Source: Deltaproteobacteria bacterium (lineage in GTDB: Bacteria > Bdellovibrionota_C > UBA2361 > OMII01). Taken from it: 37,560 bases of DNA. Made by a program: the position numbers and the translations under genes. Every line of letters begins with the position of its first letter. Position 1 is the stretch's first letter. Positions 1 through 37,560 of the stretch are shown one piece after another. The notes under the pieces are model-generated. The model had not been told where the DNA came from. It did not search any database and worked only from the letters and a program-made list of their open reading frames with translations. The stretch spans positions 1 through 37,560 of the forward strand of contig CANIHJ010000012.1 of the NCBI GenBank assembly GCA_947467385.1, written 5' to 3'.

Positions 1-22
1 AGAGCCCAACGGAGACCTCGCC

Positions 23-430
23 ATGCCGCCAAAACCCAAGGACGCAACCGCTGACAATCGAGCAGGTCCGGCCGACACGTCGTTTGATTTCAGCTACCAT
101 TCAGAGAAGCGCCAGATCCGCCGCCTCCACCCCCTCGGGCTGCGAGTAGTGGTCTGCATCCAGCGAGATGCTAACGTTACCGATAGCGGCCTCTACCTTC
201 CGGAAGGAGCAAAGGAGGCGATGCAGGAGAGCATCGTCGCCAAGGTTATCGAGGTGGCCAGCGCCCTTGACTCTGATACCGCCGAGGAGACCAATGTGAG
301 CGGCATTCCCCTCGGAGCGACGGTCCTTATCCCCAAGAGTGCGGGGGTGCGAGTGCCCTGGGATGACGACCTCCGAATAGTCGAGACCCCGGAGGTGCTA
401 GCGCTTGTCGACGAGATCCAACTGACCTGA
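23..430 (+). CDS. GroES-like (Cpn10-fold) co-chaperonin protein
   Basis: This 135-residue protein resembles co-chaperonin GroES. After about 30 polar N-terminal residues that ordinary GroES lacks, the stretch from residue 34 reads like the GroES start (RRLHPLGLRVVV). It is followed by a mobile-loop-like segment with a hydrophobic tripeptide (GLYLP, about residues 56-60) and the typical 'AKE...QE.IVAKVIEV' strand. The C-terminal half has the GroES pattern of 'G..VL..K.AG..V' and ends with 'EVLALVDE'. The family caps GroEL rings during protein folding. GGAG lies upstream of the ATG. No groEL is seen, although the window starts only 22 bases upstream. At 135 residues it is longer than the usual 95-100, so it may be a divergent paralogue rather than the main GroES. 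Confidence 0.75.
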   Translation: MPPKPKDATADNRAGPADTSFDFSYHSEKRQIRRLHPLGLRVVVCIQRDANVTDSGLYLPEGAKEAMQESIVAKVIEVASALDSDTAEETNVSGIPLGATVLIPKSAGVRVPWDDDLRIVETPEVLALVDEIQLT

Positions 431-562
431 CCCGCATATTCCAATCTCCGTTTTAACGGGGAGCGCGCCAACGCCCCCTGCCCGGCAAATCCGGTAGCAG
501 GTGCCATTCTTTGCCTTTAGCTTCGGGGCGTTTCTGACGAAAGTATCTGTACGGTAGTCTTC

Positions 563-594
563 GCTTCGAAGCGCCGTCGCCGACCCGTATACTG
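563..594 (+). promoter_or_regulatory. Candidate promoter with palindrome over the -35
   Basis: A TATACT -10-like hexamer lies at 589-594, with TTCGAA 17 bases upstream (566-571). The -35 element sits inside a perfect 12-base palindrome, CGCTTCGAAGCG (563-574), which could be an operator. The start codon at 608 is only about 13 bases past the -10, so the transcript would be almost leaderless, and no clear Shine-Dalgarno sequence is present. This is inferred from hexamer matches only. Confidence 0.35.
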
Positions 595-607
595 GAACAA
601 CTAAACT

Positions 608-1876
608 ATGCGACGCACCCTTTCTCGACTTGCGATCCTCTCAGCAGCCGCCCTCTCGGTCCACGGCTGCGCATACCTGCGAATCGACCCCGATCACTTC
701 CTTATTCGAAGCGACGTCATAACATCGGTGGAGCAGGAGAAGGAGATTGTCTCGCGCGCCAAGGTCGGATGGACTGACGACGGCAAGGTGCGCGTGCTGT
801 ACGTCTCAGGCACTCCATACGAGCGCGGATACCAGCAAGGGGTGCTCCTGCGCGAGGAGGTTCGTGACAACCTGCTCTATCTCTATGACAAGCTGCTCTC
901 GAAGTATCACTTCGAGGAGCTCCTCTTTGAGGCCTACGAGCGCCAGCGCCCATTCATTCCGGACGAGTATGTTCAGGAGATGCACGGCCTCGCGCACGGC
1001 GCACGCCTTCCGCTTAAGGTCGTTCACGGCATTCACGCCCTGCCTGAGATCTCAGAATGGGGTGGCAAGAAGCAGCTCCAGAAGGTCATCAAGGACATGA
1101 TGAATGGCGCGTATGGCACTTCGTGCAGCAATTTCGCCGCATCGGGGCCAGCCACTCGCGATGGCGCGATGTACACTGTCCGTATCCTCGATTGGGGCCT
1201 GCACAAGATTTCAAAGCTCCACGAGTACCCGCTCGTCACGATTAACGTTCCTGACAAGGGCATCCCATCGGCCAACATCGGCTGGGTTGGATTCCTCGGG
1301 GCCGTGTCCGGCATGAATGCAGAGCAGATCACCCTCGGAGAGATGGGTTATGGCGACCCTGATGGCGAGACGATGAGTGGCGAGCCGATGCCGTTCATGC
1401 TGCGTGACGTCATGACGTATGCCAAGAACCTCAAGGACGTCCAGCGAATTATCAAGTCAGCGCCGCCCACAAATGCGTTCGTCTTCCTTATGAGCGACGG
1501 CAAAAACAACACCGCCGAGCTCTACATCCGCGACCGCTACCGCTTCGAGGTGCACGAGCCGGGCCGGGATCTTACTGACGACTCGCGCAACTTCCCGGGG
1601 ATCAAGAACATCGTGTACGGCGGCCACTACGACGAGAAGATGAACAAGTCGCTTCTCACGATGAAGGGCATCATGACCCCGCAAAACATCATGGATCAGG
1701 TGATTCCATACATCGCCATGCCATCGAACTTCCAGAACGTGGTCTACGATCCGTCTCGTTTGCAGCTCTGGTTCAACAACGCTAAGAGCTCGAAGGAGTG
1801 GGCTGCCCGCCAGCCGTACACCTACTTCAACTTCGGTAAGGGCCTAGCGGAGTTTGAGCAGGAGCTCAAGAAGTAG
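608..1876 (+). CDS. C45-type autoproteolytic acyltransferase/hydrolase lipoprotein
   Basis: The 422-residue protein starts with a lipoprotein signal (LSVHGC, lipid-modified Cys21), so it should be anchored to a membrane. The body resembles the C45 (acyl-CoA:6-aminopenicillanate acyltransferase-like) NTN-hydrolases. It has an N-terminal 'G.PYERGYQQG' motif (about residues 68-78), then TSCSNFAASG with Cys173 as the likely nucleophile, followed by 'TRDG' and 'R.LDW'. In this family the enzyme cleaves itself before the Cys to become active and then hydrolyses or transfers acyl/amide groups; the substrate here cannot be read from the sequence. It stands alone on the plus strand, 17 bases from a convergent hydrolase gene. 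Family assignment is fairly secure, specificity is not. Confidence 0.75.
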   Translation: MRRTLSRLAILSAAALSVHGCAYLRIDPDHFLIRSDVITSVEQEKEIVSRAKVGWTDDGKVRVLYVSGTPYERGYQQGVLLREEVRDNLLYLYDKLLSKYHFEELLFEAYERQRPFIPDEYVQEMHGLAHGARLPLKVVHGIHALPEISEWGGKKQLQKVIKDMMNGAYGTSCSNFAASGPATRDGAMYTVRILDWGLHKISKLHEYPLVTINVPDKGIPSANIGWVGFLGAVSGMNAEQITLGEMGYGDPDGETMSGEPMPFMLRDVMTYAKNLKDVQRIIKSAPPTNAFVFLMSDGKNNTAELYIRDRYRFEVHEPGRDLTDDSRNFPGIKNIVYGGHYDEKMNKSLLTMKGIMTPQNIMDQVIPYIAMPSNFQNVVYDPSRLQLWFNNAKSSKEWAARQPYTYFNFGKGLAEFEQELKK

Positions 1877-1893
1877 CCGCTGCACCGCACGCG

Positions 1894-3180
1894 CTACGTT
1901 GGGCCGGCAGGAGGTGCTGTCGGCTGGACGACTGGCGCTTCATCGAGCGCGAGCGCCTCAAGCGGAGGGGATGGCTCTCCGGCTTTGAGCTCAAGCGCCT
2001 TCACCCAAAAAGTCTCCCGCTCCTGGTTGGCCTCAGCCTCTGGCATATCGCGGCTGAAGTCGAACGCCCACTCAAAGAAGGAGCCGACTCCAGCAATCCC
2101 CTCAGCGGCTAAATTGAGCGGAGCCTGGAGGACCCGGTACGGGACGACACTCCAGTTGATCGAGTCGTTAAAGTGCTTGTCAAAGAAGTTGAGCGCCTCC
2201 TCCTCGACGTACGGAAAGGGGAAGAGGCCGGGATCCTCCTTGCTCGGGGGAACAAGCGAAACAGTCTGGGTGTAGAGCACTCCGACATAGTGATCCGCGC
2301 ACAGAAAAATCGTCTCGGGCCGCCCGATCTGCTCCCGAAGCTTCATGCCGTAAGCAAACGGCACGGTCCTGTCGAATATCCCGAGGATCAAAAGCGTGTC
2401 CCGGCCGTCGAGGTACTGTGCGGTGTTTTTGGGGTCGGTGCGAACCTGCCTGCGCAGCGCCTCAAAGAACTGCTCCTCCTCAAAGCCTTTCTGCTCGCTC
2501 ACCGTCTTTATGTATTGGGCTATGCGAGGCTGGTTTGAGTCGCGAAAGAGGTCCACAAGGTCGGTGCCCCCCATTACTAACACGTTGTACTTAAGCCGCT
2601 CATCAACCCCTGCGGTGACCGCCACGTTGATCGCGCCGCGGCTGATGCCGAAGGTGCCGAATTTCTCCTTGCCGAACTCGTTCTGGAAGTAGTCGAGGGC
2701 AAGCCGATCCCTAATTAAGTTGAGGCGAAAGATCTCCTCCAGCTTGTCGAAATTTGCGGGGTCCTTGAACTCGTTGCTGCGGTTGACTATCGCAGCGTCG
2801 AATCCGGCATCGGCGAAGTAGCTCGCAAGGTGGCGCTCAATAAAGTTCTGCCCACCGAGCACAGGAAACACGAGAATCAGCGAGTCGGATCCCTCGGCCG
2901 CCTGAAAGAAGTCTATCACGATAGGACCCGCATATGAGTCGACGGTGATGTGCTTGAGGGTGTAGTTGTCCGTGGTCTTCTGGATCTCGATGCGAGAGGT
3001 TCCGTACGACTCCTCCGGCGAGTAGTAGAGGTTCATCGCCTCCGGCCGCGGCGGAGGCCCGTCGTACGTGCCGTTACCGGACACCCGGATGCATCCGGCC
3101 ACCTGCGCGAGCACGGCAGCGAGCATCAGCAGCGACGCGGAGGCGATGCGCTGCCCCGAGCGCTTGGTGCGAAGAGACAT
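1894..3180 (-). CDS. Serine alpha/beta-hydrolase lipoprotein
   Basis: This reads as a 428-residue alpha/beta-hydrolase. I place the start at the ATG at 3180 rather than further upstream, because it is preceded by AAGGG and opens a clear lipoprotein signal (positively charged start, hydrophobic run, VAGC with Cys30). The nucleophile elbow is GISRG (Ser180). A plausible acid and histidine are in 'FDRTVPF' and 'ADHY' further downstream, so the triad appears complete. The fold family includes esterases, lipases and peptidases; no narrower call is supported. It is convergent with the C45-type gene and divergent from the GT39 gene across a 320-base gap. Both hydrolases at this locus are predicted lipoproteins. 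Confidence 0.7.
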   Translation of the reverse strand: MSLRTKRSGQRIASASLLMLAAVLAQVAGCIRVSGNGTYDGPPPRPEAMNLYYSPEESYGTSRIEIQKTTDNYTLKHITVDSYAGPIVIDFFQAAEGSDSLILVFPVLGGQNFIERHLASYFADAGFDAAIVNRSNEFKDPANFDKLEEIFRLNLIRDRLALDYFQNEFGKEKFGTFGISRGAINVAVTAGVDERLKYNVLVMGGTDLVDLFRDSNQPRIAQYIKTVSEQKGFEEEQFFEALRRQVRTDPKNTAQYLDGRDTLLILGIFDRTVPFAYGMKLREQIGRPETIFLCADHYVGVLYTQTVSLVPPSKEDPGLFPFPYVEEEALNFFDKHFNDSINWSVVPYRVLQAPLNLAAEGIAGVGSFFEWAFDFSRDMPEAEANQERETFWVKALELKAGEPSPPLEALALDEAPVVQPTAPPAGPT

Positions 3181-3191
3181 GAGTGAGCCCT

Positions 3192-3220
3192 TTGAAAACC
3201 TTTTTGCTTGGGGCAATAAA
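3192..3220 (+). promoter_or_regulatory. Sigma70-like promoter in divergent gap
   Basis: TTGAAA (3192-3197, 5 of 6 matches to the -35 consensus) and AATAAA (3215-3220, 4 of 6) are separated by exactly 17 bases on the plus strand. Transcription would start near 3227 and run into the strong hairpin terminator at 3305-3370. The -35 lies just 11 bases from the start codon of the divergent hydrolase gene. Confidence 0.45.
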
Positions 3221-3240
3221 ACTGGCGGCTTAGAGGTAAG

Positions 3241-3267
3241 ATGTCGAAAAACCTGAGTCGACGCTGA
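3241..3267 (+). CDS. Possible leader peptide of eight residues
   Basis: ATG at 3241 reads MSKNLSRR and stops at TGA (3265-3267). AGAGGT lies immediately upstream (3232-3237), with a short spacing of three bases. It sits between a candidate promoter and a strong terminator, the arrangement seen in attenuators. An ORF this short can easily arise by chance, so confidence is low. Confidence 0.2.
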   Translation: MSKNLSRR

Positions 3268-3304
3268 ATAGGGTTGATGATGGGGCGTCAACGAGGGTAG
3301 TCGC

Positions 3305-3370
3305 GGAGCGCTGACGGATAGTAGCCACCAACCTCCCCAATACTATCCGTCAGTCGCTCCCTTCTTTTTT
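3305..3370 (+). terminator. Long intrinsic terminator hairpin
   Basis: The arms GGAGCG + CTGACGGATAGTA (3305-3323) and TACTATCCGTCAG + CGCTCC (3341-3360) pair over 19 base pairs with one bulged T (3354) and a 17-base loop. The T-rich run CTTCTTTTTT (3361-3370) follows on the plus strand only. The stem is much longer than that of a typical terminator, and no ordinary gene ends upstream of it on this strand. Confidence 0.7.
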
Positions 3371-3500
3371 CCTGTTCATCCGCCATCTTAGCCCCAAAAA
3401 CAATATCGTGTTTGCTCAACTAAACCAGCTCGAAACCTCGTAATCCTCCGTGTCGGGTGGTAACGTGCGGGCGCTAAAAAGAGGTATTCTCAGGAGTTTT

Positions 3501-5189
3501 GTGAGTTCTAACAGCCCAGCTTCAGATAAGTTTAACAAGGTTGCCCTCGCCGTTCTCGCAACCATAGTTCTATTGCGACTCCTATCCCTGTCCATCCCCG
3601 ATCTAGTGGACTCGACAGAGGGACGGTACGGCCTCGTGGCGAAGCTCATGCTCGACAAGCATGATTGGGTAACTCCGTGGATTGTCATCGACGGTGTAGA
3701 GCAGCCGTACGACGGTAAGCCGCCGCTTCATTTTTGGCTGATGCAGCTAAGCTTTCTCTCGCTGGGCTTTAACTCATTTGCGGCAAGGCTGCCTGGAGTC
3801 CTAAGCGCCCTCGGGGTTGGGTTTGCCTTAATGCAGCTTGCTCGGCGCGTGGCTGGTAATGCCGCAAGCTACATAGCCGCACTCGTGTTCGCCAGCTCGA
3901 CCATGACCTTCTTCCTCGCGGGCTCGGCTACTCTCGACATGACCCTCACCCTTGGCACCACCTTGGCGATCTCCGGCTTTTACCAAACAGCCAGGAAACC
4001 AGGCTCGTGGTTCTCGAATGCGTGGGGCTACCTCTTCTTCGTCGGCCTGGGCATCGGATTCCTAGTCAAGGGACCGATCTCGTGCGTGCTGCCCGGGATG
4101 GTGATCGCGCCCTGGCTTCTTGCTCGCCGTGTTAAGACAGGATCGTGGCCGAGCCAATTTTCGGCGATTCCATGGTTCACCGGATCGCTCGTATTCCTCG
4201 CGATCGTTGTTCCCTGGTTTGCTCTTGCGGAGATGAAGACTCCGGGCTTCCTGAAGTACTTCTTTATCAACGAGAACTTCGGACGGTTCATGAGCAAGGA
4301 CTACGGGGACAAGTACGGCTCGGGACATAGGCAGATTACCGGCACCGCGTGGTTAATGATGGTGCCAGCCGTCTTCCCTTGGGCGCTGATCCTTCTGGCT
4401 TGGCTCGTCGCTGCCCGGAAAAGGATCTTCAGCCGCTCTTGCGCGAAAGCGATCAGCGAGGATTCCGAGCTCCTCTACGCCATCCTGTGGGCGGTCTGCT
4501 GTCCGCTGCTCTTAATCCCAGCGCGGCAGTACACGGCGACGTACCTCTTGCCGTCAGTGCCGGGCTTTGCCTTTCTGGCTGCAATCTTGTGGGCGAAGCG
4601 CCTCGAGCCCGTCGATTCCGCGCGGGAGTTCACCCGCACCGCGTGCAGATGGCTCGGTGTCATCCTTGTTCTGGCACCTATCATAGGCTCAATTATCGGG
4701 TGGAATTGGTACGAGACCCCTACCTCGATCATGGCTCTCGCCTTCGTCGTCGCCGGAATGTTTTGGATATCCCTTCGTGTCTCCTCCTCCGAGCGGTCGC
4801 TGCCAAAGGAGATTGCGCGGCTGTCCGTATGCTCGGTGATCGTGTTCACTCTCGCCTGCCTCTGCTGGAATAACCATCTCTCAGGGCGCCGGTCCTCGCG
4901 CCGGGTGCTTGACCTTGCCAGCACCTTCGGCAAGCCGGACAGGGAGCTGCGGGTGGCATTCCCGCTCTACTATCCCTTTTCGGTGAACTTCTATGGGCCG
5001 CTCCACTCGAATCCATCACTCAAGATCATCCACCTGAAGGACGAGGAGATAGCAACCTCTGACGCAGATATCTTCGTGGTTCGTGACAGGAATGAGGCTC
5101 AGTTTGAAAAGCTCGCGCCGGGCAAGCAAAAGCTGGCTGAAACAAATCACTGGAACATCTACCGAGGTTCCGGCGAAAACTTGAAATAG
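3501..5189 (+). CDS. GT39-family membrane glycosyltransferase (ArnT/PMT-like)
   Basis: This is a multi-pass membrane protein of about 562 residues. The N-terminal region after the first membrane segment has the GT39/ArnT-like signature 'DSTEGRYG' and, some 35 residues later, 'YDGKPPLHFW'. These enzymes move a sugar from a polyprenyl-phosphate donor to lipid A, protein or other acceptors at the outer face of the inner membrane. Many hydrophobic segments follow, and a soluble C-terminal tail of roughly 100 residues closes the protein. I prefer the GTG at 3501, which has CAGGAG just upstream; an in-frame GTG at 3450 would add 17 residues without a clear ribosome site. The acceptor cannot be predicted. 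It converges on fliW. Confidence 0.8.
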   Translation: MSSNSPASDKFNKVALAVLATIVLLRLLSLSIPDLVDSTEGRYGLVAKLMLDKHDWVTPWIVIDGVEQPYDGKPPLHFWLMQLSFLSLGFNSFAARLPGVLSALGVGFALMQLARRVAGNAASYIAALVFASSTMTFFLAGSATLDMTLTLGTTLAISGFYQTARKPGSWFSNAWGYLFFVGLGIGFLVKGPISCVLPGMVIAPWLLARRVKTGSWPSQFSAIPWFTGSLVFLAIVVPWFALAEMKTPGFLKYFFINENFGRFMSKDYGDKYGSGHRQITGTAWLMMVPAVFPWALILLAWLVAARKRIFSRSCAKAISEDSELLYAILWAVCCPLLLIPARQYTATYLLPSVPGFAFLAAILWAKRLEPVDSAREFTRTACRWLGVILVLAPIIGSIIGWNWYETPTSIMALAFVVAGMFWISLRVSSSERSLPKEIARLSVCSVIVFTLACLCWNNHLSGRRSSRRVLDLASTFGKPDRELRVAFPLYYPFSVNFYGPLHSNPSLKIIHLKDEEIATSDADIFVVRDRNEAQFEKLAPGKQKLAETNHWNIYRGSGENLK

Positions 5190-5201
5190 CAAGGGGGGGG
5201 G

Positions 5202-5735
5202 CTACTTTCCGGCGTCGCCAGTCTTGAGCGCGCCCTGCGCCTCAGGGGCAGCCTCTCCACCCTCAGCCGCTGCTGGGGGCTGTGGCTCTTGGGAGCCGAG
5301 CGGAAAGCGAGTTGAGTAGCGCGGATCGTCGAAGATCACCTGAACACCGCGTCGGTTCCGCATGTTGACGAAGATTGGCGCCTTGAGGTTGGCCGTTGTG
5401 AGGCGCGGATCGGGGCGAACCGTAACGACGATGAGGATCGCAAACTCATCCTCCTCCTTGAAGTCGCACTCCTTGTCGGTGAGCGGCGGCTTGAAGTCAA
5501 ACTGCTGGCCTATCTCAAAGCCGTCGATCACCACGAACGCCAGGTTCGGATCGTCCACTGCGTGCAGCCACGAGACGGGATATTTATGCTCAAGCATAAC
5601 GTAGCGAGTCGCGTGCGGAAATCCGATGATGCCAGCCGGCACCTCAATAATACTGGCGGCAGGAACCTGCATCTCGCCAAAGCGCCCGCTCTGGAAGGTA
5701 ATCAGGTCTTTTTGGTTGTCGCTTGCGTCGCTCAT
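5202..5735 (-). CDS. fliW: Flagellar assembly factor FliW
   Basis: The 177-residue protein carries the FliW signature from residue 14 on: 'FQSGRFGEMQVP', 'IIGFPHATRYVMLEH', 'WLHAVDDPNLAFVVID', and later 'NLKAPIFVNMRNRRG'. FliW binds CsrA and flagellin, and so relieves CsrA repression of flagellin translation once flagellin has been exported. Its ATG overlaps the csrA stop by one base (TAATG), a sign of translational coupling and a common csrA-fliW order outside gammaproteobacteria. Typical FliW is 130-150 residues; here about 30 extra residues rich in Ala, Glu, Gln and Pro extend the C-terminus. A run of nine G (5193-5201) directly follows the stop. Confidence 0.93.
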   Translation of the reverse strand: MSDASDNQKDLITFQSGRFGEMQVPAASIIEVPAGIIGFPHATRYVMLEHKYPVSWLHAVDDPNLAFVVIDGFEIGQQFDFKPPLTDKECDFKEEDEFAILIVVTVRPDPRLTTANLKAPIFVNMRNRRGVQVIFDDPRYSTRFPLGSQEPQPPAAAEGGEAAPEAQGALKTGDAGK

Positions 5736-6121
5736 TATTCCTTGCCTCCCTCATGTTGAGGGGTGCCACGTACTTTTCCTGACGCGCCTGTGGAGCCCTG
5801 TGATGCCTTGTCCTGGCTTCGGCCCTTAGGCGTCGTTGCCGAGATCTTCGAGGTTCGCGGCCCTGCGCCTGCAGCACCGGCCTCCCGAGAGCTCCCCTGC
5901 CACCCGCTCAACTGATCAAGCACGCTACCGCTAATGTCTCCCTCTGCAGCTTTCTTGTTCTCTTCGAGAATCTGCATGTAGATCTCTTCGCGGTAAATTC
6001 GCCTATCAGCCGGGGCCTTAATGCCGACCCGCACCTGATTACCCTTTATCTCAACGATGGTGACGACTACCTCATCACCGATGTAAAGACTCTCACCTGG
6101 CTTACGTGTCAGAATTAACAT
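5735..6121 (-). CDS. csrA: Carbon storage regulator CsrA with long C-terminal tail
   Basis: Residues 1-60 are a textbook CsrA, a dimeric RNA-binding repressor/activator that binds GGA motifs in mRNA leaders. [11 protein letters not shown] is at the start, 'VRVGIKAP' is central, and 'YREEIY' (43-48) includes the conserved Leu4 and Arg44 of the RNA-binding surface. AGGGAAGG lies eight bases upstream of the ATG. Most CsrA proteins end near residue 60-75; this one continues to 128 with a low-complexity tail rich in Gly, Ser, Ala, Lys and Gln. It is coupled to fliW downstream. The two genes are far from the main flagellar operon of this window but belong to the same regulatory circuit. Confidence 0.95.
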
Positions 6122-6314
6122 TTGCTATGCCTTCCCTGGCGCAACTTCCTTGTTGTACTGCTTTAAGATGACGTGACGCCCGCTTTAGGATTAACTGATT
6201 GAATGTTGGGCCGCAATCAGAAAAAGCTAGCGATCACAGGCAAATAGCTCGGCTCAATCGGGGGTGCCCGCTGCTTTCCACCAAAACCTCGTCTCAATCG
6301 TGGCCAAAGGTCCC

Positions 6315-7337
6315 CTATTTATCAAGGAACTTCTTGAGCAGGGCCTCGGTGGCGAGTACGTCATCCTTGTGCACAGTCTCCACCACTGTGTGTAAATAGC
6401 GAGTGGGGATGGAGAGAGTGATCGTTTTGACTCCCGTGCGCGACCGTTGGATAGCGCCCGCATCAGTCCCGCCTCGGGGCAGGATCTCAAGCTGGTAGGT
6501 GATCTTATTTCTCTTGGCTAACGCCACAAACTCATCGACGAGGCCTCGGTGGCTTATGAGGTTGCCGTCTAGGACTTTGATTCCAACCCCCTTCCCCAAA
6601 GATGTAACCCGCTGCTCTCCGGGGACACCTGGGATATCAGCTGCGATCGTAGTATCGAGCGCGATACCGATGTGGGGCTCGATGCCGTAGGTGCTCGTGA
6701 ATGCACCGCGCAGTCCAACCTCCTCCTGCACCGTAAAGACACCATAGATGTCATCCTTCGGGCGCTTCTTTAAGGCCTGCAACGCCCGTATTCCGACGTA
6801 CACCTGCACGCGATTGTCTAGACATTTGCCGCTGGCATAGCTTCCAAACTCGACGAAGGGCGCATCGAGCGTCACCATGTCTCCGACCTCAACGCGCTTC
6901 TTCACCTCTTTGCCTGGGAGACCCAGGTCAACGTAAAAGTCTGAGACCTCCTTGTAGCCACGCCGCTCCTCTGGAGTCGACATGTGGATCGGCTTGGCGG
7001 ATGCAGTGAGCACCCCGCGCAAGGGGCCCCTCTTTGAATGCACCACAACACGGCGGGCGAAGAGGTTTCTCGTATCGAATCCGCCCACCTCTTGAAGCCG
7101 CACGAATCCGGCGTCATCAACGTAGCTGGCATAAAAGCCGATCTCGTCCATGTGGGCAGCGAACATGATTCGCTGCCGCTCCTTTGAGCTGCCCTTGCGG
7201 AGGGCGATGACGTTCCCCATCGTGTCCACTGTCAGCGAGTCGACGTGCCCCTTGAGCTCGCGCATCACTATCTTCCGGATAGCATCCTCCCGTCCCGAAA
7301 CACCGCCAGCCTCAGAGAGCTCCTTAAGTAACCTCAT
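6315..7337 (-). CDS. M42-family metallo-aminopeptidase
   Basis: The 340-residue protein matches the M42 family of cytosolic dinuclear-metal aminopeptidases (glutamyl aminopeptidase / deblocking aminopeptidase, older name endoglucanase M), which form large tetrahedral complexes that trim peptides. The expected metal ligands and catalytic residues are visible: AAHMDEIG (His62, Asp64), CLDNRV (Asp174), the QEEVGLRG pair Glu205-Glu206, ALDTT (Asp228) and TRYLH (His316). Length is normal for the family. AAGGG precedes the ATG. The gene is divergent from htpX and lies 193 bases upstream of csrA on the same strand, too far to assume cotranscription. Confidence 0.9.
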   Translation of the reverse strand: MRLLKELSEAGGVSGREDAIRKIVMRELKGHVDSLTVDTMGNVIALRKGSSKERQRIMFAAHMDEIGFYASYVDDAGFVRLQEVGGFDTRNLFARRVVVHSKRGPLRGVLTASAKPIHMSTPEERRGYKEVSDFYVDLGLPGKEVKKRVEVGDMVTLDAPFVEFGSYASGKCLDNRVQVYVGIRALQALKKRPKDDIYGVFTVQEEVGLRGAFTSTYGIEPHIGIALDTTIAADIPGVPGEQRVTSLGKGVGIKVLDGNLISHRGLVDEFVALAKRNKITYQLEILPRGGTDAGAIQRSRTGVKTITLSIPTRYLHTVVETVHKDDVLATEALLKKFLDK

Positions 7338-7469
7338 ACCGCACCCTTTTTGTTTGATATCTTAGCTAGAGATGCTTAGATAGTAGCCCTGGGATTCTGG
7401 GTCCGCTATTTAATAGTGCCGATTCCCATAGGGTCTCCCTAAGGTATAACTTCGTTTAGGCAAACATAC

Positions 7470-8333
7470 ATGAAACGAGTCTTTCTTTTTCTTGTCACGA
7501 ACATCCTGATCGTTCTCACGATCAACATTCTCCTGTCCCTCCTGGGAGTCAATTACTACCTCTATCAGCAGGGCATCGATTTCAAGCAGCTCGCGGCGTT
7601 CTGCCTTGTGTGGGGTATGGCGGGCTCTCTCATTTCTTTGGGTATCTCCAAGTGGATGGCGAAGATGAGCCTCGGCGTGAAGGTTGTCGAGAAGCACTCT
7701 GCTGAGCTGGGGTGGCTGGTCTCGATGGTTGAGCACCTCTCCCGCAAAGCAGGGCTACCGGTCACCCCTGAGGTTGGAATTTGGAATAGCCCTGAAGTGA
7801 ACGCCTTCGCTACAGGCCCCTCAAAACGACACTCTCTAGTTGCGTTCTCGACGGGGCTGCTTGGCACGATGAGCAGAGATGAAATTGAGGGTGTCGCCGC
7901 GCATGAGATCGCGCATATTAGCAACGGTGATATGGTGACGATGACCCTCCTTCAGGGCGTTGTGAATGCCTTTGTAATGTTCTTCGCCCGTGTTGCCGCT
8001 TGGGCCATATCTCAGAACATGCGAGAGGAAAACCGTGCCGGGATCCAGTTCGCGGTAACCCTGGTGCTTGAGCTGGTACTTGGGGTTTTGGGCATGCTCG
8101 TTGTAGCTGCATTCTCGCGCCACCGCGAGTTCCGCGCGGATGCTGGCGGCGCAAAGTACGCTGGCCGCGAGGACATGATTGCGGCTCTTGAGCGACTCTC
8201 CGTGGCGTACCGCCGCTACGACAAGGACGCGGCGCTTGCAACGCTCAAGATTGCCGGCGGTGTTGGACGATTCTTTGCCTCACACCCCCCGCTTGAGAAG
8301 CGTATCGAGGCTCTTCGCGCTGGCGCTTACTAG
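7470..8333 (+). CDS. htpX: Membrane zinc protease HtpX
   Basis: The 287-residue protein starts with two membrane segments (about residues 5-30 and 40-60). It carries the zinc-protease motif HEIAH (145-149) followed by two more hydrophobic segments, and the third-ligand region 'HREFRAD'. It ends with the family's 'SHPPLEKRIEAL'. HtpX is an inner-membrane M48 protease that degrades misfolded membrane proteins alongside FtsH. A TATAAC at 7445-7450 might be a -10, but no good -35 accompanies it. A bidirectional terminator follows the gene. Confidence 0.93.
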   Translation: MKRVFLFLVTNILIVLTINILLSLLGVNYYLYQQGIDFKQLAAFCLVWGMAGSLISLGISKWMAKMSLGVKVVEKHSAELGWLVSMVEHLSRKAGLPVTPEVGIWNSPEVNAFATGPSKRHSLVAFSTGLLGTMSRDEIEGVAAHEIAHISNGDMVTMTLLQGVVNAFVMFFARVAAWAISQNMREENRAGIQFAVTLVLELVLGVLGMLVVAAFSRHREFRADAGGAKYAGREDMIAALERLSVAYRRYDKDAALATLKIAGGVGRFFASHPPLEKRIEALRAGAY

Positions 8334-8354
8334 TCCGGCGGTTCGACCACAGGC

Positions 8355-8399
8355 AAAAAAAGAGGGTCCGGGAGCATGTGCCCCCGGACCCTCTTTTTT
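8355..8399. terminator. Bidirectional intrinsic terminator
   Basis: The arms AGAGGGTCCGGG (8361-8372) and CCCGGACCCTCT (8383-8394) pair perfectly over 12 base pairs with a ten-base loop. A run of A on the left (8355-8361) and T on the right (8394-8399) lets it work in both directions. It separates the convergent htpX and cyclophilin genes. Confidence 0.92.
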
Positions 8400-8416
8400 C
8401 GAGCATGCGCTGAGGC

Positions 8417-9010
8417 CTATGCCTTCTTGTTCTTGCTCAATGCTTCGTTCCAAGCCGCAAGCTTGGCCTTCACAGCCGGCTCGTTGAAGAGCGCAGTCGT
8501 GTCGCCCTTGATCGTGATGCTCTCGATCTTGTCGCCCTGCTTAATCGAGTCAACAACCGACTGTCCCTGAACAACCCGGCCGAAGATTGTGTGCTTGCCG
8601 TCAAGCCACGGGGTAGGGACATGGGTGATGAAGAACTGGCTGCCGTTAGTTCCCGGACCAGCGTTGGCCATCGAGAGAACTCCGGGCCCATCGTGCCTGA
8701 GTGTCGGATTAAACTCGTCCTCGAAGCGGTATCCCGGCCCACCGGCACCGCTACCTGTCGGATCACCACCCTGAACCATAAAGTCCGGGATGACGCGATG
8801 AAACGAAATGCCGTTATAAAAACCATTTTGGGCCAAATTTACGAAGTTTGCTACCGTAATCGGAGTCTTATCCGGGGTGAGCTTAACCTCGATCGTTCCC
8901 TTGTTGGTCTTAATCTCGGCGGTCATGTCGCCCGCGGCAGCGGCCACAGACGCAAAACCCAAGAAGACGCCTGCGATCGCACATATCGATAAAAGCATAC
9001 TTTTCTCCAT
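8417..9010 (-). CDS. Exported cyclophilin-type peptidyl-prolyl isomerase
   Basis: This is a single-domain cyclophilin of 197 residues preceded by an export signal of about 25 residues ending near 'SVAAAAG', so it probably acts in the periplasm. The catalytic and binding motifs are all present: [15 protein letters not shown], a '[15 protein letters not shown]' loop, GSQFFIT and [10 protein letters not shown]. The enzyme speeds cis-trans isomerisation of peptide bonds before proline during folding of exported proteins. GAGG precedes the ATG. A role like periplasmic PpiA is likely. It is divergent from another predicted periplasmic folding factor, the DsbA-like protein. Confidence 0.93.
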
Positions 9011-9275
9011 AAGCTACCTCATAAGAAACGGGCACGGCTGCCCTTAGGTACGGAAGGTGAATACCCGAATAAAGTCCAAAGCGCCATGATTATCAGGGCT
9101 CCTCCAATACTGTTTGTCCGCCACCGTTTTTTCTGTTATTCCCCTGTAATCGCTGTGGGATGTGCGACCCTCAAGACGGTCCTTTTCGGCCGGTGAGGCT
9201 TGAGTGCATGGTGTTGCAGGGTCCTTAAGTTCCATAAGCGTCAGTAAACTTACATTCATGAGACCTACGCCAAGT

Positions 9276-10061
9276 ATGAAAACAACAATTCACTACCGTT
9301 TTTCAGCCCTCGCTTTAACTGCCGGCGCAGCCCTGCTGGCCATCGCCACTCCGGCATCAGCTGAGATCTCAGACAAGGATTTCTCGGCTGCCATGGACAA
9401 GTACATGCAGAGCGACTCAGGGGCCGAGAAGATCAGCTCAACTGTTGAGCGCTACTTCCAGAAGAAGCAGCTTGATTCTGCAAAGAAGCAGCAGGAGCAG
9501 GAGGCGGCTGACTTCGAGACGCAGTTCAAGAACCCGGTGAAGATCGACATCGGCTCAAGCCCGGTGAAGGGCCCGAAGGACGCCAAGGTAACGATCATCG
9601 AGTTCTCGGACTTTGAGTGCCCGTACTGCAACAAGGGCTACGAGACGATGGAAGCAGTCATGAAGGCGTACCCGAAGGATGTGAAGGTCGTCTTCAAGCA
9701 CTACCCGCTTCCCTTCCACAAGGAGGCTACGCCAGCTGCTAAGGCTTCCTGGGCTGCTCAGCAGCAAGGCAAGTTCTGGGAATTCCACGATGAGCTGTTC
9801 AAGAACCAGGACAAGCTGGGGGATGCCTTCTACACAGCAACCGCCACAAAGCTTGGTCTCGACATGAAAAAGTTCGATGCTGACAGGAAGTCCGCAGCCG
9901 CCGAGAAGGCCGTTGAAGAGGACGCAGAGGTAGGACAGAAGAACGGCATCCAGGGAACCCCTGGGTTCTTCGTCAACGGAGTTGCGGTGAAGGGCGCATA
10001 CCCAGTGTCGCACTTCAAGGGCATCATTGATCGTTGGCTCAACAACGCCGCGGGCAAATAG
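9276..10061 (+). CDS. DsbA-like periplasmic thiol-disulfide protein
   Basis: The 261-residue protein has an export signal (residues 1-29, ending PASA), a charged, Lys/Gln/Glu-rich helical stretch at about 55-85, and a DsbA/thioredoxin-fold domain. The active site is CPYC (Cys115-Cys118) within 'EFSDFECPYC', and the cis-proline region is 'GTPGFFVNG' near the C-terminus. Such proteins oxidise or isomerise disulfides in the cell envelope; the CPYC dipeptide does not say which. I prefer the ATG at 9276 because the signal peptide begins there; ATG codons at 9258 and 9204 are in frame, and none has a convincing ribosome site. A strong terminator follows. Confidence 0.88.
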   Translation: MKTTIHYRFSALALTAGAALLAIATPASAEISDKDFSAAMDKYMQSDSGAEKISSTVERYFQKKQLDSAKKQQEQEAADFETQFKNPVKIDIGSSPVKGPKDAKVTIIEFSDFECPYCNKGYETMEAVMKAYPKDVKVVFKHYPLPFHKEATPAAKASWAAQQQGKFWEFHDELFKNQDKLGDAFYTATATKLGLDMKKFDADRKSAAAEKAVEEDAEVGQKNGIQGTPGFFVNGVAVKGAYPVSHFKGIIDRWLNNAAGK

Positions 10062-10090
10062 CCTGCGAGCGGCACTAGCGATGCCGAAAA

Positions 10091-10120
10091 GGGAGCGGAT
10101 TTTCCGCTCCCTTTTTTTTT
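10091..10120 (+). terminator. Intrinsic terminator after DsbA-like gene
   Basis: GGGAGCGG (10091-10098) pairs with CCGCTCCC (10104-10111) around a five-base loop, followed by nine T (10112-10120). It ends the DsbA-like gene 30 bases after its stop codon. Confidence 0.93.
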
Positions 10121-10293
10121 ACAACCGTGCCCTTCTCGCACAAACTCGTAGGGCGCGGCGCCAAAATGGCCGAGATTTTGCCGGACTCAGCGAATATGCT
10201 AATGTTCGGGCTCTTGTGATTTTCTACTGGCAAATCCAGCTAGTTAAGGGCCCTCTTGGGCCCGCAGAGGCATCCCATAAAGAGAGCTAGCTC

Positions 10294-11445
10294 ATGTCTT
10301 CAGGAAGTGACTCGTCGAGGAAAAGTTTCGGAATCGTTGTAAGCGGCGGGCCCGCTCCGGGCATCAATTCCGTCATCAGCTCAAGCGTCATCGAGGCCAA
10401 CAACCAGGGCTACGTTGTGAAGGGCCTGGTGAATGGCTTTCGTGACCTCACGCTCAGTGAGCCGAACGCCGTCATCGATCTCACCTCGGAGATGGTCGGA
10501 AACATCTACAACAAAGGGGGCTCGATCATCGGGACCTCGCGCTTTAATCCGCTTAAGGACAAGGAGCACCTCGACAAGCTCGTTGTAGGGCTCCGCCAAA
10601 ACAACATCGACAAGCTGATTGTAATCGGCGGCGAGGGTTCGGCGTATTTAAGTCTAAAGATCTCACACCTCTTCCCCGACCTATCGGTCGTGCACGTTCC
10701 AAAGACTATCGACAACGACCTCATCCTGCCCAACAAGTACCCTTCATTCGGATTTGAGACCGCACTGCATGCCGGCACTAAGATCGTAGAGACGCTCCTT
10801 GAGGACGCTAAGACCTGCCGTCGCTGGTTCCTTGCAACCACGATGGGCCGCAAGGCGGGTTTCCTCGCTCTCGGCATCGGATTGTCTGCGGGCGCAACCT
10901 CAACCCTTATTCCGGAGGAGTTTCAGGGATTCTCCCCGACCCCGGCCGATATCGCGGCGATCCTCTTCTCGACCATCCGCAAGCGCCTCTCGATGGGCAA
11001 AAATTACGGCGTTATCGTCCTGGCGGAGGGCATTCTCGACTGCCTGAATACCAGCCAAACCGAGGTGCTGCAGCGGGCAGTCCGCGATGACATGGGTCGC
11101 ATTCGCTACTCGCAGGTTGAGCTTGGAGACGTGCTCATTCCACCGCTTAAGGACATGCTCAAGGGCGCGAAGCTTGACGTGCACATGATCACCAAGAACA
11201 TCGGATACGAGCTGCGCTGCTGTGACCCGATTTCGTTCGACGTCGAGTATACCAAGTTTCTCGGCTACGGCGCTGTCCAGCACCTGCTCGGTGGCAACAG
11301 CGGCATCATGGTCACCCGAGACTTCGACAAGCTGGGTTTCATCCCGCTCGCCTCGATGGCAGGCGCTGACGGCATCATCAAGTCGCGCGGCGTCGACCTC
11401 TCGTCTGACCTCTATCGGGTCGCCCGCAGCTTCATGATTCGATAA
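10294..11445 (+). CDS. 6-phosphofructokinase family protein
   Basis: The 383-residue protein belongs to the PFKA superfamily, which phosphorylates fructose 6-phosphate to the 1,6-bisphosphate in glycolysis. Visible motifs are 'VVSGGPAPGIN' (16-25), 'GTSR' (80-83), IGGEGS (111-116), PKTIDND (136-142) and 'MGRKAGFLALG'. The donor-specificity positions are mixed. The residue after GG(D/E) is Gly as in ATP enzymes, whereas PKTIDND carries the Lys typical of pyrophosphate enzymes and of the ATP-using group III. The usual Asp of GGDGS is Glu here. ATP or PPi use therefore cannot be decided. AGAGAG lies upstream of the ATG. Confidence 0.87.
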   Translation: MSSGSDSSRKSFGIVVSGGPAPGINSVISSSVIEANNQGYVVKGLVNGFRDLTLSEPNAVIDLTSEMVGNIYNKGGSIIGTSRFNPLKDKEHLDKLVVGLRQNNIDKLIVIGGEGSAYLSLKISHLFPDLSVVHVPKTIDNDLILPNKYPSFGFETALHAGTKIVETLLEDAKTCRRWFLATTMGRKAGFLALGIGLSAGATSTLIPEEFQGFSPTPADIAAILFSTIRKRLSMGKNYGVIVLAEGILDCLNTSQTEVLQRAVRDDMGRIRYSQVELGDVLIPPLKDMLKGAKLDVHMITKNIGYELRCCDPISFDVEYTKFLGYGAVQHLLGGNSGIMVTRDFDKLGFIPLASMAGADGIIKSRGVDLSSDLYRVARSFMIR

Positions 11446-11528
11446 GCACCTCGCCCGATTCGCGCCTTCGTGGCATACATTGGGGGGTGAACAGGCACGT
11501 CCCCTAACCCCAAAGTCCCGGAGCCCCC

Positions 11529-13145
11529 GTGCTTTTACGCGGAACCGCGATCGTATCTCTCCTCACACTCCTGAGCCGAATCCTCGGCTTCGTGCGCGAC
11601 CTGCTCGTGGCCCGGCTGCTCGGCGCCTCGATCTTCGCCGACGCGTTCTTTGTGGCATTTCGCATTCCGAATCTCCTGCGTAGCTTCCTGGCCGAGGGGG
11701 CCCTGACCTCGGCGTTCGTGCCGGTATTTTCGTCGGCACTAGCCAAGGACAAGGATGCGGCTTTCCAGTCCTTCAGGCGGGTCCTTGGGTTCCTGCTCCT
11801 CCTCACGATTCCACTCAGTATTCTTGGCATGTGGTTCGCCCAAGAAGTGGTCGACTTCCTCGCTCCGGGCTTCTCGCAAGACCCGAAAAAATTCGAGCTA
11901 TGCGTCGCACTGGCCCGCATCATGATGCCCTACATCGCGTGCGTAAGCGTGATTGCAATGATCAACTCTGCACTAAACGCGCTCTATATATTTGGAGCCT
12001 CTGCCTGGGCGCAGGTAACCATGAACATCGTGCTGATCATCGGAGCGGTTGGGGCCATGGCTTTTGGGCCTGACGTTGCCACGTACGTGCTCTCGTACTC
12101 GGTTCTTATCGGGGGGGGCGTCCAGATAGTGGCGCAGCTTCCTGCCTGCGGGAGAGCGGGTATCTCGCTCATCCCCAAGTTCGCTCTCCTGTCACGGGAT
12201 GTGCTTGAGGTAGCTCGCCTTATGCTTCCTGCCACCGTTGGAGCGTCGGTTTATCAGCTCACGATTTTCGTTGCGACCCTTCTTGCCTCGCTGCTGCCGG
12301 CCGGTAGTGTCTCATGGCTCTTCTATGCCGACCGCGTGGCCCAGTTTCCGATCGGCATATTCTCGGTCGCCCTCGCTTCCGTGCTGCTGCCGGCCCTTTC
12401 AACGGCCTCAGCGGCCGACGATGCCGACGGCTTCCAGCGCCGTCTTGGGGACTCGCTGCGCTTCACGAGCTTCTTTATCATCCCAATGGCCGCGGGAATA
12501 TGGGCACTGGCCCTGCCCATCACCGAGCTTCTCTTCGAGCGCGGCGCGTTCTCTCATGAGTCGAGCATCATGACCAGCTACGCGCTCAAAGCCCTGGCGG
12601 CAGGGCTCTGGGCCACAAGCTGCCACTCGATGCTAGTGCGCGCGTTCATTGCGCGGAAAGACACGCTGACCCCCACACTGATTGGAATGTGCGCACTCGC
12701 CGTGACAGTTATTGTGTCGCTGCTTTTCATGGGAGAGATCGCTAATCCTAGTAGCGCAATTGTATCCCTTCTTGCCCGCCTTCAGGGCCTGATCTATGCC
12801 GCATTCCCATGGCACTGGAGCATCGGCCACGTCGGCCTGGCGTCCGCCTCATCGGCGGCTGCCTTTGTCTCGTTCGGCCTTGTGATGCTACTTTTTTCGC
12901 TCCGTATTGGCCGGTTTCCGTGGAGGACGTTCGCATCCTCAACCGTTCGCTCCCTTGTGGCAGCTGCGGCGATGATGGCTGCGCTGCACGCGTCTGTCGC
13001 GTTGTGCAGCTCTGCGGCAATGGCCTGCCTTGTCGGCATTCCGGTTGGGATTGTGGTGTACACCGGAGCCAGTTTCGCCGTGCGCTCATTGGAGGCTCAG
13101 GAGAGCCTTCGCATCCTGTCACGAGCAGCCCGACGCCGGCGCTAG
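11529..13145 (+). CDS. murJ: Lipid II flippase MurJ
   Basis: This is a polytopic membrane protein of 538 residues whose beginning is diagnostic for MurJ/MviN: 'RGTAIVSLLTLLSRILGFVRD', then 'DAFFVAFRIPNLLRSFLAEGA' and 'FVPVFS'. MurJ flips the peptidoglycan precursor lipid II across the inner membrane. Hydrophobic segments continue to the end, as expected for about 14 helices, and a basic tail (ARRRR) closes it. The start is a GTG with CGGAG upstream. The gene follows pfk at 83 bases and stops three bases from the convergent upp. Confidence 0.94.
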   Translation: MLLRGTAIVSLLTLLSRILGFVRDLLVARLLGASIFADAFFVAFRIPNLLRSFLAEGALTSAFVPVFSSALAKDKDAAFQSFRRVLGFLLLLTIPLSILGMWFAQEVVDFLAPGFSQDPKKFELCVALARIMMPYIACVSVIAMINSALNALYIFGASAWAQVTMNIVLIIGAVGAMAFGPDVATYVLSYSVLIGGGVQIVAQLPACGRAGISLIPKFALLSRDVLEVARLMLPATVGASVYQLTIFVATLLASLLPAGSVSWLFYADRVAQFPIGIFSVALASVLLPALSTASAADDADGFQRRLGDSLRFTSFFIIPMAAGIWALALPITELLFERGAFSHESSIMTSYALKALAAGLWATSCHSMLVRAFIARKDTLTPTLIGMCALAVTVIVSLLFMGEIANPSSAIVSLLARLQGLIYAAFPWHWSIGHVGLASASSAAAFVSFGLVMLLFSLRIGRFPWRTFASSTVRSLVAAAAMMAALHASVALCSSAAMACLVGIPVGIVVYTGASFAVRSLEAQESLRILSRAARRRR

Positions 13146-13148
13146 GGC

Positions 13149-13787
13149 CTACTTAGTGCCGTAGATGCGATCACCTGCGTCGCCCAGTCCTGGGATGATA
13201 TAGCCGTGCTCGTCGAGGTTCTCGTCGACTGATGCGGTGAAGATCGGCACATCCGGATGCTCTTCACGAAGGAGATCGACACCTTCCGGAGAAGCGATCA
13301 GGCAGACAAACTTTATCGACTGTGGCTTCAGGCCCTTGATGCGGGATATGGCTGCTGCCGCCGAGTTGCCGGTGGCGAGCATCGGGTCGACCACGATAAC
13401 ATCCCGCTGCGAGATGTCCGGCGGCATCTTGAAGTAGTACTCCACCGGCGCAAGGGTGGTTGGATCGCGGTAGATGCCGATGTGCCCCACTCGCGCTGAC
13501 GGGATGAGCTCAAGCATGCCGTCAAGGATACCGTTTCCGGCACGAAGGATAGATACGAGCGTGATCTTCTTTCCGTCGATGACCGGCGACTTCGTCTTCG
13601 CCACCGGGGTATTAATATCGACCTTTGTGAGGGGAATATCGCGCGTCACCTCGTACGCCATCAGCATGCTGAGCTCTCGCAGGAGGCGCCTAAACTCGGC
13701 GCTGGGCGTCTCCTCCATCCGCATAAGCGTCAGCTTGTGCTGGACGAGCGGATGGCTCACGACAGTAACAGGTTGCGATGCTTTCAT
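13149..13787 (-). CDS. upp: Uracil phosphoribosyltransferase
   Basis: The 212-residue protein is a canonical UPRT that makes UMP from uracil and PRPP. The start '[17 protein letters not shown]', the '[16 protein letters not shown]' segment, the PRPP loop '[12 protein letters not shown]' and the uracil-binding C-terminus '[11 protein letters not shown]' are all present. It usually serves salvage. Here it is the last gene of an operon with urc4, urc1 and an acylating semialdehyde dehydrogenase, which matches the URC catabolic route where UPRT (yeast Urc6/Fur1) performs the first step. It may therefore have a degradative role, a salvage role, or both. Confidence 0.95.
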
Positions 13788-13835
13788 GCTGGTCTCCGGG
13801 CTGGCTATTTGTGCCTTTCGCTCGATATCGTAGGC

Positions 13836-15116
13836 TTAAAAGACTGTGCCGTCACTCACTATTGCAATCGGCGGCGCCGCATGGGCTCTCCGCTCGGCGG
13901 CGAACTTCCTGCCAAGGCTCCACGTTCCTCCCTGGAGAACCTTCGCCAGCGGCAGCTCTTCGGCAGTGAGATCTAGCCTCTGGCGCAGGCCATCCGCGAT
14001 GCGGTCGAGCAGGCTTACCGTTAGCGCCCGCCACTCAACGATAAGCTCAGACGCGGGGCTGTGCCGCTCCGTCAGTGCAGCCGGTTCCTTGACGGCAAGC
14101 ACTCCTGAATCAATAAGCAGGCCGCCATTTCGGTACTCTGGAAGCCCCGTAAGCTCATCGAGGTACCCGACCGACACCCCACCCTGCTCAAGAGGCTCAA
14201 GGAGCGAGTATGCAAGCCACTGCGAGAGCTTGTGAAAAGGGACGAGCTTATCGGTTTCGCCCTGCCCAGCCACGAGCGAGTGGCTCCACACGTCTCCTAA
14301 AGTCTGCCCACCAATCGATATCCTTCCGGGCCAAATGGGCGAGAAGGTATCGAGGAGGAGGCGCAGGAGCTGATCCGCATGCACCGTGCCGTTGCGGTCA
14401 GTGAGGGAAGCAACCGACTCAAGCATGCCACCGAGGCGCCCGGGGGATCCGGCGAAAACTTCAGCGCGCTTGCCGATTACCTCACCGAGCTGATTGAGCA
14501 GCGCGACGCGCCCCTCGAGGCCCGCAAGAGGATTATTTTCCGTGACCTGAAAGATTCGCGCTGCTTTTTCCGGGCTCATGCCACAAAGCGCATCCGCCGT
14601 AACGGTATACGGCTGGCTTCCGAAAGCACCCTGCGTGAAGGCCTCAAGCGATGCGACTGCAAGCCCCTCCGATCGGCCAAAGCTGCGCCGGCAGTCGCCG
14701 TCGCGGAAGGTCCATGTGTCACCAGCGCCGGCATCGAGCAGGACACTGACGAAAGCCAGCTCAAGCTTGGCCCTGGCACGCTCAAGAGCCGGGAGCGCCG
14801 CAAGCCTCGAGTTGAGAATCGCTTCGCGGTCAACCCCTCCAACACCAAAGTGCCTCCAGCGGCTGTGGAACGGAACGCGCCCATCGGGGTAATTGGCTTG
14901 AAGCTCCTCCTGCACCGCCGACACGAGAGACGGTAGCCGCTCCTCATGTAACGCGAAGTGCACGAGCGCACCTTTCTCAGCGAGCGACAGGATCTGGCCG
15001 CATCGTTCGCGAATCGCCTTTGCGCTGCGGATGTACGAAATCGCCTCCTCGGTGCCTGCGCCGGACGTCGTCATATCCCCCTCAACCCCCATATCCCTCA
15101 CATCTCTCTTGGCCAC
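13836..15116 (-). CDS. urc4: URC4/Urg3 family protein (DUF1688)
   Basis: The 426-residue protein resembles the URC4/Urg3 (DUF1688) family. Near the N-terminus is 'AIRERCGQILSLAEKG', then 'PYHSRWRHF'-like 'PFHSRWRHFGVGG', and near the C-terminus 'LVPFHKLSQWLAYSLLEPLE' and 'TGLPEYRNGGLLID'. The family is needed for uracil use in the yeast Lachancea kluyveri and is found beside urc1 and upp in some bacteria; its reaction is not established. The GTG at 15116 gives the longest form; ATG codons at 15092 and 15074 are in frame, and the last, with GAGGGG just upstream, may be the real start. It sits 14 bases or more after urc1 and 48 bases before upp. Confidence 0.88.
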   Translation of the reverse strand: MAKRDVRDMGVEGDMTTSGAGTEEAISYIRSAKAIRERCGQILSLAEKGALVHFALHEERLPSLVSAVQEELQANYPDGRVPFHSRWRHFGVGGVDREAILNSRLAALPALERARAKLELAFVSVLLDAGAGDTWTFRDGDCRRSFGRSEGLAVASLEAFTQGAFGSQPYTVTADALCGMSPEKAARIFQVTENNPLAGLEGRVALLNQLGEVIGKRAEVFAGSPGRLGGMLESVASLTDRNGTVHADQLLRLLLDTFSPIWPGRISIGGQTLGDVWSHSLVAGQGETDKLVPFHKLSQWLAYSLLEPLEQGGVSVGYLDELTGLPEYRNGGLLIDSGVLAVKEPAALTERHSPASELIVEWRALTVSLLDRIADGLRQRLDLTAEELPLAKVLQGGTWSLGRKFAAERRAHAAPPIAIVSDGTVF

Positions 15117-15130
15117 TGTGGCCGGCCCTA

Positions 15131-16390
15131 CTAGTCCTCAAGCTTCCGGCCACGCGTGTTGTTGAGCTCCTGGGCCGAAGGCGGAGCCTTCTCGGAGAAA
15201 TACCCGGCTGCCTTTTTGGCATCCATCTCCACTCTCGCATCCTCTGGAATTCTTCCCTCAGGTATCGAAACCCGAGTAATTACCTCGATTCCGGAACGGG
15301 TGATGGCGTTGTACTTCATGTCGCTCATGGACACGAGCTTATCGATGCGACGAACCCCCATCCAGTGGAGGACGTCCGGCATGAGCTCCTGAAATCGCAT
15401 ATCCTGTACGCCCGCGATGCACTCTGTCCTACGGAAGTACTGGTCTGCCCTGTCACCGCCCTCTTGGCGCTTACGCGCGTTGTACACAAGAAACTTTGTC
15501 ACCTCACCGAGTGCTCGCCCCTCTTTGCGGTTGTACACTATCACTCCGCATCCGCCACGCTGCGCCGTCTTGACGCACTCCTCGATGCCGTGCACCAAGT
15601 ATGGCCGGCAGGTGCATATATCCGACCCGAATACGTCGGACCCGTTGCACTCGTCGTGAACCCGCACCGTCAGCTCCTTCGAGAGATCTGGAATAGAGGA
15701 GACCTCGCCGAAGAAGTATACCGTGTGGCCGCCGATGGGCGGAAGGAGCACATGCAGGTCGGAGCGGGTAACGAGCTCGGGGAACATTCCTCCCGTGTGC
15801 TCAAAGAGTGCCCTGCGCAGCTCGCTCTCTGGAATCTGGAACCGCTGCGCCACGGCCGGAAGGAACCATACAGGCTCGATCGCCGCCTTAATTACCTTGC
15901 AGTCACCGGTCGGTCCGACGATGTCGCCATCAACAGCGATGCGCCCCTCCTCGACCTCTGAGACGATCTCCGGGATAGTAATGTGGGCGCGAGTTATGGC
16001 TATAGTGGGCTGAATGTTATAGCCCTGCTTAATGTAATCCCCAAAGATGTCCCCCACATCCGCCCCCCAGGGGTCCATCGACACAATACGGCTAGGATCA
16101 TACCAGCTATCGAATGGTCCTATCCTCACGGCAGGAGCGGTATTGGTAAAGTCCGGAATATGATCGGGATCGAGAGAGCCCGACGCGACTGCGAGCGCCC
16201 TATAGACAGAGTACGCGCCCGAATGGCTCCCCATGCAGTTTCTCTGCGCGGTATCCGTTAACGTGCCAATCACAGGACCACGCGTCAGGGGATCCTTGGC
16301 ACCCCAGTGGATCGGCACCACCGCTTCTGCGGTCCCGGCGGGATGCGACGTCAGCATGATGGGCTTAAGCGCTTTCTTTTTTGCGGTCAT
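15131..16390 (-). CDS. urc1: GTP cyclohydrolase II-like Urc1
   Basis: At 419 residues this protein is about twice the length of RibA and matches the Urc1 group of GTP cyclohydrolase II homologues. The C-terminal half (from about residue 205) holds the cyclohydrolase domain with a zinc site in 'HDECNGSDVFGSDICTC' (Cys248, Cys259, Cys261) and a RibA-like 'YNRKEGRALG' (286-295). The N-terminal 200 residues ('SHSGAYSVYRALAVA', 'SMDPWGADVG') are specific to this group. In the URC pathway it is thought to open the pyrimidine ring of the uracil-derived nucleotide. Riboflavin synthesis is less likely because no rib genes are adjacent. It starts 15 bases after the mmsA stop, within the same operon. 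Confidence 0.9.
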   Translation of the reverse strand: MTAKKKALKPIMLTSHPAGTAEAVVPIHWGAKDPLTRGPVIGTLTDTAQRNCMGSHSGAYSVYRALAVASGSLDPDHIPDFTNTAPAVRIGPFDSWYDPSRIVSMDPWGADVGDIFGDYIKQGYNIQPTIAITRAHITIPEIVSEVEEGRIAVDGDIVGPTGDCKVIKAAIEPVWFLPAVAQRFQIPESELRRALFEHTGGMFPELVTRSDLHVLLPPIGGHTVYFFGEVSSIPDLSKELTVRVHDECNGSDVFGSDICTCRPYLVHGIEECVKTAQRGGCGVIVYNRKEGRALGEVTKFLVYNARKRQEGGDRADQYFRRTECIAGVQDMRFQELMPDVLHWMGVRRIDKLVSMSDMKYNAITRSGIEVITRVSIPEGRIPEDARVEMDAKKAAGYFSEKAPPSAQELNNTRGRKLED

Positions 16391-16405
16391 GTTCTCTCTC
16401 GCTTT

Positions 16406-17902
16406 CTATGACATCCAGTTCTTGTCGGGCTGCACAGTCCACTTGGCAGTAATTTTCTTGCGCTGCGACCACAGCTCCACCCCTCCGGCGCCGGTTATAT
16501 CACCCGTGCCGAACTTCGACTCCTTAGTCCCGCCGAATGAGAACGGCTCGCGCGGAACGGGCACTCCGATGTTAATCCCGATCATTCCCGAAGCCGCATT
16601 GTCAGACACGTACTGCGCAACCGCGCCGCTGGTCGTAAAAACCGAGAGGGCGTTGCCGTAGGGGCTCTCACGCTCTAGCCGCAGCGCCTCATCGAGGTTA
16701 TTCACGCGCACAATCGTGAGCACCGGGCCAAAGAGCTCAACACAGCCACATTCCATCGTCGGGCGCGCGTGGTCGATAATGGTCGGCCCAAGCCAGAAGC
16801 CCTGCTCATGCCCCTTAGGAGCTGCCGCTTTTCGCCCATCTAGGCGAATCGATGCGCCCTCCGCTTGGGCACGCTCGATAGCTTTCACGAGGCGATTATG
16901 CGCGGCCCTGTCGATAAGCGCACCCATGTCGCGACCAAGCTCAACCTTGGAAGCCGCCTCGACAATCTTTTCAATGAGGAGATCAACTTGCCCAACTGCA
17001 ATAAGGACGCTGGCCGCCATGCAGCGCTGCCCAGCACATCCAGTGAAGGAGGCAACGACGCCCTCGACCGTCACAAGCGGATCTGCATCCGGCACAACAA
17101 GCAGGTGATTTTTTGCGCCTCCGAGGCACAGCGCACGCTTGCCCGTTGTGCCCGCCCTGGCATAGACACTTTTGGCAACAGCCGATGACCCAACAAACCC
17201 GACGGCAGAAACCCCTGGATGTTCCGCAAGCGCCTCAACAATCTCCCTTCCGCCCTGGAGCACGGAGAAGACGCCGTTGGGAAAACCTGCCTCGCGAATG
17301 AGATCGCCCAACATCACGGGCGTGAAAGGGACCTTGTCAGAGGGCTTCAAGATAAACGCATTTCCCAAGGCTAGAGAGATCGGGATCATCCACATCGGCA
17401 CCATGGTCGGAAAGTTAAAGGGAGTGATGCCTACCGTAACCCCGAGTGGCTCGCGCCGGTACTCGCACGTGACGCCGCGGCTCACTTCAAGCGCTCCCCC
17501 CAAGTCGCTGTTCTGCAGGCTTGCAGCGAACTCAAGCACCTCGATGCCCTTAAGGACCTCCGCGCGCCCCTCAGCAACGAGCTTCCCCGACTCCCGGGCA
17601 GCGCTGTGGGCCAGGGCATCAACGTCACGAAGCAGGAGCTCCCTTAGGCGAAGCAGCACCGCCGTGCGCTCCTTAATCGGAACGGCTCTCCATGAGGCAA
17701 ATGCTTTTGAGGCCTCCTCCACGCAACGATTAACATCCCCGGGGGATGCGGGATAAATCGTTCCGATGCTCGCTCCGGTGTAGGGACTCACTACTGGCCG
17801 CGCGGCCGCCTGCCCATTCGACCACTCTCCAGCGATCAGGTTTCTGGCCGCCAGGGGTGCCGCCGGCAGATCTACGAGTTTTAGTTCCGGATTCGATTTC
17901 AT
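16406..17902 (-). CDS. mmsA: CoA-acylating (methyl)malonate-semialdehyde dehydrogenase
   Basis: The 498-residue protein is an aldehyde dehydrogenase of the CoA-acylating MMSDH type. The nucleophile is Cys294 in 'CAGQRCMA'. The usual general-base Glu is replaced by Asn in GGAKNH (261-266), a mark of this family, and 'GITPFNFPTMVPMW' (158-171) is likewise typical. It converts methylmalonate or malonate semialdehyde to propionyl-CoA or acetyl-CoA with NAD+, releasing CO2. As first gene of the mmsA-urc1-urc4-upp operon it fits oxidation of the C3 semialdehyde left by uracil breakdown, instead of valine or inositol catabolism. AGAGAG precedes the ATG. Confidence 0.92.
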   Translation of the reverse strand: MKSNPELKLVDLPAAPLAARNLIAGEWSNGQAAARPVVSPYTGASIGTIYPASPGDVNRCVEEASKAFASWRAVPIKERTAVLLRLRELLLRDVDALAHSAARESGKLVAEGRAEVLKGIEVLEFAASLQNSDLGGALEVSRGVTCEYRREPLGVTVGITPFNFPTMVPMWMIPISLALGNAFILKPSDKVPFTPVMLGDLIREAGFPNGVFSVLQGGREIVEALAEHPGVSAVGFVGSSAVAKSVYARAGTTGKRALCLGGAKNHLLVVPDADPLVTVEGVVASFTGCAGQRCMAASVLIAVGQVDLLIEKIVEAASKVELGRDMGALIDRAAHNRLVKAIERAQAEGASIRLDGRKAAAPKGHEQGFWLGPTIIDHARPTMECGCVELFGPVLTIVRVNNLDEALRLERESPYGNALSVFTTSGAVAQYVSDNAASGMIGINIGVPVPREPFSFGGTKESKFGTGDITGAGGVELWSQRKKITAKWTVQPDKNWMS

Positions 17903-17970
17903 GAGATCTCTCTATTTCTAGATGCTGCCAGCATGCATTCCCTCTCCCCTATCAGCCACAATAAGACAGT

Positions 17971-17999
17971 GTTTGCGCCCGAGTCCCGTGAAATATACT
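17971..17999 (+). promoter_or_regulatory. Weak promoter candidate in divergent gap
   Basis: TATACT at 17994-17999 is a good -10 match on the plus strand, 87 bases before the amidohydrolase ATG. The matching -35 (GTTTGC, 17971-17976, 17-base spacer) is poor. The 183-base gap 17903-18085 must also hold the promoter of the leftward uracil-catabolism operon, which I could not locate. Confidence 0.25.
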
Positions 18000-18085
18000 C
18001 CGATCGGCTGTGCCTTGGTGTATTTAACTGCTTATTTCAGGATGTTAGCATTCAGCTCAATGCTCAGTTGCGGTGCAAACAAGCC

Positions 18086-19144
18086 ATGAAGCCCTCAAAC
18101 AGAATAAGCCTCGACTATAACGCGCTCGCGTCCAATTTCCCGCAACGGGGCTCACCCATCATCGACGTGCATTCCCACATTCACGGCGAGACGGCGACAA
18201 AGATCTATGCCGAAGCGGCGCGACACTACGGCATCGGAATGACCTACTCGATGACATCGCTGCCCGAGATTCCAGTGGTGCGCGGAATACTGCACGATCA
18301 GGTGAGCTTTATCGCCGTGCCGGATTTTTCCAGCAAGGATCGCCTCGCCGCTATGGGCCGGGACTACGTGACGCGAATACTAGAGTTCCACAAGCAGGGA
18401 AGCCGCATTGCAAAGTTCTGGAGCGCTCCGCGCATCTATGAGGCTTCGTCTGAGCCCTTCGCCTCAAGCCCGTGCAGGCTCAATTCGCCCCTCCGGATCG
18501 AGGCGATGAAGGCCGCGCAAGATCTCGGCATGATCTTTATGGCTCACGTAGCGGATCCGGACACGTGGTTCAGCACCAAGTACAGCGATGCGGCGCGCTA
18601 CGGCACAAAAGCTCAGCAGTATGAGCTTTTTGAGGAGGTCATGGAGCGCTTCACTACGCCTTGGATTGCGGCTCATATGGGCGGATATCCAGAGGACCTC
18701 GACTTTCTTTCAGGGCTTCTGTCTCGGCACCCAAACCTGTACCTCGACTGCAGCGCGACGAAGTGGATAGTCCGTGAGCTGAGCAAGCACCCGCCTGAGA
18801 AAACCAAAGCTTTCTTCATCCGCTGGTCTGGGCGGATCCTGTTTGGCTCGGATATCGTCACCTCTGACTCCCACGTTTCCTCCCAGCGCAGTTCCACTGA
18901 GATGGAGGCAAAGGCTTCGAGCGCTGAGGAGGCGTATGATCTCTATGCGTCGCGCTACTGGGCGCTTCGAACCCTGCTTGAGACCTCCCATGTGGGCGAG
19001 TCGCCTATCGCGGATCCCGACCTCCACCTCGTGGCACCCGACCGACACTCGCCGCTTGATGCCCCGGTTTTGCGCGGTTTTCAGCTGCCTCATGAGCACC
19101 TCGACATGCTTTATTTCGGCGCAGCCAAGCGGCTTCTGGGTTGA
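18086..19144 (+). CDS. Metal-dependent amidohydrolase (Amidohydro_2-like TIM barrel)
   Basis: I read a 352-residue protein from the ATG at 18086, since the conserved barrel starts shortly after it; an upstream ATG at 17933 would add 51 residues with no family-like sequence. Likely metal and catalytic residues are in order for the amidohydrolase superfamily: HSH (29-31) in 'IIDVHSHIHG', Lys110, 'MAHVADP' (His154), 'AAHMGG' (His197) and 'FGSD' (Asp256). The PF04909-type group includes hydrolases and decarboxylases such as ACMSD. The substrate is unknown. It is divergent from the URC operon and 172 bases upstream of hppD, so it could serve uracil breakdown, tyrosine breakdown or neither. Confidence 0.75.
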   Translation: MKPSNRISLDYNALASNFPQRGSPIIDVHSHIHGETATKIYAEAARHYGIGMTYSMTSLPEIPVVRGILHDQVSFIAVPDFSSKDRLAAMGRDYVTRILEFHKQGSRIAKFWSAPRIYEASSEPFASSPCRLNSPLRIEAMKAAQDLGMIFMAHVADPDTWFSTKYSDAARYGTKAQQYELFEEVMERFTTPWIAAHMGGYPEDLDFLSGLLSRHPNLYLDCSATKWIVRELSKHPPEKTKAFFIRWSGRILFGSDIVTSDSHVSSQRSSTEMEAKASSAEEAYDLYASRYWALRTLLETSHVGESPIADPDLHLVAPDRHSPLDAPVLRGFQLPHEHLDMLYFGAAKRLLG

Positions 19145-19316
19145 GGCTCGTGGCGCGCGCGGGCGGCTGACGCCGCACATGCGATGTAAAAGCGGTATCT
19201 TAGGCGCTTTCTTGCTGCTGCCCCCAACCAATCGGAGTATACTCAGCCTCTGGGTGCCAAAGGCCAACTCCGGTGGCCCGGCGTGTGCTCTAGCTTTCGC
19301 TCAAAGGAAGGTCCCC

Positions 19317-20492
19317 ATGACTGCAAGCAAGAACCTCAATCCTTGCGCTATCTCGCCTATAGATCCCGCCAAAGCGCGTTCAGCTGGCAGCCTCGATCCG
19401 CTCGCCATCGACGGCTTTCACCATATCGAGATCTACGCGGACTCGGCGAAACAGAGCGCCTTCTACCTCGCTCACGGCTTTGGCTTTAGGCCTGTTGGGT
19501 ATCGCGGCCCGGAAACGGGCCACAGGGACTCGGTCAGCATCGCGCTACAGCAGGGTAACGTGCTCCTCCAGATCACATGCCCCTTGCGCTCCACGAGCCC
19601 ACTCGCAGAGCACGTCCACAAGCACGGCTTTTCGGCAAAGGATGTCGCTTTCAAGGTTCCAAATTGTGCCGCAAGCTTTTACGAGGCCGTCAAACGCGGT
19701 GCCCAGCCTGTGTCAGCCCCGGCAGAGTGGAGGGACCAAAACGGCAGCATTATTCACGCCTCTATCAAGACGTACGGGGACACAGTTCACTCCTTCATTG
19801 AGCACACCGGATACGAGGGGCCCTTCCTCCCGGGCTTTGCGCCATACAGCCAGATCTTCCCGCGGGATGTCGCCATAGAGGAGGCTGGCCTAGCAGTGAT
19901 AGACCACGTGGTCGGCAACGTGGAGCTCGGCAGGATGGATGAGTGGGTGGCGTTCTACGAGAAGGTGCTCGGGTTCACCCAGTTCAAGCACTTCTCAGAC
20001 AAGGACATCTCAACTGAGTACTCGGCCTTGATGTCCAAGGTGATGAACGGCGGGGGCGGCAAGATCAAGATGCCGATCAACGAGCCCGCTGAGGGCAAGA
20101 GAAAGTCCCAGATCGAGGAGTACCTTGAGTTTAATGGCGGCCCCGGCGTCCAGCACATCGCCTTTCGGACTAACGACATCATATCGGTCGTGTCGCGCCT
20201 GCGTGCGCGCGGAGTGCGGTTCCTGTGGGTGCCAAAGAACTACTACGAGCAGGTTCCGAGCCGCGTAGGCACCATCAGGGAGGACCTCGCAAAGATTCAG
20301 GAGCTGGGAATCCTTGTGGATCGGGATGAGGACGGATACCTGCTTCAAATCTTCACGAAAAACCTCCAGGATCGTCCTACCCTCTTCTTTGAGGTGATCC
20401 AACGCGAAGGCTCTCAGGGCTTTGGTGCTGGAAACTTTAAGGCGCTCTTTGAGGCGATTGAGCGCGACCAGGCTGAGCGGGGTAACCTATGA
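19317..20492 (+). CDS. hppD: 4-hydroxyphenylpyruvate dioxygenase
   Basis: The 391-residue protein has the two vicinal-oxygen-chelate domains of HPPD, which converts 4-hydroxyphenylpyruvate to homogentisate in tyrosine catabolism. The Fe(II) ligands are visible: His197 ('VIDHVVGN'), His280 ('GVQHIAF') and Glu359 ('LFFEVIQR'). 'GFGAGNFKALFEAIE' is the conserved C-terminus. The start at 19317 is chosen for AAGGAAGG seven bases upstream and because the reading frame before it has no family similarity. The gene overlaps the fumarylacetoacetase gene by four bases (ATGA), so the two are translationally coupled. Hydroxymandelate synthase is the close alternative but does not fit the neighbour. Confidence 0.94.
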   Translation: MTASKNLNPCAISPIDPAKARSAGSLDPLAIDGFHHIEIYADSAKQSAFYLAHGFGFRPVGYRGPETGHRDSVSIALQQGNVLLQITCPLRSTSPLAEHVHKHGFSAKDVAFKVPNCAASFYEAVKRGAQPVSAPAEWRDQNGSIIHASIKTYGDTVHSFIEHTGYEGPFLPGFAPYSQIFPRDVAIEEAGLAVIDHVVGNVELGRMDEWVAFYEKVLGFTQFKHFSDKDISTEYSALMSKVMNGGGGKIKMPINEPAEGKRKSQIEEYLEFNGGPGVQHIAFRTNDIISVVSRLRARGVRFLWVPKNYYEQVPSRVGTIREDLAKIQELGILVDRDEDGYLLQIFTKNLQDRPTLFFEVIQREGSQGFGAGNFKALFEAIERDQAERGNL

Positions 20493-21481
20493 TCCTTGCC
20501 TCGATCCGAAGCGCCCGCAAGGAGCTCGCCTTCGATGGCGAGCTTGTTATCGTACACCCGAGCCGCGACTCTATCGCCATCCTTCCGCAACCAGAGTGGG
20601 GCTGTCTGCTTGAGACGCTCTCATTTTGGGGTGAGCGGGAGCCAAAGCTGCGCGACATCGACACGCAGGTGCGGGCCGGCACGTGGAAGGAGATGCGCCC
20701 GGTCGCCGATGTTTCATTTCTCGCTCCTCTTCCGCGCACGTGGGCGTTCCTTGATGGCAGCGCATTCATTGAGCATGTGAAGCTTGTGCGTAAGGCCCGC
20801 GGAGCAGAGCTTCCGGACGACCTCTTCACCATTCCGCTTATGTACCAGGGTGCAAGCGACAACCTACTCTCTCCGACGGAGGATCTCCCGCTTATAGATC
20901 AGGCGCACGGGATGGACTTTGAGTCTGAAGTGGCCGTGATAACCGATGCCGTGCCGATGGGCACGCCTGCGGCTCAAGCTTCGTCCCACGTAAAGCTCCT
21001 CGTGCTCCTCAACGACGTAAGCTTGCGGGAGCTCATTCCGCGCGAGCTCGGCACAGGATTCGGGTTCTTCCATGGAAAGCCGCCATCTTCACTGGCGCCA
21101 TTTGCCCTAACGCCAGATGAGCTCGGTGGCGCATGGCACGACGGCAGGGTTCATGTGCCCCTTGAAACGTGGCTCAATGGCTCACGATTCGGGTTCCCTG
21201 ACGCGGGCCTGATGCACTTCTCGTTCTTTCAGCTCATTGAGCATGCGGCTAAAACGCGCCCACTATCGCCAGGAACAATCATCGGAAGCGGCACGGTTTC
21301 GAATGAGGATGCCTCCGTTGGCGCAAGCTGCCTCGTTGAGCAGCGCATGCGCGAGAAGATAGAATCCGGCTCCATTAAGACCCAGTACCTCCGCGATGGG
21401 GACGCAATCTCAATCAAGATGATACAGAACGGGGTCAACGTCTTTGGGTCGATCGAACATCGGGTTAGACAAGTTCGATGA
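20489..21481 (+). CDS. Fumarylacetoacetase (FAH family)
   Basis: The 330-residue protein matches bacterial fumarylacetoacetate hydrolases, which split fumarylacetoacetate into fumarate and acetoacetate in the last step of tyrosine degradation. Metal ligands appear in 'MDFESEVAV' (Glu145, Glu147) and 'LLNDVSLREL' (Asp176). Family blocks 'ELGTGFGFFHGKP', 'TPDELGGAWHDG' and 'GTIIGSGTVSNED' follow. It overlaps hppD and the next gene by four bases each (ATGA both times). This pairing supports a homogentisate pathway, although the two intermediate enzymes are not in the window. Confidence 0.92.
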   Translation: MILASIRSARKELAFDGELVIVHPSRDSIAILPQPEWGCLLETLSFWGEREPKLRDIDTQVRAGTWKEMRPVADVSFLAPLPRTWAFLDGSAFIEHVKLVRKARGAELPDDLFTIPLMYQGASDNLLSPTEDLPLIDQAHGMDFESEVAVITDAVPMGTPAAQASSHVKLLVLLNDVSLRELIPRELGTGFGFFHGKPPSSLAPFALTPDELGGAWHDGRVHVPLETWLNGSRFGFPDAGLMHFSFFQLIEHAAKTRPLSPGTIIGSGTVSNEDASVGASCLVEQRMREKIESGSIKTQYLRDGDAISIKMIQNGVNVFGSIEHRVRQVR

Positions 21482-22374
21482 TATCGCTCGATCGAAATAA
21501 CCCGCTCGACATCCTTTTGGAGAACCTCTTTGATTACGCCGGCATGTTTCCCCCGGCTGCTCTTCCTTTCGAGGATGCACTCCGGGAGAGTGCACGACTT
21601 CCCGCCGTCCTCATGCGGCCGTGGCTTCTCTCGTCGGACATCGTGCTGGACGTGGCTCACGCTCGGAAGCTGCTCTCCCTTGACCTGGCAGAGTTTGGCT
21701 TCTCTCGGCCTCTATCCCTGTGCCTCTTGGCGACCGCGGGAGCCGATGAGACCTCGCAGCTTGCGGACGGGCTTGTAGCGCGAGGGATTCGCCTCAGCTC
21801 GATTGAGGCCACCTCGTCACCGGGCTCGTGCAATAGCACCGCATCATCACTCGTCCCCATCGCTGCCAAGCATTCGGCGCTCCTTGCAATTGAGCCCCTT
21901 CTATCGCAGCAAGAGTGGCGGACCAGCCTCGGAGAGGCCGTTAGCGCGTGCCGAAACTCGCCCAACGTCGCTCTTAAGTGCCGCTGCACCGGGCCGACTG
22001 GAATAGGGGCAGAGCGCCTCTCGTCGGCGCTCTGCGCAGCTGCTGACGTGAACATCCCGTTTAAGGTGACAGGGGGATTCCACCATCCGATTGTTGAGCC
22101 GGGCAGGCATCCGTATCCGATGGGATTCCTGAATCTCACCGTCGCAGTCATGCTTAGGCGCGCACTGGGTCCCGCCGCCCCCGAAGGCGCCCTGGCATCG
22201 CTCTTGGCAAATAGCTCAGTTGCAACGTTTTCGCTTGAGCGGGGAGTTTCAGCTCTCAGCTTTTCGCTGCCACTAGAGGGCCTGCGAGAGGCTCGCTCAC
22301 GGGCCCACTTTTCGATCGGGAGCTGCAGCCTCAGCGAGCCTGATGCAGATCTCGCGCGATTGTTTCCCTCGTAG
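21478..22374 (+). CDS. Conserved unknown protein coupled to hppD-FAH
   Basis: I do not recognise a characterised family for this 298-residue soluble protein. Blocks that look conserved are 'LFDYAGMFPPAALPFEDAL' (17-35), 'ALKCRCTG' (165-172) and 'PFKVTGGFHHPI' (194-205). The last, with its paired His and nearby 'PMGFLNL', could be part of an active site. I have a general memory of uncharacterised bacterial proteins with such 'DYAG.FPPA' and 'FK.T.G.HH' blocks, without a function. There is no signal peptide or membrane segment. The start overlaps the fumarylacetoacetase stop by four bases, so it is expressed with hppD and FAH and probably acts in aromatic-ring degradation. Confidence 0.8.
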   Translation: MISLDRNNPLDILLENLFDYAGMFPPAALPFEDALRESARLPAVLMRPWLLSSDIVLDVAHARKLLSLDLAEFGFSRPLSLCLLATAGADETSQLADGLVARGIRLSSIEATSSPGSCNSTASSLVPIAAKHSALLAIEPLLSQQEWRTSLGEAVSACRNSPNVALKCRCTGPTGIGAERLSSALCAAADVNIPFKVTGGFHHPIVEPGRHPYPMGFLNLTVAVMLRRALGPAAPEGALASLLANSSVATFSLERGVSALSFSLPLEGLREARSRAHFSIGSCSLSEPDADLARLFPS

Positions 22375-22391
22375 CACTACTTGGCTGGCCC

Positions 22392-22883
22392 TCACTCCGG
22401 GGGGGCAAAATTGCCCTGAAACATGGAAGCGTTGCCGACCGATATTTCAGCCATCTTCACAGCCCCTGCAGCCAACAGCACAACGAATTGAGCCGTTCCC
22501 TCGCTTACAATGGGCTGGCTGCTGCCTGGCTGGGCATTCTCCACTATCTCAACGACATTCCCCTGGCCCGAGATAAAGACGACATCCACCGGAAACTTCA
22601 GGTTCTCGGTCCTGAGTGAGACATACGACTGCGAGCGGTACACTAAGAGCATTCCCTCACTCATAGGCAGGGATGAGTAGCGCGCTAAGTGCAGCTCGCG
22701 CTGAGCCTCGGTTGTTGCCGGCTCAACCCTAAATGAGCTCACCGGGCTTCCCATAGAGGATCCGAATGCTATGTTCATCCGCGGGGTTGATGACTGCTCC
22801 ATGCATGCTATCGCCACTGTCGCGACGAAAGCACTGGAGAGTAACCGCATAAGCCGCCGGATAAGGGGGTGTTCTCTGGACAT
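22392..22883 (-). CDS. DUF192 family lipoprotein
   Basis: The protein, about 163 residues, has a DUF192 domain: 'EAQRELHLARYSSLPMSEGMLLVY', then 'LKFPVDVVFISGQGNVVEI', 'QPG' and a closing 'VLLAAGAVKMAEISVGN'. The function of DUF192 is unknown. The N-terminus is a lipoprotein signal ending VAIAC. The ATG at 22883 is preferred for a TATAGG upstream; ATG at 22850 also begins within the signal, and 22952 is the longest form. It is the last gene of the leftward thioredoxin-GT2-bshB1-bshC-like series, with an 85-base gap from the preceding gene, so its membership in that operon is uncertain. Confidence 0.7.
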   Translation of the reverse strand: MSREHPLIRRLMRLLSSAFVATVAIACMEQSSTPRMNIAFGSSMGSPVSSFRVEPATTEAQRELHLARYSSLPMSEGMLLVYRSQSYVSLRTENLKFPVDVVFISGQGNVVEIVENAQPGSSQPIVSEGTAQFVVLLAAGAVKMAEISVGNASMFQGNFAPPE

Positions 22884-22968
22884 GCCTATACATGTACGAC
22901 GCACTACCGTAGGGAGGCAACTCCCTCTTGCGCCCACCGGGCTCCCAACCACCTAGCCCGATATGGCA

Positions 22969-24423
22969 CTACTCAAGGAAGAACGGCAACTCCCTGTTGC
23001 TCCAGTTGGCCAGTATGGCCTCGCTGCACTCGGGCCTATGCAACCTGCGGTAGAGATCCGTTTGCTCAACGTAGGCCCGAAGACGCCGGTTGAGCCCGTT
23101 TAGGCGCTCAGTAATCGGCTTGCGCTCCTCCATGGAGGCACCACCAAGGCCCCCAAGAAGCTCCTTTCGCTCTCTCGATGCCTGCGCCAGGTATCGCTCT
23201 TCCTCGACCGAGAAGAGTCCTTGGCCAAGAAAAAGCTCGGGATGGGAGATCATCTCCTTTATCCTTGACTTGAGAAGCAGCAGACTTCGCAGCTCTTGCA
23301 CCCGCTGGGCGAACACGTACCGAGTTCGGCTCGCAACAACAAACGCCGGAAGGGACTCCCCAAGATAGGCTGCGCCGAAAGCGTCAACAAAGCGATCGTA
23401 CCTCGCCCCACCGAGTCCATGTATAAAGAGATCTGAGCATAAGCCCCGGAGGAGGAGGGTCACAAAGCTGCCCTTTGGGACAACGATCTCCTCCTTGGCG
23501 ACTGAGGCGGTCTCGCCCGGCTTAACCCAGAGAGGCCTGCGGCCGGACGCGGAGAGAACCCAAACAGGAAGCTCAATCTCCCCGCCCTCTGCCCTCAAGT
23601 TCGGAAAGGGATTCGCAGCGTTCTTTATCTTGTGCTCCGCCCGGTATGCCGTGAGGCATCCGTTGTACAGGCGGTGAACTTCCTGCGCATGACCCATGAT
23701 TGCCCCAACAAAGCGGCGAGCCTCGGGGAGTGCCATAACGCGCGAGAGTGGAGCCTCCAGGTGAGTGTGCCCCCGCAAGACTCGCCTGACAATGGAGTGC
23801 GCCTCTGATAGCGGCTCACCTGCTAGGGCCTCGTAGATCGTTGCCGCTTGTGAGGCCGACTTCTCCATGTGGCTCAACCCGCTGCTCCGCAAGTCCTTGC
23901 TCATTTCATCGAAGGCTCTGCGGACTGTAGCTCCGTCCGCCACGCGCTGCTCACGGAAAACTCCACCAGTCGTGCTTGTAATCGCTGCTACCTTAAGGGT
24001 GAGCGCTCCATGCTCGACAAGCGGCCACACGATTCGCCCGCCATCACCCTCATCAGTATCTATCGTGACACTAACCGCAGCGGCACCAGCATCAGCCGCG
24101 ATTGCATTCAGGAGCTCCTCCTTGAGCAGGAGTCCAGCGTGGTACGCCACCGGCTGGTGACCGGTCATCACTATTGGGGCGTCCGGTTCTGGCGAGGCGT
24201 CGGGGGTTGGCAGATCCACACTCGCACGTTTCGCCTTTTCCGCGAGTGATTCGGTGTATGACACGGCCTCGACCAGGAGCTGCCTGCGCATTTCAGCCCG
24301 CGACGCGCCCCCTGCACTGTCTGGACTCGCCCGGCGCAACGCAACATTGACCGCGAGCACGCCCGACCATTGGGATAGGGGCGGCTCAACTGTATCAATC
24401 GTCTCTAGCTGATCGCTCATCAT
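22969..24423 (-). CDS. Distant BshC-like protein (putative cysteine-adding enzyme)
   Basis: The 484-residue protein carries 'PIVMTGHQP' (83-91), Lys101 and 'TIDTDEGDGG' (120-129). This layout parallels the 'GGQQ...K...GEDHDFDE' pattern I recall for BshC, the enzyme that adds cysteine to glucosaminyl-malate in bacillithiol synthesis, but the overall likeness is weak. The C-terminal third is helical and charged ('ELRSLLLLKSRIKEMI', 'ERLNGLNRRLRAYVEQ'), compatible with BshC's coiled-coil region. The gene overlaps bshB1 by a few bases (ATGATGA; starts at 24423 or 24420), and this coupling to a BshB1-type deacetylase is the main support. Without it I would call the protein unknown. Confidence 0.55.
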   Translation of the reverse strand: MMSDQLETIDTVEPPLSQWSGVLAVNVALRRASPDSAGGASRAEMRRQLLVEAVSYTESLAEKAKRASVDLPTPDASPEPDAPIVMTGHQPVAYHAGLLLKEELLNAIAADAGAAAVSVTIDTDEGDGGRIVWPLVEHGALTLKVAAITSTTGGVFREQRVADGATVRRAFDEMSKDLRSSGLSHMEKSASQAATIYEALAGEPLSEAHSIVRRVLRGHTHLEAPLSRVMALPEARRFVGAIMGHAQEVHRLYNGCLTAYRAEHKIKNAANPFPNLRAEGGEIELPVWVLSASGRRPLWVKPGETASVAKEEIVVPKGSFVTLLLRGLCSDLFIHGLGGARYDRFVDAFGAAYLGESLPAFVVASRTRYVFAQRVQELRSLLLLKSRIKEMISHPELFLGQGLFSVEEERYLAQASRERKELLGGLGGASMEERKPITERLNGLNRRLRAYVEQTDLYRRLHRPECSEAILANWSNRELPFFLE

Positions 24424-25112
24424 ACGCTGAAGAGCGCTGCCGCACCCTCCACCTTAATCGCTTCGCGGGCAAGAAAGGGCTCACCTGCGGCGACTCCTAC
24501 CTGGTCGCCCCAGTAGAGGGCCTCACGGCGGACCTGCTCAATCCGTCCCATGTTGCGGGCGTTCTCGCGGAACTGGGAGCCATAGGCACTGAGCGCCGAA
24601 ATTTTTGTCTCAAGATGCTGGGATATGTCGAACACGAACGATGGCGCATACCGCACCTTAAGATGCGTCGAGAAAAAGTACAGCTCCTTGCGGGGGTACC
24701 ATGGCTGATAGCGCAGATCACTCTTCACAAATTTCGAGTAGAAACGGGCTCCATCTACGAGCTTGCTCGCCTCGACGTGGTCGGGATGAGCATCCTCCCA
24801 GTACGGGGCAAAGAGCAGCTCCGGGCGCACCTCGCGGATAACATTCGCAACAGCGCTGCGCGTCTCCACCGAGTCAAAAACGGCGCGGTTCGTTATGCCG
24901 AGATTGTGGCGCTCGGTCAGCCCCAGAATGCGCGACGCCTCCGCAGTCTCGCTCGCGCGGATTTCTGGCGATCCGTGAGGAGTAGGCTCGCCGTCCGTAA
25001 GGTCCAGCACAACCACCCGTACCCCCTGGGAAACAAGAGCCGCAATCGTGCCACCCATTGCGATCTCTGCGTCATCCGGGTGCGGGGCAACCACCAGCGC
25101 TACACGTTCCAT
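24420..25112 (-). CDS. bshB1: BshB1-type PIG-L deacetylase
   Basis: The 230-residue protein is a PIG-L/LmbE deacetylase with zinc-site motifs PHPDDAE (10-16: His11, Asp14) and HPDH (109-112). Additional blocks fit BshB1, which deacetylates N-acetylglucosaminyl-malate in bacillithiol synthesis: 'DLTDGEPTPHGSPEIRASE' (37-55), 'RHNLGI', 'YGSQF', and 'YWGDQVGVAAGEPFLA' near the end. It overlaps the GT2 gene upstream by 13 bases and the BshC-like gene downstream. No bshA (GT4) is in the window. Related PIG-L enzymes act on other sugar conjugates, so the exact substrate is inferred. Confidence 0.85.
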   Translation of the reverse strand: MERVALVVAPHPDDAEIAMGGTIAALVSQGVRVVVLDLTDGEPTPHGSPEIRASETAEASRILGLTERHNLGITNRAVFDSVETRSAVANVIREVRPELLFAPYWEDAHPDHVEASKLVDGARFYSKFVKSDLRYQPWYPRKELYFFSTHLKVRYAPSFVFDISQHLETKISALSAYGSQFRENARNMGRIEQVRREALYWGDQVGVAAGEPFLAREAIKVEGAAALFSV

Positions 25113-25810
25113 CGGGCTCGCTCCTTGTCGATTGTTTCAAGGTAGAGACTCATTCTTGCCTTCGGGTCATCAAGGTCACCGCCAAATCTGCGGTTCGGGT
25201 CATCGTAAATCCTTGAAACCGGAAGCTCCGTGACTTTCAGGCCAAACTTTTTGGCCTGAATCCAGAACTGTAGAGGCATGGAGTATCCCGTGGACGTGAG
25301 GTCAAGCTTCAGCAGCGCTGCGCAACGATACGCCTTAAATCCACAGAAGGCATCAGTAATGCCGAAGCCGGTTATCTCGTTGATGAGTGCAGTTATTTTG
25401 AGGTTGATCTCGCGCCGGTCCGCTGGTGCCGCGCCATTGCCATCGATCTCCTGCCTGTACCTGCTGCCTGACACGACGTCCCATCCCCTCTCGGCCTCCG
25501 CAAAAAACCCCGGTATCCAGTCGGGACGATGCTGCCCATCGGAGTCCATGGTGATGACGTAGTCATACCCAGCCTTGATAACCTCAACGAATCCGCGCAG
25601 CAGCGTTGCGCCGTATCCACGGTTCTCCGGCTGCATGATGATGCGGGTGTTGTCGGACTGAAGCTGCTGCAGCACCTGCGGCGAGCAGTCAACGGAACCG
25701 TCATCCACAAAGAGCACATCCCCGGAATACACCTCCCGCAATCGACGAAGGAGGCCCGCAAGATGCTCCTGCTCGTTAAAGACGGGTATGAGGACGATTC
25801 TCCGGCTCAT
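25100..25810 (-). CDS. GT2 family glycosyltransferase
   Basis: The 236-residue protein is a family 2 (GT-A fold) transferase with 'LIPVFNEQEHL' (7-17), DDGS (36-39), 'NRGYGATLLRGF' and the metal-binding DSDGQH (89-94), followed by 'GSRY' and 'DAFCGFKAYR'. It resembles polyprenyl-phosphate mannosyl/glucosyltransferases of the DPM1 kind but has no membrane anchor. It lies five bases after the thioredoxin-like gene and overlaps bshB1. It is not the GT4 enzyme BshA, so its link to bacillithiol chemistry, if any, is unexplained. Confidence 0.88.
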   Translation of the reverse strand: MSRRIVLIPVFNEQEHLAGLLRRLREVYSGDVLFVDDGSVDCSPQVLQQLQSDNTRIIMQPENRGYGATLLRGFVEVIKAGYDYVITMDSDGQHRPDWIPGFFAEAERGWDVVSGSRYRQEIDGNGAAPADRREINLKITALINEITGFGITDAFCGFKAYRCAALLKLDLTSTGYSMPLQFWIQAKKFGLKVTELPVSRIYDDPNRRFGGDLDDPKARMSLYLETIDKERARWNV

Positions 25811-25815
25811 GCAAC

Positions 25816-26406
25816 TTAGTCGTTATGGCGCGCCCTCAGGAACGGCGAAACTCGAACGAGGAGGTGCGCCCGCTCGAAGATATCAAGCCACTCCTGCAGC
25901 TCTGCCGCAAGCTCTTCGCCCGCGGGAGGAACAATCCCAGCATCACACGCAGCACCCAGCTCAGTTCTCGCCTTCCTCCGGTATACCGTCAGCGTGCGAT
26001 CGACGCCGCGCGCGATCTCGAGCATATCCTCCGACAGCACCACAACGGCAGGCACGCGGGCAGCTCCGTGAATGCGAAGCTCGTCCCGCAGCTTGGTGTC
26101 AGCTTGATTGTCAAGGAACCTAAGATCGATACTCGGAGAGGCTTCAGCGATGTGGGCGAGCATCGGGCACTGCCGTGCACAATCCCCACACCACGACCCG
26201 GCAAGCACCAGTACATTAATTTTCCGGGTAAAGCTGCCAAGGATCGCTCTCTGGGCCTCGGAGAGGGAGAACCTCTCGTAGTACTCAGCCCAACGACGCT
26301 GATGCGCTTCAGCACCGCCCGCAATAAATTCCCCATACGGCTTGGCCGCGCTGAATCCGGCGCTCCAGAGCTCCTGTCTAATGTCAAAAAGTTGAGGCGT
26401 TCCCAT
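25816..26406 (-). CDS. Thioredoxin-fold protein with WCGDC motif
   Basis: The 196-residue cytosolic protein has an N-terminal helical region (about 1-60) and a thioredoxin domain with 'LAGSWCGDCARQCPML' (68-83; Cys73 and Cys76 active pair, Cys80 extra) and a cis-proline 'RVPAVVVL' (118-124). It resembles the thioredoxin-like families in which a WCxDC motif follows a long N-terminal helix region. As first gene of the series with GT2, bshB1 and the BshC-like gene, it could reduce disulfides of the thiol made by those enzymes, in the manner of a bacilliredoxin. That role is inference from position only. Confidence 0.8.
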   Translation of the reverse strand: MGTPQLFDIRQELWSAGFSAAKPYGEFIAGGAEAHQRRWAEYYERFSLSEAQRAILGSFTRKINVLVLAGSWCGDCARQCPMLAHIAEASPSIDLRFLDNQADTKLRDELRIHGAARVPAVVVLSEDMLEIARGVDRTLTVYRRKARTELGAACDAGIVPPAGEELAAELQEWLDIFERAHLLVRVSPFLRARHND

Positions 26407-26443
26407 GCTCCCCCGTGTTTCGCGAGACAGACAACAGCATTCC

Positions 26444-26482
26444 GCGAATGGCGAATAAAGTCAAAGGGATGGGGCGAATGGC
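26444..26482. repeat. Short direct repeat upstream of thiol cluster
   Basis: GCGAATGGC occurs at 26444-26452 and again at 26474-26482, 30 bases apart, in the gap between flgL and the thioredoxin-like gene. The spacing of about three helical turns could suit a regulator, but nine-base repeats also occur by chance. Confidence 0.25.
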
Positions 26483-26508
26483 CCGCAAGTCTCCGGTTTC
26501 TGGAGAGC

Positions 26509-27495
26509 CTAGATGTAGTCTAGAATTGTGAGCCGCAGCACCTTGGCTGTCACGGAGTACGAGGCTTGAAGGGCCGTCTGGGCCTGAGCCAAGTTGGCAG
26601 CAGACTCGGTCTCGTCGGCGTCCTGAATTCGGGACAGCACCTCAAGCGTGCTGTTCTTTGTGAGGGCCAGGAGCGACTCACCGGTTTCAAGGCGACGGAG
26701 CCGCCCTCCCACGCTTACCCGCTCAGGCATTATGTCGGTGTCCCGCGAGTCGTTGATGAGGTTTATCGTGCTGAGGATATCGGCCGTCTGCTGCTTGTAG
26801 TCCGCAGGGAATGTGTAGGCAGCCCCACCCCCATTAGGAGCCCCGCTCGCTGGAGTGGTGCCGTAGCCGCCAAGCGCCCGGCCGAGCCGCTCAAGAGCCT
26901 CTATCGCCGTCCCAAAAACCTGGTTCGCGGGCGTTGTGACTGAGATGACCAGATCATCGGTGACTGCAAGCGTCCTCGTTGTCGACGTGCCAAGCTCATT
27001 GTCGAAGGCATAGCGCTTTGCCGCCTCGCCCGACGCAGGAACCGCATACGCCGTCTGGTCGTACGGCGGGTCATCGTCGTCAGCTCCGCCGAAGACGTAG
27101 CGGCCCTGATAGGTTGAGTTAGCAAGGCTCACCATATGATCGCGGATCTGGTACACCTCCTCTGCCAGGTGCGTCCGCGCTACGGCGTTAACCGACTCGT
27201 TGGCGCCCTGCTGGGCTATCTCTTTCGCCCGGATCAGGAGGTCATTAGCCTGGGCCAGGACATCGTCCTGGAACGTCAGGAGGTTCTTTGTTCCCGCAAT
27301 CGTGGTCGTGTATGCGTCGATCTTGTCCAGGGTCTGCTTGTACCGTGCGATCGTTGCGGCATCGACCGTGTCACTAGGAAGAGCTGCCTTTACGCCGCTT
27401 GCCACCTGATTTGCAAACACGCCGACCCTGCGCCGGTTCTCAAGGGTCTGCGCCACCAGGTTCCGCTGTGACTGCATCTCTGAGATTCTGGTCAT
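26509..27495 (-). CDS. flgL: Flagellar hook-filament junction protein FlgL
   Basis: The 328-residue protein has the flagellin-like N-terminus of FlgL ('RISEMQSQRNLVAQTLENRRRV'), the block 'ANDLLIRAKEIAQQGANESVN' and 'YQGRYVFGGADDD'. It closes with the helical 'SRIQDADETESAANLAQAQTALQASYSV', all typical. FlgL (HAP3) sits between FlgK and the filament. Its ATG overlaps the flgK stop by four bases. It is the last gene of the flagellar operon in this window. No clear terminator follows. Confidence 0.94.
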   Translation of the reverse strand: MTRISEMQSQRNLVAQTLENRRRVGVFANQVASGVKAALPSDTVDAATIARYKQTLDKIDAYTTTIAGTKNLLTFQDDVLAQANDLLIRAKEIAQQGANESVNAVARTHLAEEVYQIRDHMVSLANSTYQGRYVFGGADDDDPPYDQTAYAVPASGEAAKRYAFDNELGTSTTRTLAVTDDLVISVTTPANQVFGTAIEALERLGRALGGYGTTPASGAPNGGGAAYTFPADYKQQTADILSTINLINDSRDTDIMPERVSVGGRLRRLETGESLLALTKNSTLEVLSRIQDADETESAANLAQAQTALQASYSVTAKVLRLTILDYI

Positions 27496-29138
27496 ATGAG
27501 GCTCACTATCTGGTCGAGCAGCTCGCCCGCCGTCTTAATCATCCGCGCCGATGCCTGGAACGCCTTCTGGTACTTAATAAGGTTGGCAAACTCCTCATCA
27601 AGGCTCACTGCAGAGAATTCGTCGCGCTTGTTTGCGGCGCTCGACTGCATGGCATTTGCCACATCAACCTCAAGCTGGGCTGCGGACTTGGCATTTCCCA
27701 CGTAGCTGACGGTCGCGTTGTAGGCCTCCTCAAGCGTGCCGGTAAACGAGAAACCGCCAAGCGAAAAAGAGAAAGCCTGAGACCGCAGCGCGGCAACAGC
27801 AGCGGCATTCTGTCCGTCTCCCGGCGGAAAAACTTTAAGCCCAGCTGTCGACTCATTGTCGCGGGCCGCCGCAAACGCCATGGGATCCGAGAAGCCAAGC
27901 TTCAGGATGGTTGAGAAGCTCGGCACGCTCGGCGTCAAGCCCAGAAGATCGGAGTTAGTCGGTATCCCGTCCCCGTCCACATCCTTGGTGCCTGAGAAGT
28001 CAAAGTCAAATAGGCCGAACACGCCAGGAGAGTTGCCGAAAAGATCGCCACTGCTCGACTGAAGTCCGGCCGTTCCGGGGTCCTCATCTGCCCCAAGATA
28101 GGTCTGGTTGACCGAGGTCAGCAGAGTGCGCGTGATCGACTCAATTCTGGCTGCAATCGCCACGAGATCCCCTTCCGCCTCGTACGGCGAGCTGGCGGTC
28201 GGATTGGTGGTACCACGCAGCTGAAGGATACCAGCGAGGGAGCCCGAACCATTCTTGATCAGCTGCGTCAGGTCGAGGTGGGAAGGGGCAGAAGCAGATC
28301 CGAAATCATATGTGACATAGCTGAGGATGTCGCCCGAAAGAGACCTCGGAAGGGTCGCCGTCGCAAAGCTCGGCGACGTAGTAACCGAAAGGTCCCTCGA
28401 GGTCTCCTGGTTCACGATGGGGAACCCGTTGTCGAGGTAGAGGTTAATCATCCCGTTGCTCGTCTGCAGAGTCGTGAAGGATATCTTTTCTGCCAGCTTC
28501 GCAAGCAGCACATCGCGCTGGTCGCGCTCGTCAATGGCTCCGACTCCCGACGCTTCCCGAGACCCGATCTGCCCATTGAGGAGAGCGATCTGCGAGGTCA
28601 CCTCATTGACCACGTCCACCTCAAGCCCGACTCGATTGTTGAGCTCCGACTGGATACCCGCCACCGTGTTGAAGCTGGACTTGATGGTCGAGATGAGATC
28701 CTCTCCGCGCTGCATGACGTTGATGCGCAAATCGATGTTAGTGGGATTGACGCCAAGCTGGTTAATCGAGGAGAAGAAGTTATTGATCGCCGCACCGATC
28801 ACGTTTTGGGGGCCATCCAGGGCAAATGCGGGCTCGACCGCAGCAAGATAGTCGTTCCGAACGTCGGCATAACCCGTGCGGCTTGCCGCCTGGCGCAGCT
28901 GGTACTCAAGAAACTCATTGGTTGATCGCTTGATGTCGCCAAGCTGTACGCCCGCGCCAATCTGGAGGATGTTGCCGATGTTGGCTACATCACCCCGGCT
29001 TTCAATGTCGATCTGCCGGCGCGTATACCCAGGCGTATTGACGTTTGCGATATTATTGGACGTGTTGGCAATGAGGGCCTGCTGCGCCGTCAGCGAGCTG
29101 ATCGAAGAGCCAAGAATCTTTGCCCCAAAATTCGCCAT
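27492..29138 (-). CDS. flgK: Flagellar hook-associated protein FlgK
   Basis: The 548-residue protein begins 'MANFGAKILGSSISSLTAQQ' and continues with the rod/hook family motif 'ANTSNNIANVNTPGYTRRQ'. The C-terminus ('YQKAFQASARMIKTAGELLDQIVSL') is equally diagnostic. FlgK (HAP1) joins hook and FlgL. The ATG at 29138 is chosen because the conserved start begins there; the frame extends upstream to 29177 without support. A 126-base gap separates it from flgN and could hold a separate promoter, but I find no convincing sigma28 site there. Confidence 0.95.
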   Translation of the reverse strand: MANFGAKILGSSISSLTAQQALIANTSNNIANVNTPGYTRRQIDIESRGDVANIGNILQIGAGVQLGDIKRSTNEFLEYQLRQAASRTGYADVRNDYLAAVEPAFALDGPQNVIGAAINNFFSSINQLGVNPTNIDLRINVMQRGEDLISTIKSSFNTVAGIQSELNNRVGLEVDVVNEVTSQIALLNGQIGSREASGVGAIDERDQRDVLLAKLAEKISFTTLQTSNGMINLYLDNGFPIVNQETSRDLSVTTSPSFATATLPRSLSGDILSYVTYDFGSASAPSHLDLTQLIKNGSGSLAGILQLRGTTNPTASSPYEAEGDLVAIAARIESITRTLLTSVNQTYLGADEDPGTAGLQSSSGDLFGNSPGVFGLFDFDFSGTKDVDGDGIPTNSDLLGLTPSVPSFSTILKLGFSDPMAFAAARDNESTAGLKVFPPGDGQNAAAVAALRSQAFSFSLGGFSFTGTLEEAYNATVSYVGNAKSAAQLEVDVANAMQSSAANKRDEFSAVSLDEEFANLIKYQKAFQASARMIKTAGELLDQIVSLI

Positions 29139-29264
29139 AGCGGTTATCGTCCTCAGCCGGCAAAAAATGCCGAACACTCCTTACTACCAAATACCGGAGC
29201 AAGAGGTGTGCCTTAACGAGTTGTCGGGGCTTTAGGGCTGCTGGGGCGCTTGCGTGGGAAAAAA

Positions 29265-29777
29265 CTACGCTTCTCCGAGGAGAGAACCATTCCGGGGAGG
29301 GGTCGGCTGCACGCCCTGGCTGATCGATCCGAAGGCGTTGTAGACGCGAGTGACGGGCTGGCTGGCTGACCAGAGAAGAGAGAGCTCGCCGTTGACCAGC
29401 CCCAGCGAGAAGCCTAGGACCTGGTTGAATTCCCTGCTCTTGGCCTCAACGTCTTTAATTTTTACCCGAATTTTCTCCACGAGGGCCATGAGGCGCTTGC
29501 GATCGCCGGCGGTGCATCCCTGCTGAATGACTTCAGACGCGCGGTATGCATCATTCCCGATAGCAGACGCTATCGTCTTGCTCCGCTCATCCTTAATTTG
29601 TGAAAGCCTGTCTACGATCTCTCCGCGCTTTGCGCCCAGCATTACGACTTGATCTGAGTCGAGCTTAACCACAGCCTCCTGCTCCTGCTTCAGCAGTAAG
29701 AGGTACTGGTCGTATTCCGACAGCTCTGCCGCCAGAAGCTTTTCAATCGCCTTGATCGTTTCAGCTTCTAGCTTCAT
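29265..29777 (-). CDS. flgN: FlgN-family flagellar export chaperone
   Basis: The 170-residue, mostly helical protein fits FlgN: 'LLAAELSEYDQYLLLLKQEQEAVVKLDSDQV' near the start is the typical first helix, followed by 'LGAKRGEIVDRLSQI' and a long second helix. FlgN holds FlgK and FlgL before export. Its place between flgM (five-base gap) and flgK is the usual one and strengthens a call that rests on moderate sequence likeness. Confidence 0.85.
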   Translation of the reverse strand: MKLEAETIKAIEKLLAAELSEYDQYLLLLKQEQEAVVKLDSDQVVMLGAKRGEIVDRLSQIKDERSKTIASAIGNDAYRASEVIQQGCTAGDRKRLMALVEKIRVKIKDVEAKSREFNQVLGFSLGLVNGELSLLWSASQPVTRVYNAFGSISQGVQPTPPRNGSLLGEA

Positions 29778-29782
29778 CGCGG

Positions 29783-30142
29783 TTACTCAGCTTTACGCAG
29801 CGCCCCGCCGCTGAGGAGCACTTCAAGAGAGATCTCTTCGCCAACTGCCTGCGCAACATTCTCAAGCGGGGGCTGGTACGTGCCGTTCTTAATCTGCGCC
29901 TTGAGGGCCTCAATCTTGGCCCGGCGCTCGTCCGCCATCTTGGAGGGATTAAGCTCAGACTTCAGGATTGCTCCGAGCGAGGAGAATTCAACCCTGTCTC
30001 CAGCGCCAGCATCCGATGCCGCCAGCTCAGTAGCGAGGCCTCCCCTCTTCTCAGCTGCGTCACGCGCTGCCGCCTTGTCAGCTCGAGCTTCCGTAACGCG
30101 AGCAATGATTGCGTCTTTGGCTTCTGAACCTGGTACCTTCAT
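29783..30142 (-). CDS. flgM: Anti-sigma28 factor FlgM
   Basis: The 119-residue protein has a polar, Ala-rich N-terminal half and the FlgM core 'DERRAKIEALKAQIKNGTYQPPLENVAQ' in the C-terminal half, the part that binds sigma28 (FliA). FlgM blocks late flagellar transcription until it is exported through the finished hook. Somewhat longer than the 90-100 residues common elsewhere. It precedes flgN by five bases. No fliA gene is in the window. Confidence 0.88.
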   Translation of the reverse strand: MKVPGSEAKDAIIARVTEARADKAAARDAAEKRGGLATELAASDAGAGDRVEFSSLGAILKSELNPSKMADERRAKIEALKAQIKNGTYQPPLENVAQAVGEEISLEVLLSGGALRKAE

Positions 30143-30213
30143 ACGTTATCCTCTGCGCAAAATGGTCCCATCCGTGGACACTATCATGTAAGATGCCGAC
30201 TTCCGGTGAAAGG

Positions 30214-30522
30214 TCACTTCTTTTTGCTTAACTGACTAATATCCTTAAGAATAACATCCTTAATTCCCATCCCTTGGCCCTCCGATATCGATTGGGCCAA
30301 GGCTTCATTAAGCATGTCGCGGTACATTCCCTCCTCGTAACTTCCAGAGAGCATGCCTTCTTGAGGAACGGTGCTCCACATCGACTTCAGCATCTCCTTT
30401 AGCAGCATCGCCTCGAACTGCTCCGCCGCAGCCTTCGGATCCTGCGTAAGCGGCAGCGGCTTCTCTGCGGAAGGCAGGGGCGCGGCAGCGAGCGATTTTG
30501 AGGGTGGCTTAATTCCGTCCAT
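30214..30522 (-). CDS. flgJ: Rod-binding protein, FlgJ N-terminal type
   Basis: The 102-residue protein corresponds to the N-terminal rod-binding domain of FlgJ: 'AAEQFEAMLLKEMLKSMWSTVP' and 'YRDMLNEALAQSISEGQGMGI'. It caps the growing rod. The peptidoglycan-cutting domain found in E. coli FlgJ is absent, as in many lineages outside gammaproteobacteria, so another hydrolase must open the wall. It starts four bases after the flgI stop. Confidence 0.9.
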   Translation of the reverse strand: MDGIKPPSKSLAAAPLPSAEKPLPLTQDPKAAAEQFEAMLLKEMLKSMWSTVPQEGMLSGSYEEGMYRDMLNEALAQSISEGQGMGIKDVILKDISQLSKKK

Positions 30523-30526
30523 ACGA

Positions 30527-31621
30527 TTACATCACCACAAGCTCTGCGTTGAGCGCTCCCGCCTGCTGAAGCGCCGTAAAAATCGCCATCAAATCACGCG
30601 GCGTTGCGCCAAGCGTGTTGAGGACCTTGACGAGCTGGCCAAGAGTCACGTCACCCCCCACAATCCTAAGGGCTTCCACATCTTCACCCACGTTGATGTC
30701 GACGTTGGTAACCTCTGCGGTTGTTCCGCCAGCGAATGCGTTCGGCTGCGATATGTCGTTCTCCCGGCGTATCGAGACGTTGAGGTTGCCGTGGGCTAGC
30801 GCAACTTGCCCGACGGTAACGTTAGCACCCATGATAATCGTGCCGGTGCGCTCATTGATGACAACTCGCGCGTCGATGTCCTGGCGCACCTCGAGCTGCT
30901 CGAGTGAAGCCACGAGGGCGACGGGGTTCTTCTTGGCGGTCTCATCGAGCTCTACCTCCGCAACCCCCGAGTCAATCGCAACAGCTGCAGGCCGGCCCAT
31001 GCGGCGGTTAAGGGCAGAAACGACATGGGTCATCGTGGTGAAGTCTGCGTTGCGAAGAACGACTCGCACCTTGTTCGACTGAAAGAGATCAAACGAAATT
31101 GCACGCTCCACGGTGGCGCCCCCTGGAACCGTTCCAACCGTCGGGTGGTTCTTTTGCGCGGAATCGCCCGAGTCGTTCACCGCAAAGCCGCCAAGGTCAA
31201 TCGGGCCCTGCGCAACAGCATACGTGTTGCCGTCGCCAGCCTTGAGCTGGGTATAGAGCAGTATTCCTCCGAAGAGGCTCTTAGCGTCGCCCATCGACGA
31301 GACCGTGATCGGTATTCTGGTTCCCGGCCGGGCAAATGACGGAAGCTCCGCGGTTATGGAGACTGCAGCAACGTTTTTGACCTTGATAAGCTGAGGATCT
31401 GTCCTGATGCCCATTCGCTCGAGCATGTTTGACATCGTCTTGAGGGTGAAGTCGACGCGGCCATCCCCGGTTCCGTTCAATCCCACGACGAGGCCGTACC
31501 CGAGCAGCTGGTTTGCGCGAACGCCTTCGACATCGGCGATGTCTTTGAGGCGCGCTGCGCCCGCAACGCTCGGGAGGCTGAGGCCTACCACCGCTGCTAT
31601 GCCAAGAATGAGCTTTTTCAT
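30527..31621 (-). CDS. flgI: Flagellar P-ring protein FlgI
   Basis: The 364-residue precursor has an export signal (KKLILGIAAVVGLSLPSVAGA) and the FlgI hallmarks 'ARLKDIADVEGVRANQLLGYGLVVGLNGTGD' just after it. 'RIPITVSSMGDAKSLFGG' and 'LVKVLNTLGATPRDLMAIFTALQQAGAL' at the end complete the match. FlgI forms the periplasmic ring around the rod in the peptidoglycan layer. The ATG at 31621 is chosen for AGGAAG upstream and the signal peptide; the frame is open to 31669, inside flgH. Confidence 0.96.
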   Translation of the reverse strand: MKKLILGIAAVVGLSLPSVAGAARLKDIADVEGVRANQLLGYGLVVGLNGTGDGRVDFTLKTMSNMLERMGIRTDPQLIKVKNVAAVSITAELPSFARPGTRIPITVSSMGDAKSLFGGILLYTQLKAGDGNTYAVAQGPIDLGGFAVNDSGDSAQKNHPTVGTVPGGATVERAISFDLFQSNKVRVVLRNADFTTMTHVVSALNRRMGRPAAVAIDSGVAEVELDETAKKNPVALVASLEQLEVRQDIDARVVINERTGTIIMGANVTVGQVALAHGNLNVSIRRENDISQPNAFAGGTTAEVTNVDINVGEDVEALRIVGGDVTLGQLVKVLNTLGATPRDLMAIFTALQQAGALNAELVVM

Positions 31622-31629
31622 ACGCTTCC

Positions 31630-32589
31630 TTAGAAAGGCCACAGGATTCTCATCGTCCGGGCAAACCATCCGCCGTACTGCGCTTCGCCAACGGTGCCCT
31701 TTCCGTAGTAATCGATTCGCATCTGCGCAATCTTCGACGAGTTAACCTCATTGTCTGACGAGATGTCCCTCTGCCGAACGAGGCCTGAGACCACCATAAC
31801 CTGCTCTTCGTTGTTGACAGCAAGAATCTTCTCGCCCTCAATGCGGAGAAGACCCGACGGAAGCACTTCGACAACTACTGCCGACATCCGCGCCGTTAAC
31901 TCAGACTGCCGATTTGTGTTTCCTTCACCCTTGAAGTCGTTTTTGGTGTTTGCATTGATCAGGCTCGACATGTCTGGCGGGTATGTCCACTGCTCTGCCG
32001 GGCGGTTCTCAAGGCCGAAGAAGTTCGTGATTCCGGCCAAAAACTCGCTCTTGGACTTGACCTCGGTGATCGCATTTTGGCGGCCAAGCGCCCGTTCCGT
32101 GATCACGATGGTGATAAGATCCATCGGGTTGAACGGACGGAAGTCACGATAGATATCTGTGTTGCTGCGGTCCTCACGGTAGAGCGATGAGGTCATGCCG
32201 GGATCGCCCTCCGAAAGCATGCTTCGGTACGCCTGACCGCGCTGGTCGGCGCTCGGAATGACTCGAACCCCTCCTCCAATCTCGGACGCGACTGGGCTGA
32301 CTGCCGCCACTTGGGTAACCATAGCGGCCTGGGTAGCCGCCATCTCGGGCTTGATTTGGGGAACCGGAGGCTCAGGCGGCGGCGCTTCTGCGAGCCTAAG
32401 CTGCGCGCGGCCATCCGGCGTCTTTTCCTCGTACACAGCCCCCTGCCACGCCAATCCGCGGGCCTTCACTCCTGCTGTGGGGGACGAGTAGCGCATAGCC
32501 GGAACATACGGCTCAGTCTTCGGGGCTGACATGCAGCCCAAAGCCGAAAACAAGATGCCGGCCCACAAGATGCGAGATTTATCTGTCAT
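31630..32589 (-). CDS. flgH: Flagellar L-ring lipoprotein FlgH
   Basis: The 319-residue precursor is a lipoprotein (SALGC, Cys19) whose C-terminal two thirds match FlgH: 'DIYRDFRPFNPMDLITIVITE', 'FFGLENRP', 'EGNTNRQSELTARMSAVVVEVLPSGLLRIEGEK' and 'VSGLVRQRDIS'. FlgH forms the outer-membrane bushing of the flagellum, direct evidence of a Gram-negative envelope. It is longer than the E. coli protein (about 230) through an extra Ala/Pro/Gln-rich stretch at roughly residues 55-115. It starts two bases after flgA and ends eight bases before flgI. Confidence 0.95.
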   Translation of the reverse strand: MTDKSRILWAGILFSALGCMSAPKTEPYVPAMRYSSPTAGVKARGLAWQGAVYEEKTPDGRAQLRLAEAPPPEPPVPQIKPEMAATQAAMVTQVAAVSPVASEIGGGVRVIPSADQRGQAYRSMLSEGDPGMTSSLYREDRSNTDIYRDFRPFNPMDLITIVITERALGRQNAITEVKSKSEFLAGITNFFGLENRPAEQWTYPPDMSSLINANTKNDFKGEGNTNRQSELTARMSAVVVEVLPSGLLRIEGEKILAVNNEEQVMVVSGLVRQRDISSDNEVNSSKIAQMRIDYYGKGTVGEAQYGGWFARTMRILWPF

Positions 32590-32591
32590 AG

Positions 32592-33572
32592 CTAGTACGC
32601 TCCCACGACCACAATCCCCGGCCCCTCAACTTTGCCGCTCACAACCTTCTTCGAGCCCTCATTGCGAACCTTTATCTCCTGGCCAATGGCACCAGAGTCA
32701 ATGGCGGTGCCGGTCGCGGTCACCTCAAGACGCCCGCTTCTGACCACGATCATAACTGGAGACCCGGCAGTTATGACTGGCGGAATAGACAGGGTGCTCG
32801 CCTTAAACAGTTCACCTTGCCCTACGTCCCGGGAGAGTACGTGCCCAAGGATGTCGCCAAGGTTCTCGACGCCTTCTCGCGAAGAATTTGAGTCGACTGT
32901 TTTTGCGAGCTGAACATCCATGGCCTCCACTACTGCGCCCCGCTTCAGGGGCTTCGTCGCGACGGGCATCATGCGCCACCTGTCCGCGAAGGCCTTGAGC
33001 TGAAACCGAGCCTCATCGGAGCTCGCAAGGCTGCGGTAGTCGATGCCAAGATGGCCTGGATTCGTCGTCGACAAGGCAACTACCTCAACTCCGCCGCTGT
33101 CAGCGGGGATCCGGATCGGCCGGTCAATGACGAGCTTTTTTACGTCAACCTGCTGCGGATTCTTCCCCAGAAAAGATGACAAGGCGCTCTCTAGCTCGTT
33201 GAGTGAGACCTCCCGGAACGAGCGCGTAACAGAGACATCACGCGGAATAGTGTACCGAATGCTGGACAGGTCCACTCCTGCGTCCTGAATTTTTGCCAAG
33301 ATCTGCGTCCCCTCGATCTGGGCCGACTCTCCCGCCTTCGGGCTCGACACGATTGGGATGCCCTTGAGCCGAATAATCTGGGAGTCATCCTCCACCCGAG
33401 GAGAGATAATATCAGCAACCTCACCAAGCGTTACCATCGGGCCGGTTGCTACGACGGTGGAGCGCCCGTGCACCGAAATGCCGCTGAAGGCTGGGGTCTG
33501 CGGCGCCTCAGCCGCGAGGGGCTCGCACACGCAGAAAACAGCTGCTGCTATGAGAAACGCCAGATGCTTCAT
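32592..33572 (-). CDS. flgA: P-ring assembly chaperone FlgA
   Basis: The 326-residue precursor has an export signal (first 22 residues, ending near PLAAEA). Its C-terminal half is FlgA-like with the SAF region: 'KPLKRGAVVEAMDVQLAK', 'GHVLSRDVGQGELFKASTL', 'GSPVMIVVRSGRLEVTATG' and 'VRNEGSKKVVSGKV'. FlgA assists assembly of FlgI into the P-ring in the periplasm. It lies four bases after flgG. Confidence 0.92.
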   Translation of the reverse strand: MKHLAFLIAAAVFCVCEPLAAEAPQTPAFSGISVHGRSTVVATGPMVTLGEVADIISPRVEDDSQIIRLKGIPIVSSPKAGESAQIEGTQILAKIQDAGVDLSSIRYTIPRDVSVTRSFREVSLNELESALSSFLGKNPQQVDVKKLVIDRPIRIPADSGGVEVVALSTTNPGHLGIDYRSLASSDEARFQLKAFADRWRMMPVATKPLKRGAVVEAMDVQLAKTVDSNSSREGVENLGDILGHVLSRDVGQGELFKASTLSIPPVITAGSPVMIVVRSGRLEVTATGTAIDSGAIGQEIKVRNEGSKKVVSGKVEGPGIVVVGAY

Positions 33573-33576
33573 GTCA

Positions 33577-34365
33577 TTACCTCTTCAAGTTAATTGCCTG
33601 TGACAGCATCTCATCCGCCGTCGTTATGCCTTTTGAGGACGCCTCGTACGCGCGCTGGGCTGTGATCATGTTCACGACCTGCTCCACGACGCTCACGTTA
33701 CTGCTCTCAAGGAACCCTTGGTTGAGGCGGCCGAAGCCGTTCTCGCTGAAAATTCCGGTTACTGGAGCTCCGGAAGCCAATGTCTCCTCGTAAAAGCTCT
33801 GCCCGACCGCCTTTAGGCCTGAGTTGTTTGGGAACCGCACGGCCGTAAGCTGCCCTATTTGCACCGGGTTGACGTTATTTGGCTGCTTGACGCTCACCGT
33901 ACCGTCTTGGGCGACGCTGATCCCCAAGGAGTCGAGAGGAACCGAGAGTCCGGGCGCTACCAGGAACCCATCGGGGGTCACGATCTGCCCATTCTGGTTG
34001 AGCTGGAAGGAGCCTGCCCGGGAGTACACAAGATTTCCATCGGGGCGGGTGACCTGGAAGAACCCGTCGCCCTCAATCGCGATGTCAAGCTGGTTGCCCG
34101 TCGAAGCAAGGTCTCCCTGCGTAAATATCTTCTGTACGGAGACGGTCTTCACTCCTAATCCCACCTGCACGCCGGACGGCTTCGTCGTCGTCTGGGAGCT
34201 CGGGGATCCAGGCTCCTGAACATACTGGTAGATGAGGTCCTGGAACTCTGCCCGGCTCTTCTTGAACCCGGTCGTGTTGACGTTCGCCAAGTTGTTGGAG
34301 ATGACGTCGATGTTCGTCTCCTGTGCATTCATGCCAGTCGCTGCTGAATAGAGTGCCCTAATCAT
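33577..34365 (-). CDS. flgG: Distal rod protein FlgG
   Basis: The 262-residue protein is a canonical FlgG: 'MIRALYSAATGMNAQETNID' at the start, then 'VISNNLANVNTTGFKKSRAEFQDL', 'FTQGDLASTGNQLDIAIEGDGFFQV', 'SRAGSF', and the C-terminal 'NVSVVEQVVNMITAQRAYEASSK'. It builds the distal part of the axial rod. No signal peptide, as expected for a substrate of the flagellar type III exporter. Confidence 0.97.
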   Translation of the reverse strand: MIRALYSAATGMNAQETNIDVISNNLANVNTTGFKKSRAEFQDLIYQYVQEPGSPSSQTTTKPSGVQVGLGVKTVSVQKIFTQGDLASTGNQLDIAIEGDGFFQVTRPDGNLVYSRAGSFQLNQNGQIVTPDGFLVAPGLSVPLDSLGISVAQDGTVSVKQPNNVNPVQIGQLTAVRFPNNSGLKAVGQSFYEETLASGAPVTGIFSENGFGRLNQGFLESSNVSVVEQVVNMITAQRAYEASSKGITTADEMLSQAINLKR

Positions 34366-34381
34366 AGTGTCTCCCTAGTGC

Positions 34382-35137
34382 CTATGAACTTCGTTTGCCC
34401 ACTTGCGATATGGCGGCCTGATTCAGGCCGTCGATCGTCTGCGCGGCCTTCGAATAGGCATCGAAGGCGCGATTCGTCGAAATCAGGTCGATCATCCCGG
34501 TCACTACCGAAGCATTAGACAGCTCAACAGCGCGCGGCTCCACAAATGGATCAACCTGCACCGGAGCCGCTCCGGTGCGCTTGAATCGGGCCCCGGCAAC
34601 AGCCTCAAGACCGTCAGTTTTATCAAAATGCACTACCTGAAGGCGCCCAACATTTATGCCCTGTATCTGCACGCTGCCATCCTGCGTGATGACGGCGCCT
34701 GGAGCGCCAATCTGGATATTTCCGCCATCTCCCACCACTCGCATCCCATCCTGCGTCACGAGCTCGCCATTCTGGGAAACAGTGAAGTTGCCTGCTCGGG
34801 TGTACCGCTGCCCCTCCGGCGTGTTAATGACGAAAAAGTCGTTCTCATTCCTAAGCGCCACGTCGAACGGATTGCCTGTGTACCGGATAGCGCCTTGAGT
34901 GAAGTCGATCACGGACCTGTACGCCGTGACGATCGGGGCCCGCTTGAGATCTCCTTCCGCGAGCGCGCTGCTTCCCATCTGTCCCGAGAGGGTGTCGGAA
35001 AACTCCTTCATCTCAGGGATAAGATACTGGCGCTTGAACCCAACCGTATTGCTGTTGGCCAAATTGTTGTTCTGCACCTCGAGCTTTTTCATTTGAAAAA
35101 GACCGGCTGACAGGGCTGTGTAGGTTCCGATATCCAT
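34382..35137 (-). CDS. flgF: Proximal rod protein FlgF
   Basis: The 251-residue protein has the rod-family start ('MKKLEVQNNNLANSNTVGFKRQ', residues 16-37) and 'DFTQGAIRYTGNPFDVALRNENDFFVI'. A C-terminal 'NASVVTGMIDLISTNRAFDAYSKA' completes the family pattern. Sequence and position directly before flgG identify it as FlgF, a proximal rod subunit, and not a second FlgG. The flgG start follows 16 bases after its stop. Confidence 0.92.
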   Translation of the reverse strand: MDIGTYTALSAGLFQMKKLEVQNNNLANSNTVGFKRQYLIPEMKEFSDTLSGQMGSSALAEGDLKRAPIVTAYRSVIDFTQGAIRYTGNPFDVALRNENDFFVINTPEGQRYTRAGNFTVSQNGELVTQDGMRVVGDGGNIQIGAPGAVITQDGSVQIQGINVGRLQVVHFDKTDGLEAVAGARFKRTGAAPVQVDPFVEPRAVELSNASVVTGMIDLISTNRAFDAYSKAAQTIDGLNQAAISQVGKRSS

Positions 35138-35151
35138 GCGCTACGCCTTGC

Positions 35152-36030
35152 TTACGCGTTCGGTTGACGTCTCGTAGTACCCAGAGCGCCGAGCCGCGGA
35201 TCCCCGAGCATTACGCTGGAGGTTTCCGAGCCCTTCGACTCATCGTTTCCCCTATCCACTTCAATCATCTGGGACAGCATCTTCACGCCCTCAACGGGGA
35301 GCTTTGTACGAGCGGCCACACGCTCAAGCTCAACGCCCTCCCGCAGCATCTTCTCTGCGGCGGCGTACACCTTCTGAACCTCTGAGCCCTCCGTGGAAGC
35401 CGCTTTCGCATATGCTGAGGCGGAGCGTGCGGCCGGCGCGCTGGCCGATGCCCGGCTGGGCTCGCGGGCGGAAGCTGCCTCTGAAGCTGATCGTTGCGGC
35501 GCTTGCGGCCGACGAGGATCTTGCTGGGAAGGCCTTTCAGGCGTCGGCCGTGCCGGAGCTTTCTGGGCTTGCGTCGGCCGCTGGGGGGCAGTCGCTGGCT
35601 CGCCCTCCGAAACAAAGATATCGTCCGCAGATGCCTCGGAAGCCGCTTGCTGCCGCGGCCTCTGCGCCTGGGTGCCCCGGGCTGCGAGGAGCTCATTGAG
35701 CCGAGCCTGGGCTGTTGCCGCAATTGACTCTATGCGCTTGCCAACCTCTTCTCCCTCAAGAACTGAGCGGCTTACCCGCCGCTCGGATTCCTCAAGCTCT
35801 GTTAGGTATTTCTGTATGGCACTCTCCCGACGCAAGAGCTGGTCATTCAGGTGCTTACCCGCAATCTCGGCGTCCGCCATGAGGCTCTTCAGGGCAGCCT
35901 CAAGCTCAAGGGTCTGCGGCAGGAGGGCTTGCGCTCGCGACGCCTTAATGGACCGGAACGCAATCGTGAATACCGCGGTTATGAGACCGAGGTCGACCGC
36001 CAACTGCCAAAGAGAGAGCTGATTGATCAT
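35152..36030 (-). CDS. Membrane-anchored coiled-coil protein, DUF2802-like
   Basis: The 292-residue protein has one N-terminal membrane segment (about residues 5-25) and a probable coiled coil (about 40-115). A long Ala/Pro/Gln/Arg-rich linker leads to a small C-terminal helical unit ('KVYAAAEKMLREGVELERVAARTKLPVEGVKMLSQM') resembling the helix-turn-helix-like end of DUF2802 proteins. Such genes recur in flagellar operons but have no assigned function. I start it at the ATG at 36030, where AAGG lies upstream and the membrane segment follows. It heads the flagellar operon seen here, 14 bases before flgF. Confidence 0.65.
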   Translation of the reverse strand: MINQLSLWQLAVDLGLITAVFTIAFRSIKASRAQALLPQTLELEAALKSLMADAEIAGKHLNDQLLRRESAIQKYLTELEESERRVSRSVLEGEEVGKRIESIAATAQARLNELLAARGTQAQRPRQQAASEASADDIFVSEGEPATAPQRPTQAQKAPARPTPERPSQQDPRRPQAPQRSASEAASAREPSRASASAPAARSASAYAKAASTEGSEVQKVYAAAEKMLREGVELERVAARTKLPVEGVKMLSQMIEVDRGNDESKGSETSSVMLGDPRLGALGTTRRQPNA

Positions 36031-36102
36031 AGTTTTTACCTTTTTGGGCCACTGGTGACGTGTCAAAAACCAAGGCCGAAACGGGGATCACCCGTCATAG
36101 GC

Positions 36103-36130
36103 TTGACTCAGCACGATTCCTTGCTAGAGC
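36103..36130 (+). promoter_or_regulatory. Candidate extended -10 promoter for aminotransferase-hemF
   Basis: TTGACT (36103-36108, 5 of 6 to consensus) and TAGAGC (36125-36130) are 16 bases apart, and a TG lies one base before the -10 (36122-36123), an extended -10 feature. It points to the aminotransferase gene about 130 bases downstream. The opposite strand has a perfect TTGACA (36063-36058) facing the flagellar operon, but no fitting -10. Confidence 0.4.
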
Positions 36131-36259
36131 TAACCAGTTGAATTAACATCGACCTGGCTTTGCTCCACTCAGCACCGGAGGCTTCTGCCTATAGCAATGG
36201 CAAGTCCCTTGCCACCGCCGATGACGGAGTGACGCAAGCAACCCCATCACGGTGCCCCT

Positions 36260-37402
36260 ATGTACAAAGAGAGACTCCTAACCCCTGGCCCAACTCCGAT
36301 CCCACAGCGGGTGCTGCAGGCTATGGACCTACCCATGCTCCATCACCGAAGCGACGTTTTTAAGAAAGAGCTCATAAAGGCATGCGAAGGAACCCGCTGG
36401 CTCCTGGGCTGGGACAGCGATCCGATCTTTCTGGCGTGCTCAGGCACCGGAGCCATGGAGGCCTCGTTGCTCAACACCTGCGCGCCAGGCGACACGATTA
36501 TCACGGTAAATGGCGGAGTGTTCGGCGCGCGATGGGGCAAGATCGCGGAGCGGCTGCAGCTCCAGGCAAAGGAGATCGAAGTTTCGTGGGGATCCCCGGT
36601 GACGGTTGAACAGGCGCAGCAGGCGGTTCTTGCCAACCCGCACGCAAAGGCTTTTTGCATCCAGCACAGCGAAACGAGCACGACTGTGCTCCATCCCGTC
36701 GCGGAGGTTCTGTGCGCAGTAAAGGCCGCTGCTCCAAAGATGCTCACGATCGTTGACGGCATCTCATCATGCGCAACCACCCCGTTTCCGGGCAACCCGT
36801 CCACGGTCGACATGTACATCGCTGGGTCGCAGAAGGCGCTCATGCTTCCCCCGGGGCTCTCGATTATGGTTCTCTCCCAACTCGCGTGGGATTCGGTTGA
36901 GGCTGGCCCAAAGCGCTCGCTCTATTTTGACCTCGCCGGAGAACGCAAATCCCTCAAGGGAGGAGAAACATCCTGGACCCCTGCATCAACCATCATCGTG
37001 GGCCTCAATGCGGCGATTGACATGTTCAAGGCGGAGGGCCTTGAGCCGATCTACAGGCGTCACGAGCTCCTCTCGCGCATGGCACGACGTGGCGTGCGGG
37101 CCCTCGGATGCGAGGTGCTTGCTCCTGACGCCCCGTGCCCGAGCGTTACGGGCTTCGTTCCGCCACCATCTATTGACGCAGACGCTCTCCGCTCTGCCGT
37201 GCGCTCCCGTTTCGGAATCCGCCTCGCCGGAGGCCAAGGAAAGTTTAAGGGCAAGGTCATACGCATCGGCCACATGGGATACGTGGACCCCTTCGATGTC
37301 ACCGCAACGATTTCAGCGCTCGGACTCTCGCTCAAGTCGATGGGGGCCCCAGTGCAGGCAGGCGACGCCCTCGCCGAATGCCTTAAGGAGCTCGACGCAT
37401 GA
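36260..37402 (+). CDS. Class V PLP-dependent aminotransferase (alanine-glyoxylate/serine type)
   Basis: The 380-residue protein matches the class V group of alanine:glyoxylate / serine:pyruvate aminotransferases and the related small subunit of soluble hydrogenase. It starts 'LLTPGPTPIPQRVLQAM', has 'GTGAMEASLLNT' (62-73), Asp166 in 'VDGISS' and the PLP lysine Lys192 in 'GSQKALMLPPGL', and ends with 'RIGHMGYVDPFDV'. It transfers amino groups between small amino acids and 2-oxo acids; exact partners cannot be read. Its stop overlaps the hemF start by four bases (ATGA). Confidence 0.9.
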   Translation: MYKERLLTPGPTPIPQRVLQAMDLPMLHHRSDVFKKELIKACEGTRWLLGWDSDPIFLACSGTGAMEASLLNTCAPGDTIITVNGGVFGARWGKIAERLQLQAKEIEVSWGSPVTVEQAQQAVLANPHAKAFCIQHSETSTTVLHPVAEVLCAVKAAAPKMLTIVDGISSCATTPFPGNPSTVDMYIAGSQKALMLPPGLSIMVLSQLAWDSVEAGPKRSLYFDLAGERKSLKGGETSWTPASTIIVGLNAAIDMFKAEGLEPIYRRHELLSRMARRGVRALGCEVLAPDAPCPSVTGFVPPPSIDADALRSAVRSRFGIRLAGGQGKFKGKVIRIGHMGYVDPFDVTATISALGLSLKSMGAPVQAGDALAECLKELDA

Positions 37403-37560
37403 CATCGCTTCACGAACGCGCATCTGCCCTATTCAAGGAAATTCAGTCTCACATCTGCTCTGCGCTCGAAACGGTCGATGGCTCAGCTCTATTCCTCAGT
37501 GACGAGTGGTCACGAACGGACGCTAACGGGGGGCACGGTGGCGGTGGCCTGACCCGAATC
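37399..37560 (+). CDS. hemF: Coproporphyrinogen III oxidase, aerobic (5' part only)
   Basis: The frame from ATG 37399 runs open to the window edge for 54 codons. It shows the start of HemF: 'ALFKEIQSHICSALETVDGS', 'DEWSRTD' and the Gly-rich 'GGGGLTRI' that precedes the HemF core. HemF is the oxygen-dependent enzyme making protoporphyrinogen IX in haem synthesis, which implies an aerobic or facultative life. The rest of the gene lies outside the window. Coupled to the aminotransferase by a four-base overlap. Confidence 0.85.
   Translation, partial: MTSLHERASALFKEIQSHICSALETVDGSALFLSDEWSRTDANGGHGGGGLTRI

What the first reader, a model, noticed from the sequence alone, without database searches (positions are those of the whole stretch)
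3192..3370. Orphan promoter, tiny ORF and 19-bp terminator hairpin: small RNA or attenuator
In a 320-base gap between divergent genes, TTGAAA-17-AATAAA is followed by an eight-codon ORF with AGAGG and then a very long hairpin (13 bp perfect, 19 bp with one bulge) and a T-run on the plus strand. No normal gene ends upstream, so the terminator must serve a short transcript or control the GT39 gene beyond it. The loop carries ACCTCCCC, able to pair with Shine-Dalgarno-like sequences.
Basis: partly seen in the sequence, partly recalled or inferred. Interest (0 to 1): 0.5.

Follow-up and report, generated by a model that had tools for sequence, protein, structure and literature searches.

The report
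Stress-sigma small RNA, C-rich terminator loop
Between two envelope-related genes of an uncultured bacterium lies a probable short regulatory RNA, apparently switched on by the same kind of promoter as the envelope-repair protease DegP; its hairpin loop could block the ribosome-binding sites of other messages.

Summary
The hairpin and T-run are real: a 19-bp stem with one bulged base, a 17-nt loop and six T's, window 3305-3370. A different anatomy is conserved. In all 5 species of the genus where I found the terminator, it follows TGAATA-N15-CGTC, with fixed spacing although the 15 bases vary. The same motif lies upstream of all 9 close degP/htrA orthologues found in the genus (7 exact, 2 with TGAATT) and of none of 20 HtrA paralogues. 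It also precedes a 115-aa protein in 8 genomes, and htpX and an ABC transporter in 2 each. It looks like an ECF/RpoE-type stress promoter and predicts a ~74-nt RNA (about 3297-3370) that is little more than its terminator. The stem varies by compensatory change (three species); the loop keeps CCUCCCC in 5 of 5. Best reading: an envelope-stress-sigma-dependent trans-acting sRNA, analogous to MicA/RybB and Fusobacterium FoxI/FoxJ, pairing with GGGGAGG-like Shine-Dalgarno sites. Transcription, the sigma factor and targets are unproven; a narrow search for shared targets found none, and the matching ECF sigma was not found in this incomplete genome. Main rival: an attenuator of the downstream ArnT-like gene.

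The parts
3265..3289 (+). Promoter-like motif TGAATA-N15-CGTC (-35 3265-3270, -10 3286-3289)
   Evidence: Spacing of exactly 15 in all 5 species with the terminator and in G003 (as CGAATA); shared with degP and other genes
3297..3370 (+). Predicted small RNA, about 74 nt; start inferred as about 8 nt after CGTC
   Evidence: Inference from the promoter motif and the terminator; no transcript data
3305..3360 (+). Terminator stem-loop, 19 bp with bulged T 3354
   Evidence: 7 of 19 pairs changed on both sides and kept, three species
3324..3340 (+). 17-nt C-rich loop; CCTCCCC 3332-3338, proposed seed
   Evidence: CCTCCCC invariant in 5 of 5 species
3365..3370 (+). Terminator T-run
   Evidence: T-rich tail after the stem in 5 of 5; 85% identity in three species
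3237..3243 (+). TARGATG box, function unknown (possible vegetative -10 TAAGAT)
   Evidence: Present in 8 of 8 species with the divergent gene pair, also in the three without the terminator
3241..3267 (+).
   Evidence: ATG and TGA belong to conserved DNA boxes; peptides not conserved (by eye)
3458..3466 (+). TGGTAACGT, candidate extended -10 of the GT39 gene
   Evidence: TGnTAnnnT within 80 nt of the aligned start in 6 of 8 species; chance 5.5% per 60 nt
3501..5189 (+). GT39/PMT_2 glycosyltransferase, distantly ArnT-like
   Evidence: PF13231, PF02366; NCBIfam ArnT model at 102 bits, cut-off 567
1894..3180 (-). Divergent gene, 428 aa, no Pfam or NCBIfam family
   Evidence: conserved beside GT39 in 7 other genomes of the genus

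Best explanation
A short noncoding RNA gene. Shown by comparison: a promoter-like motif TGAATA-N15-CGTC shared with degP, followed by a conserved intrinsic terminator whose loop carries an invariant CCUCCCC. Inferred: an ECF/RpoE-type sigma factor starts transcription near 3297 during envelope stress and RNA polymerase stops at about 3370, giving a ~74-nt RNA. Its loop then pairs in trans with GGGGAGG-like Shine-Dalgarno regions of target mRNAs and blocks translation, making this RNA the repressing arm of an envelope-stress response.
For: Hairpin far stronger than shuffles. Identity among three species: 28% before, 100% in both promoter halves, 40% in the spacer between them, 69% hairpin, 85% T-run, 31% after. 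Compensatory stem changes around an unchanging loop. Motif 62 times in 12 genomes against 23 for the reversed control; upstream of 9 of 9 close degP orthologues, always N15, and of 0 of 20 HtrA paralogues; also a 115-aa protein in 8 genomes, htpX and an ABC transporter in 2 genomes each. GGGGAGGTT before RTG exceeds its reversed control in the three compact-form genomes (32 against 8) but not in G001+G007 (24 against 22) or in three genomes without the RNA (37 against 39); a weak hint only, and 2 of the 32 are the RNA gene itself.
Against: No transcript data. Only three close and two divergent sequences; absent from G003, G009 and G010 and not found outside the genus. The G001 hairpin is weaker (z -2.7, 2 of 200 shuffles as good), and the model search did not recover G001 or G007. 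No shared target among 20 candidate genes, and most GGGGAGGTT sites inspected were not convincing gene starts. None of 30 ECF sigma loci has the exact motif upstream. The RpoE-like ECF orthologue was found in 10 of 12 genomes but not in G000, the window's own, 61% complete. The window's own htpX has no such motif within one mismatch. Apart from the recurring places, the motif matches are no more numerous than the control.
Confidence: 0.58

Rival explanations
1. Attenuated leader: the stress promoter at 3265-3289 drives the ArnT-like GT39 gene, and the terminator is a conditional or leaky barrier in its leader; the short RNA is a by-product.
For: In G003 the motif (as CGAATA) stands upstream of GT39 with no terminator between. 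GT39 is co-oriented and begins 130 nt after the T-run.
Against: The loop sequence is kept although the stem changes; no conserved alternative pairing or leader peptide was seen; 31% identity between terminator and GT39 promoter region; a candidate promoter lies after the terminator in 6 of 8 species.
Confidence: 0.2
2. A small RNA made constitutively from the upstream box (-10 TAAGAT, 3237-3242), about 120 nt long; the TGAATA motif is then a regulator site or chance.
For: TARGATG is present in 8 of 8 species and 29 bases from GAATA in four.
Against: The box persists in G003, G009 and G010, which lack the terminator, and lies 209 bases from GAATA in G007; no convincing -35 by eye; identity falls to 58% between the box and TGAATA.
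Confidence: 0.12
3. Leader peptide: the eight-codon ORF is translated and couples to the hairpin.
For: ATG-7 codons-TGA at the same spacing in G000, G011, G002 and G001 (by eye).
Against: Both ends are conserved DNA boxes; peptides differ; G000 and G011 align best with two compensating one-base indels inside the frame (by eye); no consistent Shine-Dalgarno; it lies upstream of the predicted start.
Confidence: 0.03
4. Minus-strand element: the hairpin acts in the leader of the divergent gene, showing GGGGAGG in its loop, for example to CsrA.
For: A palindrome folds on either strand; a csrA gene lies at 5738-6121.
Against: T-run and promoter motif face plus; three G-U cells and no A-C cell in the stem on the plus strand.
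Confidence: 0.04

Closest known systems
MicA and RybB, sigma-E-dependent sRNAs of Salmonella/E. coli (passages of PMC1804206)
   Same: About 70 and 80 nt, from their own promoters with a -10 (GTCAAA) like the CGTCAA here; same promoter class as degP; intergenic position kept between species.
   Different: No sequence kinship shown; -35 GGAACTTTT there, TGAATA here; here the proposed seed is the terminator loop (their 5'-end seeds are recalled). Sigma dependence and targets are proven there, not here.
FoxI and FoxJ of Fusobacterium nucleatum (passages of PMC11005410)
   Same: Sigma-E-dependent sRNAs outside Proteobacteria with cytosine-stretch seeds; FoxJ's stretch is predicted in a loop; both repress an outer-membrane protein.
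   Different: FoxJ is ~156 nt; other phylum; no sequence kinship tested.
Mycobacterial B11/6C sRNA (passages of PMC10470900)
   Same: C-rich loops that pair with G-rich 5' regions.
   Different: Two C-rich loops; Actinobacteria; not found by Rfam here.
CcsR1-4 of Rhodobacter (passages of PMC8307010)
   Same: Stress sRNAs under alternative sigma factors; CCUCCUCCC loops are recalled, not found in the passages.
   Different: Four homologous RNAs processed from a precursor with ccaF1; here a single copy with its own promoter motif.

Membership tests
Envelope-stress-sigma-dependent sRNA (functional class) | Promoter shared with envelope-stress protein genes | tested here: met
   Same motif and spacing upstream of 9 of 9 close degP orthologues, 0 of 20 paralogues; as sequence similarity only, sigma dependence untested
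Envelope-stress-sigma-dependent sRNA (functional class) | Intrinsic terminator ending a short transcript | tested here: met
   (structure prediction, not transcript)
Envelope-stress-sigma-dependent sRNA (functional class) | Transcript induced by the sigma factor | not testable with these tools
   Needs RNA or reporter data
Envelope-stress-sigma-dependent sRNA (functional class) | Represses envelope-protein mRNAs by base pairing | tested here: inconclusive
   No shared target among 20 candidate genes from part of the GGGGAGG sites
Rfam families, including mycobacterial 6C, MicA and RybB | Covariance-model score at the gathering threshold | tested here: not met
   0 matches in the window; only chance-level matches, E 1.6 or worse, in the gap
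Peptide-leader transcription attenuator | Conserved translated leader ORF | tested here: not met
   Peptides not conserved, ends explained by DNA boxes (by eye)
Peptide-leader transcription attenuator | Alternative antiterminator fold | not tested
   Only minimum-energy and centroid folds were inspected

The most novel reading that the evidence does not exclude
A minimal stress sRNA made almost wholly of its terminator, whose loop copies the ribosome's anti-Shine-Dalgarno core (ACCUCC, recalled) and acts as a broad brake on messages with strong GGGGAGG ribosome-binding sites during envelope stress: a separately evolved noncoding arm of that response in an uncultured lineage.
Probability: 0.27. 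Interest if true: 0.65.

Novelty: new member of a known kind. Interest (0 to 1): 0.5.

Why it matters
If true, stress sigma factors have acquired a small-RNA repressing arm yet again, in a lineage known to me here only from unnamed or metagenome-assembled genomes, with a different promoter code and a seed placed in the terminator loop. The motif TGAATA-N15-CGTC also gives a direct way to predict that regulon.

Tried and rejected
Tiny ORF as leader peptide: see rivals. Rfam: 0 at gathering, chance-level only in the gap. DNA search of 57 genomes with the 320-base gap: only itself. Extra copies: one match to the model per compact-form genome; among 18 loci with AACCTCCCC that I folded, only the known RNA gene shows such a hairpin. 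Upstream of 17 more distant orthologues of the divergent gene (up to 900 bases) I looked for motif strings only and folded nothing; three carry CTCCCC or CCTCCC, one CTGAATA, one TARGATG.

Targets: GGGGAGG-N3..11-ATG, 273 matches against 196 reversed-control matches in 5 genomes. GGGGAGGTT-N1..10-RTG in 8 genomes; 20 regions plus one overlapping locus inspected; plausible starts were few (by eye: a secreted protein in G011, a CheY-like in G007, a dioxygenase-like in G002) and orthology between species was not tested for these. 80 further regions fetched: 60 of 102 G011 sites and 20 of 32 G007 sites, chosen mainly by spacing; 20 candidate genes (14 G011, 6 G007), no match between any two.

Autoregulation: no exact motif in 400 bases upstream of 30 ECF loci (of 37 ECF matches); two have one mismatch (L218 with N16, L236 with N15), not followed. 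Motif matches inside the ECF sigma gene in 5 genomes were judged coding coincidence. Of the 62 motif matches 50 were inspected, two more (G011, G001) were known, and 10 were never inspected.

Full report
WHAT IS THERE. The gap runs from the ATG of a minus-strand gene (428 aa, no Pfam or NCBIfam family) to a GTG at 3501 of a plus-strand PMT_2/GT39 glycosyltransferase whose only NCBIfam match is ArnT, far below cut-off. At 3305-3360 lies a 19-bp stem with one bulged T and a 17-nt loop, followed by TTTTTT at 3365-3370. It folds at -33.4 kcal/mol and none of 200 shuffles does as well.

RELATIVES. The divergent pair is found in 7 other genomes of the same genus (of 12 held, own included). In G011 and G002 the gap has the same compact element. 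In G001 and G007 there is a longer version, with 130 and 120 bases instead of 14-15 between CGTC and the stem (predicted RNAs of about 189 and 179 nt). G003, G009 and G010 have no comparable terminator. A covariance model of the compact form searched in 45 genomes of the class finds only its own three sequences (E 1e-32 or better), not G001 or G007; the next match has E 0.084. Motif strings were not found in this arrangement upstream of 17 more distant orthologues of the divergent gene. So the element appears confined to the genus and is patchy there.

CONSERVATION PATTERN. Among G000, G011 and G002 pairwise identity is 28% from the divergent gene to the first box, 58% from that box to the next, 100% in CTGAATA and in CGTC, 40% between them, 47% in the short tail, 69% in the hairpin, 85% in the T-run and 31% after it. 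In the stem 7 of 19 pairs change on both sides and stay paired, 98.2% of cells pair, 4 of 500 shuffles reach this (24 of 500 for the count of further pair types), and slid registers pair at 25-56%. Only three sequences underlie this. The loop keeps CCTCCCC in all five species while the stems of G001 and G007 are different sequences; the hairpin of G001 is the weakest (z -2.7). A structure free to change around an unchanging loop is what a base-pairing RNA would show.

THE PROMOTER. TGAATA and CGTC are exactly 15 bases apart in all five, and CGAATA-N15-CGTC stands in G003. In the 12 genomes of the genus the motif occurs 62 times, against 23 for the pattern read backwards. Of the 62, 29 fall in recurring places: this RNA (5), degP (7), a 115-aa protein of unknown function (8; 59-83% identical to the G000 copy), htpX (2), an ABC transporter ATPase (2), and the coding sequence of an ECF sigma gene (5, which I do not count as promoters). 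The other 33, of which 10 were not inspected, are about what the control predicts. With two TGAATT versions, 9 of 9 close degP orthologues (73% identity or more) have the motif, always N15; 0 of 20 HtrA paralogues (37-49% identity) have it within up to 700 bases upstream of the aligned start. DegP (TIGR02037 above cut-off for the G000 protein) and HtpX (above cut-off for the G007 protein) are named; the G008 HtpX and the G004 ABC protein by eye. Single cases include small lipoprotein-like ORFs (by eye), a VanY-type carboxypeptidase and a subtilase.

WHICH SIGMA. The -10 half resembles that of sigma-E at micA and rybB (GTCAAA; passage in PMC1804206); the B. subtilis ECF consensus TGAAAC-N16-CGTC is recalled. 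An ECF sigma scoring best with RpoE-like models but below their cut-offs, followed by a likely membrane anti-sigma (by eye), occurs at 63% identity or more in 10 of 12 genomes; it was not found in G000 (61% complete) or G004 (70% complete), and the genus has further ECFs. None of 30 examined ECF loci shows the exact motif upstream. The window's own htpX (7470) has no motif within one mismatch. Which sigma reads the motif is open.

THE TINY ORF. Its ATG lies in TARGATG and its TGA in TGAATA; these boxes are 29 bases apart in four species, which creates the frame. The peptides differ, and G000 and G011 align best with two compensating one-base indels inside it (by eye). Transcription from the predicted start would not include it. 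What TARGATG does is unexplained.

HOW IT PROBABLY WORKS. Shown: a conserved promoter-like motif shared with degP and a conserved terminator with an invariant C-rich loop. Inferred: stress sigma, start near 3297, ~74-nt RNA, pairing of the loop with Shine-Dalgarno sequences. Target evidence is thin. GGGGAGG before ATG exceeds its reversed control only modestly (273 against 196 in 5 genomes). GGGGAGGTT, the complement of the compact-form loop, exceeds it in the three compact-form genomes (32 against 8) and not elsewhere (24 against 22 in G001+G007; 37 against 39 in G003+G009+G010), but most inspected sites were not convincing gene starts. A narrow search for shared targets (60 of 102 G011 sites and 20 of 32 G007 sites, exact seven bases, ATG only) gave 20 candidate genes, none shared. 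The main rival is attenuation of GT39, kept alive by G003, where the motif stands upstream of GT39 without a terminator.

COMPARISON. It works like MicA/RybB and, closer in seed, FoxI/FoxJ of Fusobacterium, which use cytosine stretches (passages). It is not a sequence member of any Rfam family at threshold. Seven paper searches were made; of the papers listed I read passages of five and no whole text. The search aimed at uncultured freshwater Deltaproteobacteria with ECF sigma and small RNA listed nothing. The library is open-access only, so absence from print is not established.

VERDICT. A probable new member of a known functional kind in a new lineage, with a useful promoter motif; worth a follow-up, not a new principle.

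Noticed in passing
window 3237-3243: TARGATG box conserved in 8 of 8 species with the divergent gene pair, including three without the terminator; function unknown.
   Followed up: partly
L163 1578-1922 and orthologues in 7 other genomes: A 115-aa protein family of unknown function (no Pfam or NCBIfam match) with the TGAATA-N15-CGTC motif about 130-150 bases upstream in 8 genomes; a candidate new member of the stress regulon.
   Followed up: partly
L173 1217-2682 (G001) and L169, L157, L136, L140: RpoE-like ECF sigma gene followed by a likely anti-sigma gene with a GLSGAAIAA membrane stretch; the sigma coding sequence itself contains TGAATA-N15-CGTC.
   Followed up: partly
window 5202-6121: fliW and csrA side by side, 2 kb beyond GT39; on the csrA strand a degenerate TTAATC-N15-CGTC lies at 6170-6194 upstream of csrA.
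   Followed up: no
window 7470-8330: htpX in the same window, without the motif within one mismatch, although htpX of G007 and G008 has it.
   Followed up: partly
L039 (G001) and L040 (G007): Long form of the element with further strong hairpins between CGTC and the terminator; in G007 TARGATG and GAATA are 209 bases apart instead of 29.
   Followed up: partly
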